From Serratia silvae (GTDB lineage Bacteria > Pseudomonadota > Gammaproteobacteria > Enterobacterales > Enterobacteriaceae): 64,000 nt of DNA. A model generated the notes under the pieces. The model made no database searches. It was not told where the DNA came from and saw only the letters and a program-made list of their open reading frames with translations. Numbering within the stretch: the stretch's first letter is position 1; the number at the start of each line of letters is the position of its first letter. The position numbers and the translations under genes were made by a program. The stretch covers positions 1 to 64,000 of the forward strand of contig NZ_JAGQDC010000022.1 in assembly GCF_023282985.1 (NCBI RefSeq). Reading direction: 5' to 3'. Positions 1 through 64,000 of the stretch are shown here, piece after piece.

Positions 1-249
1 GCGGGAGCTTCATTAACGTAAAAATGGAATCAATGAATCCCTGAGCGGCACGTAGCGTGAGGCGAAAGACGCGTTTGAGCATCAGTACGGTGGAAATAGC
101 TAACGTAGAATAACGCTGTGGACGCCCTCGTGAAGCGGTTTTTGGCTCGTCATACCAGGCCTGGATAGCCAGAATGTCAGCGAACCTCGATTGACGAGAG
201 CCTTGTTGTAGGCCGCCCAGTTAGTGATCTTGAACTGTTGCTTTGCCAC
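1..249 (-). pseudogene. IS903-type transposase, 5' part, frameshifted
   Basis: A GTG codon at 249 opens a frame reading MAKQQFKITNWAAYNKAL, the usual N-terminus of IS903-type (IS5-family, DDE) transposases. After the residues SLTFWL (about residue 37) the frame is lost. The expected continuation appears in another frame: AIQAWYDEPKTASRGRPQRY, then typical residues such as LAISTVLMLKRVF and LRAAQGFIDSIF, up to the left edge. Compared with the family as I know it, the segment after FWL is short by a few residues (the usual DES is missing), so a small deletion shifted the frame. The copy is probably inactive unless a sequencing error is responsible. It would cut and paste the element if intact. 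Confidence 0.8.
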
Positions 250-326
250 GGGATACCTCCAGAGGGGCAGGAATGTGGTGATCTGATCCTGATTGCAGTC
301 AGAAGTTCGATTTATTCAACAAAGCC
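1..326 (-). mobile_element. End of an IS5-family (IS903-type) insertion sequence, truncated by the window edge
   Basis: Positions 309-326 read, on the minus strand, GGCTTTGTTGAATAAATC, which I recognise as the 18-bp terminal inverted repeat of IS903-type elements. A transposase reading frame (1-249) begins 60 bp inside it. This is therefore the transposase-upstream end of the element, and the rest lies left of the window. The partner repeat and the target duplication cannot be seen. The element sits in the low-GC end of the polysaccharide locus and cuts a membrane-protein reading frame (316-738). Confidence 0.85.
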
Positions 327-738
327 GTAAAAATCCTAAAACAACAAAAAGCGCAGATGGCCAATTAATAATATTAGTTACTTCAACAGTAAGCTCGCGT
401 TTGAAATATTTATTAAACTTAACCTTGAAGACAAAACCTATTACAAGAGAAGTCATACACATAATAACGAAAACGACATGAACTATGTGGTCGCCATTAG
501 TATATAGATCAGAAAGCCCTAAAAATATAGACCAATAACAGATAGGAATGCGAATCCGAAAAGATAAAATGGGTTTAGATATAAAGTATTTATATTTTTA
601 TAATGTTAAGTTAAAAAATAGTGATGTGTCTATCTTACATGGATTTAAAGTATTTTCATACAAAGAATATCTAAATAATAGCCCCACTATGTGATTGCCA
701 AATAATATCCAAACAATAATTAACGTGTAAAATCTCAG
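316..738 (-). pseudogene. Decayed membrane-protein gene interrupted by the IS; possible Wzy polymerase remnant
   Basis: On the minus strand one frame stays open from 738 to the IS boundary except for a single TAA at 598-600. The first part (738-601) reads hydrophobic residues such as LIIVWILFGNHIVGLLFRYS. The second part (597-327) reads residues such as IPICYWSIFLGLSDLYTNGD and VVFVIMCMTSLVIGFVF. The alternation of hydrophobic stretches with short polar loops looks like a polytopic inner-membrane protein. There is no clean start: an ATG at 759 is followed after six codons by another in-frame TAA (739-741). The frame runs into the IS inverted repeat and stops there (316-318). Its place at the end of a Wzx-type cluster that otherwise lacks a polymerase suggests Wzy, but no family motif proves it. 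It could also be an acyltransferase or another membrane protein. Confidence 0.45.
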
Positions 739-759
739 TTAATTAACTTGGCTACCCAT

Positions 760-1092
760 AGTTATGTTCACATTACCTCGCATCTAAAACGATGATCTAG
801 ATGCAACTATAAATATACATCCAATTTTAATTCTTGATTGACTCCGACACCATCGATGATGTGAAAAAAGAACTCACGGTCAGCAAACAGTAGATTTCAA
901 TCAACACGAATTAGTAACACCTCTATCTTGATAAAATTACGCACGCCAGTATAGTTTTAATACAGAGAGTTTGAGGTAATTGTGACGACATATCTTCATT
1001 GTCAACTTAACAATATTACTTAGATCAAAATTAAGTATGTAGAAGATATTCTCCAGTTTAAAAATGGTAACATTAATTTTATAAGCAATGGG
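760..1092. other. Gene-poor AT-rich tail of the polysaccharide locus
   Basis: I find no convincing coding frame on either strand here. A short plus-strand stretch (about 835-893) reads FLIDSDTIDDVKKELTVSKQ before a stop and could be a scrap of some gene, but it is too short to assign. No hairpin with a T-run is evident just after the glycosyltransferase that ends at 1093. Confidence 0.4.
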
Positions 1093-2064
1093 TTATCTGA
1101 TTTTTTTTCCACAAAAAAAAACATACATTAATAAGAACATGATATTCCTAGTATAACCATATTTTCGCACCCTACCAGTAATAAATAAATGTAACCTGTT
1201 AAAGAATGATTTATTAAAAGAGCCAATGTACGACTCAAGTGCACATCGATGCGAATCGGAAATATCAATATCAAAGTCAGCTAAAAAAATTTCAGCTTGT
1301 TTTTTTGTAGAAGTCAATGACTTTAATGATTTCTCAAAAATATTTTTATTTAACCCATCTTTTATACTGAAAGATTTAGCTCCTACCTGATTGTTGCCAT
1401 GTTGTCTATACAGAATCAATGCGCTTGGGATAAAGTGAATCTTACCAAATGCTGAAGCTATCAAAGCGATATACCAATCATGCATTATTGACTTTGAAAC
1501 ATTGCAACCTTGTACGATTGTTAATAAAGATTTATTTATTGCCATCACACACCCTGTAACGGAATTACTAACAATTAAATCTGAAAATGTCGGATCTTTA
1601 TTTATTTTCTGATATGCAAACATTGAAACATTAATTGGTGACAGATTCTTGTCGCTAACACATAAATCAGAATGTAACAATATCGGTAAATCTGAGGTCT
1701 CAACTTCGTTAAATTTAGAGATAAAAATTGATATTTTATTAGGCAACCATAAATCATCCTGATCACAAAAAAAAATATAATCTGCAGTTGCGGCCATTAT
1801 CAAAAAGTTGAAGTTATCTTTTACTCCACCCTTTCTATTTCCGTCCAAAAACCTCACTCTCGAATCTTTTTCACTGTAATCAGATAAGATCGAACTTGTA
1901 TCATCACTAGATTTATCATCTGATATCAATAGCTGGCAATCAAAGCCCGATAACTTATCAAAATTTAACAATACGGAATTGATTTGCTCGTTTAAAAACT
2001 CCGCACCATTATATGCAGCAAGTAATACTTGAATTGTTTTAGTCTTTATCATTGTCATAGCCAT
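1093..2064 (-). CDS. Family 2 glycosyltransferase, rhamnosyltransferase-like
   Basis: This is a 323-residue GT-A fold enzyme expected to add one sugar to the undecaprenyl-linked repeat on the cytoplasmic membrane face. It opens with the nucleotide-sugar binding start IQVLLAAYNGAEFLNEQI. It carries the DXD-type motif FFCDQDDLW near residue 100 and a later MHDWY...LYRQHGNNQVGA segment typical of a GT2 subgroup often annotated as rhamnosyltransferases. The same two motif blocks recur in the protein at 12661-13626, so the two are distant paralogues. It starts one base after the stop of the upstream glycosyltransferase, which implies coupled translation; the ATG at codon 4 is an alternative start. 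It is the last intact gene of the cluster. The donor and acceptor sugars cannot be read from sequence. Confidence 0.8.
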   Translation of the reverse strand: MAMTMIKTKTIQVLLAAYNGAEFLNEQINSVLLNFDKLSGFDCQLLISDDKSSDDTSSILSDYSEKDSRVRFLDGNRKGGVKDNFNFLIMAATADYIFFCDQDDLWLPNKISIFISKFNEVETSDLPILLHSDLCVSDKNLSPINVSMFAYQKINKDPTFSDLIVSNSVTGCVMAINKSLLTIVQGCNVSKSIMHDWYIALIASAFGKIHFIPSALILYRQHGNNQVGAKSFSIKDGLNKNIFEKSLKSLTSTKKQAEIFLADFDIDISDSHRCALESYIGSFNKSFFNRLHLFITGRVRKYGYTRNIMFLLMYVFFCGKKIR

Positions 2065-2931
2065 TTAATCGGTTCTTTTTTCATTAACAAACTGAACAAA
2101 AAATTTAATAAAATGTTTTGCATTCTTTTCTAAAATAGCCCACTTAAGGCCATCGATGATTGATAGTTCTTTCCTTTGATACAAGATTGAGTATTTTACA
2201 ATGCGGTAATTCTTATCGCCGTAAATCTCTTTATTTCTGTCAACGAGATCGTTTAAAGCATTTAAAAATGAGCAACTTTTTGATACCCGTGTTTCATTTA
2301 AACTATGATCATGATGCATTATATATGTTGTATCAGATAAGCGAATGAAATCCCCATAGTTATAAGAAAGCCTTAACCAAGTATCCCAATCTTGTAATCT
2401 TTTCGCTCTATCATCGAAACCGCCTATTTCAAGCATTCTACTGGTTAGGGTGAAAATTTGATTTGATGCTGGATTGTCGAAAAGTAAATCCGTAAAATTA
2501 TAAACAAGCTTAGAATTGAAGTTATAATGAATATTCTCCTCTCCGCCAATGTATCTATTCCTAAAATCACAACATAAAAAAGAATATTTTTCATCCCAGT
2601 TATTTACAAATAAAGATATCCTATTAGATGTGAACTCGTCGTCGTCATCAATGCCTGTAATATATTTCCCAGTGGCCGAAAATATTCCTTGATTACGGGT
2701 AAAACAAGCGCCCTTATTACTTTCATTTCGCAAGTATTTAATACGCGAATCTGTAGAGATCACCCCCTCCATATACTCCTGAGTACCATCAGAAGAAGCA
2801 TCATCACAGACTAATATTTCTATATTAGAATAGTCTTGATTTAAAACCGATGTTAAAGCACGTTTTAGCCTATCGACACGATTACATGTGGACAGGTATA
2901 TGCTAACCTTATCTGTTACTTCGTTATTCAT
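2065..2931 (-). CDS. Family 2 glycosyltransferase
   Basis: This is a 288-residue GT2 enzyme predicted to extend the lipid-linked oligosaccharide in the cytoplasm. The N-terminal domain shows VSIYLSTCNRVDRLKRALTS, the acidic pair in LVCDDASSDGTQEYM near residue 40, and the metal-binding region ITGIDDDDEF near residue 95. The C-terminal third (LQDWDTWLRLSYNYGDF) is typical of acceptor-side regions in this family. The gene lies 121 bp downstream of the pyruvyl transferase, behind a rho-independent terminator (2998-3024), and directly abuts the next glycosyltransferase. These two genes may therefore need read-through or a promoter of their own. The DNA is strikingly AT-rich, as is usual for O-unit genes acquired by transfer. 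Confidence 0.8.
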   Translation of the reverse strand: MNNEVTDKVSIYLSTCNRVDRLKRALTSVLNQDYSNIEILVCDDASSDGTQEYMEGVISTDSRIKYLRNESNKGACFTRNQGIFSATGKYITGIDDDDEFTSNRISLFVNNWDEKYSFLCCDFRNRYIGGEENIHYNFNSKLVYNFTDLLFDNPASNQIFTLTSRMLEIGGFDDRAKRLQDWDTWLRLSYNYGDFIRLSDTTYIMHHDHSLNETRVSKSCSFLNALNDLVDRNKEIYGDKNYRIVKYSILYQRKELSIIDGLKWAILEKNAKHFIKFFVQFVNEKRTD

Positions 2932-2997
2932 TATAGTATCGACCTTGGGATATACATTACAAGACTAAACAATTCATTAACTCAAAATGGGGAGAAT

Positions 2998-3024
2998 GAT
3001 AAAAAGAAGGGAATAATCCCTTCT
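2998..3024 (-). terminator. Rho-independent terminator inside the polysaccharide operon
   Basis: On the minus strand AGAAGGGA and TCCCTTCT form a perfect 8-bp stem with a 4-base loop, followed directly by TTTTTATC. It lies between the stop of the pyruvyl transferase gene (3053) and the next glycosyltransferase (start 2931), so it would end or attenuate the main transcript before the last two genes. Confidence 0.75.
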
Positions 3025-3052
3025 CAACTATAGGTTGTCGTATTATGTAATG

Positions 3053-4198
3053 TTATTTATCAAGATATTTAAAAACAGCATCCCACATTAACCTGGATTC
3101 ATCTTTCAATAAACGGCTATTTTCAGTTATAGTTTCAACAATTTGGTTTCTCGATTCACTATCTAATATTAAATCTATTCTTTTAATTATTTCAGCATCA
3201 CTAATTTTCACATCAACCAAGCCTTCAGGGAAACCATAATCATCGAAAAGCATTTGGTATTTATGACTCCAACCAGTAGCCAATGAAGGAACACCTTGTG
3301 ATAGTGCACTTACCAAACCATGGAAACGGCTACCAATTGTCCCTGTACAACAACCTAAAATCCCTTTTATCTTCAATGCGTCATTTTCACAAACAATTGG
3401 GATATTTCCAACAGCAGTTGAAAGTTGCTTGGCTAACTCTAAATCCTTGTTTCCTTCATGGACTAGAATAAAAGGTTTTGCATCTTTTTCAAGAAGACGT
3501 TTAGCACATTTGATAAGGAATGGTAAATATGCAACGCTGTCTTTTTCATTTGTCATATCAACCATTCTGTAGTTCGGAACAATACAGAATTTATTGTTTA
3601 TAGCATCAAAATCATCGGGAATCACACCTGCTAAAAGGTTAGTAAAATCAGGTCGTTTAATAATATTTTGACGTTGGCCAGCAATATCTACAAGATATCT
3701 ATATGAAATTTTCTCTCGGGGGAAAACGAGCCCTACGTTTTCAGCTATCGTTTTTATTGAGGAGATAATTTCAGGTGACGTAAATGGACCTAGTGCCTGA
3801 GGTAGCATAACTACTTTTGTACCATTTTTTTTCCATCTCAGAACAGATTCAGCAAGATCTGCACTCGCATAATGTCCCCATTGATCGCTGTATGCAAATC
3901 CAGCTGCATCGATAACTATATCAACCTCACGGTCTAATACAATTCCATATCTGTCTCTAAGTTTCTTAGGGATAACTCGCAGCGTATCGCCCCATTGAAT
4001 ACGAAATTTTTTAAATGCAGCTTTTGGATAGAAACCAGCTGAAGTTAGTTTATGGAAAGGCTGTGGACCATCTTTATCTGTTGGTTGCATGACATAAGTA
4101 GCATCCGGATATTTTTCTTTCATTTTTGTTAATGCTGCATAGAGCATCAACTCGGCACCCTTGTTTATGAACCCAGCCATTCTTATTTCAATAATCAT
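3053..4198 (-). CDS. Polysaccharide pyruvyl transferase family protein
   Basis: This is a 381-residue protein of the WcaK/AmsJ/CsaB pyruvyl transferase family. Members transfer pyruvate from phosphoenolpyruvate to a sugar, forming an acidic ketal. It begins MIIEIRMAGFINKGAELMLY, the usual strand plus N-K-G-A/E start, and has the late GT-B-like signature GSRFHGLVSALSQGVPSLAT near residue 290, followed by GWSHKY. The presence of this enzyme predicts a pyruvylated, negatively charged polysaccharide. It lies 44 bp downstream of the nitroreductase-like gene, which suggests the two are transcribed together. A strong terminator follows. Which sugar is modified cannot be deduced. Some family members are annotated only as hypothetical, so the activity is family-level inference. 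Confidence 0.85.
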   Translation of the reverse strand: MIIEIRMAGFINKGAELMLYAALTKMKEKYPDATYVMQPTDKDGPQPFHKLTSAGFYPKAAFKKFRIQWGDTLRVIPKKLRDRYGIVLDREVDIVIDAAGFAYSDQWGHYASADLAESVLRWKKNGTKVVMLPQALGPFTSPEIISSIKTIAENVGLVFPREKISYRYLVDIAGQRQNIIKRPDFTNLLAGVIPDDFDAINNKFCIVPNYRMVDMTNEKDSVAYLPFLIKCAKRLLEKDAKPFILVHEGNKDLELAKQLSTAVGNIPIVCENDALKIKGILGCCTGTIGSRFHGLVSALSQGVPSLATGWSHKYQMLFDDYGFPEGLVDVKISDAEIIKRIDLILDSESRNQIVETITENSRLLKDESRLMWDAVFKYLDK

Positions 4199-4242
4199 TC
4201 TAACTCCAAAATGTAAATAGACTTAATAACCAAAGCAAAATA

Positions 4243-5313
4243 CTAAAACTCTTTCATTAGCACCGAAGATGATTTTTTCTGTGAGTACGGAATCAATCCT
4301 TCGTCGCTAGCATAACCAACGGCGATAAGTAGCACAGGACGTTGATCAATAGACAGCCCTATTCTACTTGCCATCTTACGTTCGAATAACTCAATATCAG
4401 GCCAGTTTATAGGACACGAACTTAAGCCCATAGTCTCTAACGCCAGCATTAGCTGCATGCTGGCTAATGATGCATCGATATAGATAACATGACGATCCTG
4501 TTCAAATGGATACGCCGACAAGTTACCTACTACAACTATCAAAGCCTGTAAGTTACCTGAAAAACCGACCGTCCCCATAGGAATAGATCCGACTTCACGG
4601 GCCACATCTTGATTCGTCGTAACGAAGAAGTCAAAGGGTTGTCTATTGCATGCTGAAGGTGCTAGTGATGCTATTTCTATGGCAGCTTCAATTTTTTCTT
4701 TTTCGACCGACTGCTCCTTGAACCACCTGACAGACCTACGCTGTATGCAGAGGTCTTTAAATTCTTCATATCTAATACCGCTTAAGCAAATTTCACTTCT
4801 ACGATATGGGATGCTCAAAGATGACACACTAGGTACCGTGTTGACTATGTTATTAAATTTGCTATAGCTTTGCGCTATCACTTCAGATTTTTCAATATCA
4901 ACAATTGTAAAATATTCAGTTAATACATCTTTAGCCCACGCCATCTCACATTCATCGGTTGTATTTGCTTCCAAGCAGACCAGGTAATGATCTACCGTTT
5001 CAGAAATATATCCTTCAGCAAAAACGTCCCTTCTCGGTTGCATGATTATGCCTTTTTCGAGTCGATGAGTATTTCTGCGCAATAAAGCAGAGCTTATATC
5101 GGGAACAGTAAGAGAATTGTTATACTTTACTCTTCCGGTAAGAACTGCCTGGTGTTCTCGGCCAAATTTATCACTAAATAAAAAATAATAAAGTGAACTA
5201 AGAAATCTAGATTTAGAAGACTTGATACATAACTTACTATCAATTCGTTGCTTAAATTCTGGAATTTTTTTCTTTATACTGTTGGGGATTATTTTTTTTA
5301 AAAGAACTTTCAT
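4243..5313 (-). CDS. Nitroreductase-fold protein of the polysaccharide cluster
   Basis: This is a 356-residue protein whose C-terminal half is a clear nitroreductase (FMN-dependent oxidoreductase) domain. The block CIQRRSVRWFKEQSVEKEKI (about residue 190) matches the family's R-R-S-x-R-x-F FMN-phosphate region. It is followed by ASLAPSACNRQPFDFFV, then DASLASMQLMLALETMGLSSC and the terminal IAVGYASDEG. The N-terminal 180 residues are not typical of free nitroreductases and have no motif I recognise, so this is about twice the length of a minimal nitroreductase. The gene overlaps the end of wzx by 4 bp (ATGA), implying translational coupling, and precedes the pyruvyl transferase. It presumably acts on a cell-wall or sugar precursor, but no substrate can be named. 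Confidence 0.75.
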   Translation of the reverse strand: MKVLLKKIIPNSIKKKIPEFKQRIDSKLCIKSSKSRFLSSLYYFLFSDKFGREHQAVLTGRVKYNNSLTVPDISSALLRRNTHRLEKGIIMQPRRDVFAEGYISETVDHYLVCLEANTTDECEMAWAKDVLTEYFTIVDIEKSEVIAQSYSKFNNIVNTVPSVSSLSIPYRRSEICLSGIRYEEFKDLCIQRRSVRWFKEQSVEKEKIEAAIEIASLAPSACNRQPFDFFVTTNQDVAREVGSIPMGTVGFSGNLQALIVVVGNLSAYPFEQDRHVIYIDASLASMQLMLALETMGLSSCPINWPDIELFERKMASRIGLSIDQRPVLLIAVGYASDEGLIPYSQKKSSSVLMKEF

Positions 5314-6653
5314 CTTGAAACTAACCTTATGAAAAATAATACTGGACTTAATAATGATTTTGTCATGACAATCCCCATACCTCTTGTGCGACTAAATATA
5401 AAAAGAGAAAAATATGAAGATACAGAATAGGATATTATCGTTGCGACGGAGGCACCAATAGCTCCATATGGAGGAATTAAAAACAGGTTCAAAACAATAT
5501 TTAATACTGCACCACATAAATGTGTAAGTAATGAAAATCGGAGAAGATTTTCAATCACTAACCATTTGCTTAGTACCGCACGCATAAAAACAAAAACCCC
5601 TGCCCATATATGGATGGATAGCACAATTGCACTTTCCGCATATTGTGCACCATATAAAAGATAGATCACAGGCTTCGATAAAAAAGTCACAAGTATGGCT
5701 ATAACAGCAGCCAAAAGGAATAATCGAGTTGTTAATAATTGCAGAGATTGTTTATATGCTTGACTAGACTCGGCTCTAGCCTTTATTAGCAAAGGAAAAA
5801 ATGAAGCCATTATGATAGTTGGTAGAAAATACCAGGTTTCTGACAATTTAGCAGCAACTGCATATATTGCTACCTCATCATAGCCTACCATTTTACCGAG
5901 CATTATTTGATCAATTTTCAAATAAATTATTTCAGCCACACCTGAAAGAATTAGCCACCATGAACGGCTCAATAAAGATTTGGCGACTGAATAATCAGCA
6001 TTCCATTTTGATATTCTTCCACCGGTGAGACTGTATATCAATAAAAAGGCAAATCCAGACAAGGCCAACTCACAAGTCTGAATTATTAATATAGTTGATA
6101 AACTTGCATCAAAGTAAATTAAAGCTATAAATTTCGTAGTAGAACTAATTAATAAAACACTAAATCGGCCTAACACGGCCATTTTAGAATTTAGTTGAGA
6201 TTGAAACCAAAAGTCTAGTACTTGAAAACAAGTGAATGTATTAGCTAATGACAGTAGCGTGATCCAGAATAAATTTGAACCACTTACGTTAAAAATATAG
6301 TCAATTAAAATTAATATTGCTGCACCAGCTAGAGCACCAAAAAATCTTAATACACAAGTTGTACCTAAAGTGGTAAGTTCCCTGCTTTTGTTCTCCACAA
6401 AATCTTTTACAGCTATGGCATTTAAACCAAGGGAAGTTAAAGGAGTCAGAATTACAACAATGGACATTATAAAATTATAAATGCCAAACTCCTCTGTGCC
6501 TAAGCCTCTAGCCATTACTACGCTCAAAAGCATGCCTAACACAATAGTTCCAACTCTCTCGCCTAGTAACCATAAGGTGTTCGAGACAGCTTTGCTAGAC
6601 GCATCTCCTTTTTTATTGAATTTCATTACTTTTTGAATAATTGTTTTCATCAC
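5310..6653 (-). CDS. wzx: Wzx-type O-unit flippase (MATE-like fold polysaccharide exporter)
   Basis: This is a 447-residue polytopic protein with about twelve hydrophobic segments. It starts with a typical flippase N-terminus (NTLWLLGERVGTIVLGMLLS, near residue 25, followed by RGLGTEEFGIYNFIMSIVVI). It is predicted to move the undecaprenyl-diphosphate-linked repeat unit from the inner to the outer face of the cytoplasmic membrane. The length matches the family (400-480 residues). It is separated from rmlD by 200 bp of AT-rich sequence, so it may begin a second block of genes. Downstream it overlaps the nitroreductase-like gene by 4 bp. The start could also be the second Met. The symbol is assigned by role; Wzx proteins are too variable to identify the specific unit carried. 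Confidence 0.85.
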   Translation of the reverse strand: MMKTIIQKVMKFNKKGDASSKAVSNTLWLLGERVGTIVLGMLLSVVMARGLGTEEFGIYNFIMSIVVILTPLTSLGLNAIAVKDFVENKSRELTTLGTTCVLRFFGALAGAAILILIDYIFNVSGSNLFWITLLSLANTFTCFQVLDFWFQSQLNSKMAVLGRFSVLLISSTTKFIALIYFDASLSTILIIQTCELALSGFAFLLIYSLTGGRISKWNADYSVAKSLLSRSWWLILSGVAEIIYLKIDQIMLGKMVGYDEVAIYAVAAKLSETWYFLPTIIMASFFPLLIKARAESSQAYKQSLQLLTTRLFLLAAVIAILVTFLSKPVIYLLYGAQYAESAIVLSIHIWAGVFVFMRAVLSKWLVIENLLRFSLLTHLCGAVLNIVLNLFLIPPYGAIGASVATIISYSVSSYFSLFIFSRTRGMGIVMTKSLLSPVLFFIRLVSR

Positions 6654-6853
6654 TATTTTTCCCTAAACAATATATTTAAAGCATCTAAAAGATAAAAATG
6701 TAAACATTATTAGTGATGAGTCTATTTTATAGACATGCTATATCCGGACCAACTTCTTTGTTGAGAGTTACACGCGCGAATTTATGGCCATAACTTGATA
6801 TAGAAATGGCCAAAATTAGCAATAGTTATTCTTAGTAGCTTAAAATGGTCAGA

Positions 6854-7708
6854 TTATATTTTGCAGATTATAACATCAAGTGCATTAACCCAATGTGATC
6901 TATCTATATTGACAGCATTGATTTTATCACAATTTAAGACTGAATATGCTGGCCTTTTTGCTGGTGTAGGATATTCATCCGTAGATATGCCCTTCACCTC
7001 AGGAGAACTAGATAGCCTTCCTTTACAGACCGCAATACTGAAAATTGATTGTGCAAATTCATTCCAAGTTACTTCTTTGTCACCACAAAAGTGATAAACA
7101 CCGCCTGAAACATTTTTTTGTAATAAATCGATAATGGCTTGTGCAATATCTCCAGCATAAGTTGGGCAACCTCGCTGGTCCGCGACGATACTTAAAGTAT
7201 CGCGTTCTTTAGCCAAACGCAGCATTGTCTTCACGAAGTTATTGCCATATTCGCTGAAAACCCATGCGGTACGAATAATGATTGCTTCAGGCTGTACTGC
7301 GGCGACAGCAGTCTCACCATCTAACTTTGTTAAACCATACACACCAAGTGGGTTGGTTACATCAGTTTCAATATAAGGTGTTGATGCTGTGCCATCAAAT
7401 ACATAATCGGTAGAAACATGCACCAAACGAGCTCCAACCTCTTTTGCCGCAACAGCCAGGTTTTCTGGACCAACTTTGTTAATTAGTGCTGCAAGTTCAT
7501 GCTCAGTTTCTGCTTTATCAACTGCAGTATATGCCGCAGCGTTAACTATAATATTTGGTTGAAAATTTGCTACAGCTGCTCTTACTGCACTTAAATCAGT
7601 AATATCCAGAACGTCAGAATCAGTTGCCCATATTTTCCAGCCTGCTGGCAAGCGATCCTGGAAGCAGCTACCCAATTGCCCTTTAGAACCTGTTAGCAAA
7701 ACTTTCAT
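6854..7708 (-). CDS. rfbD: dTDP-4-dehydrorhamnose reductase
   Basis: This is a 284-residue short-chain-type reductase that makes the final step to dTDP-L-rhamnose, reducing dTDP-4-keto-L-rhamnose with NAD(P)H. The N-terminal nucleotide-binding motif GSKGQLGS is at residues 7-14. The catalytic pair is in VYGLTKLDGE (Tyr124, Lys128), with VSTDYVFDG before it at about residues 98-106. The gene overlaps rfbC by 4 bp. Gene order rfbB-A-C-D is one of the standard rml arrangements, and all four genes are intact. Rhamnose is therefore expected as a donor for one or more of the glycosyltransferases. It is also called rmlD. Confidence 0.95.
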   Translation of the reverse strand: MKVLLTGSKGQLGSCFQDRLPAGWKIWATDSDVLDITDLSAVRAAVANFQPNIIVNAAAYTAVDKAETEHELAALINKVGPENLAVAAKEVGARLVHVSTDYVFDGTASTPYIETDVTNPLGVYGLTKLDGETAVAAVQPEAIIIRTAWVFSEYGNNFVKTMLRLAKERDTLSIVADQRGCPTYAGDIAQAIIDLLQKNVSGGVYHFCGDKEVTWNEFAQSIFSIAVCKGRLSSSPEVKGISTDEYPTPAKRPAYSVLNCDKINAVNIDRSHWVNALDVIICKI

Positions 7709-8241
7709 TTTGTTAATTCCTTAAAGAGTTTACCAATTTTATCTTTATCTGAAAGCAATGGATTCTCTACAGGCCATTCAATACCAACTTCAGGGTCATT
7801 CCACAACAAACAGCCCTCATGAACCGGGTTGTAATAATCGGTGCATTTGTATTCAAAATCGGCAACATCAGAGAGCACAACAAAACCGTGAGCTAAACCA
7901 GGTGGAACCCAGAACTGAGCTTTGTTTTCCTCTGAAAGGATCAACCCTTCCCACTCTCCATAGGTCGGCGAATCAGGGCGGATATCCACGGCAACATCGA
8001 ATACTTCACCACGAACAACCCGAACCAACTTACCTTGCGGGTTTACTTTCTGGAAATGCAAACCACGCAGCACACCTTTTGCTGAGCGCGAATGGTTATC
8101 CTGTACAAAATCAAGCTCGATGTCCAACATCTCTTGGTAACGCTTTTTCTCAAATGTCTCGAGGAAGAAGCCACGCGCATCACCAAATACTTTCGGCTGG
8201 ATAATCTTGACACCGTCTATTCTAGTATTTTTAACTTGCAT
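7705..8241 (-). CDS. rfbC: dTDP-4-dehydrorhamnose 3,5-epimerase
   Basis: This is a 178-residue cupin enzyme that epimerises dTDP-4-keto-6-deoxyglucose at C3 and C5. FEPKVFGD-type sequence is present as IQPKVFGDARGFFLETF, and the catalytic His is in VLRGLHFQ near residue 62. An acidic/aromatic region, WVPPGLAHGFVVLSD, follows near residue 115. I chose the ATG at 8241, which has GGGGA upstream, instead of an in-frame TTG five codons earlier that lies inside rfbA. With this start the gene begins one base after the rfbA stop. It overlaps rfbD by 4 bp. It is also called rmlC. Confidence 0.93.
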   Translation of the reverse strand: MQVKNTRIDGVKIIQPKVFGDARGFFLETFEKKRYQEMLDIELDFVQDNHSRSAKGVLRGLHFQKVNPQGKLVRVVRGEVFDVAVDIRPDSPTYGEWEGLILSEENKAQFWVPPGLAHGFVVLSDVADFEYKCTDYYNPVHEGCLLWNDPEVGIEWPVENPLLSDKDKIGKLFKELTK

Positions 8242-8242
8242 G

Positions 8243-9112
8243 CTACTTTTCCCCAATCAAATGCGATAGATACTGACCATAAAGTGTTTTACCTAGCAAT
8301 TTGGCCTCTTCTGCCACTTGCTCACGAGAAAGCCAGCCTTTACGGAAAGCAATTTCCTCCAAGCATGCCACTTTGAACCCTTGGCGTTTCTCAATGGTAT
8401 GTATAAATTGTGATGCCTCTACCAAACTATCGTGGGTCCCGGTGTCTAACCATGCAAAACCACGGCCAAGTAGTTCGACATTCAATTTGCCTGCATCAAG
8501 ATACATCTGGTTGAGGGTGGTGATCTCCAATTCCCCACGGTGAGACGGCTTCACTTGCTTAGCCATCTCTACCACGTTGTTATCATAGAAATAAAGACCG
8601 GTTACCGCCCAATTTGATTTAGGCTGTGCAGGTTTTTCTTCTAATGAGAGTGCACGGAAATTTTCATCAAATTCGACAACACCAAATCGCTCTGGATCCA
8701 TTACCTGATAACCAAACACCGTTGCTCCTGTACCCTGTGCAACAACGTTCTCTAATTTTTTACCGAAGCTCTGGCCAAAATAAATGTTATCGCCCAACAC
8801 CAATGCACAGCGATCCCCGTTGATGAACTCTTCACCGATCAGGAAAGCTTGTGCCAGACCATCTGGGCTTGGTTGAATTTCGTAGCTTAGATTAATACCG
8901 AAACGGCTGCCATCCCCAAGTAAACGTTTGAAGGAAGGCATATCATCTGGGGTAGAGATGATTAGGATATCTCGGATCCCTGCCAACATCAGCACAGAGA
9001 TCGGATAATAAACCATCGGTTTATCATAAATGGGTAACAACTGCTTAGATACACCACGTGTAATAGGATACAGACGCGTACCAGAACCACCCGCAAGTAC
9101 AATCCCTTTCAT
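8243..9112 (-). CDS. rfbA: Glucose-1-phosphate thymidylyltransferase
   Basis: This is a 289-residue enzyme forming dTDP-glucose from dTTP and glucose-1-phosphate, the entry step to dTDP-L-rhamnose. The nucleotide-binding signature [11 protein letters not shown] is at residues 8-18, followed by [17 protein letters not shown]. The metal-binding and product-site motifs [10 protein letters not shown] (about residue 105), VEEKP-type [19 protein letters not shown] and [10 protein letters not shown] are all present. The length matches RmlA proteins. It lies 19 bp downstream of rfbB and immediately before rfbC. It is also called rmlA. Confidence 0.95.
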
Positions 9113-9131
9113 TAGTTATTCCTCAATAAAA

Positions 9132-10196
9132 TTAACGGGTTAATCCCAAGCGCTCGCCAGCATAAGAGCCATCTTTAACACGGCTCCACCACTCTTCATT
9201 TGCAAGATACCACTCTACAGTTTTCCGGATACCACTCTCGAAAGTCTCTTGCGGCTTCCAACCCAGCTCCTCGTCAATTTTGGCTGCATCAATTGCATAG
9301 CGCATATCATGACCTGGGCGATCTGTAACATAGGTAATCAAATCTTCATACACATTGATACCTGCTGGTTTCGCTGGCACTAGTTCATCCAGCAGTCGGC
9401 AGATGGTTTGCACTACTTCAATATTCTTACGCTCGTTGTGCCCACCGATGTTATAAGTTTCACCGATAACACCTTTAGTTACTACGGTATAAAGCGCACG
9501 AGCATGGTCTTCTACATACAACCAATCTCGTACCTGAGCCCCATTACCGTATACCGGTAGCGGTTTGCCATCCAAAGCGTTCAAAATAACCAGTGGGATT
9601 AGCTTTTCAGGGAAATGGTATGGCCCATAATTGTTTGAGCAGTTGGTGACAATTGTCGGTAGACCGTAGGTACGCAACCAAGCCCGCACCAGATGATCGC
9701 TTGATGCCTTCGATGCCGAGTAGGGACTGCTAGGCGCATAAGGTGTCGTCTCAGTAAACAAGTCAGCCGTGCCGTGCAGGTCGCCATAAACTTCGTCGGT
9801 CGAGATGTGATGGAAGCGAAATGCCTCTTTCGCGATTGGTTCTAGTGAGTTCCAATATTGTCGTGTCGCTTCCAACAACGTATAAGTACCGACGATATTA
9901 GTTTCAATAAATGCAGCAGGCCCATCGATAGAACGATCTACATGGCTTTCAGCAGCCAGATGCATCACTGCATCAGGTTTAAAATCTTTGAATATTCTTT
10001 CTAGCTCTTGACGATTACAAATATCGACGCGTTCAAATTTAAAGCGCGTACTATTTGCAATCGTTTTCAAAGACTCGAGATTGCCTGCATAAGTCAAGCT
10101 ATCCACCACAAGAATATCATCTTTTGTATCGTTAATGATATGGCGCGCAACTGCTGAGCCAATAAACCCGGCTCCCCCAGTAAGTAAAATATTCAT
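9132..10196 (-). CDS. rfbB: dTDP-glucose 4,6-dehydratase
   Basis: This is a 354-residue extended short-chain dehydrogenase that converts dTDP-glucose to dTDP-4-keto-6-deoxyglucose with bound NAD. The Rossmann motif [10 protein letters not shown] is at residues 7-16. The catalytic region is [12 protein letters not shown] (about residues 131-142), with the Tyr/Lys pair in [27 protein letters not shown] and the terminal [16 protein letters not shown] are family-typical. It is 24 bp downstream of wcaJ and starts the rml block. It is also called rmlB. The DNA here is richer in G and C than the neighbouring wzx and glycosyltransferase genes. Confidence 0.95.
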
Positions 10197-10220
10197 AATT
10201 GCCTCAAATTAAATCAGCTC

Positions 10221-11624
10221 TTAATAAGCTGCCTTATTGATAAAACCTTTAATGACAGTCAGGAAGATAATTTTCAAGTCCATCCACAAACTCCAATTTT
10301 GGATGTAGTAGAGATCAAACTCAACCCGTTTTTCCATTTTTTCAAGCACATCTGTCTCACCACGCCATCCATTGATCTGCGCCCATCCAGTTATCCCAGG
10401 TTTCATTTTATGTCTCAACATATAACCCTTAATTAATTTACGGTACTCTTCATTATGTGCTATTGCATGAGGCCGCGGGCCAACTATCGACATATCACCT
10501 TTGATAACATTAATAAACTGGGGTAACTCATCTAATGAAGTTCGTCGTAAAAAACCACCAAAAGGTGTGATCCGTTTATCACCCTTTCTAGCTTGAATCA
10601 CTTTATCCCCATTTTCCATAACGCTCATGCTACGGAACTTCCATACTTTTATCTCACGTCCATCCATACCATAGCGTGATTGTTTGAATATTATCGGCCC
10701 TGGTGAGGTAATTTTAATCACGGCAGCGATGAGCATCAATACTGGAGAAATAAACAATAAAATGCAGATGGAAATTAATACATCCTCCACACGTTTTAGT
10801 ACCATGTTTACGCCACTCATCGGGGTATCATAAACCGAAATGACAGGCACGCCATATATTGTCTCACTTCGCGAGTGAATAACATTAAATGTAAACACAT
10901 CCGGTACGAGCATCACAGTGCATGTGCTGTCGGCTAAAACAGAAATAATGTGATTAATAGTCGTCGCTTCCTGCATTGGTAAAGCTATATAGACATGATC
11001 TATTTCATTATTTTTTGCCATTCGGATTAAGTCTTCAACATCACCTAATAACTTGACCCTAATTTTCGCATAGTCTTTTATCTCACCATTTGATGAAAAA
11101 TACCCTAAGATACTTAAACCTAACCATGGAGCATTTTTAAAACTTTCAGCAAGATTGATACCTGCGGGAAGATTACCAAGCATTACAACTTTTCTATTAT
11201 TGTACCCAGCCTTGCGTAAATATCCAATGCTCATTCTAATGAATGAACGTGATATTGCAAAGAAAAACAAACTAGAAAAAACCCAAATAAAGTAAAATTT
11301 TGCGCTTATGTCTATATTATGAATTATCGATATTATTCCAGCCGTGAAACATATGCTCAAAAACCAGTTTCTTAACAGAAATTGAATTTCTAATCTAAAA
11401 CTCATTCCACGCCAGGAACGATAGAAATCTGTCATGCCTCCGATCATTTGAAATACAACCAGACATATAAGCGCAACAAACCAGTGGGTAATATCGATAT
11501 TTTGCTGTGTTATATAACCAACAAATAACATACCTAATAACATACCAAATATATCGGAGAATCGCTGGAGCATTGAGATAATTGAAGCATTTGTATGTAT
11601 AATGCTCCGTTTCATTTTGTTCAT
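10221..11624 (-). CDS. wcaJ: Undecaprenyl-phosphate glucose phosphotransferase
   Basis: This is a 467-residue initiating enzyme that transfers glucose-1-phosphate from UDP-glucose to undecaprenyl phosphate. The whole length follows E. coli WcaJ. The N-terminus reads HTNASIISMLQRFSDI and FQMIGGMTDFYRSWRG within four membrane segments. A central CoA-binding-like domain contains DSTCTVMLVPDVFTFNVIHS. The C-terminal bacterial sugar transferase domain has KVWKFRSM, RRTSLDELPQF, GDMSIVGPRPHA and KPGITGWAQINGWRGETD, and the protein ends GFINKAAY much as WcaJ does. This makes glucose the likely first sugar, though galactose-1-phosphate enzymes (WbaP) are related. It lies between glycosyltransferase genes and rfbB. 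Confidence 0.93.
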   Translation of the reverse strand: MNKMKRSIIHTNASIISMLQRFSDIFGMLLGMLFVGYITQQNIDITHWFVALICLVVFQMIGGMTDFYRSWRGMSFRLEIQFLLRNWFLSICFTAGIISIIHNIDISAKFYFIWVFSSLFFFAISRSFIRMSIGYLRKAGYNNRKVVMLGNLPAGINLAESFKNAPWLGLSILGYFSSNGEIKDYAKIRVKLLGDVEDLIRMAKNNEIDHVYIALPMQEATTINHIISVLADSTCTVMLVPDVFTFNVIHSRSETIYGVPVISVYDTPMSGVNMVLKRVEDVLISICILLFISPVLMLIAAVIKITSPGPIIFKQSRYGMDGREIKVWKFRSMSVMENGDKVIQARKGDKRITPFGGFLRRTSLDELPQFINVIKGDMSIVGPRPHAIAHNEEYRKLIKGYMLRHKMKPGITGWAQINGWRGETDVLEKMEKRVEFDLYYIQNWSLWMDLKIIFLTVIKGFINKAAY

Positions 11625-11688
11625 TATTTATTACTTTCCTATTATTCAACAATACCTATACGGCACTCCCTGTTTCAATTCAACACTC

Positions 11689-12597
11689 TTACTGCCAGAA
11701 TCGTCTATGCATACTTAAATGAGGCACCCAACTTCGTGGAATACGTCTATAATTTAAGCCTAACTTATATGCTGTTATTTTTAGAAAATTGTGCAAAAAT
11801 GCTCTTGGGATCCATAAAGGGTGGTTTTTCAGAAGATAATTGATTTCTGACATGATAAATTTGCGCCCTTCACCACCTGCATTTCCAAACGATTTCCTGA
11901 TCCAAGACTCATCATAATGGAATACACCAATATCAAAATAACGTTTAAACTCTTCCATTGGTGTATAATTATGTGAATGATGAACTTGGGCCGCAGCACA
12001 ATAGCAAACCTTATAGCCTGCCTTTACCGCTTTGGCGGCAAAATACATATCCTCTGATAGAATAGTATTAGATGGAAATCCTCCCAACCTCTCAAAAATT
12101 GACTTCCGGTAGGCTGCAAAGGAATTTGATGTAAATACAGATTTTATACCCAATCTTTCGGTATCTTCTAATGAGGTGGTATAACCGATCTCTTTGTAGT
12201 TAAAAATCCTAGCATGTATAGCCAATGGGTTAGCATCAACATGAGGCAATTGTCGACCAAAGCTGACAGCAACACTTTCATCGCTAAAAGTTTCAATAAT
12301 ATGTTCTATGAAGCCCTCACAAGGAATGGCATCTTGTGTTAAAAATATGACGATGTCACCATCGGCATGTTCAACAGCTAAGTTTCGTGTTCCGCCATGA
12401 TTAAATTCTGACGAGTGAATGCCTATAATGGAAAAGCCTGCATCCTCTGCTATCAAGACACTTTGATCTTTACTCTGAGAATCAATTACGATAACTTTTG
12501 TAGTTGGAGATACATTTTCTGAGATTTTTTTCGCAACCAGCCTCCATATATTTCCACCATTATATGTTGGGACCACAATCGTTATTTTCATTAACAA
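11689..12597 (-). CDS. Family 2 glycosyltransferase (rhamnosyltransferase type)
   Basis: This is a 302-residue GT2 enzyme. It shows ITIVVPTYNGGNIWRLV at the start, VIVIDSQSKDQS near residue 35, and the block HSSEFNHGGTRNLAVEHADG followed by IVIFLTQDAIP. That N-H-G-G-T-R-N plus L-T-Q-D-A pattern is characteristic of dTDP-rhamnose-using transferases of this family, which fits the rml genes nearby. A later acceptor-side stretch reads SEDMYFAAKAVKAGYKVCY. It is predicted to add rhamnose to the lipid-linked intermediate early in assembly. The gene lies 64 bp upstream of wcaJ. The start is the first Met; the third codon is also ATG. Confidence 0.83.
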   Translation of the reverse strand: MLMKITIVVPTYNGGNIWRLVAKKISENVSPTTKVIVIDSQSKDQSVLIAEDAGFSIIGIHSSEFNHGGTRNLAVEHADGDIVIFLTQDAIPCEGFIEHIIETFSDESVAVSFGRQLPHVDANPLAIHARIFNYKEIGYTTSLEDTERLGIKSVFTSNSFAAYRKSIFERLGGFPSNTILSEDMYFAAKAVKAGYKVCYCAAAQVHHSHNYTPMEEFKRYFDIGVFHYDESWIRKSFGNAGGEGRKFIMSEINYLLKNHPLWIPRAFLHNFLKITAYKLGLNYRRIPRSWVPHLSMHRRFWQ

Positions 12598-12660
12598 ATT
12601 CCTAATTGCGTAAGCAAGACAAAAGATATTATAAAATAGCTAACCTAAGGATGAATGAGC

Positions 12661-13626
12661 CTATATTTTTCCTTTAAAGAAAAATATAGTAGCATAAAGT
12701 AAAAAAAGAATTTTCCTTTTACCTGTTGACTCACATGCCACCCCCCAGCGGAGTATATTTGTGAGACCATTGCCTTTTGCATATACATTAGCATAATGAT
12801 ACTTGTCATCTTTCTTACATAAATATTTTAGAAAGTGATCTTTTTGTTCTAATCTTTCTGTAAACGAATCTCTATAGTTGCTAATAGTGTCTTTTAGCAT
12901 AAATAATTTTTTAATCGTGCTTACTCTGCTGGCACCAACTACATTATTACCATGCTGTCGATACAGCATAAGAGCCTCGTCAACAACACCTATTCGTCCC
13001 AATGATGCAGCAGTTAATAAGAACCACCAATCGTGCATCAGCCAACCTTTGGTGCTTTTAATATCAATATTTTCAACTAATGCTTTGTTAAAAATACAAA
13101 CACATCCTGGCGCAATATTATTGAGGAATAAATGCCCTAGTTCACAGGCCTTAGGTAAGGTAATCTTATTAAAAGCTATAAATGATGGATGTGTTTCATT
13201 TAATTTTTCATCCACTATCTTTAAATCTGAAAATGCCAGCAAAGGAGTGCCACCTCCATGTTCGGCTTCCATATCAAGGATTTTTTTATGCATTACTTTT
13301 ATTTTATGTGGCAACCAAAAATCATCTTGATCGCAAAACATAATATAATCACCGGTAGCATATGATAATCCATGCATAAAATTATTGACAACACCGATGT
13401 TCTTACTGGTTTTATATAAGCTGATAAAATCGTAGTTGTTTACGTATTCACTTACTATATCAAGCGTCTCATCTGTTGAACCATCATCAGTAACGATAAT
13501 TTCCTTGATAGTTGATAGGAATCTTTCGCTACTTAATATACTCTCCATTTGTTCAGCAACATATTTTCCACCATTATATGTAGCAATAACAATACTTACT
13601 TTTTTATCTACCATCGCAGGGTTCAT
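12661..13626 (-). CDS. Family 2 glycosyltransferase
   Basis: This is a 321-residue GT2 enzyme with VSIVIATYNGGKYVAEQMES at the start, TDDGSTDETLDI near residue 47, the DXD-type motif IMFCDQDDFWLPHKI near residue 95, and LMHDWWFLLTAASLG plus LYRQHGNNVVGASR in the C-terminal half. Those motif blocks recur in the gene at 1093-2064, so the cluster carries two diverged copies of one glycosyltransferase subtype at its two ends. It is the first gene after the terminator that follows wzc. It may start at Met5 (MVDKKVSIV). The sugar specificity is unknown; the subgroup is often annotated as rhamnosyl- or galactosyltransferase. Confidence 0.82.
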   Translation of the reverse strand: MNPAMVDKKVSIVIATYNGGKYVAEQMESILSSERFLSTIKEIIVTDDGSTDETLDIVSEYVNNYDFISLYKTSKNIGVVNNFMHGLSYATGDYIMFCDQDDFWLPHKIKVMHKKILDMEAEHGGGTPLLAFSDLKIVDEKLNETHPSFIAFNKITLPKACELGHLFLNNIAPGCVCIFNKALVENIDIKSTKGWLMHDWWFLLTAASLGRIGVVDEALMLYRQHGNNVVGASRVSTIKKLFMLKDTISNYRDSFTERLEQKDHFLKYLCKKDDKYHYANVYAKGNGLTNILRWGVACESTGKRKILFLLYATIFFFKGKI

Positions 13627-13701
13627 TTGAACATTAACTCTTAACCCATCTAAGAATCAACACTCCACAACTAAGATTGATAATTATTAGATGTATTTGT
13701 T

Positions 13702-13740
13702 AAAAAATTCAAAGCCTCCTTAAATTAACTGGAGGCTTTG
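13702..13740 (-). terminator. Terminator/attenuator between wzc and the sugar-transfer genes
   Basis: CAAAGCCTCC (13710-13719) and GGAGGCTTTG (13731-13740) form a perfect 10-bp stem with an 11-base loop. On the minus strand it is followed by AATTTTTTA. It occupies the 130-bp gap after wzc. Group 1 capsule operons of E. coli are known to have a stem-loop attenuator at exactly this place, limiting transcription beyond wza-wzb-wzc, with read-through dependent on RfaH. Confidence 0.8.
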
Positions 13741-13756
13741 CTGTTTAACTCAAATA

Positions 13757-15931
13757 CTACTTTGATTTATAACTATAATCATAATAATCATAACCATAGT
13801 TATAATAATTTGATGCTTTCCTAACAACTGCGTTAAGTATTACGCCCTTGATTTCGATACCGTTTTGAGCAAACCGTCTAATGCTGACATCAACCTCTTT
13901 TGGACTGTTGAGTTCAAATCTAGCGACCATTAATGCCGTACCTGCGTGTTTGCCGATTATTGCCGCGTCGGTAACCGCTAATATTGGTGGAGTATCAATA
14001 AGTACTAAATCATAATTATCACTAGCCCATGCCAATAATTCGCTAAAACGTTTATGCATCAACAGCTCTGATGGATTTGGCGGTACCTGTCCTCTGGAGA
14101 TAAAATCAAAACTGGAACTTTTTGTTGTCTGGATAGATTCGGTGATAGATATATTGCCAGCCAATATATCTGAAAGCCCATTCTTCCCTCTGGCACCAAT
14201 CAAATCATGTGCATAGCCTTTGCGCATATCACTATCGATGAATAAGACCCTTTGTCCCGCTTGTGATACAACCGCTGCCAAGTTTGCGCTAATGAATGTT
14301 TTACCAATACCAGGGCTCGCACCTGAGATCATCAAAATATTATTTTTGGCTTCCATCATCGCGAAATGTAAACTTGTGCGCAAACTACGAATAGCTTCTA
14401 TCGCTAAATCTGCGGGGTTGCCAAATGCTAATAATGTATTGGCATCAGTATTAGTTTTTCTTCCTTTTGATTTGTTAAAAAGATCCAAATCTTTTTTACG
14501 TTGCCATTCAGAAAGAGGCACGCTTGCATACACATTTATGCCTAGCTCTTCTAACTGTGCAGGGCTCTCAATGCCCCTATGTAAAAACGAACGTAATAAT
14601 ATATAGCCAATAGAAAGCATACCACCGAGAATAATACTTAGCACCAAGATAATCATCTTCCGCGGTTGCACAGGACTAGCCTGAGTGACCGCATGGTCAA
14701 TAATGCGAACATTTCCTACCGTGCTCGCCTTAGCAATATTCAGTTCCTGCTCTTTATTCAGCAACTGCATATATACTACTTGGCCAGACTCTACATCACG
14801 ACTAAGGCGTAAAATCTCCTGTTGTGTCTCGGGCATAGAATTTACGCGTTTGTTCAGTTTATCTCGTTGTGACTCTAACGTTTTGCGCTTTTCCAGCAAT
14901 GCACGATACGAAGGGTGTTCTTTAGTATACAACTTAGATATATCTGACTCTTTAAATGTTAATTCATTTAATTGGCTATCAATAGAGACTATTGAGTCTA
15001 ATACGGATTTTGCTTCAAGCGACAAATCAACAGAGTCTTTTTTCTGTCGATATTGATTTAGCTTCTCTTCAGACGTATCTAATGCAGTACGAATTTTTGG
15101 CAACTGTACTTTTAAAAACTCAAGACTCTTGGCATCTTCTTCTGATTTTCTTTCAACGTTCTGCTCTAAATAGTTCTGAATGATACTATTGAGTACATTC
15201 TTGATATTGTCAGGGTCAGTGCCAGTTAAAGTTAAACCAAGTACTCCAGTATCTTTACCCTTATCAGCCACATCAAATTGGTCAAGCAATTGATTAATTG
15301 AGCTTAACTCTGTATTTAGTGTTACAGTAAACTGAGTTCCTATTTCGGCATCAGTTTCGCTTACAAGGATCGTAAAACCTTTATTCTCTATTAAGACACC
15401 AATTTTCCCCTCAGCTACAACATCCCCGTCCCGACTGACAGTATAGTTTTCCGCATCTTCAATAGTAACAATTATCGTTGGATCTTGCTTCCAATCATCT
15501 GGCATCGATAACTTTGATACAATTAGGCGTCCTGACTTTTGCTCTGTTAACCGTGCTAAACCCTTTCCAAAAATTGGAAAATATTTTTGTTGGACAACAA
15601 TACGTAAATTCAAGTCATCAATGGTTTTACTGAGAATCATTCTAGACTTTAGTAATTCAATTTCTGGCGCAGATGCAGGCTGTCCATTTGGTAAGATCTG
15701 ATTGATATTATTAAGCAGCGAATTACCAACATTTTGTTCGACTTGAACCATCGCATCAGTACGGTACACAGGTGTAGCAAATAGGCAATAGAAAATACCC
15801 AAGGTCAAGAATGTCGCAGTAACGCCAATAATCAGCCATCGACTATCAATCAACTCGCCTAAGAGACGCCCCAAATCTATTTCGTCTGACTTTTCGCTTC
15901 CCGAATTATTTACTCTATTTTTTTCTGACAT
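13757..15931 (-). CDS. wzc: Wzc polysaccharide co-polymerase, tyrosine autokinase
   Basis: This is a 724-residue inner-membrane protein controlling export and chain length together with Wza and Wzb. Two membrane segments are visible, one near residues 32-52 (WLIIGVTATFLTLGIFYCLF) and one near 425-447, bracketing a large periplasmic coiled-coil region. The cytoplasmic kinase domain has Walker A (SGASPGIGKTFISANLA), Walker A' (VLFIDSDMRKG) and Walker B (YDLVLIDTPP). The C-terminus is a tyrosine cluster (YYNYGYDYYDYSY), the site of autophosphorylation. The length fits Wzc (about 720). It starts 16 bp after wzb. The terminator after it separates the export genes from the repeat-unit genes. Confidence 0.95.
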   Translation of the reverse strand: MSEKNRVNNSGSEKSDEIDLGRLLGELIDSRWLIIGVTATFLTLGIFYCLFATPVYRTDAMVQVEQNVGNSLLNNINQILPNGQPASAPEIELLKSRMILSKTIDDLNLRIVVQQKYFPIFGKGLARLTEQKSGRLIVSKLSMPDDWKQDPTIIVTIEDAENYTVSRDGDVVAEGKIGVLIENKGFTILVSETDAEIGTQFTVTLNTELSSINQLLDQFDVADKGKDTGVLGLTLTGTDPDNIKNVLNSIIQNYLEQNVERKSEEDAKSLEFLKVQLPKIRTALDTSEEKLNQYRQKKDSVDLSLEAKSVLDSIVSIDSQLNELTFKESDISKLYTKEHPSYRALLEKRKTLESQRDKLNKRVNSMPETQQEILRLSRDVESGQVVYMQLLNKEQELNIAKASTVGNVRIIDHAVTQASPVQPRKMIILVLSIILGGMLSIGYILLRSFLHRGIESPAQLEELGINVYASVPLSEWQRKKDLDLFNKSKGRKTNTDANTLLAFGNPADLAIEAIRSLRTSLHFAMMEAKNNILMISGASPGIGKTFISANLAAVVSQAGQRVLFIDSDMRKGYAHDLIGARGKNGLSDILAGNISITESIQTTKSSSFDFISRGQVPPNPSELLMHKRFSELLAWASDNYDLVLIDTPPILAVTDAAIIGKHAGTALMVARFELNSPKEVDVSIRRFAQNGIEIKGVILNAVVRKASNYYNYGYDYYDYSYKSK

Positions 15932-15947
15932 TGGAAATCCTGACTGG

Positions 15948-16382
15948 CTATCGGCTTAAGGCTTTAGCCCACTTTTGGGCTGATTCATCAAGAAGGCGGT
16001 ACACATATTCAAACGCTTCGCGGCTCTGACGGTAAGGATCTGCAATTTCACATTGCTCCAACCAATGGCCAAATAACATAGTTTTCCCTCTGACTTCAGG
16101 CGCAAAGCGGCAAACTGCATCAATATGTTTTTTTTCCATTACAAGGATCAAATCATATTCACGGCATATGGAACTTGTTAATTGGCACGCATTATGACCC
16201 TCAAGGGATACCCCATGCTGAGCCGCCACCTCTATCGCCATTGCATCTGCAGGTTTGTCTACCAATGCACCAACCCCAGCAGAACCAACCTTTTTATTAG
16301 GCAACGCTTTTTTCAGCAGCCGTTCCCCCGTAGGAGAACGGCAGATGTTACCAACACATACAACCAAAATTGAATTAAACAT
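15948..16382 (-). CDS. wzb: Low-molecular-weight protein-tyrosine phosphatase Wzb
   Basis: This is a 144-residue cytoplasmic phosphatase that dephosphorylates the tyrosine cluster of Wzc so that it can cycle during polymer export. The active-site loop is CVGNICRSPTGE at about residues 9-20 (C-x5-R-S). The general acid is in CEIADPYRQSREAFE near residue 115, and a Tyr-rich C-terminal helix follows. The length matches the family (147 in E. coli). It is 30 bp downstream of wza and 16 bp upstream of wzc, the conserved wza-wzb-wzc order. Confidence 0.95.
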   Translation of the reverse strand: MFNSILVVCVGNICRSPTGERLLKKALPNKKVGSAGVGALVDKPADAMAIEVAAQHGVSLEGHNACQLTSSICREYDLILVMEKKHIDAVCRFAPEVRGKTMLFGHWLEQCEIADPYRQSREAFEYVYRLLDESAQKWAKALSR

Positions 16383-16412
16383 AATTGTTACTCAGTCTAG
16401 CTATAATGACGA

Positions 16413-17549
16413 CTATGGCCAATTACGAACACGCAATGCACCTTCGCTCAGGTTATTAAATCCTGTAATTGTCGGCACTAACTGCATGATCAAACGGTTC
16501 CAACGCGCAACAGGCGCTGTAGTAACATAAACGATATCATACGGCTGTAACTGGAATTCTGTACCCATTACCAACGCTGTCGCGTCAGACGCATTTAACT
16601 GATAAATACTGGCAAGCTTACTTCCTTCAGTACCACGTAGTGGGCGAATAACAAAAATCCCAGTTGCATCCGATACCGTCTGGTCCACACCCTGAGCATT
16701 ACCCAGCGCTTCAGTTAACGTCATGCCGCTGCGATCCATCTTCAGCGTAGTTTGCTGTTTGACTTCACCCATAACGAAGACTTTCAGATCGTCATTACGC
16801 GGAACATAAAGAATATCACCAGGATAAAGCAGATGGTTCTGCATCAGGTCGCCCTTTTGCATCAATGCTTGCAGGGAAATACGCTGCTCTTTACCGTTCT
16901 GGGTTAACACTACGTTGCGCCAATCTGCATTCTCTGCAAGGCCACCTGCTGCGTTGATTGCATCCATAACGGTTAAAGGCACGTTGGTAATCGGTTGTTG
17001 GCCTGATTTTGCTACCTCGCCCGTCACATAAGCTTTCTGCGAACGGAAGGCAGCAATACTCACATCAACCTGTGGGCTTTCGATATATTGTGCCAAACGA
17101 CCGGCAATATCATTACGTACCTGGCTAGCGGTTTTCCCCGCAACCTTCACCTTACCTATATACGGATAGAAAATTGTGCCATCAGAGTTAACCCAGTTAC
17201 CGGTATCACTGGCACTACGGTATTGACCAGCCGGGGTTGTCAATTCAGGATGATCCCAAACGGTCACCATCAGTACATCACCCACACCAATGCGGTATTC
17301 ATAACTTTGCAGGTCACGTTCCAAGGCTGGGTTGTTCTGCGCGACAACGGGTTTTGGACGCATTTTGTCAACCAAACTCGGTGTCATTGGGTAAATATTC
17401 ACCAACTTGTCCAAGTCAAAATTGCTATCTTCCTGCTTAACAACGTTTTTCCCGCCGGTAGAGAGGTGTGAGCCAGGTACTACGGTACAACCGCTGATCA
17501 CACTGATCGATACCAGTAGCGGTATCAGCTTCCATTGTTTCTTTGCCAT
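16413..17549 (-). CDS. wza: Outer-membrane polysaccharide export lipoprotein Wza
   Basis: This is a 378-residue lipoprotein forming the octameric outer-membrane channel for the polymer. The signal peptide [19 protein letters not shown] ends in a lipobox with the acylated Cys at residue 21. The mature protein follows E. coli Wza closely ([68 protein letters not shown]). The C-terminal membrane-spanning helix region ([20 protein letters not shown]) is present. It is the first gene of the operon, 38 bp after the JUMPstart-like element. There is no wzi gene upstream, unlike Klebsiella-type capsule loci. Confidence 0.96.
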
Positions 17550-17582
17550 CGAATTTTCATCACTTTCAAAGTAAGTAAACTT

Positions 17583-17628
17583 GCAACGCTAAGCCCCTGG
17601 CCAACCATGGCCGCCTGGGACGGTGCTT
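17583..17628 (-). promoter_or_regulatory. JUMPstart/ops-like leader element upstream of wza
   Basis: On the minus strand the leader of wza contains GTTGGCCAGGGGCTTAGCGT. It shares GCCAGGGGC and TAGCGT with the classic JUMPstart sequence, whose ops core recruits the antiterminator RfaH. The ops core itself is imperfect (GGGCTTAGCGT against GGCGGTAGnnT). The element lies in a long imperfect palindrome bounded by CTAAGC (minus strand, at 17628) and GCTTAG (ending near 17588). RfaH control would explain how transcription passes the two internal terminators. A plus-strand T-run follows the palindrome at about 17634-17642, so a terminator reading the other way is an alternative. Confidence 0.45.
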
Positions 17629-17782
17629 AGCAAAATTTTTTTGTTTGCGCTATGTATAGATATCCAGCGATTCATGCATGAAAGCACTCGTTGAGCAAAC
17701 GTTGAGCCTGGATTTACTAAGATGCTGTTATCAAGCGCATGCACCAGGAGTGTTTTCATGTGCGAGCGGTCTCGGATAAGTC

Positions 17783-17810
17783 AAAAGGCCCGCCGAGATT
17801 TCCGCAGGCC
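17783..17810 (-). terminator. Terminator downstream of galF
   Basis: On the minus strand GGCCTGC and GCGGGCC form a stem interrupted by one mismatch, followed by TTTTGAC. It lies 43 bp after the galF stop and before the wza leader, so it should end the galU-galF transcript and separate it from the polysaccharide operon. Confidence 0.65.
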
Positions 17811-17852
17811 TATAACTATAAAGATTTTTCTGCTATTTTTCAGTACAAATTA

Positions 17853-18749
17853 CTACAATTTTAGCTTCTCGGCCCATTCACGGAAGGCTTTGCCCTGCGT
17901 TGGGTGGCGTAGACCATAGGTCACAAAGGCCCGGAGATAGCCTAGTTTTTCACCGCAGTTGAACGATTCCCCTACCAGCTCCATCGCTTCTACCGTCTGT
18001 TGTTTCAGTAGTTCGCCAATCGCATCAGTCAGTTGAATACGGCCCCAGGCGCCTGGTTGAGTTTTTTCCAAAAACGGCCAGATGTCGGCAGAGAACACAT
18101 AACGGCCAACAGCAGAATAATTGGATTTCAGTTTCACTTCACGGCTTGGCTTCTCAATGATCGAAGTCATGCGTGAGCTTTCCCCTGGTTTTAGGGTCGT
18201 GGTCTCACATTCCGCCACAGAGTAGTCATACAGCACATTTTCATCCGCAGCCTGCACCAATACCTGGCTCAGCCCGGTATCTTCGAAGCGGGCAACCATA
18301 TGCGCCAGGTTGTCTTTGCGCATGTCAGCCTTGGCGTCATCCAGCAATACGTCTGGCAGCACTACCACAAAAGGTGAATCACCTACCAATGGTTTGGCAC
18401 ACAGTACCGCATGCCCCAACCCTTTCGGCTGCCCTTGGCGGATGTGCATCAGGGTTACGCCTTTCGGCGTGATGGATTTAACTTCATCCAGCAGCTGACG
18501 CTTCACACGCGCTTCAAGCATCGCCTCAAGTTCATAAGACGTGTCGAAATGGTTTTCGATCGCGTTCTTGGAGGAGTGGGTAACCAGAATGATTTCCTTG
18601 ATCCCGGCAGCCACGCATTCGTTGACGATGTATTGGATCAACGGCTTATCGACAATCGGCAACATCTCTTTCGGGATCGCCTTGGTCGCAGGCAACATGC
18701 GCATACCCAGACCAGCAACAGGAATGACGGCTTTCAACTTCTTCGACAT
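17853..18749 (-). CDS. galF: GalF, UTP-glucose-1-phosphate uridylyltransferase-like regulatory subunit
   Basis: This is a 298-residue paralogue of GalU. Two features place it with GalF. The nucleotide-binding loop reads [11 protein letters not shown], where GalU has T before the R, and the later motif is [13 protein letters not shown] where GalU has [13 protein letters not shown]. GalF modulates GalU and the UDP-glucose level and is thought to have little activity itself. The gene lies 45 bp downstream of galU and directly upstream of the wza operon, its usual place at the edge of O-antigen or capsule loci in enterobacteria. UDP-glucose is the substrate for WcaJ, so the link to the cluster is functional as well as positional. 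Confidence 0.85.
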
Positions 18750-18794
18750 GGTGTTCCTCTTAAAATCTTGTGGTCGTGCTAACCGGCTCAGGCA

Positions 18795-19694
18795 TTACTT
18801 GCTGTTCAGGGTCTGCTTCACCCACTGGGTGAAGTTTTCGCCCTCGGATGGGTGGCGCAGGGCATACTGTACAAACGCCTTCATATAGCCCAGTTTATCA
18901 CCGCAGTCATGAGATTTGCCGCTCATATGGAAGGCTTCCACCGTTTCCTGCTCCATCAGCATGGCAATGGCATCGGTCAGTTGGATTTCATCACCTGCGC
19001 CCGGAGGCGTTTTCTCTAACAACGGCCAGATATCGGCAGAGAGGACATAGCGCCCGACCACGGCCAAGTTAGATGGCGCATCTTCCCGCGCAGGTTTCTC
19101 GACCACCGCAGTCATTGGCGTACTTGCACCTGCGGCTAACGCCACACCACCGCAATCGACCACACCGTATTTGGAAACATCTTCTTCCGGCACGGGTTCA
19201 ACCATAATTTGGCTAAAGCCAGTTTGCTCGAAGCGCTGGATCATTTTGGCCAGGTTTTCTTTCTGCAGATCGGCGGTTGAGTCATCCAATAACACGTCTG
19301 GCAGCAGCACTACAAATGGGTTATCCCCTATCATCGGTTGAGCACATAACACTGCATGGCCCAGCCCTTTGGCTTGCCCCTGGCGCACCTGCATCACCGT
19401 TACGTCTGGTGGGCAGATACTCTGCACTTCGGCAAGCAGCTGGCGTTTTACCCGAGCTTCCAACATCGCTTCCAGTTCAAAGGAGGTATCAAAGTGGTTT
19501 TCAATCGCGTTCTTCGATGAGTGCGTAACCAGTACGATATCCTTGATGCCGGCCGCTACACACTCGCTCACGATGTACTGAATCAATGGCTTATCGACCA
19601 CGGGCAGCATTTCTTTAGGGATTGCCTTGGTGGCGGGCAGCATACGAGTGCCCAAACCTGCTACTGGGATAACGGCCTTCAATCTTTTTTGCAT
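18795..19694 (-). CDS. galU: UTP-glucose-1-phosphate uridylyltransferase
   Basis: This is a 299-residue enzyme making UDP-glucose from UTP and glucose-1-phosphate. The full set of catalytic motifs is present: [20 protein letters not shown] at the N-terminus, [11 protein letters not shown] near residue 130, the GVVDCGG region, the VVEKP segment near 180 and [13 protein letters not shown] near 225. The length matches E. coli GalU (302). It is the first gene of a galU-galF pair, and its promoter must lie in the AT-rich region above 19700. UDP-glucose feeds lipopolysaccharide core, trehalose and the WcaJ-initiated polymer. Confidence 0.95.
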
Positions 19695-19732
19695 AAATTT
19701 TTTCCACCGACAAATAACAAGTAAGTGTAACA

Positions 19733-20360
19733 GAGCCAGGAAAAGGGGTTAGCCTAACGCATCAATGAATTTTTAATTTAAAAATCAATTAATTACATTA
19801 TTAAAATACCATTTTAGGCACGCTACCGCCCTTGGCTTGCAGCTACCAATGCACTGTAGACAATATTTGAACTGACAAGCGCGCATTCGACTTCGCGCTT
19901 GTAGATGAACCCGAGGTTCTGTTCAGAATTTAATGAGCGGCAAGTCGCTGAGTAGGGAAAAGGCGGTGCCTTCCTGGCCCAAGTGGTCAGTCTTGCTATC
20001 ATTTATAGGATGCCAAGATTCTTATACTATTGACCCAGTGAAACAAGTCTTAGTGGCTTCAATAAGACCTTTTCAGAATAAGACTACTGATGACACTCGA
20101 TTTTTAAGATTTTACTCGTTTAACCACTTTATAACAAATTGATTATTATAAAGATTATCTAAGTGCAGGATTTATAAGCAGCTATTTGTTCTACGTTTTC
20201 TGGTGTTCGCCTCTAATGACAAGTTCCCAACACTGTTTAGTTATTTTACTAACATAAATTACCTACACCCAGTGCAGATTTTGAGTTGAAATCCCCTTCC
20301 TCAGCGTCCATCATTCTCAATGCGGTATAAGCCGTCGAACTAAAAGGTGAAATTAGGCGT
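19733..20360. other. Long intergenic region between galU and yegH
   Basis: This 630-bp region separates two divergent genes and must hold both promoters, but I cannot fix either. A perfect 9-bp stem, ACAAGCGCG (19875-19883) with CGCGCTTGT (19894-19902), is present; its role is unknown. The rest is AT-rich with many stops in all frames. A 69-codon open stretch at 19933-20142 has no family features and I treat it as chance. Regulatory RNA cannot be excluded. Confidence 0.4.
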
Positions 20361-21947
20361 ATGGAATGGATCGCAGATCCAACAATTTGGGCCGGCTTGG
20401 CCACCCTGGTTGTACTGGAAATCGTACTGGGTATTGACAACCTGATATTTATCGCCATTTTGGCGGAGAAATTACCTAAAAAACAACGTGATAAAGCCCG
20501 TATTGCCGGTCTTTTACTGGCGCTGGTGATGCGCCTGCTGCTACTTGCCTCGATCTCCTGGCTAGCCACCCTGACCAAGCCGCTATTTGTGGCCATGGGG
20601 CACGCTTTCAGTGGCCGCGACCTGATAATGTTGGTCGGTGGTGTCTTCCTGCTGTTCAAAGCCACTATGGAGCTGAACGAGCGGCTGGAGGGTAAAGACG
20701 AGGAACATCATGGGGCACGCAAAGGAGCGCGTTTCTGGCCGGTGGTCGCGCAGATTGTGGTGCTGGATGCCGTCTTCTCGCTGGATTCGGTGATCACCGC
20801 AGTCGGGATGGTCGATCATCTGGCCGTGATGATGATCGCGGTGTGTATCGCCATTGGTTTGATGTTGCTGGCCAGCAAACCTCTTACGCGCTTTGTGAAT
20901 GCTCACCCAACCATTGTTATTCTGTGCCTCAGCTTCTTGCTGATGATTGGTTTCAGCCTGGTGGCCGAAGGCTTTGGCTATGCCATTCCGAAAGGCTATC
21001 TCTACGCGGCTATCGGTTTCTCAGTGATGATCGAAGCCTTGAACCAGTTTGCCCAGTTTAACCGCCGCCGTTTCCTTTCCAAGGTACGGCCTTTGCGTGA
21101 GCGTACCGCAGAGGCCGTATTGCGCATGTTAAGCGGCAAGCATGAAGAGGCCGAGATAGACAGCCATTCAGCGCATCTGCTGGCAGACAGCTATAACGAG
21201 AATGGCGAAATCTTCAACCAGCAGGAACGCCATATGATCGAGCGGGTGCTGGGCATGGCGCAGCGCACCGTCAGCAGTATCATGACTTCGCGCCACGATG
21301 TGGAATACCTGGGGCTTAACGGCCCGCTGGATAAATTGACGCAGCTATTGGAGAAAAACCAGCATACGCGCATCGTGGTAACCGAAAATAGTGCCAGCGA
21401 TGAACCATTAGGGGTGATCCACACCATTGATGTGCTGAAGCAGCAGTTGCAGCAATCACCGCTGGATCTGCGCACCTTGGTGCGCCAGCCACTGATCTTC
21501 CCGGAGCAGTTAACGTTGCTGTCTGCGTTGGAGCAGTTCCGCCAGGCTAAAACCCACTTTGCATTTGTGGTGGATGAGTTTGGTTCGGTCGAAGGGGTGG
21601 TGACCTTAACCGACGTGATGGAAACCATCGCCGGTAATCTGCCAGAGGCCGATGAAGAAGTTGATGCGCGTCATGATATCCAGCAAACCACGGAAGGCTA
21701 CTGGATTGCCAATGGCCATATGCCGCTGGAAGATCTGGTGCTGTATGTACCACTGCCGATAGAGGAAAAGCGGGAATACCATACCTTGGCTGGTTTGCTG
21801 ATGGAGCATTGCCAGCGCATTCCACGTGAAAGTGAGCAACTAAAGATCGGCGACTATCTGTTTGAACCGTTGGAAATCAGTAGTCACCGCATCGTGAAGG
21901 TGAAGATAACGCCGTTAGTGACACCTAACGAAGAGGACGAGGAGTAA
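20361..21947 (+). CDS. yegH: YegH, TerC-family membrane protein with CBS and transporter-associated domains
   Basis: This 528-residue protein aligns along its whole length with E. coli YegH. The N-terminal 230 residues are a TerC domain with about seven membrane segments and its acidic motifs ([20 protein letters not shown] and [20 protein letters not shown]). A pair of CBS domains follows (about residues 290-430; [26 protein letters not shown]). A C-terminal CorC/HlyC-type domain ends the protein. TerC proteins are implicated in metal-ion handling and exoprotein metalation, but the substrate of YegH is not established. In E. coli too, yegH lies between the wza cluster and asmA. The start is ATG with AGG upstream. 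Confidence 0.92.
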
Positions 21948-21954
21948 AACGTTG

Positions 21955-21979
21955 CTGGGCACCCGCTTGAGGTGCCCAG
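21955..21979 (+). terminator. Hairpin after yegH
   Basis: CTGGGCACC (21955-21963) and GGTGCCCAG (21971-21979) form a perfect 9-bp stem with a 7-base loop eight bases after the yegH stop and before the convergent dcuC gene. There is no clear T-run on either strand, so termination efficiency is uncertain. Confidence 0.5.
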
Positions 21980-22033
21980 TTCAGATTGATCTCAAAACGG
22001 GCACAACACATACAGCGCCCCTACCAGCATTGC

Positions 22034-23392
22034 TTAGAGGTGCACTGGCACCAGCAACTCCGTAGCAACAATCACCACCACCAGCCCAACCATTACCGGT
22101 ACCGAGGTGCGTTTCACCACTTCGAACGGTGAGATTTTTGCCATACCGGAAACCGCCACCACCACGCCAGAAACCGGCGAGAGCGTACGGCCCAGGTTAG
22201 AGGCTTGCAGCATCGGGATCACCAGGTAAGCCGGGTTAACCCCCATTTGTGCTGCCAGTTTCGGGATCAGCTCGACAAACGCATAGAATGGCGCATTACC
22301 AGAACCAGTCGTCATCGCCGCCAGCATAGTGATCACCACCAGCACCAACATCATGATGATACCACCGGTGCCAAACGACTGTGCCAGGCTGATCAAGCCG
22401 CTGATAAAACCAACGGTGCTCAAGCCTTGGGCGAATACCCCTGCCGCCACCAACAACATCACCACGCTGGCGAATGCATCAGCCATGCCGCGGTATGCCA
22501 CTTCCAAACCGGTAAACACCGCTTTGGCGTTGAAGCTACGGAGAAACTCAATCACCGCAGCTATGAACATACAAATCACCAATACGGTAATGATGTGCAG
22601 CTCCGGCCCCCATTTGCCATCAAAGACCAGCACCCCCAGGATCGGGGTAAAAGGCAAGATGGCGTAAAAACCGGGCGCATTGGTGGTGATTTCACTCACG
22701 TCCATAATATGGTGCTGTTCGTTGGCCTTGCGGTCGAGATAGCGCTGCCAGAAGAAGTGGGCAATCGCCATACAGATAATGGCGGCGATGGAGATTGGTA
22801 GCGTGGTTTTAAAGGCGAAATCCACCAGCGGCATTTCGGCCGCCTTGGCTGCCAGCACCACATCACCTGAAGTAGGCGAAAGAATAATGGCTGCAGGAGA
22901 AGCACAGATAGCCGCCGCCGCACCACGGCTGATCCCCACATTAACCATCAGCGGGAACAGCGTTGCCATCAGTAGCACCCCCAGCCCTGTCGCCGAAGAG
23001 ACGGCCAGTGACATCAGGCAGGCTACAAAATAGGCCGCAATCATCAGCAAATACGGGGAGTTGATCATCTGCAACGGGCGGGATGCCAGCTTTACCACCA
23101 CGTCATTGGCGCCAATGTGCGTCATATAAGCGGCGAAGCCACACAGCATCATGATCATCATGCCGAGATCACCACCGCGGCTCATCAGCAGGATTTTGAC
23201 ATATTCGAAAATATCGGTGGCGCGCCAGCCGGTTGAAGTCGCACTGGCGGGCAGCAGATTTTTGCCCATAAATGCACTCACCGCCAGCAGTACCAGGCCG
23301 CCAACCATTAACACCCCAGTGGCTGAATAGCCTTTGATGATATAGCGGCCAACGAACACCGCCACCAAGGCTCCAATCAGAAGTTCCATCAT
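22034..23392 (-). CDS. dcuC: Anaerobic C4-dicarboxylate transporter DcuC
   Basis: This 452-residue inner-membrane carrier of the DcuC family exports succinate and exchanges C4-dicarboxylates during fermentation. Nearly the whole sequence follows E. coli DcuC: VGRYIIKGYSATGVLMVGG, VKILLMSRGGDLGMMIMMLC, SLAVSSATGLGVLLMATLFP, FYAILPFTPILGVLVFDGKW and PMLQASNLGRTLSPVSGVVV are all present. Twelve or more hydrophobic segments are visible. The gene sits between yegH and asmA, where E. coli has none, so it marks a local difference in gene order. It is transcribed alone, away from a 520-bp upstream region. Confidence 0.93.
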   Translation of the reverse strand: MMELLIGALVAVFVGRYIIKGYSATGVLMVGGLVLLAVSAFMGKNLLPASATSTGWRATDIFEYVKILLMSRGGDLGMMIMMLCGFAAYMTHIGANDVVVKLASRPLQMINSPYLLMIAAYFVACLMSLAVSSATGLGVLLMATLFPLMVNVGISRGAAAAICASPAAIILSPTSGDVVLAAKAAEMPLVDFAFKTTLPISIAAIICMAIAHFFWQRYLDRKANEQHHIMDVSEITTNAPGFYAILPFTPILGVLVFDGKWGPELHIITVLVICMFIAAVIEFLRSFNAKAVFTGLEVAYRGMADAFASVVMLLVAAGVFAQGLSTVGFISGLISLAQSFGTGGIIMMLVLVVITMLAAMTTGSGNAPFYAFVELIPKLAAQMGVNPAYLVIPMLQASNLGRTLSPVSGVVVAVSGMAKISPFEVVKRTSVPVMVGLVVVIVATELLVPVHL

Positions 23393-23916
23393 TATTCCTC
23401 GATTTAATTATTTTATTTCAGCTCATCGCCCGATAGCAGCCGAATAACGCCACACTCTGCCGAAAATCAGGACAGGATATTATGACATTCATCAAGGTTG
23501 CAGGGGGAAACTATCAACAAATAGTGAATTTCCAAGCCAGGTCGCTTCGGCGAAAGCCTTCCACCTGGTCGGTAGATGCCGGAGGCGGTAACCAGACCGC
23601 GCAGAGCAAACAAACTGGCCGTCAAGCAGGAAACCAATTGATTTAATTCAACAAATTAAATTCCCTCCCCCTGTCTTATATACTGCCTGCACAACATTGT
23701 GATCATGATTTGAATTTGTATGTTTTTAAATCAATTGTTAATGGTGTGTGATTTTGATCAAATAAATGTTTTCTCCAGTTTGGAGATATGACTAAAAATG
23801 TTCACGTTGTCATTTTGATTATTTAATTTAAAGCTAGTGATATTGGTCACGTTGGCTCGGGGGGCAAACCCGCGCTCATCCAACCTAAAGAGAGCGCGGG
23901 CAGCGTTTGATAAGGT
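23393..23916. other. Intergenic region upstream of dcuC
   Basis: There is no gene I can support in these 524 bp. The half next to dcuC (23530-23640) is rich in G and C with short inverted repeats such as CCAGGT/ACCTGG. The other half is AT-rich. A CRP-like site lies at 23747-23762. On the minus strand the region around 23495 reads TTGATgaatGTCAT, a weak FNR-like sequence. Near asmA, CCCGCGCTC (23869-23877) and GAGCGCGGG (23892-23900) form a perfect 9-bp stem that could end the asmA transcript, though no T-run follows. Confidence 0.45.
23747..23762 (-). promoter_or_regulatory. Possible CRP site upstream of dcuC
   Basis: The sequence TGTGATTTTGATCAAA has one perfect CRP half-site (TGTGA) and a partial second half (TCAAA for TCACA) at the correct six-base spacing. 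It is about 355 bp upstream of the dcuC start, which is far for direct activation, so this is a weak call. Confidence 0.3.
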
Positions 23917-25758
23917 TTACAGCTTATTGAGCAGCTTTTTCAGATCCTGGCCATCCTGGGAGCCTTTATTCTTGTCTGCCCACTTGTTCAAGGCGTCTTT
24001 GGCACGATCCTGCAACTTTTTACGCAGGAGTTGATCGACCTGCAACTGATAATTGAGCTGATCCCACGGGCCGTAGACGCGCAGTGGGATCGGCGTTTCA
24101 CGCAGTTGTGCGATCAGCGTATTGTTGCCCTGCCAACCTCCTGTTACCAGTACGTTCATAGTTAAATCGCACTGTTTTCGAGGCATATCCAGCGTACCGT
24201 TGCCAGTCAGGCTCATCACCGGTGACTCTGCCTGTAGCTCGCTGAGCGTGATCTGCCCCTTGCTTAAGCTGGCCTTGGCGCTCATTTGTTGCACTGCGGT
24301 GTAGCGCTGGTAGTTATCCTCACCACGTACGCTACTGTCATTACGTACCACAGCTTGCTGGATAAGCTGTTGAATATTCAAACCATGAAGCTGCGCATTC
24401 TGCATGGACAGTTCCGCCGTCCCTTGCCAGCGGTGCTCGAACGCCGTGGCGTTGAGGCGATCACCGCTCAAATCGCCCTGCATGTTAAACGTGCCGGTCA
24501 GCGCCAATGGCATGTCGAAGGCCTTGAGTACCTCACCCAGCTCAATGTGCCGTAACTGCGGCTGCAGTTTAATCAGCGGTTTATCAGCCCGCGCATCCAT
24601 CGAGCCTGGTAGGGAGAAATCACCGCCGGCCAACTTGCCAGACAGCGTAGCCACCGTCATTAAACCCTGTTGGTTGCTTGCCTGCACCGCCAGTTGATTA
24701 ACCGACATCCCACGATAAGTGACCTGATCCGCCTTCAGCTTGAGCTGCGCGTTGAAGTCACGTAACACCTGTAAATTCTGTTGCTGATCGTCCGCCTGGT
24801 TGGCGATCACCGGGGATGCGGTCACCGGCGGCGGCAGCTTCTCCTCATCAGGGGTTTTTGTCTGCCAGCCCGAGAGCGCATCCAGATTGAGTTGTGTGGC
24901 GCTGAGATCCAAGGTGTAAGCAGGCACTGGCCCGAGCTGCGCGCTAGCACTCCCAGTCAACTGGCTATCATTGGCACTGAGCATCAGTTGGTTCAAGACA
25001 ATCTGCTGCGAAGATTGCTGATAAACCGCCTGTACGCTCCCTTCCCCCTTGATGGCACCGGCAAGAATATCTGCGCCCTCAAGCTGATAGCTAAACTGCG
25101 TGACCTGCGCGCCTATCTGGCGGGGAAACTGTTGCAGATCGAGATTGGCCGCCAGGTTGAAACTCAGATCGCGTTGGTCGCGATTCACCCGGCTGGAAAG
25201 CTCTATCTGCGCCTGATGCTTGTCATTCTGCTGCAGGGTCAGATTGATATCGCGAACGTTAATCTGCTCGTTGTTGGCTCGTTGCCAGATCAGCAGGCTG
25301 TCCACCACCCGCAGGTTGTCGATATCAAATTTCCACAGGGATCCCGAGCTATCATCCGCCTGGTTACCACCGGGGGCGATAGGGGCATCAGGCTGGTTTC
25401 GCTCTGCGCTGTCGGGGGTCAGGCGGATAACGGCATTTTTCAGCATCACCTGCTTAACGTAAAGCTGGTGGGAAAGGAGCGGCAGCAGTTTGACATCCAA
25501 ACGCATATTATCTGCGCTGACCGCCGGAGCCGCTGCCCCTGGTGCCGTCAGCGTCATTCGCCCGGCAAGAATGCTCAACTGTGGCCAGACATGCCAACGA
25601 AGGTCGCCTTCCAGCGTCAAATGATAGCCGCTGCTCTGCTCAACCTTCTTGATCATATAGCCGCGGAAATCATTCGGATTAACCAACAGTACCAAGGCAG
25701 ACATCCCTGTCACCAACACCACCAGCAAAATCACCAAAGTCGTCAGTAGTCTTCTCAT
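23917..25758 (-). CDS. asmA: AsmA, outer-membrane assembly/lipid-transport family protein
   Basis: This is a 613-residue protein with one N-terminal membrane anchor (LLTTLVILLVVLVTGMSALVLLV, about residues 4-26) and a large periplasmic body. The start of the body reads NPNDFRGYMIKKVEQSSGYHLTLEGDLRW, the AsmA N-terminal domain signature. The C-terminal domain includes AELSMQNAQLHGLNIQQLI near residue 445. The AsmA family includes bridge-like proteins that carry phospholipid between membranes. The length matches E. coli AsmA (617). It follows dcd by 34 bp, giving the order udk-dcd-asmA seen in E. coli. A good ribosome site (GAGG) precedes the ATG. Confidence 0.92.
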   Translation of the reverse strand: MRRLLTTLVILLVVLVTGMSALVLLVNPNDFRGYMIKKVEQSSGYHLTLEGDLRWHVWPQLSILAGRMTLTAPGAAAPAVSADNMRLDVKLLPLLSHQLYVKQVMLKNAVIRLTPDSAERNQPDAPIAPGGNQADDSSGSLWKFDIDNLRVVDSLLIWQRANNEQINVRDINLTLQQNDKHQAQIELSSRVNRDQRDLSFNLAANLDLQQFPRQIGAQVTQFSYQLEGADILAGAIKGEGSVQAVYQQSSQQIVLNQLMLSANDSQLTGSASAQLGPVPAYTLDLSATQLNLDALSGWQTKTPDEEKLPPPVTASPVIANQADDQQQNLQVLRDFNAQLKLKADQVTYRGMSVNQLAVQASNQQGLMTVATLSGKLAGGDFSLPGSMDARADKPLIKLQPQLRHIELGEVLKAFDMPLALTGTFNMQGDLSGDRLNATAFEHRWQGTAELSMQNAQLHGLNIQQLIQQAVVRNDSSVRGEDNYQRYTAVQQMSAKASLSKGQITLSELQAESPVMSLTGNGTLDMPRKQCDLTMNVLVTGGWQGNNTLIAQLRETPIPLRVYGPWDQLNYQLQVDQLLRKKLQDRAKDALNKWADKNKGSQDGQDLKKLLNKL

Positions 25759-25792
25759 GCCATCCTCGTGTCAGCGTAATACCGGTTCGCTG

Positions 25793-26374
25793 TTAATCCT
25801 TGTCAATACGACTGGCCACGGCCCCTTGCTGATCCCTGTATTTCGCGTCCTGGCGGCTGTTGTATGGCCGTGCCGCAGGCCCGGAAAGCGGTTCAAAACT
25901 CAGCGCACCGATCAACATGCCAGGGCGTAATGCCAACGGCAGCTTACCTGAATTATAGAACTCCAGCACAATGCAGCCTTGCCAGCCTGGATCGATACGG
26001 TGTGCGGTAACGTGCACCATCAGTCCCAGGCGGGCTAACGAAGAGCGGCCATCAAGCCAACCGACCAGATCGTTAGGGATGGTGACCGACTCCAGCGTCA
26101 CCGCCAGCGCCAATTCTCCTGGATGGAGGAAGAAGGCTTCGCCTTCCGGCAGCACGATTTCGTCGCTCATTACGCGGTCGAGGGCAGCACTCACTTCATC
26201 CTTTGGGCCACTGAGATCGATAAAGGCAGCGGTATGGCCACGGAACACGCGGAACTGATTGCCCAGACGGACATCCACTGTGGCCCCGTTAATACGCTCA
26301 ATGGGAGGACGCGGTGAAATCACCAGTTTTCCGTTATCCAGCCAGGCTTCGATATCGCGGTCGCACAGTCTCAT
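25793..26374 (-). CDS. dcd: dCTP deaminase
   Basis: This 193-residue enzyme deaminates dCTP to dUTP, the main route to dTTP in enterobacteria. It begins [20 protein letters not shown] and has the catalytic region [18 protein letters not shown] (the catalytic Glu lies near residue 138 in the family) and [23 protein letters not shown]. It ends [12 protein letters not shown] exactly as in E. coli. The open frame extends 17 codons further upstream, but the ATG at 26374 has GGAGAA seven bases before it and gives the standard 193-residue length. It lies 126 bp after udk and 34 bp before asmA. Confidence 0.95.
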
Positions 26375-26500
26375 TATTTTCTCCATTCCATCAAGGCGCA
26401 TAAACTTACACGAAAATTGCCACACAACGGGCTAAAGGTCTATGTCAGGGCTCAAATAGTTCGCTAAAGGCCAGCAAAAACATGCAGACCTGTTAATGAG

Positions 26501-27142
26501 TTATTCAAAGAATTGGCTGATTTTTGCCTTCAGGATATCTATCGCGATACGGTTTTTACCCCCGCGCGGTACGATAATATCGGCGTATTGCTTTGAAGGC
26601 TCAATAAACTGCAGGAACATTGGGCGAACGGTTTTCTGATACTGAGCCATCACGGAATCCATGGAGCGGCCACGCTCATTCACGTCGCGCTTCATACGAC
26701 GCATCAGGCAAATATCCAGCGGGGTATCGACGAAGATCGAGAAGTTCATTTCCTGGCGCAGGCGGATATCCGTCAATAACAGGATCCCTTCCAGGATGAT
26801 GACCTTCTTGGGTTCGAGATGGATCGTCTCTTTCTTACGCGTATGTTCGGTGTAGCTATACAGCGGCAACTCAATCGCCTTGCCGGATTTCAACATTTGC
26901 AGATGCTGGAACAGCAGATTGTGATCCATGGCGCTGGGGTGGTCATAGTTGGTTTTGACCCGCTCTTCCATGGTCAGATGCGTCTGGTCTTTGTAGTAAC
27001 TGTCTTCCGGGATCACACCGATATGTTGATCGCCAACCTGATCGCGGAGTTCGCGGTATAACGTACTGGCAATAAGGCTTTTTCCGGAGGCTGATGCGCC
27101 AGCTATACCAATAATGACGCACTGATGCGACTTGTCAGTCAT
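26501..27142 (-). CDS. udk: Uridine kinase
   Basis: This 213-residue P-loop kinase phosphorylates uridine and cytidine to UMP and CMP in pyrimidine salvage. The Walker A loop is [15 protein letters not shown] near residue 12. [14 protein letters not shown] and [11 protein letters not shown] form the substrate region, and [13 protein letters not shown] and [13 protein letters not shown] follow. The length matches E. coli Udk (213). It is first in the udk-dcd-asmA group and divergent from the PAP2 phosphatase gene, with 243 bp to the latter's chosen start. Confidence 0.95.
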
Positions 27143-27385
27143 AAAATTAAAGACCTGAGTTCAATGTGGGGAAAGGGGTGTAAAACACGCTAATTATAGG
27201 GAGTTAGCGCCTCAGGCGCCAGCGTTTAGACGGTAGGACGGGAGATAATCCCCAGATTAACGCTCCGATTTTCTTTGGCTGGGGGATTTAAGATTTTTTA
27301 CGCTACTGCAAATCGGCGACTCAGGGTACAATTCACACCATCATCAAGGCCGCCCTCGATCCTATTTCTTAGAGTACAACCGCAC

Positions 27386-28027
27386 ATGAACTGGCATTTT
27401 CTGACTTTTTTTGGTGACAGCATGCTGCTGCTGCCCTGCGCAGCCATCGTCTTTATTATTTTACTCCTGTCCCCTACCAGCAGAAAACCGACCTGGCAAT
27501 GGATACTGCTATTTGGTGGCGTTGGAGCCGTAGTTTGCGTATCGAAGCTGGCGTTTATGGGCTGGGGCATCGGCAGCCGCCACTGGGATTTTACCGGGTT
27601 CAGCGGCCACTCGGCCCTGTCTGCCAGTATCTGGCCGGTTTTGCTGTGGTTGCTCTGTGGGCGTTTCTCGTCACCAGTCAGGCGTACTGCGGTGATCGTC
27701 GGCTATCTGTTGGCCGCCGTAGTCGGTGATTCACGTTTGGTGATCCACGCCCATTCTACTTCTGAGGTGATCACCGGTCTGGCGCTCGGCTTTATCGTCA
27801 GCAGCACCTTCTTAATGCTGCAACGTGGCACACAGCCACCGCGGCTGTCCTACCGCAAAATCGCCGTTACGCTGGCGCTACCCATTGTCCTGATCAATTC
27901 CGGCACTGCGGCACCGACCCAGGGGTTACTGGAAAGGATTGCAGTGACCATTGCGCCGGTAGAAAAACCTTTTGTCCGGGCTGATTTGCACAAAAAACCA
28001 CAGGTTTCAGCACCTCAGAGTCGTTAA
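27386..28027 (+). CDS. PAP2-family membrane phosphatase
   Basis: This 213-residue protein has about five or six membrane segments and phosphatidic acid phosphatase type 2 motifs. SRHWDFTGFSGHSALSAS (about residues 64-81) contains the S-G-H core. SRLVIHAHSTSEVITG (about 116-131) matches S-R-x5-H-x3-D except that Glu replaces Asp. It probably removes phosphate from a lipid such as undecaprenyl diphosphate, phosphatidylglycerol phosphate or lipid A, but which one is not clear. The open frame begins earlier at 27275, but the 37 extra residues are polar and family-atypical, so I chose the ATG at 27386, which gives MNWHFLTFFGDS, a common start in this group. Confidence 0.8.
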   Translation: MNWHFLTFFGDSMLLLPCAAIVFIILLLSPTSRKPTWQWILLFGGVGAVVCVSKLAFMGWGIGSRHWDFTGFSGHSALSASIWPVLLWLLCGRFSSPVRRTAVIVGYLLAAVVGDSRLVIHAHSTSEVITGLALGFIVSSTFLMLQRGTQPPRLSYRKIAVTLALPIVLINSGTAAPTQGLLERIAVTIAPVEKPFVRADLHKKPQVSAPQSR

Positions 28028-28151
28028 TGGCCCCTCTCCCACAGGGATAGGGGACAGAACGTGCCACAGATTAACGCCTACATCTAACCTCAACATCCGT
28101 CGAATACGTTTGCCACAGATTGACTCCTGTACCTCAACGCAGCCCCATACT

Positions 28152-28180
28152 GCCCCCTCTCCTTTTTACGGAGAGGGGGC
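28152..28180. terminator. CT-rich palindrome between PAP2 and mrp, possible bidirectional terminator
   Basis: GCCCCCTCTCC (28152-28162) and GGAGAGGGGGC (28170-28180) form a perfect 11-bp stem with a short loop containing five T. It lies in the convergent gap between the PAP2 phosphatase and mrp genes. A partial relative (CCCCTCTCCCACAGGGATAGGGG) begins at about 28031. Close relatives recur at 31535, 39326, 50963 and 60490, so this is probably a dispersed REP-like repeat. Confidence 0.6.
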
Positions 28181-28217
28181 GCCGAGAAGACTAAACTAAC
28201 AATTTAATGCAGGGCAA

Positions 28218-29330
28218 TCACAGTGCGCGGAAGGAAATCTCGGTAGGGATAGCTTCCCCCTGCCAGTACATCTGAGCCGCTACGCGCCCCGCCAGTTGGC
28301 GGTACATCTCGGCAAACTCGCTGTCCGGGCGGCTGACCACCGTTGGTTGCCCGCGATCCAGATCTTCACGCAGTGAGATATGCAACGGCATTTGCCCCAA
28401 CAGACGGCTATGGTATTTCTGCACCAGCTTCTCTGCCCCACCGGTGCCGAAAATAGGCTCGTGATGACCACAGTTGCTGCAAACATGCATGCTCATGTTC
28501 TCAACGATGCCCAATACCGGCACATGCACCTTTTCGAACATCACAATGCCTTTGGCGGCATCAAGCAAGGCAATATCCTGTGGCGTCGTCACCACCAGCG
28601 CACCCGTCACCGGGATATTCTGCGACAAGGTCAGTTGGATATCTCCAGTCCCCGGTGGCATATCCAGCACCAGATAATCCAGATCCGGCCACAGCGTATC
28701 CTGCAGCAGTTGCAGCAGCGCCTTGCTGGCCATCGGCCCGCGCCACACCATGGCGTTATCGTCGGTGACAAGGTAGCCGATAGAGTTGGTCGCTAAACCG
28801 TGCGCCATGATCGGAGCCATATGCTGGCCGTCCGGCGAGGTTGGGCGTTCATGCTCAGTCCCCAGCATGTTGGGGATCGACGGGCCATAAATGTCCGCAT
28901 CCAGGATACCCACCTTGGCACCTTCGGCGATCAACGCCAGCGCCAGATTGACCGCAGTGCTGGATTTCCCCACCCCGCCTTTGCCTGAGCTGACGGCAAT
29001 AATGTTACGCACGCCTTTCACACCGGCTTGGTCGTTGGCGCGTTTCAACGTGGTAATATCGTGTTTCAGCTTCCAGTCGATAGCCTGAACGCCGGTCACG
29101 CGTAGCAGCTCGGCGCTTACCGTCTCTTTCAGCGCTTCAAACCCGCTTTGCCAGGCAAACGGCATGACCAATTCGATATGCAGGACGTTGTCCAGCAGCG
29201 TGCAGTGGTGAATGGCTTTCAGTGCGGTCAGGTTGTTTTTTAACGTCGGGTGTTCGAAGGCGGCCAATACTCCGGTCACCAGGGCGCGCAGAACTTCAGG
29301 GTTGGTCTGCTCAGGGGATTGGGCGTTCAT
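28218..29330 (-). CDS. mrp: Iron-sulfur cluster carrier protein ApbC/Mrp
   Basis: This 370-residue P-loop ATPase carries and delivers [4Fe-4S] clusters. An N-terminal MIP18-like domain (about residues 10-90) precedes the deviant Walker A loop SSGKGGVGKSSTAVNLA near residue 110. DADIYGPSIPNMLG, LDMPPGTGDIQLTLSQNIPV and the cluster-binding CSNCGHHEPIFG near residue 285 follow. The C-terminus (QGEAIPTEISFRAL) matches E. coli Mrp. The frame extends 20 codons upstream, but the ATG at 29330 has AGGAG at the right spacing and gives the family length. It is divergent from metG, as in E. coli. Confidence 0.93.
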   Translation of the reverse strand: MNAQSPEQTNPEVLRALVTGVLAAFEHPTLKNNLTALKAIHHCTLLDNVLHIELVMPFAWQSGFEALKETVSAELLRVTGVQAIDWKLKHDITTLKRANDQAGVKGVRNIIAVSSGKGGVGKSSTAVNLALALIAEGAKVGILDADIYGPSIPNMLGTEHERPTSPDGQHMAPIMAHGLATNSIGYLVTDDNAMVWRGPMASKALLQLLQDTLWPDLDYLVLDMPPGTGDIQLTLSQNIPVTGALVVTTPQDIALLDAAKGIVMFEKVHVPVLGIVENMSMHVCSNCGHHEPIFGTGGAEKLVQKYHSRLLGQMPLHISLREDLDRGQPTVVSRPDSEFAEMYRQLAGRVAAQMYWQGEAIPTEISFRAL

Positions 29331-29489
29331 CCCGGCTCCTTGATTTTGAATGGGTAGCAACCTGATAAGCATATCAGAACTGCAGGGCAACTCGCTCGTA
29401 AACCTGCAAGAAACCGCCCTAGCAGCAGAGAGCGCGATCGGGTAACATCAAAGACCCTTTTCACTCATTAAAGAAAGCAACTTTTTATT

Positions 29490-31520
29490 ATGGCTCAAGT
29501 CGCGAAAAAATTATTGGTGACGTGCGCGCTACCGTACGCAAATGGTTCCATCCATCTCGGCCACATGCTCGAGCACATCCAGGCAGATATCTGGGTTCGT
29601 TACCAACGAATGCGCGGCAACGAAGTTCATTTCATCTGTGCGGATGACGCGCACGGCACGCCAATCATGCTCAAAGCACAGCAGATGGGTATCCCGCCAG
29701 AAGAGATGATCGCGGAAATGAGCCGCGAGCACCAACAGGATTTCGCCGGTTTTGGCATCAGCTATGAGAATTATCATTCGACCCATAGCGAAGAAAACCG
29801 TGAACTGTCAGGTGTGATCTATGGCCGCTTGAAAGAGAACGGTCATATCAAGCGACGCACCATTTCTCAGCTTTACGATCCCGAGAAAGGCATGTTCCTG
29901 CCGGATCGTTTTGTGAAGGGCACCTGCCCGAAATGTAAAGCTCCGGACCAATATGGCGATAACTGCGAAGTGTGTGGCGCAACCTACAGCCCAACCGAGC
30001 TGATCGATCCTAAATCCGTGGTTTCTGGCGCTACCCCGGAAATGCGTGATTCTGAGCACTATTTCTTCGACCTGCCCGCTTTCAGCGACATGCTGCAAGC
30101 CTGGACGCGCTCCGGCGCACTGCAAGAGCAGGTGGCAAACAAGATGCAGGAATGGTTCGAGTCAGGCCTGCAACAGTGGGATATCTCCCGCGATGCGCCG
30201 TATTTCGGCTTCGAAATTCCTGATGCCCCAGGCAAATATTTCTACGTCTGGCTGGATGCGCCAATCGGTTACATGGGCTCGTTCAAGAACCTGTGCGACA
30301 AACGCGGCGATCTGGATTTCGACGAGTTCTGGCGCAAAGATTCCACTACCGAGCTGTATCACTTTATCGGTAAGGATATCGTCTACTTCCACAGCCTGTT
30401 CTGGCCGGCGATGTTGGAAGGCAGCGATTTCCGCAAGCCAACCAACCTGTTTGTGCACGGCTATGTGACGGTGAACGGCGCCAAGATGTCCAAATCTCGC
30501 GGCACCTTCATTAAAGCGGGCACCTACCTCAAGCACCTGGATGCCGATTGTCTGCGTTATTACTACGCCGCCAAGCTCTCTTCACGCATCGACGATATCG
30601 ACCTGAATCTGGAAGACTTCGTGCAGCGCGTGAATGCGGATATCGTGAACAAAGTGGTCAATCTGGCTTCCCGTAACGCTGGCTTTATCAACAAGCGTTT
30701 TGCCGGGCAGTTAGCCGATCACCTGGCCGACCCTGCGCTATATCAGACCTTTGTTGATGCTGCTACCAGCATTGCTCAGGCCTATGCCAGCCGTGAAACC
30801 AGCCGGGCGATCCGCGAAATCATGGCGCTGGCCGATCTGGCCAACCGCTATGTCGATGAGCAGGCTCCTTGGGTCGTAGCGAAAGAAGAAGGCCGCGACG
30901 CCGATCTGCAAGCTATCTGTTCGATGGGTATCAATCTGTTCCGCGTGCTGATGACCTACCTGAAGCCAGTGTTGCCTGCGCTGACCGAACGTGCAGAAGC
31001 GTTCCTCAACTGCGAACTGAGCTGGGATGGCATTGAGCAACCGCTGCTGGGCCATCAGGTAAGCACCTTCAAGGCGTTGTTCAACCGTATCGATCTCGAC
31101 AAAGTGAATGAAATGGTTAATGCATCAAAAGAGGATCTGGTCGCCAGCCAGAAGGTTGTCAGCGGCCCGCTGGCGGACGATCCGATCCAGGACACCATCA
31201 GCTTTGACGATTTCGCCAAGGTCGATATGCGCATTGCGCTGATCAAGAGCGCTGAGTTTGTTGAAGGTTCCGACAAGCTGCTGAAGCTGCAGTTGGATCT
31301 GGGTGGCGAATCGCGCCAGATCTTCTCCGGTATCCGTTCGGCCTACCCTGATCCTTCACTGCTGGAAGGGCGTTTGACGATTATGGTGGCCAACCTGGCG
31401 CCGCGTAAAATGCGCTTTGGCGTTTCCGAAGGGATGGTGATGGCGGCTGGCCCTGGCGGCAAAGAGATCTTCCTGCTCAGCCCGGACAGCGGCGCACAGC
31501 CTGGCATGCAGGTTAAGTAA
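29490..31520 (+). CDS. metG: Methionine-tRNA ligase
   Basis: This 676-residue class I aminoacyl-tRNA synthetase charges both initiator and elongator tRNA-Met. The HIGH-type motif is in [15 protein letters not shown] near residue 17. The zinc-binding knob has [20 protein letters not shown] near residue 145, and KMSKS appears intact in [10 protein letters not shown] near 332. The anticodon-binding domain follows, and the last 110 residues are an OB-fold tRNA-binding domain ([20 protein letters not shown]). The length matches E. coli MetG (677). It is divergent from mrp, 159 bp away. Confidence 0.97.
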
Positions 31521-31534
31521 GCTTTTGTAATATC

Positions 31535-31572
31535 GTACAGTCCCCCTCACTCAAGGGGGCGGGGGACTGTAC
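31535..31572 (+). terminator. Strong palindrome after metG
   Basis: GTACAGTCCCCC (31535-31546) and GGGGGACTGTAC (31561-31572) form a perfect 12-bp stem, with CCCTC/GGGGG sequence inside that belongs to the same CT-rich family as other gene-end palindromes in this window. It starts 14 bp after the metG stop. No T-run follows, so it may be an mRNA-stabilising hairpin or REP-like element rather than a simple terminator. Confidence 0.6.
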
Positions 31573-31834
31573 TTACCACCTATAGCTCTTCTGTGCCTGA
31601 CCAACTCCGTATCAACTCCTTCACCCTCTGGTTTACAGCCAGTAGTTCCTGCCAAAACTGCGCGCCCCATCCAAACCAATCGTTATAACACCTGAGAAAA
31701 ATTCATAAGCCGGTGGATTCCCAATTGCCAGGCATCTGGTTATGATGCTGCATCGCATAATATGGACGTCTAGACGGAAAGATATCCACACATCCAATTT
31801 TACCAGAAACTCTTCACCTGCTTCGGAGCCAATA
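31573..31834. other. Intergenic region before the binding-protein gene
   Basis: There is no gene here; this stretch must hold the promoter for the periplasmic binding protein that starts at 31835. I see no recognisable operator. Confidence 0.4.
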
Positions 31835-32908
31835 ATGAAAACGATAAAGACCTCACTGCTCGCCCTCTGCCTGCTGACCAGCCTGCCCCTGCTGGCCGCT
31901 GAGGCCACGCTTGCCCCCGTTCCTGACGCTATTGCCCAACATCAAGGGCAGATCCGCGTCGCGGTGATCCGTAACCTGGGTTCCGATGACAACACCACCC
32001 AGTTTTTGGCCGGAGCAATCCAGGAGGGGCGCAAGCTCGGTTTCAAGGTCGATACCTTCCTGAGCAACGGCGATGACGCGCGTTTTCAGGACTTCGTCAA
32101 CCAGGCCATCAGCCAGAAGTATGACGGCATCATTCTTTCTCAAGGGCGTGCGCCCTACTCTACCGATCTGGTCAAACGCATCGCAGCGGCAGGCATTGCG
32201 GTGTCGGCCTTTGATACCGACGTTAGCGGCGAGATCCCCGGCGTCACCGTTTCCCAACAGGATGATGCCTCGCTGGCCAATGAGTCCTTCGGCCAACTGA
32301 TCAAAGACTTCGACGGCCAGGCCAACATTATCAAGCTGTGGGTCGCGGGCTTCCCGCCGATGGAGCGCCGACAGGCCGCTTACCAGCAATTGCTCAAACA
32401 AAATCCGGGTATTCATGAGTTGGAGTCGATCGGGGCAGTGTCCTCCGATGTCCAGGGTGATACCGCCAATAAAGTGGGCGCGGTGCTGGCCAAATACCCG
32501 AAAGGTAAAATCGATGCCATCTGGGGCACCTGGGATGCCTTCAGCCAGGGAGCCTATAAGGCGCTGCAAGAAAATGGCCGCACCGAGATCAAGCTCTACA
32601 GCATCGATATCTCCAATCAGGATCTGCAACTGATGCGCGAAGCCGGTAGCCCGTGGAAGGTCAGCGTCGCGGTGGATACCAAGCTGATCGGGGCCGTCAA
32701 CCTACGCCTGATCGCCAACAAGCTGGCTGGCGAACCAACCCCTGCCTCCTATCAGTTTAAAGCCGCCGCCATCCCGCAGGCCTTGCTGGTCAGCCAGACT
32801 GGCCCGATAAACGTGGCCTCACTGGGCAAGATTATTCCGGGCTGGGGCAATAGCGAAGACTTCATCCAGCCCTGGTTTGCCACCCTGCAGGCTAAATCCG
32901 GTAAATAA
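31835..32908 (+). CDS. Periplasmic sugar-type ABC substrate-binding protein, orphan
   Basis: This is a 357-residue protein with a clear signal peptide (KTSLLALCLLTSLPLLAAEA) cleaved near residue 22. The mature part is a type 1 periplasmic-binding fold of the RbsB/MglB class: IRVAVIRNLGSDDNTTQFL, a YDGIILSQGR strand near residue 105, and a second lobe with IDAIWGTWDAFSQGAYKAL and KLYSIDISNQDLQLM. It should capture a sugar or related small molecule. No ATPase or permease gene is adjacent, so it either serves a transporter elsewhere or acts as a sensor. The upstream extension of the frame lacks a signal sequence; the ATG at 31835 has GGAG before it. I cannot name the ligand. Confidence 0.8.
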   Translation: MKTIKTSLLALCLLTSLPLLAAEATLAPVPDAIAQHQGQIRVAVIRNLGSDDNTTQFLAGAIQEGRKLGFKVDTFLSNGDDARFQDFVNQAISQKYDGIILSQGRAPYSTDLVKRIAAAGIAVSAFDTDVSGEIPGVTVSQQDDASLANESFGQLIKDFDGQANIIKLWVAGFPPMERRQAAYQQLLKQNPGIHELESIGAVSSDVQGDTANKVGAVLAKYPKGKIDAIWGTWDAFSQGAYKALQENGRTEIKLYSIDISNQDLQLMREAGSPWKVSVAVDTKLIGAVNLRLIANKLAGEPTPASYQFKAAAIPQALLVSQTGPINVASLGKIIPGWGNSEDFIQPWFATLQAKSGK

Positions 32909-32921
32909 TGCTGTTTTACCG

Positions 32922-32949
32922 AGGGGCTGCAGACGTAGCCTCTTTTTTT
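32922..32949 (+). terminator. Rho-independent terminator after the binding-protein gene
   Basis: AGGGGCT pairs with AGCCTCT (one G-U pair) around an 8-base loop and is followed by seven T. It lies just after the binding-protein stop and ends that transcript, confirming a single-gene unit. Confidence 0.75.
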
Positions 32950-33042
32950 AAACAATTTTTCCGTCCCCCCCTTCTCTGCACCACAAAATAAGCTACTGTA
33001 GTTGCATTGGCGTAATAACTGTATGCATCAACAGGTTTGGTT

Positions 33043-34266
33043 ATGAAGGGATTCCCCCCACTGATTAAGATATTGCTGGCAAGCTCGCTGGTGCTGACCA
33101 TAGGCCGTGGCGTCACGCTGCCCTTTATCACCATTTACCTGACCGAGCACTTCCACCTGCTACCGAAAAGCGTGGGTATTATCTTGGGCGTCAGCCTGAC
33201 TATCGGCATCATCAGCAGCTTTTATGGCGGCTATCTGGTCGATCGCTTTAATAAAAATCCGCTGATCCTGCTCGCCATCCTACTATTTTCGCTGAGCTTT
33301 TTTGCTATCCCGTGGGTCTCGCGCCCCACGGGCGTCATCCTGGTGCTGGCCATGTTACATACCGCCTATGCAGTGCTCAGCATCGCCATCAAGGCCTGTT
33401 TTGCCAGCTGGCTGCCGGTAAATCAGCGCATCAAGGCCTTCTCGATCAACTATACGCTGGTCAACGTTGGCTGGGCCGTCGGTTCATCGTTGGGCGTGAT
33501 GGTCGCCGGATACAGCCCATTGCTGCCGTTCTACCTTTCCGGCGGGTTGGCGTTACTGACGGTAATAACCTTGAGCTTCCGCCTGCGCAACTATCCCTCA
33601 CCACCGGCAGAAGAAACCGGTAATCCCCCACCTTCGGTACTCAACTTCCGCCAGACGGTGAATACACTGCGCGGCGATCGGCGGCTGATTTATTTCACCC
33701 TCGGCAGCACGTTAGGCGCGGTGGTGTTTGGCCAATTTACCGGCTACCTGTCGCAGTATCTGATCATTGTTAGCAATGCCGAATTTGCCTACAAGGTGAT
33801 TGGCGTGGTGATGATCGTCAACGCCTGCATCGTGATCGCCCTGCAGTATCTGATCAGCCGAGGTATGCGCCAGGACAACATGCTGCGCTGGCTGATGCTG
33901 GGTACGCTATTTTTTGTCCTGGGGCTGATCGGCTTTATGCTGGCAGGTCTTTCGATATGGCTATGGGTGCTGGCCATGGCAATTTTCACCCTGGGGGAAA
34001 TCATCGTCATTCCGGTCGAATATATGTTTATCGACTTTATCGCCCCGCCGCACCTGAAAGGCAGCTATTACGGCGTGCAGAGCCTGAGTAATTTGGGGGG
34101 AGCCATCAACCCGGTGATGTGCGGCTTCCTGCTGAGCTACGCGCCACCACCGGTGATGTTCCTGGTGTTAATCGCCGCCGCGTTGTTCAGCCTGCTGTTC
34201 TTCTTCCTCGGCCATCGGTTGGCGGAACAGCAAAAGCCACTTGCCAGCCTAAGCAGCGCGGAATAG
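33043..34266 (+). CDS. MFS transporter, YdeE family
   Basis: This 407-residue protein has 12 hydrophobic segments. It begins ILLASSLVLTIGRGVTLPFI, followed by ITIYLTEHF, a close match to the start of E. coli YdeE, and shares the later FSINYTLVNVGWAVGSSLGV and GEIIVIPVEYMFIDFIAPPH stretches with it. YdeE-type carriers are described as proton-driven exporters of small dipeptides or sugars. The best start is the ATG at 33043; an in-frame TTG two codons before has no better ribosome site. It stands alone between the binding-protein terminator and yohJ. Confidence 0.8.
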   Translation: MKGFPPLIKILLASSLVLTIGRGVTLPFITIYLTEHFHLLPKSVGIILGVSLTIGIISSFYGGYLVDRFNKNPLILLAILLFSLSFFAIPWVSRPTGVILVLAMLHTAYAVLSIAIKACFASWLPVNQRIKAFSINYTLVNVGWAVGSSLGVMVAGYSPLLPFYLSGGLALLTVITLSFRLRNYPSPPAEETGNPPPSVLNFRQTVNTLRGDRRLIYFTLGSTLGAVVFGQFTGYLSQYLIIVSNAEFAYKVIGVVMIVNACIVIALQYLISRGMRQDNMLRWLMLGTLFFVLGLIGFMLAGLSIWLWVLAMAIFTLGEIIVIPVEYMFIDFIAPPHLKGSYYGVQSLSNLGGAINPVMCGFLLSYAPPPVMFLVLIAAALFSLLFFFLGHRLAEQQKPLASLSSAE

Positions 34267-34409
34267 CCAGCCTGGCCCGCTACTCTTAAGGCAGGCCGCA
34301 ATCTTGCCAAAATGGCATGATGGGCATAGCGAGAATTCATGATGCGTTTTGTGGCGTAGCTCACGGTTTAATTGTATGATGAATGCGTCAACATCAACGA
34401 GAATGCACT

Positions 34410-34817
34410 ATGGGCAACCTATTTAACCTGTGTTGGAAATATGTCAGGGCGATTGTGCTGATCTACCTCAGCCTGTTCGCCGGTAACGCCATTACGGCGC
34501 TGCTGCCAATCGCCATCCCCGGCAGTATTATCGGGATGCTGATCCTGTTTGCCCTGCTCTCCTCCCAAATTCTACCGGCCAAATGGGTCAAGCCTGGCTG
34601 CCATCTGTTTATCCGCTATATGGTGCTGCTGTTTGTGCCTATCGGCGTCGGCATCATGAAGTATTACGACCAGATAGTTGACGATCTGGCTCCATTGGTG
34701 GTGTCTTGCCTGATCAGTACGCTGCTGGTGTTTGTGGTAGTCGGCTATACTTCACATTACTTCCACCGCGAACGCATCATCCTCGGTAAGGCAAAAGATA
34801 CGAGGGATGAGCAATGA
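34410..34817 (+). CDS. yohJ: YohJ, CidA/LrgA-family membrane protein
   Basis: This 135-residue protein has four membrane segments and belongs to the holin-like CidA/LrgA family ([66 protein letters not shown]). It agrees with E. coli YohJ throughout. It overlaps yohK by 4 bp (ATGA), so the two are translated together. The pair has been proposed to affect murein hydrolase export and to transport small carboxylates in other bacteria. The ATG at 34410 is preferred over an earlier in-frame codon, as the family begins near here. Confidence 0.9.
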
Positions 34818-35509
34818 TGCAAAATATCTGGTGGTCCTTGCCGCTGACCCTGGTGGTGTTTTACGCGTCACGCAAGCTGGCGCAAAAGCTCAATATGCCG
34901 TTGCTAAACCCATTATTGGTCTCAATGGCAGTAATCATCCCGCTGCTGTTGCTGACCGGCATTCCTTATGAGCGCTATTTCCAAGGCAGCAAAATTCTCA
35001 ACGATCTGCTGCAACCGGCGGTGGTCGCCCTTGCCTTTCCGCTATACGAGCAGATCCATCAGATCCGCGCGCGTTGGAAATCCATCATCACCGTCTGCTT
35101 TATTGGCAGCATGACCGCGATGATCAGCGGTGGTGCCATTGCCCTGCTAATGGGGGCCAAGCCCGAGATTGCCGCCTCGATCCTGCCAAAATCGGTGACG
35201 ACCCCGATAGCCATGGCGGTTGCCGAGTCGATTGGTGGCATCCCAGCCATCAGCGCGGTGTGCGTAATTTTTGTCGGTATTCTAGGGGCGGTTTTCGGCC
35301 ATTCGCTGCTTGGCCTATTGCGGATCGGCACCAATTCATCGCGCGGTTTGGCGATGGGAACAGCCTCGCATGCGTTGGGTACAGCACGCTGCGTAGAAAT
35401 GGATTACCAACAAGGCGCATTCAGTTCGCTGGCTCTGGTTATCTGCGGGATTATCACTTCACTGACCGCGCCGTTTGTGTTCCCGATATTATTGCGGCTG
35501 TTTGGTTAA
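34814..35509 (+). CDS. yohK: YohK, LrgB-family membrane protein
   Basis: This 231-residue inner-membrane protein of the LrgB/CidB family is the partner of YohJ. Family motifs include [40 protein letters not shown], the conserved [20 protein letters not shown] near residue 130, and [16 protein letters not shown] near 190. The length matches E. coli YohK (231). It is translationally coupled to yohJ. It is followed by 137 bp and then cdd, the same order as in E. coli. Confidence 0.92.
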
Positions 35510-35646
35510 CGGCTAAAAACTTGCGACAAGTCTCGCATTTATGGTTTTCATTGCACTGGTTTCATTAAAAAATAGATATAAATCACATTTTGTTGTGGGC
35601 CGGTTGCCTAGAATGTTAACCCGTTAACTTGTAGAGAGACTTCCTT

Positions 35647-36531
35647 ATGCATTCGCGCTTTCAAACTGCCTACGGCGAATTGCCAACGGCCTTGCAATCC
35701 GCCCTGCTGCCTTATCTAGATGCACCTGATTTCGCAGCCATGTTCAAGGCCGAGCAGATCGCGGCGATCAAGCAACAGTGCGGGTTGGATGACGATGCTC
35801 TGGCATTTTCTCTGCTGCCATTGGCGGCCGCCTGCTCGTTAACGCCAATTTCGCATTTCCACGTGGGGGCGGTGGCGCGTGGCGTCAGCGGCAACTGGTA
35901 TTTTGGTGGCAATATGGAATTCCTGGGTGCCCCCATGCAGCAAACCGTGCACGCGGAACAGTGCGCAGTCACACATGCCTGGCTGCGAGGCGAAGCCAAG
36001 CTGGTCGCAGTAACCGTCAACTACTCGCCTTGCGGTCACTGCCGCCAGTTTATGAATGAGCTTAACAGTGGCACCGAGCTGGAGATCCACCTGCCTGCAC
36101 GGGCAACCGCCACGTTGGGTGATTACCTGCCTTACTCCTTTGGCCCAAAAGATCTGCAAATCAGCGAGTTGCTGATGGATCCGGTCGATCACGGATTCCA
36201 ACTGACGCTGGATGATGAGTTGGCGAAAGCCGCCCTGGACGCAGCCAACCGCAGCCATGCTCCTTACAGCACCGCCCATAGCGGCGTAGCGCTGGAAGCC
36301 GAAGACGGCAAGGTTTACGCGGGCCGCTATGCAGAAAACGCCGCGTTCAACCCTAGCCTGCCGCCATTGCAGGCCGCACTGATCCTGATGAATGTCTCCG
36401 GTGGTAATTGCCAGAAAATCCGCCGCGCTGTCTTGGCAGAAGCGGAAGTCGCAGTTCTGACCCAGTGGGATGCCACCCACGCCACCCTGGCGGCCTTGGG
36501 CTGCCAAGACGTCAAACGTATCACCTTCTGA
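35647..36531 (+). CDS. cdd: Cytidine deaminase
   Basis: This 294-residue enzyme deaminates cytidine and deoxycytidine to uridine forms. It has the two-domain architecture of enteric cytidine deaminases. The catalytic N-terminal domain contains [14 protein letters not shown] (the zinc His and Glu near residue 103) and [13 protein letters not shown] (zinc cysteines near 130). A second, catalytically broken cytidine-deaminase-like domain follows ([16 protein letters not shown]). The length equals E. coli Cdd (294). Its upstream region holds an AAATCACA sequence that may be part of a CRP site, as cdd is CRP- and CytR-controlled in E. coli. Confidence 0.95.
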
Positions 36532-36612
36532 TCCCTCAGGCGGGGCCACTGTGCTCCGCCGCAATCCGTCTAAAAAACCAGCAACAAGCGATAATTCCTC
36601 ATTATTTACTAA

Positions 36613-38385
<1,773 letters not shown>

Positions 38386-38393
38386 GTTCCTTA

Positions 38394-38420
38394 CCGGGCC
38401 TGTTAATCAGGCCCGGTTCT
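38394..38420 (+). terminator. Terminator after maeA
   Basis: CCGGGCCTG (38394-38402) and CAGGCCCGG (38408-38416) form a perfect 9-bp stem with a 5-base loop, followed by TTCT. It begins 8 bases after the maeA stop. Confidence 0.7.
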
Positions 38421-38526
38421 CACGCCTAGACAAGAATATGCTGAAAAATGCAGCGTAACCGCTGCGGTAAACGGCTCATTGCTTGCGTCTGCCGGGCAGG
38501 TAAAGTAGCCTTGAGTCTTACTTTAG

Positions 38527-39303
<777 letters not shown>

Positions 39304-39325
39304 GTTTCACCTCAAGCTTAAGCGA

Positions 39326-39354
39326 TTGCCTCTCTCCCAAAGGGAGAGAGGCAA
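39326..39354. repeat. CT-rich palindrome after sanA
   Basis: TTGCCTCTCTCCC (39326-39338) and GGGAGAGAGGCAA (39342-39354) form a perfect 13-bp stem with a 3-base loop between the convergent sanA and mglC genes. It is related to the palindromes at 28152, 31535, 50963 and 60490. Without a T-run, a REP-like or bidirectional terminator role is likely. Confidence 0.6.
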
Positions 39355-39389
39355 CAGCGACAACTGGAATAACATCTCTGCCATGTTAC

Positions 39390-39426
39390 ATGGCAAAAGC
39401 AAAACGGCCAGCAAATGCTGGCCGTT
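39390..39426 (-). terminator. Terminator of the mgl operon
   Basis: On the minus strand AACGGCCAGCA and TGCTGGCCGTT form a perfect 11-bp stem with a 2-base centre, followed by TTTGCTTTTGCC. It lies 22 bp after the mglC stop. Confidence 0.8.
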
Positions 39427-39447
39427 ATCGTAAAGCACAAAACAGAC

Positions 39448-40458
39448 TTATTTTTTCTTGGCGTACTTCAGGGAGTCCAGCGCTACCGCGAAGATGATAA
39501 TGCTACCCTTGATGATATACTGCCAGTAAGGGTTCACGCCGATATAGGTCAGGCCGTAGTTGATGACGGTAAAGATGATCACCCCGGTCACCACGCCCAG
39601 CACCGTACCTACCCCACCGGCGAACGACACTCCACCGACCACACAGGCCGCGATAGCATCCAGTTCATACATAAAACCGAGGTTGTTGGTGGCGCTACCG
39701 ATACGGCCCGCTTCCAGTAAACCGCCAAAGGCATAGAATACCCCAGACAGCGCATAGATCATGATCAGGTTCAGCGGAACGTTGACGCCAGAGACTTTCG
39801 CCGCTTCCGGGTTACCACCGATGGCAAAGATATTTTTGCCGAAGCGGGTTTTATTCCACAACACCCAGACAAAGATAATCGCAATAATCGCATAGAAGGT
39901 AATGTACGACAGCTTGAAGTCGCCGAATCGCAAGAACCCCTGTGCGAAGCTGGAGAATTTAGGATCGAAGCCGGCAACCGGTGAAGCTCCCACGTAATCG
40001 TAATACAGGGAGTTAATCCCATAAACGATGATCATGGTGCCCAACGTGGTGATAAACGGCGTCACGTTGAGGTAGGCGATAATCAAGCCATTGATCAGGC
40101 CAATCACCGCTCCCACGGCGCAAACCAGCAAGATCACCAACGGGATCGACCAGGTTTCCATCTGCGGGAACACTTTGTTGACGTTATCCATCGATTGCAG
40201 CAGGGTCGCGGCAATTACCGCAGCCAACCCTACCTGACGCCCGGCAGAAAGGTCTGTCCCCTGCGTAACGATCAGCCCGGCCACGCCCAGCGCAATGATA
40301 ATACGCACCGAGGATTGGGTCAGGATATTGCTCAGGTTCATCAGGCTTAAAAAGGTCGGGTCCTGGATAATAATAATTGCCAGTAACACCAACAGGACCA
40401 GATAAATGCCACCCTCTTTAAAATAGGTGAACAAGGTTTTTTTATTCAGTGCATTCAT
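39448..40458 (-). CDS. mglC: Galactose/methyl-galactoside ABC transporter permease
   Basis: This 336-residue inner-membrane permease forms the channel of the Mgl sugar importer as a dimer. About ten hydrophobic segments are visible. The family block VTQGTDLSAGRQVGLAAVIA near residue 65 and GRIGSATNNLGFMYELDAIA with AACVVGGVSFAGGVGTVLGV near residue 270 (the ATPase-contact region) are intact. It is the last gene of mglBAC, 11 bp after mglA. The length equals E. coli MglC (336). Confidence 0.96.
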   Translation of the reverse strand: MNALNKKTLFTYFKEGGIYLVLLVLLAIIIIQDPTFLSLMNLSNILTQSSVRIIIALGVAGLIVTQGTDLSAGRQVGLAAVIAATLLQSMDNVNKVFPQMETWSIPLVILLVCAVGAVIGLINGLIIAYLNVTPFITTLGTMIIVYGINSLYYDYVGASPVAGFDPKFSSFAQGFLRFGDFKLSYITFYAIIAIIFVWVLWNKTRFGKNIFAIGGNPEAAKVSGVNVPLNLIMIYALSGVFYAFGGLLEAGRIGSATNNLGFMYELDAIAACVVGGVSFAGGVGTVLGVVTGVIIFTVINYGLTYIGVNPYWQYIIKGSIIIFAVALDSLKYAKKK

Positions 40459-40469
40459 AATTACGATCC

Positions 40470-41978
40470 TTAAAGATGCAAGGAGGCTAGCCGCAATATT
40501 TCATTTTGCGAGGTCTGTTTGGTATTCACAATGCCCGCAACCTGACCATTACTCATCACCAATATTCTGTCGGTAATTCCCAAAAGCTCCGGCATTTCGG
40601 AAGAGATTATAATGATCCCCTTGCCCTTCTTCGCCAACTCGGTCATTAACTGGTAAATTTCAAACTTTGCCCCCACGTCGATACCCCGCGTTGGCTCATC
40701 CATCATCAGGATTTCCGGCTGTGTCAGTAGCCAGCGGCCAATGATCACCTTTTGCTGATTACCGCCGGAAAGCGAACCGATATTGGTATGGTGGCCCGGC
40801 GTTTTCACCCGCATGGCATCGATCACCCATTGGGTGTCGCTTTTCATCCGGCTGTTATCCAGCAGGCCCATTTTGTTTTTGTATTGACGGATATTGGAGA
40901 TCAGCGAGTTAAAGCCAATATCCAGATAGGCATAAATACCGGTGGAACGACGCTCCTCCGTCACCAGGGCAAAACCGTGGTTGATGGCTTCGTTAGCACT
41001 GTTGTTATTGATATTTTTACCGTGCAGCTTGATGGTTCCGGCCACCTTCTCGCGGATGCCAAACAGGGTTTCCACAATGTCGGTGCGCTTGGCACCCACC
41101 AGCCCGGCAATGCCCAGGATCTCCCCCTGATGCAGATCGAAAGAGATATCGCGGATCGAAGGCTGGCGCAAAGAGGTCAGGCCTTTCACCTCTAAAATCA
41201 CCTCACCCGGGGTATTCTGACGATCGGGGAAACGCTGGCTCAGCGAACGCCCAACCATCATCGAGATAATCTTGTCCATATCCAGCCCTTCCAGCGGCTG
41301 GGTGGCAATCCATTGGCCGTCGCGCAGAATGGTAATCTCATCGCAAAGCTGGAAGATCTCTTCCATTTTGTGCGAGATATACACGATGCCGCAACCGCGC
41401 TCTTTCAGCTTACGGATAATGGTGAACAGATGATTAACCTCCTTCTCGGTCAGAGAAGACGTTGGCTCATCCATAATCACAATTTTGGCGTTATAGGAGA
41501 ATGCCTTGGCAATTTCGATCATCTGCATCTGGGATACCGAAAGCGTGCCAACTTTGGCGCGGGGATCGATATCGATATCCAGTTCGTCGAAAATTTCCTT
41601 GGTATCTTTGTACATCTTGTCCTGATCGACAAACAGCCCTTTGGTGGGGTAGCGCCCCAACCACATGTTGTCCATCACGGTACGTTGCAACACCAGGTTC
41701 AGTTCTTGATGAACCATCGAAACGCCCTGCTCCAGCGCTTCTTTGGAACTCTTGTAATCGACCTCCTGCCCCTGAAACAGAATACTGCCGGAGTCTTTTT
41801 TATAAATGCCAAACAGACACTTTAATAAGGTGGATTTTCCGGCGCCGTTCTCCCCCATTAATGCATGAATGGAGTTTGGACGTACGCGTAAATTCACATT
41901 GTCTAATGCCTTTACGCCGGGAAACGACTTACTGATATCCGTCATTTCCAGTAGCCACTCACGAGAGTTTTCGGCCAT
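40470..41978 (-). CDS. mglA: Galactose/methyl-galactoside ABC transporter ATPase
   Basis: This 502-residue protein has two ABC domains that power the Mgl importer. The first has Walker [18 protein letters not shown] near residue 40, [16 protein letters not shown] as its signature and [14 protein letters not shown] as Walker B. The second has a degenerate Walker A ([14 protein letters not shown]), but a good signature ([15 protein letters not shown]) and [15 protein letters not shown]. Such asymmetry is normal in sugar importers of this class. It matches E. coli MglA (506) nearly residue for residue. It lies 127 bp after mglB, across a strong hairpin. Confidence 0.96.
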
Positions 41979-42062
41979 AAATAGTCCTGGCTAATTCTGG
42001 AACCAGCACTCTCCCAAGCTGGCTTACAGCAGTGGAGAATTAACGGGTTCTTCTAATAAGTT

Positions 42063-42086
42063 CCCCCACAGAGAAAACAGTGGGGG
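42063..42086 (-). terminator. Hairpin between mglB and mglA
   Basis: CCCCCAC (42063-42069) and GTGGGGG (42080-42086) form a perfect 7-bp stem with a 10-base loop just after the mglB stop. With no T-run it is more likely a partial terminator or mRNA-stabilising stem, keeping mglB product in excess over MglA and MglC, as is common for periplasmic binding proteins. Confidence 0.6.
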
Positions 42087-42105
42087 CATCTCCATCTATC
42101 TCGAT

Positions 42106-43098
42106 TTATTTCACAAACTGAGACAGGTTATCTTTATCTACGCCCACGTAAGGAATACGCACGATTTTATCGACGATCTTCCATTGGGTGCCGTCAGCGG
42201 CAGGTTTGCCCGCGGCCAGGTTCTTCGCCAGATCGAAGGTCGCCTTCGCCTGATTGTCGGCATCGTTCAGCACGGTACCGGCCATCGCCCCGGATTTCAC
42301 CAACGCCAGTGCTTCTGGCAGGGCATCGACACCAAATACCGGAATGCTGCTCTTGTTGTGAGCTTTCAGGGCTTCAACCGCCCCCATGGCCATGGCGTCG
42401 TTGTTGGCGATGACCACTTCGATTTTGTTGGCGTTAGGGCCAGACAGCCAGGCGTCCATCTTGTCTTTAGCCTGAGCGGTATCCCACATCGCGGTGTCCA
42501 TCTGCAGTTGCTGAGTCTTGTCGCCTTTTTCGTTCAGCGTTTTGATCACGTAGGTGGTACGCGCTTCTGCATCCGGGTGGCCCGGCTCGCCTTTCAACAG
42601 CACATATTGGATCTGGCCGTCTTTGTTCAGATCCCAGGCTGGGTTGGCTTTCCAGTGTTTGGCAATCAGTTCACCCTGGATCACGCCAGACTCTTTAGAG
42701 TCGGTACCGACGTAATAGGCTTTGTCGTAGCTATCCAACGCCTTGCGAGAAGGTTCTTTGTTGTAGAACACCACCGGGATATCATTGGCACGCGCTTTGT
42801 CAATCACCACCGGAGCGGCGGCCGGATCCACCAGGTTGATCGCCAGCGCTTTTACGCCTTTGGCAATCAGTACGTCGATCTGGTCATTCTGCTTGGACTG
42901 GTCATTCTGTGAGTCATTCATCAGCAGCGTAACATCCGGAGAAGCCTTGGCATCTTTCTCGATCGCCTTACGCACCACCGACATAAAGTTGTCGTCATAT
43001 TTGTAAATCGTGACGCCAATACGGGTATCTGCATGCGCAGCAGCGCCAAACATCATGCTTGTGGCCAGCGCGGCCAGGGTGAAAACCTTCTTATTCAT
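42106..43098 (-). CDS. mglB: D-galactose/D-glucose periplasmic binding protein
   Basis: This 330-residue binding protein captures galactose, glucose and methyl-galactosides and also signals to the Trg chemoreceptor in E. coli. The signal peptide ([21 protein letters not shown]) is cleaved near residue 23. The mature chain starts [20 protein letters not shown]. The calcium loop [13 protein letters not shown] near residue 155 and the sugar-binding VEVVIANND-type region ([20 protein letters not shown]) are present. The length is two residues shorter than in E. coli. It is the first gene of mglBAC, with a CRP site and a Gal operator upstream. Confidence 0.96.
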
Positions 43099-43309
43099 TG
43101 TCTGTCTCCGGTTTGTAGAGGGTCGTACTCGGTATTAAGCCTTTAGCCACAATGCACACAGTTGGGCCTGGCAGTTTCAAATGAATTCCTGTCATCCGTG
43201 TTGCTTGTTATTCCTGTGATGCTGTGTCAGCGCCAGATTAAAAGCTTGGCTGGCAAGAGCCTTTGCGCTGGAAAACGACTAGAGCATAGACGGCACCATG
43301 TTAATAATC

Positions 43310-43325
43310 TGTGAATTTTCTCACA
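43310..43325 (-). promoter_or_regulatory. CRP-binding site of mglB
   Basis: TGTGAATTTTCTCACA is a perfect CRP consensus (TGTGA-6-TCACA). It lies about 210 bp upstream of mglB and just beyond the galS stop, the same arrangement as in E. coli, where cAMP-CRP activates mgl. Confidence 0.85.
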
Positions 43326-43327
43326 GA

Positions 43328-43343
43328 TTGAAAACGGTTACAC
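43328..43343 (-). promoter_or_regulatory. GalR/GalS operator upstream of mglB
   Basis: On the minus strand GTGTAACCGTTTTCAA matches the galactose operator (GTGnAAnCGnTTnCAC) at most positions. It begins two bases beyond the CRP site, so repressor and activator can compete. The repressor gene galS lies next to it. Confidence 0.75.
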
Positions 43344-43355
43344 ACCAATAAATGT

Positions 43356-44393
43356 TCAGAGAGTGACCGAAGCCTCACTTTGCCACGGCGCAACGGAGTG
43401 GCGACGCACCAGCGTCGGCATGAACAGATGTGAAGCCTGAGGCTCGAGCTGCCCGGCAGCGCCCTTCAGCGCCAGCTCGGTAGCCAGGGTGGCCATTGAA
43501 ACAATCGGGTAACGGATGGTGGTCAGCTTGGGGCTGGTATAGCGGGCAATGGGGATATCATCAAACCCCACCAGCGAGAAGTGCTGCGGCACCGTGATAC
43601 CGTTTTCTTTCAGCACCGCCATCGCACCGGCTGCCATGGCGTCGTTATAGGCAAACACGGCGCTCAGATGCAGGTTGCGGCCCAGTAGTTCAACCATCGC
43701 CGCTTCACCGCCTTGCAGGTCCGGTGAACCGTAGGCCCGCCAGCTCTCCGGCGGGGAAAAGCCTGCCACAGCCATCGCCTGGCTATAGCCTTTCTGACGC
43801 AGCGGGCCATCTTCGATGAGGTGATCGGAGCCCAGATAACCGATCCGCTGATGCCCTTGCGAGAGCAACAAACGCATGGCAACTTCTGCGCCAAACACGT
43901 TGTTCAGGCCAACGCAGCGGTGCTCATAGCCTGTTACAATTCTGTTAATTAATACCATGCCCGGCACCTGATCCATGAAGGCGATCAGTTCCGCATCGCA
44001 TAATGCTTTTGCATGAACAATCAAGGCATTGCAGCGTTGACGGATCAATACCTCGATCGCATGACGCTCTTTGTCTGCCTGATGGTAACTGTTGCCGATC
44101 AGCAGGTATTTGTGGTTTTGCTGCGCCACCGTATCTACCGCTTTCACTAACGCGCCGAAGAACGGGTCGGAGACATCCATCACCACCACGCCAAGCGTAT
44201 CACTGCTCTGAGTAGCCAATGCCTGAGCGTTGGCGTTTGGCCGATAACCCAGTTCCGCCACCGCCTTCAGCACCTGTTCGCGGGTCTCTTTGCTGGTCAG
44301 GGCACTGTTGTTCAGCACTCGCGAGACAGTGGCGACGGACACACCCGCACGCTTCGCCACATCGCGAATGGTGGTTGAATGCACAGAATTCAT
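43356..44393 (-). CDS. galS: GalS, galactose isorepressor of the LacI family
   Basis: This 345-residue transcription repressor of mgl and gal genes releases DNA on binding galactose. The N-terminal helix-turn-helix reads [20 protein letters not shown] with the hinge region behind it. The sugar-binding core shows [20 protein letters not shown] near residue 62 and [20 protein letters not shown] near 275. The length matches E. coli GalS (346). It lies upstream of mglB, codirectional, and has its own Gal-like operator at 44478-44493, suggesting autoregulation. GalR is the close alternative, but the position next to mglB points to GalS. Confidence 0.92.
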
Positions 44394-44477
44394 GAAACGT
44401 CCTGAGGTCGACAGAGTTGACAGTGGGGCTATCCTACCCCGTTTGTCATCCTCCTCAGCGTGAATTCCGTCACAGGA

Positions 44478-44493
44478 AAGAAAACGTTTACAT
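44478..44493 (-). promoter_or_regulatory. Galactose-type operator upstream of galS
   Basis: On the minus strand ATGTAAACGTTTTCTT fits the Gal operator core (GTAAACGNTTNC) well and lies about 85 bp upstream of the galS start, between yeiB and galS. It fits autoregulation as in E. coli. Confidence 0.65.
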
Positions 44494-44522
44494 ACAATTT
44501 TTTAACCTACCTGCTCCAGATC

Positions 44523-45704
44523 TTATTTTGTCGGCTGACGTACACTTTCCCCCGCTGCAAGGGAAGTCAGTTTGCGCCACAGCCATTCCATAGGGCCTTG
44601 TGCGAAGTAGGTCAGCCACAGCGTGGAAAACAGCAGGTTAACCAGCCACACCAGGGGAATGACCGCCAATAGCTGCAAACGGTCGAGCTGTTGATAGAGG
44701 CCAAAACGGTAGAACAACGTGGTGCAGATCAGGGTTTGTAGCAGGTAATTGCTTAGCGCCATCCGCCCAACCTGGGTTAACCAGTGGCTGATACGCAGGC
44801 GGGAAAGCGTTGGCCAAAAACCGTAGACCAGAGCCAGATAACCAATAGCCTGCAACGGCGAACCCAACTCACGCGGCACCTGCAGCAGAAAACCGCTCCA
44901 GCGATAATCCCAATTCAACTGCCACTGTAGCAGCACACCGGGCAACTGGATCAGCAATGAAAGCGGTATCAACCAAGCAACCTGCCGGCGGTAATAAGCG
45001 GGTGAGTAACTGTTACGCAGCCAACCGCTGCGCATCATGCCTGCACCAAACAGCATCAGCCCGGCCAGTTGCCAGCCATACTGCGCACCTATGGCTATCA
45101 GGCTGGAAGAGAGCAGATCCAGGCGGCTGCGCCAGGCTTCTGGCCCGCCTTGCAACTTCCAGAACTTCTCATACTGCAATTCGGCCACGCTCGGCTGCCA
45201 GAAGCTGCCCGGCTCACCGTGAGAGATAAACCCTAGCAGCAGCAATACCGCCACGCCGATCAAATACAGCACCGCACCGGTTTTTAACAGGGTGAAGGTA
45301 TTCTGTGCGTCACGGATCATGCGCCAGCACACCAGGCCGATCAGCCCGTAGGCCAGCAGAATATCCCCATCCCACAAGAAAATGGCGTGCCCCAGGCCAA
45401 ACAGGACCAACCAGGATAACCGGGCGCGGATCCAGACTTTGCCCCGCCGTAGCAGCAGTTGCAGCCCGGCCCCAAACAGCAGCGCGAACATGGCCAGGAA
45501 CTTGACCTGAGCGAACAGATCCAACAGTGCCCAGGTCCAGACATCACGTGTGGAGGGCATACCCAGATAGGCAGGGTTAAGGTAGGCGGCTTTCGGCAAG
45601 CCAAATGCGCTGATATTGAGCAACAGAATGCCAAGGATGGCGATACCGCGTACGCAGTCCAGCGTAGCAATGCGGGGTAGCGATGTAGTTGGATTAGCGT
45701 TCAT
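44523..45704 (-). CDS. yeiB: YeiB, DUF418-family membrane protein
   Basis: This 393-residue polytopic inner-membrane protein matches E. coli YeiB (385 residues) closely: CVRGIAILGILLLNISAFGL and PKAAYLNPAYL at the N-terminus, FALLFGAGLQLLLRRGK near residue 85, FLWDGDILLAYGLIGLVCW, and LQTLICTTLFYRFGLYQQL near the end. About ten membrane segments are visible. It has a DUF418 C-terminal domain; function is not established, and some relatives are acyltransferase-like. I chose the ATG at 45704 (GGGAC upstream), 34 bp after the folE stop, because the extra 20 upstream residues lie outside the family. folE-yeiB is the E. coli order. Confidence 0.9.
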   Translation of the reverse strand: MNANPTTSLPRIATLDCVRGIAILGILLLNISAFGLPKAAYLNPAYLGMPSTRDVWTWALLDLFAQVKFLAMFALLFGAGLQLLLRRGKVWIRARLSWLVLFGLGHAIFLWDGDILLAYGLIGLVCWRMIRDAQNTFTLLKTGAVLYLIGVAVLLLLGFISHGEPGSFWQPSVAELQYEKFWKLQGGPEAWRSRLDLLSSSLIAIGAQYGWQLAGLMLFGAGMMRSGWLRNSYSPAYYRRQVAWLIPLSLLIQLPGVLLQWQLNWDYRWSGFLLQVPRELGSPLQAIGYLALVYGFWPTLSRLRISHWLTQVGRMALSNYLLQTLICTTLFYRFGLYQQLDRLQLLAVIPLVWLVNLLFSTLWLTYFAQGPMEWLWRKLTSLAAGESVRQPTK

Positions 45705-45738
45705 TTTGTCCCGCAGTGGTTCAAGCCCCCTGCAGCTA

Positions 45739-46404
45739 TCAACCGTGATGGTGACGCACCGCACGCAGGAATTCCTGGCGCGTATTCTGGCTGGATTTGA
45801 ACAGTCCGCCTAGCGATGTGGTGGTAGTGGCGCTGGTAGCGTCACGAATGCCACGAGCCTTGACGCAGTAATGCACCGCATCGATCGATACCGCCACGTT
45901 GTTGGTGCCTAACAGCGTTTGCAACGCCACCAGGATCTGCTGAGTCAGCCGCTCCTGTACCTGTGGGCGGCGAGCAAAGAACTGCACGATGCGGTTGATT
46001 TTCGACAGGCCTATCACCGAGTCTTTAGGAATATACGCCACGGTGGCTTTACCATCGATGGTGACAAAGTGATGTTCGCAGGTGCTGGTCAAGGTGATAT
46101 CACGCACCGTCACCATTTCGTCCACTTTCATCTTGTTTTCGATGACGGTGATCTTCGGGAAGTTGGCGTAATCCAGGCCGGAGAAGATCTCATCGACATA
46201 CATTTTCGCAATACGGTGTGGCGTTTCTGCCAGGCTGTCGTCGGACAGATCGAGGTTCAACAGCTGCATGATTTCCGTCATGTGCTCTTTGATACGGCGC
46301 TTGCGCGTCTCGCGATCCAACACTTCCCCACATAACGGGGTTTCCAGGCCGCGCGCTTCAAGCGCCGCGTGCACCAGTGCAGCTTCATTACTTAACGATG
46401 TCAT
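45739..46404 (-). CDS. folE: GTP cyclohydrolase I
   Basis: This 221-residue enzyme converts GTP to dihydroneopterin triphosphate, the first step of folate synthesis. The zinc and substrate motifs are visible: [20 protein letters not shown] near residue 108, with a zinc Cys and His, [20 protein letters not shown] near 140, and [13 protein letters not shown] near 178 with the second zinc Cys. The length matches E. coli FolE (222). It is upstream of yeiB and probably cotranscribed with it. The 290 bp between folE and the MFS gene show no other gene. Confidence 0.96.
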
Positions 46405-46694
46405 GGCGATGTGTCTCCAGCAGGCAGCCCCAATGCATGCTATGCCGATAAATAGCAGATTGGCGGTTTCTCATTCTTATTTACCCTGTTCTTCCAAGCT
46501 GCGACTCGAAATTTATGGGCTATATAGCAGCCAGGTTCACCGTTTATAACGTGAACCCGATCAATATTTTCACCCACTCTAGATGAGAGTGAGACGTTTA
46601 TCCAGTGATTGTGTTTCATCCTGGTATGAAAAATCCGCATCCAGCCCGTAGCAGGCTGGCTCCGGCTATTCCACATTTTTTGTGCGTATTTTAC

Positions 46695-47852
46695 TCAAGA
46701 TAACGTTGGCTTGCTGGCCGTAGCCCGCGCCGTGGTATTGATCACCAGCACACCGGCGATCAGCAGCCCCAGCACCGCCACATACAACGCTGGCTCCAAG
46801 CGATGCGTCAGCGCCGTTGAAACCGCCGAAAGCATCGGGCCAACCAACTGGCCTATGGCATAACCCGTGGTCAACAGTCCCGCCATATAACGTGCGTGAT
46901 TCGGAGCCAACTCCCTACCGTGCTGGATAGATAGCTGTACCACGCTGAGGAACCCACCGCCGGTTAGCATGGCCCCTAATGCCAGACCGGTAACGCCCGG
47001 CACCACTTCGGCACAAAGTACGCCCAGTGCCTGTACCCACAGAGTGATTGCCAAACGGGTCTGGGTAGTGAGCCGATGGCGGGTTGCTATACCGATGATA
47101 ATCCCCAACACCGCCGCACCGCCAAAAATCGGCCAGACAAACTGGGCAAACAGGCTGTCAGGGAAACGGGCCGCCGCCATCTGTGACAGAAAGGTCGCAG
47201 GCAGGATATAGCCAAAACCCGCGAGGCTATAACTCCACACCAGGCGCTTTAATGCCGGGGTGAGCACCAGCGGCTCAGGCTTCACATCGGGACGATGCAG
47301 TTCCCCTACCCTTGGCAAATTAATGCTGATCGCGGCAATTAACACCAACGCCAATGCGCCATACACCAGCCAGGCCTGCGAAGCGCTCAAGCCCCAACTG
47401 TTGATCGCTACCGCCAGCATGCCGCTGATAAAAATCCCGGCCCCAGGCCCGGCAAAGACCGCAGCACTCAACGCGGGACGGCCATAATGCGCCAACCGCT
47501 CGTTAGTCCAGGCCGCCACCAGCACCATCGACCAACCGCTGGCCCAGCCAATCGCAAAGCGCACTGCACCGTGCAGCCACTCCCCCGACACCAAGGCAGA
47601 GACCAGCGTCAGCGCTACCGCTCCCCACACGCCAAGCCACAGGCGGCGCTCCACATGGCGGCTGGCACGCATCGCATCATAGGCACCGCACAGGTAGCCC
47701 AGGTAGTTCAACGCCGCCACCAGCCCGGCCCCGGTCAGGGTGAACTGGTGCTCAGCAATCATCAACGGCACCTGCGGAGTAAAGGCAAACCGGCCAATCC
47801 CCATCGCCACGATCAAAGCAATAAAACCACTCAAGGCTATTTTTAGCGCCAT
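46695..47852 (-). CDS. YbfB/YjiJ-family MFS transporter
   Basis: This 385-residue protein has about twelve membrane segments and belongs to the YbfB/YjiJ group of the major facilitator superfamily. The N-terminus reads IGRFAFTPQVPLMI, where R-F-A-[FY]-T-P is the hallmark of that group. ALNYLGYLCGAYDAM and the block GWASGWSMVLVAAWTNERLA follow. The substrate is unknown. It is divergent from a LysR regulator gene 105 bp away, so the regulator probably controls it. I prefer the ATG at 47852; an in-frame TTG four codons upstream is possible. Confidence 0.8.
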   Translation of the reverse strand: MALKIALSGFIALIVAMGIGRFAFTPQVPLMIAEHQFTLTGAGLVAALNYLGYLCGAYDAMRASRHVERRLWLGVWGAVALTLVSALVSGEWLHGAVRFAIGWASGWSMVLVAAWTNERLAHYGRPALSAAVFAGPGAGIFISGMLAVAINSWGLSASQAWLVYGALALVLIAAISINLPRVGELHRPDVKPEPLVLTPALKRLVWSYSLAGFGYILPATFLSQMAAARFPDSLFAQFVWPIFGGAAVLGIIIGIATRHRLTTQTRLAITLWVQALGVLCAEVVPGVTGLALGAMLTGGGFLSVVQLSIQHGRELAPNHARYMAGLLTTGYAIGQLVGPMLSAVSTALTHRLEPALYVAVLGLLIAGVLVINTTARATASKPTLS

Positions 47853-47957
47853 CGCTGTATCCAACCTGTTAAAAGAAAGTTGCGGCTAGCATGCCGCAGT
47901 ATTACACTCACAAAAACTGAATAATACTCATCAAGTTCATCACGAAAAGAGAAAGTT

Positions 47958-48860
47958 ATGGATCTCACCCAACTGCGCATGTTCTGTTGCGTGGCCGAAA
48001 CCGGCTCCGTCGCCCGTGCCGCCGAGCAATTGCACCGTGTGCCGTCAAACTTGACCACGCGCCTGCGTCAGCTCGAGCAGGAACTGGGCACCGATCTGTT
48101 TATCCGTGAAAAGCAGCGCCTGCGCCTCTCGCCGATGGGCCATAATTTTCTCTGCTACGCCCACCGCATTCTGGCGCTGAGTGAAGAAGCCATGAGCATC
48201 ACCCATACCGGGGAACCGGCCGGTAACTTTGCGCTTGGCTCGATGGAAAGCACCGCCGCCACCCGGCTACCTACCTTGCTGGCCGCTTACCATCAGCGAT
48301 TCCCGCAGGTTTCCCTTTCGCTGGCGACTGGCACCTCCGGGGAAATCATTGAGCGTGTACGCGCAGGAACCCTGGCCGCTGCACTGGTCGATGGCCCGTT
48401 GCAGCATGATGAACTGAACGGCTGTGTCGCTTTCCCCGAACGCATGGTGGTGATCACCTGCCTGGATCATCCGCCTATCCACAGCGCCTTGGATGTCAAA
48501 GGGGAAACCCTGTTTGCCTTCCGCGCCAGTTGCTCTTATCGCCTGCGCCTGGAGTCCTGGTTCAAGCGTGACGGTTCATTGCCAGGTACTATCATGGAGA
48601 TCCAGTCTTATCACTCCATGCTGGCCTGCGTGGCCAGCGGTGCCGGGTTGGCGATGATCCCGTATTCGGTGCTCAACCTGCTGCCCGGCTACAAACGGGT
48701 CAAAGTTCATTCACTCCCTGCCGACATTGCCGAAACGGCTACCTGGCTGTTATGGCGGCGTGATGCGTTTGGGCCAAACGTCCGCACGTTAAAACAACTG
48801 ATTATAGAACAGGCTGAAAGTTCAGAGGTAGATGCCGAGTCCATCCTCCTGACAGAGTAG
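47958..48860 (+). CDS. LysR-family transcriptional regulator
   Basis: This 300-residue regulator has the standard N-terminal winged helix-turn-helix (MDLTQLRMFCCVAETGSVAR with AAEQLHRVPSNLTTRLRQLE, residues 1-60) and a C-terminal effector-binding domain (FALGSMESTAATRLPTLLAA near residue 95). It resembles regulators of transporters rather than any named one. It is divergent from the YbfB-type MFS gene and upstream of frmA in the same direction, with a 20-bp palindrome between. It could act on either side; divergent control is the more usual arrangement. The effector is unknown. Confidence 0.85.
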   Translation: MDLTQLRMFCCVAETGSVARAAEQLHRVPSNLTTRLRQLEQELGTDLFIREKQRLRLSPMGHNFLCYAHRILALSEEAMSITHTGEPAGNFALGSMESTAATRLPTLLAAYHQRFPQVSLSLATGTSGEIIERVRAGTLAAALVDGPLQHDELNGCVAFPERMVVITCLDHPPIHSALDVKGETLFAFRASCSYRLRLESWFKRDGSLPGTIMEIQSYHSMLACVASGAGLAMIPYSVLNLLPGYKRVKVHSLPADIAETATWLLWRRDAFGPNVRTLKQLIIEQAESSEVDAESILLTE

Positions 48861-48925
48861 GGGCGCCGCACGCTGCGCCCGTCTAGCCGCAAGTGCTGCC
48901 CATTCAGATATCAATGAATTAATTC

Positions 48926-48945
48926 GGGTCGAACATGTTCGACCC
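48926..48945 (+). promoter_or_regulatory. 20-bp perfect palindrome upstream of frmA
   Basis: GGGTCGAACATGTTCGACCC reads identically on both strands and lies 27 bp upstream of the frmA start. The perfect twofold symmetry suggests a protein-binding operator for a dimeric regulator of formaldehyde detoxification, or a leader hairpin. No frmR gene is adjacent. No T-run follows, so it is unlikely to be a simple terminator of the LysR gene. Confidence 0.5.
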
Positions 48946-48963
48946 CCTAAAAGTAACGATTAG

Positions 48964-50097
<1,134 letters not shown>

Positions 50098-50112
50098 GCC
50101 AGGAGGCAGAGG

Positions 50113-50955
50113 ATGACGATGTCATTAGAACTTCTCGAAGAGCACCGCATGTTCGGTGGTTGGCAACAACGTTACCGCCACGCGGCGCAGAGCCTGAATT
50201 GCAACATGACGTTCAGTATCTATCTGCCGCCACCACGCGATGATAACCCGCCGTCGGTGCTGTACTGGCTCTCCGGGCTGACCTGCAATGATGAAAACTT
50301 CACGTTGAAGGCCGGTGCCCAACGCGTTGCCGCCGAACTGGGGCTGGTGCTGGTGATGGCAGATACCAGCCCGCGCGGTGATGAAGTGCCGAATGATGAA
50401 GGTTACGATCTGGGCCAGGGGGCGGGGTTCTACCTCAACGCCACTCAGGCTCCTTGGGATCAACACTTTCGCATGTATGACTACATCAGCGATGAGCTGC
50501 CGGCGCTGATTAAGCAGCATTTCAGCGTCAGCGATCAGCAATCCATTGCGGGCCATTCGATGGGCGGCCACGGTGCGTTAATGATGGCGTTGCGTAACCC
50601 ACAGCGTTTTCGTTCGGCGTCGGCCTTTGCACCGATCGTCAACCCTTGCCAGGTGCCTTGGGGCCGTAAAGCCTTTGCGGCCTATCTGGGGGATGACGAA
50701 ACGCAGTGGCTGCAATATGACAGTTGTCATTTGCTGGCCAGCGGGGCGGAGCCGCTGCCGATGTTGATCGATCAGGGAGATGGGGATCAGTTTCTGGCAG
50801 ATCAGCTGCAACCGGCCAAGCTGGCGGAGTTAGCACGCCAGCGCGACTGGCCGTTAACCCTGCGCATTCAGCCGGGTTACGACCACAGCTACTTCACCAT
50901 CGCTACCTTTATCGACGATCATCTGCGTTTTCATGCCGAGCATCTGTTCCGCTGA
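50113..50955 (+). CDS. fghA: S-formylglutathione hydrolase
   Basis: This 280-residue esterase hydrolyses S-formylglutathione to formate and glutathione, completing formaldehyde detoxification. The alpha/beta-hydrolase elbow is [15 protein letters not shown] (nucleophile Ser near residue 149), with the acid in [16 protein letters not shown] and the His in [10 protein letters not shown] near residue 258. [13 protein letters not shown] near residue 55 is family-typical. It has an excellent ribosome site (AGGAGG) and sits 15 bp after frmA, so the two form an operon. E. coli has two such enzymes, FrmB and YeiG; which is closer cannot be told here. Confidence 0.93.
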
Positions 50956-50962
50956 TTGATTT

Positions 50963-50989
50963 GCCCCCTCTCCTTTTGAGGAGAGGGGC
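50963..50989. repeat. CT-rich palindrome between fghA and gsiD
   Basis: GCCCCCTCTCC (50963-50973) pairs with GGAGAGGGGC (50980-50989), closing over a short T-rich loop between convergent genes. The arm overlaps the first base of the gsiD stop codon. It is nearly identical to the palindrome at 28152-28180 and probably acts as a bidirectional terminator. Confidence 0.6.
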
Positions 50990-51897
50990 TACCCTTTCAG
51001 CTTCGGATCTAACGCATCACGTAACCCATCGCCTAACAGATTAAACGCCAGCACGGTGAAGAAGATTGCCAGACTGGGGAAGATCGCCACATGTGGGGCA
51101 ATCACCATATCCGCCCGCGCTTCATTAAGCATCGCTCCCCATTCAGGGGTCGGCGGTTGCGCTCCCAATCCCAAGAACGACAGGCTGGCAGCGGTAATGA
51201 TTGAAGTCCCGATACGCATGGTGAAATAAACCACGATCGACGAGATTGTGCCCGGCAAAATATGCCGCAGGATGATGGTCCAGTCCGAAGCGCCGATGCT
51301 ACGCGCTGATTCAATGTAGGTCTGATGTTTCAGCACCAAAGTGTTGCCACGCACCAGGCGCGCAAACGCCGGAATGCTGAAGATAGCCACGGCGACAATC
51401 ACGTTGGCCATGCCGCTGCCCATGATCGCTACCACGCCAATCGCCAGCAGGATGCCGGGGAAGGCAAACAGCACGTCACTGATGCGCATCACGATGCGAT
51501 CCCACCAACCTTCGTAATAGCCCGCCAGCAAACCGAGCACCGTACCGATCACACTGCCAACCAACACCGAAAATACCCCGGCGGCCAAAGAAATCCGCGC
51601 CCCCATCAGTATACGGCTAAAAATATCCCGCCCCAGTGAATCCACCCCGAGCCAGTGCACCAGCGAAGGTCCTTCATTAAGCCGATCGTAATCAAAGAAG
51701 TTTTCCGCATCATAAGGCACCAGATGCGGGGCCAGCAGCGCAGCGACCACCAGCAGCAACACAAACACGCCGGCCACCATCGCGACCTGCTGGCGACGAA
51801 AACGCCGCCAGAACTCATGCCAAGGCGTACGCACCGCGTTGGGGTTAATCACCGGCATTGCCTTGAGCGCGGCATTACGCCGCCAATACTTCATCAT
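50989..51897 (-). CDS. gsiD: Glutathione ABC transporter permease GsiD
   Basis: This 302-residue inner-membrane permease of the oligopeptide (DppC/OppC) type has an N-terminal segment ([20 protein letters not shown]) and six predicted membrane helices in total. The ATPase-contact EAA-type loop reads [20 protein letters not shown] near residue 200. It pairs with GsiC to import glutathione with GsiA and GsiB. It lies 9 bp downstream of gsiC and ends the iaaA-gsiABCD operon. Gene order and sequence support the glutathione assignment over generic peptide import. Confidence 0.93.
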
Positions 51898-51906
51898 ACG
51901 GCCTGC

Positions 51907-52827
51907 CTATTGGTAACGAATCGAAGGGTTGATGGCCGCATACAGCATATCCACCAGCAGATTAATCAGAATAAATTCCAGCGAGAACAGCAGCACTTCG
52001 GCCTGGATCACCGGGTAATCGCGCATTTCTACCGAGTCCACCAGCAAGCGCCCCAGTCCCGGCCAGTTAAACACCTTCTCGACCACGATCGAGCCACCGA
52101 GCAGAAAGCCGAACTGTAGGCCCATCATGGTGATCACCGGGATCATGGCGTTGCGTAGCCCGTGTTTGACGATCACCAGTAACTCCGGCACGCCCTTGGC
52201 GCGGGCGGTGCGCATGTAATCCTCCTGCATCACCTCAACGAACGAGGCGCGGGTAAAGCGTGCCATCACCGCCGCTACCGCTGCACCAAGTGTGATTGAG
52301 GGTAGGATATAATGCTGCCAGGTATCCGCACCCACCGTCGGCAGCCAGCCGAGATTGACCGAGAACACCTGCATCAGCAGCATCCCCAACGCAAAGGCCG
52401 GGAAAGAGATGCCAGACACGGCCAGCGTCATCCCCAGCCGGTCCGGCCAGCGGTTGCGCCATACGGCAGAAATCACGCCGATCGCCATGCCAAAAATCAC
52501 CGCCCACACCATGCTGGCGATGGTCAGCCAAAAGGTCGGCATAAATCGCGTGGCGATCTCTTCACTGACCGGGCGTTTGGACACCATCGACGTGCCGAAA
52601 TCGCCCTGCAAGATATTGACAAAGAAATGCACAAACTGCTGTGGCAACGGCTTGTCCAGCCCAAGATCCTGGCGCACCAATTGGACGACGGCTTCATCTG
52701 CTTCCGGCCCCGCGGCCAACCGCGCCGGATCGCCCGGCAGCATATGGACAAACAAGAACACCAGCACGGCCACGATCAGCAGCGTCGGGATCAGGCCCAG
52801 CAGGCGTTTTAGAAAATAATTAAGCAT
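51907..52827 (-). CDS. gsiC: Glutathione ABC transporter permease GsiC
   Basis: This 306-residue permease of the DppB/OppB type starts [20 protein letters not shown]. The EAA-type loop is [20 protein letters not shown]-like ([15 protein letters not shown]) near residue 215, and the terminal block is [19 protein letters not shown]. Six membrane helices are visible. It forms the transmembrane channel with GsiD. The length equals E. coli GsiC (306). It lies 59 bp after gsiB. Confidence 0.94.
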
Positions 52828-52886
52828 TACGCATAAATCCCCTCACGCCGCCCTTCCCGACCAAGGAAAGGGCGGCAAGCGGTCTG

Positions 52887-54422
52887 TTATTTCAGATCCG
52901 CATTATCAAAGTTAAACGAGGTGTCCGGCATCACGTAGAAGCCGCTCAGCTGTTTGTTGTTGGCAGACAGCAGACGCTCAGTCACCAGGAAAATCCATGG
53001 TGCGTCGGCCCAGATGCGATCTTGTGCATCTTTGTACAGCGCCTGCTTCTGGGCACGATCGGTGGTGGCCAGCGCATCAGCCAGATCCTTGTCGACCTGC
53101 GGATTGCTGTAGAACGCGGTGTTGAACTGCTTAGGCGGTGCGGATTGCGTGGCGAACAGCGGCGTCAGTGCCCAATCGGCCTCCCCGGTTGAGGCCGACC
53201 AGCCGGTATAGAACATACGCACGCTGGTGTCCTTCACGCCTACGCTCTCTACCTGCGCCGCACGTTGGCCCGCATCCATCGCGGTGACGGTCACTTTGAC
53301 CCCAACCTGCGCCAGCTGCTGCTGAGCAAACTGCAACACTTTCTGCGCGGTGCTGTGGTTATGGGAAGACCACAGCGTGGTAGTAAACCCGTTCGGATAG
53401 CCCGCTTCTTTCAGTAACTCACGCGCCTTGGCCGGATCGTATGGCCACGCGTTGTAGCGGGTAGCAAAATCAATGGCCGGAGGCAGCGGGCCTTCCGCCG
53501 GAACAGCAAACCCGGAGAACGCGACCTTAATCAGTGCGTCCTTGTTGATCGCATAGTTCAGTGCCTGGCGCACCTTCGGATTATCGAACGGTTTCTGCGT
53601 CACATTCATGCTGATGTAGCGTTGCAGGATCGACGGCGCGGCTACCAGATCCAGCTTGCTGTTTTTCTCCAGCACCTTGGCTTGCTCATAAGGGATTGGG
53701 AAAGCAAAAGTCGCCTCACCGGTTTGCAGCATCGCCGCACGGGTGTTGTTATCCACTACCGGCCGCCAGGTGATGCTGTCCAACTTAGGTAAGCCCGCCT
53801 TCCAGTAGCCGTCGAATTTCTTCACTTTCACATAGTCGGTCTGGTTCCAGGTTTCGAACTGGTAAGGGCCGGTTCCCACCGGATGGAAACCGATCTCCTT
53901 GCCATACTGCTTGAGTGCAGCCGGGGAAATCATCGCCGCCGCCGGGTGCGCCAGGTTGTTGATAAACGCTGAGAATGGCGCTTTCAGCACGATCTTGACC
54001 GTAGTGGGATCGACCACCTCGGTCTTATCGATCATCTTGAACAGGTTGTAGCGTTTCAGGCGATTATCCGGGTTACTGGCACGATCCAGGTTAACCTTGA
54101 CCGCTTCGGCATCGAATGCGCTGCCATCGTGGAATTTAACCCCCGACTGGAGCTTGATGGTGTAGGTCAGGCCGTCTTTGCTGACGTCGTAACTGTCTGC
54201 CAATACGTTCACCAGCTTCATATCCTTATCAAAGCCAAACAACCCCTGATAGAAGGATTTAGCGACCGCCTGCGACAAGGTGTCGTTGGCATCGTACGGG
54301 TCGAGCGTGGTGAAGTTGGACGCTACGGCAATCACCGCATCCTTGGCAGCCCAAGCCGGGCCAGCAGCGGCAGCCAGCAGTACGGCGGCCAAAACATTAC
54401 GCTTGAATGTGTGCTTAGTCAT
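52887..54422 (-). CDS. gsiB: Glutathione-binding periplasmic protein GsiB
   Basis: This 511-residue binding protein of the extracellular solute-binding family 5 carries glutathione to GsiCD. The signal peptide is [19 protein letters not shown], cleaved near residue 26, and the mature chain begins [40 protein letters not shown] and the later [13 protein letters not shown] are family landmarks. The length matches E. coli GsiB (512). The ATG at 54422 has AGGAGAG upstream; the extra 20 codons of open frame upstream overlap the end of gsiA and lack a signal-like start. Confidence 0.94.
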
Positions 54423-54447
54423 ATTGCTTAACTCTCCTGAGGCAAGG

Positions 54448-56325
54448 CTAAAAGGCACCGGCAATAGGGTGGCGGGCCACAAAGTGCCCTGGCCCTACCT
54501 GCACTAAAGGTGCGGTAACGGGTTCATCATCCAGCCCACGGATCGGGCTGGGTATTTCATCCACCAGCAATGGCCGGTGTTTATGCGCATGGGTTGGATC
54601 GGCCACCGGCACGGCAGCCATCAGCTTACGGGTATAGGCGTGCTGCGGGTTTTCAAACACCGCACGGCGTGGGCCAATCTCAACAATCTGGCCCAGGTAC
54701 ATCACCGCGACGCGATGGCAGACTCTCTCTACTACCGCCATATCGTGGGAAATAAACAGAAACGCGATGCCAAGTTCACGCTGTAAATCGAGCAGCAGAT
54801 TGACGATTTGCGCCTGAATCGATACGTCCAACGCGGAGACCGCCTCATCGGCAATCACCACTTTCGGGTTGAGTGCCAGCGCGCGGGCAATGCAGATACG
54901 CTGGCGTTGACCACCGGAAAACTCATGCGGATAACGCCGCGCATGTTCCGGCTTCAGCCCTACCCGCTCCAATAGCCAGGCCACCCGTTTTTCAGCCTCT
55001 GCCCCGCGAGCGACGTTGTGTACCAGCAACGGCTCCATGATGGAGAAACCAACGGTGAGCCGTGGATCCAGGGAAGCGTAAGGGTCTTGAAAGATAAATT
55101 GAATATCACGGCGCAAATGCTGTAGGGCAGAGCCTTTCAAGCGGTTGATCTGTTGGCCGTTGAAGATAATGGTGCCGCGTTGGCTATCTACCAGCTTTAA
55201 CAGTGAACGGCCGGTGGTGGATTTGCCACAGCCGGATTCGCCCACCAACCCCAGCGTTTCGCCGGGATAGAGATCGAAGCTGATATTTTCCACCGCATGT
55301 ACGCGACGCGTGACGCGGTTGAGAATGCCGCTGCGCAGATCGAAGCGCGTGACCAGATTTTCTACCTGCAAGATCGGCGTAGCCCCGGCAGGAATGGTGT
55401 CTTGTGGCTGATCGTTATCATCGACACCAGCCAACGGAAATTTGGCAGGGAAGTCACGAGTTGCCATCGCACCCAACTGTGGTACGGCGGCCAACAAAGC
55501 CCGAGTATAAGGCTGCTGAGGAGCTGCGAACAACGGGCGCACCTCCCCCTGTTCCACCTTCTCGCCTTGATGCATCACCAGTACCCGATCGGCAATCTCC
55601 GCCACCACGCCCATATCGTGGGTAATGAAGATCACCCCCATTTGCATTTCCTGCTGCAACACGCGGATCAGTTGCAGGATTTGCGCCTGAATGGTGACGT
55701 CCAGCGCAGTGGTGGGTTCATCGGCAATCAACAGTGCCGGTTTGCACGACAGCGCCATAGCGATCATCACCCGCTGACGCATCCCACCAGACAGTTGATG
55801 CGGATAGCGGCCAAGGACGTTTTTGGCCTCGGGAATACGCACCAGATCGAGCATACGCAGCGCTTCACGTTTGGCGCTGTGGTGATCCATCCCCTGATGC
55901 AGACGCAAGGATTCGGCGATCTGCTCCCCCACCGGAAACACCGGGTTGAGCGAGGTCATCGGTTCTTGAAAAATCATCGCCATATCGGCACCACGCAAGG
56001 TTCGCAAGGTGCTCTGTTTCGCCTTGGCCAGATCGAGCACCTGGCCATTACGCCGGCGAAAATGCATCGCGCCGCGGGTTAACTCACCGCCGCCCTGCTC
56101 TACCAGACGCATCAACGCCAGTGAAGTGACCGACTTGCCAGAGCCGGACTCTCCAACGATCGCCAGCGTTTCGCCACGGTCAATGTCGAAGTCCAGATGG
56201 CGCACCGCCTCAACGACGTCACCTTCTTGGCGAAATTGCACACACAAATCGCTCACCGCCAGGACGCGCTCGGGCGGTAAAATCAGCCCACACTCTGCCT
56301 GTGGCTGGATAGCAGTATCGGTCAT
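54448..56325 (-). CDS. gsiA: Glutathione ABC transporter ATPase GsiA (tandem ABC domains)
   Basis: This 625-residue protein fuses two ABC ATPase domains. The first has [33 protein letters not shown] and [19 protein letters not shown]. The second has [37 protein letters not shown] and [18 protein letters not shown]. It drives glutathione import through GsiCD. I chose the ATG at 56325, with GGAGGG upstream, rather than the frame's first Met 42 codons earlier; this gives close to the E. coli length (623). It begins 19 bp after iaaA and ends 25 bp before gsiB. Confidence 0.95.
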
Positions 56326-56344
56326 GCGCCCTCCAGGCAAGCGT

Positions 56345-57304
56345 TCAGCGGTAGATACCCACAGAAGGGGCATCACCGACATAGCCGAAACCGCGATACA
56401 TCCCTTCACTGTTAAACGGTAGTGCGACGTTGCCAAAACGATCGATAGCAATCAGCCCGCCGCTGCCGCCCAGCGCCAACAGCTTGTCCATCACCACTTT
56501 ATCGCAGGCCTGTTGCAGGGTTAGACCGGCATATTCAATCAGTGCAGAAACGTCGTAGGCCGCGACGGTGCGCATAAAGATTTCGCCAGTACCGGTGCTG
56601 GAGACTGCCACCGTGGCGTTGTTGGCATAGCAACCGGCGCCAATAATCGGCGTATCGCCAATGCGCCCTGCCGCCTTATTGGTCATGCCACCGGTTGAGG
56701 TGGCCGCTGCCAGATTACCCAGGGCATCCAGCGCTACCGCACCCACGGTGCCAAATTTGCGATCGGGATCCAGTGGGTCACCGCTGAGCGCCGCCGCACC
56801 ATCGTGATCGAGTAATACACGGCCCTGCTCCGCCTGAGCACGGTGCAATTGGTCAAACCGTTCCTGGGTAAAGAAGAAATCGGGTTCGACCATTTCCAGA
56901 CCGTGATTGGCGGCAAATCTTTCTGCCCCTTCCCCGCCAAACAGCACATGAGTGCTGTTTTCCAGCACCGTACGCGCGGCCAGTACCGGGTTGCGTATCC
57001 GGCTGACCCCGGCGACCGCCCCGGCGTCACAGGTACGGCCATCCATCACGCAGGCATCCAGCTCATGGGTACCTTGATGGGTAAATACCGCGCCCTTGCC
57101 TGCGTTGAACAACGGGCACTCTTCCAGCAGCCTGACTGCCTCCGTTACCGCGTCCAGTGCGCTGCCGCCTGCGGTTAAAATAGCCTGCCCGGCAGCCACA
57201 ATGTTGGAAAGCGCCTGGATATAATCTTGTTCCTTCTCTGCACTCAATGCCGCACGGGTAATTGCGCCCGCGCCACCATGAATGGCAATCACTGGTTTGC
57301 TCAT
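56345..57304 (-). CDS. iaaA: Isoaspartyl peptidase/L-asparaginase
   Basis: This 319-residue N-terminal nucleophile hydrolase cleaves isoaspartyl dipeptides and asparagine. The chain is made as a precursor that cuts itself before the Thr in [20 protein letters not shown] (Thr near residue 179), which becomes the nucleophile. [10 protein letters not shown] at the start and [14 protein letters not shown]-type sequence near residue 210 are family hallmarks. The frame is open 45 codons further upstream, but the ATG at 57304 gives [15 protein letters not shown], the standard start. It heads the iaaA-gsiABCD operon, as in E. coli. Confidence 0.95.
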
Positions 57305-57644
57305 TGACCTGACACCTGTGTCTATCCGCGGCAATTCAAGCAGGTACCGCATGAAAATGGAGAGAGAATTATTATTTAGTGTTTTTCGACTATATTTAGC
57401 CCGGCAATCGATGTAAAGCACAAACTCATCACCAAGCATTTAGCTTAGTCTGCTTAGACGCTTTTGTGCATTGAAAGAACTAAACATTATAAAAACAGGG
57501 TGTTATCCCGCTTTTAATTTACCGCTGACAGATTTAACCGGCATATTGTCAGCAGCGGGAAATACTACGGTTCGGCTGATGTTTAATAAGCGTTATCCCA
57601 TGCACCTCTCCGCGATTCCCCGCTTACACGCACATGAAAAATAT
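57305..57644. other. Promoter region of the iaaA-gsi operon
   Basis: There is no supported gene in these 340 bp. The part near iaaA is AT-rich and must hold the operon promoter, which I cannot pin down. Further out, CCGCTGACA and TGTCAGCAGCGG form an imperfect inverted repeat at about 57522-57562 downstream of the DUF924 gene. An open stretch at 57471-57707 overlaps the DUF924 gene antisense and has no family features. Confidence 0.35.
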
Positions 57645-58181
57645 TCAGAAACCCGAACCCGGTTGTTGCAGAAATTTCTGCTCCTCAACCGTAGATTCCC
57701 GGCCTAATATCTCGTTGCGATGGGGATAACGTCCAAAACGATCGATTATGGCCTTGTGACGTATTTCAAATTCCAGCTGATCGCCATTGTTTAATTGGCG
57801 AAACAGCACCAACGCCTGCTGGTGGATCAAGGCGGATTCGGAATGCATAAACGGCAAATAGAGGAAGCCGCGCTGCTCGACCGTCAGGTTTTCACATAGC
57901 CCAGTGGCAATCGCTTCCTGAGCCAGCACCAACGCCATTGCGTCACAAGCAAAGGAGCGTGGCGTGTTACGGAACAGGTTACGGCTGAACTGATCGAGCA
58001 CGATGATTTCCGCCAACCTGCCGGTGATGGTTTCACGCCAATGTGCCAACTCCCCTTGGGCCGCCGCCTGCCAGATCTGGCCAAAGCGGGTATGCAGCAA
58101 ACGGTCGAACTCATTGTCCTTCTTAAACCACATGACTGGGTCGATCTCTTCGAACCAAAAATCCAGTACCTGCTGATGCAT
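57645..58181 (-). CDS. DUF924-family protein
   Basis: This 178-residue soluble helical protein of the DUF924 family has the start VLDFWFEEIDPVMWFKKDNE, the central IIVLDQFSRNLFRNTPRSFA near residue 60 and FLYLPFMHSESALIHQQALV near 110. The fold is tetratricopeptide-like with no known catalytic residues, and the function is not established. The length matches the family (about 180). It is a single gene with its own promoter, which must lie within or beside the ERIC element at 58231-58413. Confidence 0.85.
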   Translation of the reverse strand: MHQQVLDFWFEEIDPVMWFKKDNEFDRLLHTRFGQIWQAAAQGELAHWRETITGRLAEIIVLDQFSRNLFRNTPRSFACDAMALVLAQEAIATGLCENLTVEQRGFLYLPFMHSESALIHQQALVLFRQLNNGDQLEFEIRHKAIIDRFGRYPHRNEILGRESTVEEQKFLQQPGSGF

Positions 58182-58230
58182 GGCTGTCTCCTGTTGGTAA
58201 CTACAACGGAAAGTTTGAAAGGTTCACCGC

Positions 58231-58413
58231 ATATACCCTATGGATTTCAAGTTGGCCGCTCTAGCGCGTCCATGCGCTCGCGGCATTCGTACATCCTTGT
58301 ACAGCACAGCCTAGGCGACAAGCTTGCCCATCCCCAGGAGCTTACTTTTAGTAAGTGACTGGGGTGGGCAAGCACAGGTAACAACGCTGTAGCTTGAAAG
58401 ACGACGGGTATAT
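58231..58413. repeat. ERIC (enterobacterial repetitive intergenic consensus) element
   Basis: The sequence contains AGTAAGTGACTGGGGTG on the plus strand and TAGTAAGCTCCTGGGGATG on the minus strand, the two conserved cores used as the ERIC-2 and ERIC-1R primer sites. The element is a large imperfect palindrome whose tips read ATATACCC (58231-) and GGGTATAT (-58413). It is about 183 bp, longer than the 127-bp E. coli form, as variants with internal insertions are. It lies between the DUF924 gene and moeA. Transcribed copies fold into a long hairpin that can affect mRNA stability. Confidence 0.85.
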
Positions 58414-58490
58414 CTCCTCTTCGGCGTTATCTGCCATAATAGCCCCACTTTGCCGAAAAATTCGCGCACGCCGATTACGGAGTTTTGTTT

Positions 58491-59729
58491 ATGGATCACT
58501 GTCATACTTCTGACCTCATTTCTCTTGAGCAGGCGCTGGAGAAAATGCTCTCCCAGATCGCACCACTGCAACAGAGCGAATCTATCGCCTTGACCAGCGC
58601 AGCCGGGCGCATTACCGCCACCCCGGTAGTTTCCCCCATTGACGTCCCGCCCTTCGCCAACTCGGCGATGGATGGCTACGCAGTACGTCTAAATGACCTG
58701 AACGGTAACTCGCCGTTGCCGGTAGCAGGTAAAGCCTTTGCCGGTGCGCCGTTTACGGATACTTGGCCTGCCAACACCTGCGTTCGCATCATGACCGGAG
58801 CGCCAATTCCAGCCGGTGCGGATGCGGTGATCATGCAAGAGCAGGCGGAAGTGACTGAGGCTGGAGTGCGTTTCAGCGCCCCAGTAACCGCCGGGCAAAA
58901 TATCCGTTTGGCGGGTGAAGATATCCTGCGCGGGGCGAGCGTGCTGCCCGCCGGGATCACGCTGGGGGCCGCACAGTTGCCGTTACTAGCTTCATTGGGC
59001 GTGGCCGATGTCCAGGTGATGCGTAAATTGAAGGTGGCGGTATTCTCTACCGGTGACGAATTGCAGCCGGTCGGCCAGCCGCTACAAGCCGGGCAGATCT
59101 ACGACACCAACCGCTTTGCCGTTCGCCTGATGCTGGAACAGCTCGGCTGCACGGTGATCGATCTGGGGATTATTCGTGATAATCAGGAAGCATTACGTAC
59201 GGCCTTTATCCAAGCGGATAGCGAGGCCGACGTGGTGATCAGCAGCGGCGGCGTTTCCGTCGGTGAGGCCGATTACACCAAGCAGATGCTGGATGAACTG
59301 GGTAAAGTCAGCTTCTGGAAACTGGCGATTAAACCGGGCAAACCTTTTGCTTTTGGCAAGCTGCAGCACGCCTGGTTCTGTGGCCTGCCTGGCAACCCGG
59401 TCTCTGCGGCTTTGACTTTCTATCAACTAGTGCAACCGCTGCTGGCCAAGCTGGCCGGTCACACCGAATGGCAACTGCCACCCCGCCTGAAAGCTCGCGC
59501 CCTGACGCCACTGAAAAAGTCTCCGGGTCGCCTCGATTTCCAGCGCGGCATCTTCACCAGCAATGCCCAAGGCGAGCTGGAAGTGAGCACCACCGGCCAT
59601 CAGGGTTCCCACGTGTTCAGCTCATTCAGCCAGGGTAACTGCTTTATCGTGCTGGAGCGCGAACGTGGCTCGGTGGCCGCTGGTGAGACAGTAGATATCG
59701 AACCTTTCAATGCGTTGCTGAGGAACTGA
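58491..59729 (+). CDS. moeA: Molybdopterin molybdenumtransferase MoeA
   Basis: This 412-residue enzyme inserts molybdate into adenylated molybdopterin. The N-terminal region holds [17 protein letters not shown] near residue 60 and [20 protein letters not shown] near 105. The central MoCF-type domain has [20 protein letters not shown] with IYDTNRF near 185, then [20 protein letters not shown] and [15 protein letters not shown]. The C-terminal domain follows. Length is close to E. coli MoeA (411). I use the ATG at 58491 (GGAG upstream) rather than an in-frame TTG two codons earlier. moeB follows 2 bp later. Confidence 0.94.
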
Positions 59730-59731
59730 AC

Positions 59732-60538
59732 ATGCTGCCGGAATTAACCGATGCCCAAACGCTGCGCTACAACCGCCAGATCGTACTGCGGGGTTTCGAC
59801 TTCGACGGTCAGGAAAAGCTGCAGGCGGCACACGTGCTGATCGTTGGGCTTGGCGGGCTGGGCTGTGCGGCGGCGCCTTATTTGGCTGCCGCTGGCGTCG
59901 GCCATCTGACGCTGGTTGATTTCGACACGGTTTCCCTCTCCAACCTCCAACGCCAGATCCTGCACCGGGATGACCGCATTGGCATGGCGAAGGTCGAATC
60001 TGCCCGCATTGAGCTGAGTTCCATCAATCCTCATATCCGTATTGATACCCTGGACACACAGCTGGATGACGAGCAAATGGCAGCGCAGATTGCCGCTTGC
60101 GACGTGGTGCTGGACTGTACTGATAACGTGGCGACCCGCGATCTGCTCAACCGCCTGTGCCATGCACAGCGTAAACCGCTGGTCTCAGGGGCCGCCATCC
60201 GTATGGAGGGCCAGCTCAGCGTCTTTACCTATCAGCCGGAACAGCCCTGCTATCGCTGCCTGAGCAGGCTGTTTGGGGAAAATGCGCTGACCTGCGTTGA
60301 GGCTGGCGTGATGGCGCCTTTGGTGGGCACCATCGGTACGTTACAGGCGATGGAAGCCATCAAGCTGTTGGCAAACTATGGCCAACCTTTGGTAGGTAAG
60401 TTGCTGATGTTTGATGCGATGAGTATGCAGTTTCGCGAGATGAAGCTGCCGAAGGACCCGCGGTGTGAAGTGTGTGGTAAAGATGAGGCCCCTCACCCTA
60501 GCCCTCTCCCAAAGCTGTCTCTTGATCAGGAGATCTGA
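59732..60538 (+). CDS. moeB: Molybdopterin-synthase adenylyltransferase MoeB, with an altered C-terminus
   Basis: This 268-residue E1-like enzyme adenylates the C-terminal glycine of MoaD. The nucleotide-binding site is VGLGGLGCAAAPYLAAAGVG near residue 38, and the adenylating Arg/Lys residues are in LSNLQRQILHRDDRIGMAKV. The zinc cysteines are in CYRCLSRLF near 175 and CEVCGKDE near 246. E. coli MoeB has 249 residues and stops close to the last CxxC. Here about 18 extra residues (rich in Pro, Ser and Leu) are encoded by a palindromic repeat and an IS50-end-like sequence that supplies the stop codon. The tail is probably tolerated. It is coupled to moeA. Confidence 0.92.
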   Translation: MLPELTDAQTLRYNRQIVLRGFDFDGQEKLQAAHVLIVGLGGLGCAAAPYLAAAGVGHLTLVDFDTVSLSNLQRQILHRDDRIGMAKVESARIELSSINPHIRIDTLDTQLDDEQMAAQIAACDVVLDCTDNVATRDLLNRLCHAQRKPLVSGAAIRMEGQLSVFTYQPEQPCYRCLSRLFGENALTCVEAGVMAPLVGTIGTLQAMEAIKLLANYGQPLVGKLLMFDAMSMQFREMKLPKDPRCEVCGKDEAPHPSPLPKLSLDQEI

Positions 60539-60577
60539 TCAAGAGACAGCCCTGTGGGAGAGGCTTGGGGTGAGGGG
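60490..60577. repeat. CT-rich palindrome enclosing a 35-bp IS50 inside-end-like palindrome
   Basis: The outer arms (CCCTCACCC and CCCTCTCCCA on the left, their near-complements TGGGAGAGG and GGGGTGAGGG on the right) belong to the gene-end palindrome family seen elsewhere here. In the loop, 60515-60549, is a perfect 15-bp inverted repeat, CTGTCTCTTGATCAG and its complement, around GAGAT. The right 19 bases, AGATCTGATCAAGAGACAG, are exactly the reverse complement of the inside end of IS50 (Tn5), and the left 15 match its first 15 bases. No 9-bp target duplication flanks it. The moeB stop codon lies inside. Confidence 0.75.
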
Positions 60578-60599
60578 CGTGCGGTAAAACTCGAAGAGA

Positions 60600-62192
60600 T
60601 CAGTTGATACCCTGGCTACGCAGATAGTCTTCGTAGTTGCCGGTAAAGTCGATCACCTTGTTCGGCGTCATTTCCAGAACGCGAGTGGCCAGCGAGCTAA
60701 CGAACTCACGGTCGTGGGAAACGAAGATCAGAGTACCTTCGTACATTTCCAACGCCATGTTCAGTGACTCGATGGATTCCATATCCATGTGGTTGGTCGG
60801 TTCATCCATGATCAGGATATTTGGACGCTGCATCATGATCTTGCCGAACAGCATACGGCCCTTCTCACCACCGGACAGCACTTTTACGCGCTTCTTGATA
60901 TCGTCCTGGCTGAACAACAGGCGACCAAGAATGCTACGTACCGCCTGCTCATCGTCTTTTTCCTGCTTCCACTGGCTCATCCAATCGAACACGCTCAGGG
61001 TTTCATCGAACTCGTATTCGTGATCCTGTGCGTAGTAACCGATCTTGGCGTTTTCCGACCATTTCACGCTGCCGTTATCCGGCTGTAGGTCACCGACCAG
61101 CGTTTTCAACAGGGTGGATTTACCGATACCGTTGGCACCCAGGATCGCCACCTTCTCGCCCACTTCAACCATCAGGTTGAGTTTGCTGAACAGAGGGCCG
61201 TTGTCGAAGCCTTTGGCCAGCGCTTCCACTTCCAGCGCGTTACGGAACAGCTTCTTGTCCTGCTCAAAACGGATGAACGGATTCTGACGGCTGGAGGCTT
61301 TCACCTCTTCCAGCTGGATCTTGTCGATCTGACGGGCACGAGAGGTCGCCTGCTTGGACTTTGAGGCGTTGGCACTGAAGCGACTAACGAAGGACTGCAA
61401 TTCGTTAATCTGCGCCTTCTTCTTGGCGTTGTCAGACATCAGGCGTTCACGAGCCTGAGTAGCCGCCGTCATATATTCGTCGTAGTTACCTGGGTAGACA
61501 CGCAGTTCGCCGTAGTCCAGATCCGCCATGTGGGTACAAACCATGTTCAGGAAGTGACGGTCGTGCGAAATGATGATCATGGTGCTGTTACGTTCGTTCA
61601 GCACCTGCTCCAGCCAACGAATGGTATCGATGTCCAGGTTGTTCGTTGGTTCGTCGAGCAGCAGGATTTCCGGATCGGAGAACAGGGCCTGAGCCAACAG
61701 GACACGCAGTTTGAAGCCGGGAGCGATCTCGCTCATCGGGCCATAATGCTGTTCTACCGGGATACCCACGCCGAGCAGCAACTCACCGGCTCGTGCTTCT
61801 GCGGTGTAGCCGTCCATCTCGCCATAGGCCACTTCCAGGTCGGCCACTTTATAGCCGTCTTCTTCGCTCATCTCCGCCATGGCGTAGATGCGGTCACGCT
61901 CTTCCTTCACCGCCCACAGTTCAGTGTGGCCCATGATCACGGTGTCCAGCACGCTGAACTGTTCAAAAGCGAACTGATCCTGGCGCAGTTTACCCAGGCG
62001 CTCGTTCGGATCCAGGAACACGTTACCGCCGCTCGGCGCCAGATCGCCACCGAGGATTTTCATGAACGTCGATTTACCGCAGCCGTTGGCTCCGATCAGA
62101 CCATAGCGGTTACCGCCGCCAAATTTGACAGAGATGTTTTCAAACAACGGCTTACTGCCGAACTGCATAGTGATATTGTTACTTAATAGCAA
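60600..62192 (-). CDS. ybiT: ABC-F family ATPase YbiT
   Basis: This 530-residue soluble protein has two ABC domains without membrane segments and matches E. coli YbiT (530) throughout. The first domain has [19 protein letters not shown] and [21 protein letters not shown] charged linker follows ([20 protein letters not shown] is part of it). The second domain has [35 protein letters not shown] and [23 protein letters not shown] proteins act on the ribosome to resolve stalled translation. The start that aligns with E. coli is a TTG at 62190-62192; an ATG eight codons in is possible. Only 38 bp separate it from a recombinase gene. Confidence 0.93.
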
Positions 62193-62230
62193 AGGATATA
62201 CTCTTATAGAAACGTGATTTTGGACACATT
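62193..62230. other. Likely junction of an integrated element with the ybiT 5' region
   Basis: The core gene ybiT and a serine recombinase gene start back to back with only 38 bp between them. Large serine integrases normally lie beside their attachment site, so the left junction (attL) is expected here or slightly inside ybiT. The exact crossover cannot be fixed without the right end. Upstream of the ybiT TTG there is no clear Shine-Dalgarno sequence. Confidence 0.4.
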
Positions 62231-63745
62231 ATGCCACAACAGAACAACGGGATCGCCTACAGTTATGTTCGCTTTTCAAGCAAGCGGCAAGAATTGGGTG
62301 ACAGCCTGCGCAGACAGACGGAAATGGCTGAAGATTACGCCACCAAAAATGGCCTGAAACTCTCCAGCAAAAACTTTCAGGATCTTGGTATCAGTGCCTT
62401 TCGTGAGGGTAAACGTGCCTCTCTTGTAGACATGCTTGCAGCCATCGAAGAAGGCCAGATCAGCGCAGGTTCAACAATCATTATAGAAGCACTAGATCGC
62501 CTTTCACGACGAGGTATTGATGCCACTCTGGAAACGGTCAAAGAAATTCTTCGCAAAGAAGTTCAGGTCGTCAGTCTGTCTGATGGTTTGCTACTAACCA
62601 AAAGCAGTCTTAACGATCTACAAAGCGTTATCCGTATCGCCGTAGCTGCCGATCTCGCCCATAAAGAATCGGAACGAAAAGCTGTACGTCTAAGAGAAAC
62701 CAAAGGCCAACAACGGCAAGCCGCACTGGCTGGTAAACCCATCAATAAAGTTTTGCCCTTTTGGTTGCAACGCACTACCGATGGGTATGAACTTGGCGAC
62801 AAAGCCGAGATTGCCAGGCAAATCGTCCGTCTCAAGCAGGAAGGCAAAGGTAGTAACATGATTGCCAAAACGCTTAATAAGCAAGGCACTGCTGGCATCC
62901 GTGCTTCTCAGTGGAATCATGCATCAATAACCAAAATGTTAAAAAACCCTGCTTTATATGGTGCATATCAAACTGGTGAAACGACTAAAGAAAGGGAGCT
63001 AGTCAAACTTGATTTAGTTGAAGGATACTACCCTTCCCTGATCAGCAAAGAGGATTGGCTGTTACTTCAATCAGACCAAAGCAAATCCAAACGGGGACGC
63101 CGTAGTGCTGATAACCCTTATAGCGGACTATTACGCTGTGAATGTGGTGGCGCATTAATAAAAAGAAAACACACCGTAAAAGGAAAACTGTACGTTTATC
63201 ACGGATGCTTGAATGCTAAAGATGGTCGGTGCTCGCAAAACATTTCAATCAAAGGATTAGATGGTGCGTTAACTACTATTCTTGGTCGGTTAGAGTTCAA
63301 GAAAAAACCTTCACTCGACCAGTCAATCCATCAGGAAAGGCAACTACTTGAAAAGCGCATTAGCGATCTGAATAGTAAACTACAAACTCTGGACAACATT
63401 CCTCTGTCTGTAATCAAAAGCATCGGTACAATGGAAAATAGAGTAAAGGAAATTACCGAGCAGATTACAAAAGATGCGCGAGAACAGCGTGGCATTGACG
63501 CAGTTCAAAATGAGAAACTCTCTAGCATTACTGATGGCTTAGAGCTAAACCTTTTGCTAAAAAGGGTACTGAAAAACATTACCGTCACTCGTTCAGGAAA
63601 CGGATGGGTCGTAAAGATTCTTCACCTTTCAGGCCATAAGCAGAATTTCTTAATGGTTGATGGTGAAATCAAGTTTATGAGTGATACCATTGCACTACAG
63701 AAGCTATTGGCTGGATTCCGTGTAGAGGAAGAAACAGCAAAGTAA
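62231..63745 (+). CDS. Large serine recombinase (integrase-type)
   Basis: This is a 504-residue site-specific recombinase. The N-terminal resolvase-type catalytic domain (residues 10-150) shows YSYVRFSSKRQELGDSLRRQ, with the Ser nucleophile at residue 16 or 17, and IIIEALDRLSRRGIDATLET. The recombinase domain follows at about 180-285 (LKQEGKGSNMIAKTLNKQGT). A zinc ribbon then reads LLRCECGGALIKRK with HGCLNAKDGRC near 305-335. A coiled-coil stretch (about 360-410) ends in a C-terminal tail. Such proteins integrate and excise phages and islands at att sites. It abuts ybiT and precedes a second recombinase gene. The ribosome site (GGA) is weak. Confidence 0.88.
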   Translation: MPQQNNGIAYSYVRFSSKRQELGDSLRRQTEMAEDYATKNGLKLSSKNFQDLGISAFREGKRASLVDMLAAIEEGQISAGSTIIIEALDRLSRRGIDATLETVKEILRKEVQVVSLSDGLLLTKSSLNDLQSVIRIAVAADLAHKESERKAVRLRETKGQQRQAALAGKPINKVLPFWLQRTTDGYELGDKAEIARQIVRLKQEGKGSNMIAKTLNKQGTAGIRASQWNHASITKMLKNPALYGAYQTGETTKERELVKLDLVEGYYPSLISKEDWLLLQSDQSKSKRGRRSADNPYSGLLRCECGGALIKRKHTVKGKLYVYHGCLNAKDGRCSQNISIKGLDGALTTILGRLEFKKKPSLDQSIHQERQLLEKRISDLNSKLQTLDNIPLSVIKSIGTMENRVKEITEQITKDAREQRGIDAVQNEKLSSITDGLELNLLLKRVLKNITVTRSGNGWVVKILHLSGHKQNFLMVDGEIKFMSDTIALQKLLAGFRVEEETAK

Positions 63746-63807
63746 ATTAACTAACAATATGTATTTCCTCCTATCTGCAAGATATAATTTACAGAAAGGA
63801 GGAAAAC

Positions 63808-64000
63808 ATGACAATTTTTGCTTATACAAGAGTATCCAAGGCCGATAACGAAACCGGCACTACCGATAACCAAATCACGCTTATTGAATCGCAGTTAAAG
63901 ATCGATACCATTTACTCTGATGTTAACATCTCAGGTTCGATAGCTTTCCAGAAACGTCCAGAAGCACAAAAGTTAGTCAATGAATTAAAACCCGGCGATA
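63808..64000 (+). CDS. Serine recombinase, Pin/Gin invertase-like, 5' part only
   Basis: The first 64 codons of a second serine recombinase are visible before the window ends. It reads TIFAYTRVSKADNETGTTDN, with the catalytic Ser in TRVSKADNET near residue 9, then a short helix and strand ending near AQKLVNELKPGD. This N-terminus is more like small invertase/resolvase proteins (about 190 residues) than like its larger neighbour. The ribosome site AAAGGAGG is near perfect. It lies 62 bp after the integrase-type gene. Whether it acts in DNA inversion or in excision of the same element cannot be said. Confidence 0.75.
   Translation, partial: MTIFAYTRVSKADNETGTTDNQITLIESQLKIDTIYSDVNISGSIAFQKRPEAQKLVNELKPGD

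Follow-up and report, generated by a model that had tools for sequence, protein, structure and literature searches.

A defence island in codons 7-8 of Serratia silvae ybiT with a serine integrase and an arm that probably rebuilds the start of the gene

Overview

The DNA that follows ybiT at the right edge of the window (the whole stretch of 64,000 nucleotides analysed) very probably belongs to a defence island of about 12 kb, whose large serine integrase would cross over in codons 7-8 of ybiT, whose arm would rebuild the start of the gene and whose other side would hold a cargo slot. In the proposed mechanism the integrase would recombine attP with an attB formed by the first codons of ybiT, with the crossover in GTGA, and after integration the native start and promoter of ybiT would lie at the far end of the element (attR). 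The element arm now joined to the gene would provide a TTG start, in-frame codons 1-7 and a Shine-Dalgarno-like AAGAG; in Serratia-type elements the arm would also bring a copy of the -10 region of ybiT. In this way a full-length, probably expressed YbiT would be kept, which would make the insertion tolerable to the host. The integrase, Rec2, a tandem hairpin array and small secreted or regulatory genes would form a constant backbone, and the right arm would be a slot in which the defence cassette varies between islands; in this one it comprises XRE, HamA, HamB, a PIN-domain protein and a 311-aa protein. The insertion itself, both att ends, the empty sites, the cargo and the coding constraint on the arm were read directly from the DNA; movement of the island between cells is something we infer. 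The features concerned are as follows.

60600-62192, minus strand: ybiT (ABC-F ATPase), a hybrid whose codons 1-7 come from the element and whose remainder is host DNA; the TTG start occupies 62190-62192 (ORF; congeners' empty sites; 19 loci)
62170-62173, no strand: GTGA, putative crossover region, shared by attB and attP (attL) (comparison of attL, attB and attR)
62172-62192, minus strand: element-supplied ybiT codons 1-7, TTG CTA TTA AGT AAC AAT ATC (in frame in 19 of 19 elements)
62201-62205, minus strand: Shine-Dalgarno-like AAGAG upstream of the TTG, spaced as the AAGAG of the native Serratia gene (sequence; putative function)
62211-62240, minus strand: copy-like match to the native ybiT extended -10 region (TGGCATAATG...AAATCACRTT), directed towards ybiT (score against shuffles)
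62231-63745, plus strand: large serine integrase, 504 aa, with resolvase domain, recombinase domain and zinc ribbon (ORF, Pfam, PHROGs, alignment)
63808-64000, plus strand: small serine recombinase Rec2, 213 aa, continuing to contig position 64449 (Pfam Resolvase, full protein E = 9.4e-32)
Contig C23 of the same genome (G000), 64634-64893 (L005:4634-4893): tandem array, units with an extended -10 box and two covarying hairpins

Insertion site and ends of the element

The initial annotation had taken this DNA for the left end of a mobile element and had proposed to extend it to the right, find the att repeat and compare the locus with an empty site in relatives. Beyond the window, contig C23 runs on to 66201 and carries, past the integrase, Rec2, the array, a 218-aa gene, a 75-aa gene and an IS3-type edge, ending within the IS copy. 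The right end was located around position 6868 of contig C98 by querying the genome itself with the empty-site flank. There a matching attR, GAAACAACATTGTGATGTTGTTAGTGC (L031:6861), adjoins cynR and agrees with the empty sites of two congeners (G001 and G002). Uninterrupted ybiT upstream regions were found in five of the six other genomes of the genus (five of seven when our own is counted), and one, G005, carries the same element at 98% identity. The proposal of a mobile element is thereby borne out, and the recombinase genes are not fixed beside ybiT in relatives: besides the five Serratia genomes, 5312 of the 5372 E. coli genomes with the locus (about 99%) show an uninterrupted ybiT-ldtB junction, the other 60 being without a match. 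The congeners have the gene order ybiT, one or two small genes, cynR, cynT, where our genome has ybiT, island, cynR, and the identity of their empty sites with the window stops at 62181. The longer alignments of G004 and G006 were considered as integrase and rejected, as both run on into the native upstream region.

Alignment of attL (window), attR (C98 and contig C66 of G005) and attB (G001, G002 and G003) gave GTGATRTTGTTA as the att stretch shared in Serratia. The attB and attP of E. coli differ more, and GTGA is the only stretch common to all att sequences; the crossover was therefore placed in GTGA, which corresponds to codons 7-8 of ybiT, with GT at 62170-62171 as the likely core dinucleotide judging from symmetry. 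The attP of the excision circle is predicted to be AACATTGTGATATTGTTACTTAATAG. Since attL and attR share only a short core and the empty attB is present both in congeners and in E. coli, the site has the arrangement by which serine-integrase insertions are recognised. The insertion had been described as lying at the start codon of ybiT. Its adjacency to the gene stands, but the element sits inside it: host ybiT ends at codon 7-8, and the TTG and first codons are borne by the element.

In our genome the element is split over C23 and C98, and its middle was reconstructed from relatives. The S. inhibens locus (L037) is contiguous across the break: at one and the same point of its sequence the match to C23 ends (65998) and that to C98 begins (position 78), and the contig ends bear IS ends (TGACCTGC...GCAGGTCA) with ATCC flanking both sides. 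The missing middle is therefore most simply one IS copy, and the size of about 12 kb corresponds to an island of about 10.6 kb plus one IS3-type copy. A candidate att copy at C90:197207 was rejected because the window sequence that it resembles, 62067-62102, codes for the conserved ATP-binding part of the protein; it most likely belongs to a paralogous ABC gene. In G002 the region upstream of ybiT is present a second time, together with an orphan attR, about 1.3 kb from the intact native ybiT start (L035:3079); this is probably the scar of a lost island.

The large serine integrase

The ORF starting 38 bp from ybiT had been called an integrase-type serine recombinase, and ORF, Pfam and PHROG analysis agree on this. 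It matches PF00239 (Resolvase, 1.4e-18), PF07508 (Recombinase, 1.3e-19) and the PHROG 'integrase' (E = 3.2e-69), as well as PF13408 (Zn_ribbon_recom) at 4e-4, below the cut-off of that family. The protein thus shows the N-terminal resolvase domain, recombinase domain, zinc ribbon and length of about 450-700 aa by which we defined large serine recombinases. The YxRxS and DRLSR motifs are kept in the alignment of homologues, and the enzyme is presumably active.

Homologues of the integrase adjoin ybiT in all eight named genome records found, in E. coli, and in four of six viral contigs, the remaining two of which begin at the integrase. Among free phages, only relatives of 29-30% identity, of the YbcK type, were found. 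One genome (G156; L048, L068) holds a second integrase copy (77%) that sits in front of an rlmF-like gene and likewise at a TCAC/GTGA motif; this is a secondary attachment site, breaking beside the GTGA motif.

The rebuilt 5' end of ybiT

In all 19 occupied loci, covering seven named genera and viral contigs, the TTG and six further codons in the ybiT frame are borne by the element, and AAGAG or a similar AG-rich stretch lies upstream of the TTG in the occupied loci read. Pairwise comparison of codons 2-7 in eight distinct arms gave 70 synonymous against 19 nonsynonymous differences, a synonymous fraction of 0.787 where column shuffles led us to expect 0.222; none of 2000 shuffles reached the observed value, a figure that is not a strict probability because the arms are related by descent, although the contrast between frames is large. 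The other two frames gave 3 against 76 and 0 against 79 synonymous versus nonsynonymous differences. Such mostly synonymous change in the ybiT frame requires that the element-borne codons be translated. The arm is also the recognition site of the integrase and is constrained as such, but a recognition function by itself gives no reason for changes to be synonymous in one particular frame.

This bears on the alternative that the element silences ybiT. The gene would then be cut from its promoter, the in-frame arm would be a mere by-product of the integrase recognition site, and YbiT would be absent until excision, as in an element-controlled switch. The native promoter is indeed displaced to the far end, and a consensus scan of 62150-62450 found no sigma-70-type promoter; the same scan is also blank towards ybiT at the native E. 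coli site, however, and hence uninformative. The arm was also compared directly with the native promoter region. The match of the arm to the extended -10 region scored 30 against a shuffle mean of 14.5 (0 of 500 shuffles), and resemblance to the native Serratia ybiT promoter region was found in all four Serratia-type elements. When both native regions were used, the shuffles gave 0/500 for our element and those of S. inhibens and Symbiopectobacterium, and 1/500 and 0/500 for that of G156. The same comparison revealed no such copy in the E. coli-type elements, which form another clade, and this point speaks for silencing. Considering the synonymous pattern of codons 2-7, we regard silencing as improbable and favour the rebuilding of a functional ybiT start. 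As to production of YbiT from the island end, the case is strong at the level of translation but weaker at that of transcription, for which the arm is a putative promoter.

This arrangement would explain how a serine integrase can have its site in the first codons of a conserved, ribosome-associated gene that is not evidently lost. It also yields a simple test on sequence alone: other islands can be examined for target rebuilding by asking whether their att arm varies synonymously. In Leclercia NCTC13032 the ybiT beside the element (L043:8367-9957) is frameshifted near codon 473, which may be a sequencing or assembly error or a loss of function.

Cargo and occupied relatives

The cargo arm on C98 encodes a 162-aa backbone protein, an XRE regulator, HamA, HamB, a PIN_12 protein and a 311-aa protein. 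Adjacent full-length hamA (DUF1837; L031:1023-1931) and hamB (helicase; L031:1915-4446) were recognised by PADLOC with E values of 4.5e-118 and 9.4e-279, and by these matches the island carries the Hachiman anti-phage system. The 311-aa protein (L031:5766-6701), next to attR, was matched by none of Pfam, PHROGs, NCBIfam and PADLOC; because it lies in the cargo slot, its gene is a candidate for a defence function.

Same-site relatives in six other genera hold Lamassu, restriction-modification or other defence genes, or whole prophages. The sister element of G005 has LmuB and LmuC at the place taken here by Hachiman, the E. coli islands carry two kinds of type II methylase and nuclease-like pairs, the Erwinia island another restriction-modification pair and the Leclercia island genes of the candidate system PDC-M60. 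In E. coli, 58 genomes have DNA similar to the integrase region and 53 an island-type integrase. The conjecture that the cargo beyond the window would be a defence or phage island was thus correct on both counts, for our copy carries Hachiman and its same-site relatives are defence islands or 35-kb prophages.

The latter were seen in E. coli PSS-15 and 2021CK-01361, where a related integrase at the same site is accompanied by terminase, portal and tail genes. The ancestor may therefore have been a phage, and our element could be an ordinary prophage remnant to which defence genes were later added by chance. We consider this highly unlikely. The small islands are without structural phage genes, and no terminase, capsid or packaging genes were found among the scanned proteins of our own; they share a backbone (Rec2, array, XRE and small genes) that is absent from the prophages and recurs in dusC together with a different serine integrase, and defence cassettes occupy the same slot in several hosts. 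Relaxase or conjugation families were not found among the proteins of either island arm. As a separate observation, islands of four hosts (L037:14898-17199, L041, L042 and L055) share the same methylase and a partner of about 300 aa with no family match, which may be an unrecognised restriction enzyme.

Comparison with known elements

SCC elements are chromosomal cassettes with variable cargo that are moved by the large serine recombinases CcrA and CcrB. The ybiT island differs from them in host phylum and site, and Ccr models were among the weak matches, with 49 against 900 bits, far under the Ccr family cut-offs. The integrases of the dusA islands are tyrosine recombinases, a family distinct from the serine integrase at ybiT, where in addition the coding constraint on the supplied codons was measured. 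The nearest precedents are these dusA islands and SXT in prfC. The dusA islands and prophages enter a conserved RNA-modification gene at its 5' end, for which they substitute sequence of their own that brings a replacement beta strand and putative promoters (Farrugia et al. 2015, PMC4482086). The SXT/R391 ICEs in prfC use a tyrosine recombinase (PMC2791158) and are conjugative elements of about 100 kb, in contrast to the small ybiT island without conjugation genes.

Large serine recombinases were surveyed by Durrant et al. 2022 (PMC10083194), most having one to three target genes. The enzyme class is the same, but the targets are described there as disrupted, whereas the ybiT reading frame is rebuilt here; ybiT is not named in the main text of that survey. 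Hochhauser et al. 2023 (PMC10121019) described integrase-only defence islands at E. coli hotspots. The ybiT island resembles them in its small size, in its integrase and recombinase genes, in its defence cargo, which in their islands too includes Hachiman, and in showing no known transfer genes. Neither ybiT, ldtB nor dusC is named in the main text of that paper, though the site may be among its 41 hotspots, and no use of ybiT as an integration site was apparent in the main texts of the papers searched. The defence island itself is thus of a known kind, and what appears to be new is the target-rebuilding serine-integrase site with a recombinase-linked array.

Rec2, the tandem array and sister islands in dusC

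The last ORF of the window, truncated by its end, had been described as a second, smaller serine recombinase, and the complete protein on the contig, with its Resolvase domain, agrees with this. By Pfam and PHROGs Rec2 is an enzyme of the resolvase/invertase type, and it has the resolvase catalytic domain expected of a Tn3-type enzyme; the catalytic residues are conserved, and identity to our copy is 63-85% across elements. On its 3' side and on the same strand lies an array of 1-5 tandem units of 122-139 bp each, a candidate res site, which is also found at L055, L056, L030, L040-L043, L065, L066 and L070 and has 2, 3 and 5 copies in three E. coli strains. Each unit consists of an extended -10 box (TGnTATAATG), about 60 variable bases and two hairpins. 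All 150 pair cells of the hairpins are standard, 20 of them changed on both sides, and slid controls fall short of this. An Rfam search gave no match, and among the matches listed, the only antisense targets of the units within the element were the units themselves. Among 392 genomes of the family, the array RNA model and Rec2 match the same three, and Rec2 was not found at 1e-40 in the sampled genomes of Gammaproteobacteria outside the family.

In two E. coli islands the backbone identity of 97-98% ends 13 bp upstream of the rec2 start; from there to 45 bp before attR the islands differ, so that cargo turnover borders on Rec2. A possible part of Rec2 in this turnover is made less likely by the Serratia-type elements, in which Rec2 adjoins the integrase while the cargo begins farther to the right, past the 162-aa gene. 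Our best guess is that Rec2 and the array may act in site-specific resolution or in cassette exchange at the 5' end of Rec2. It is rather unlikely that the units are new structured small RNA genes working with Rec2, for example to control or direct the exchange of defence cassettes at the Rec2-cargo boundary. Resolvase res sites are close in length to 122-139 bp, the array always adjoins Rec2 and its hairpins are also palindromes in DNA, and the units could thus be recombination or binding sites for Rec2 rather than RNA genes. This is a possible reading that we hold only tentatively, as the loops are of RNA type (a CUUG tetraloop and a GNA triloop), the centre of the first palindrome shifts from 2 to 3 bases, the extended -10 box has a fixed position in each unit and no palindrome was seen at the candidate crossover point. 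In either case a recombinase-linked structured array absent from Rfam has now been exposed.

Rec2 and the array also occur with another serine integrase in dusC, namely in two of the three Rec2-positive genomes of the family and in E. coli LR-29-1. The ybiT and dusC islands would form a modular defence-island family in Enterobacterales with two sites and interchangeable cassettes, useful in the search for new defence genes among the cargo. The dusC islands (L065, L066 and L070) carry a whole dusC copy, and their cargo comprises a retron type, Lamassu, dCTP deaminase and HamB-like genes.
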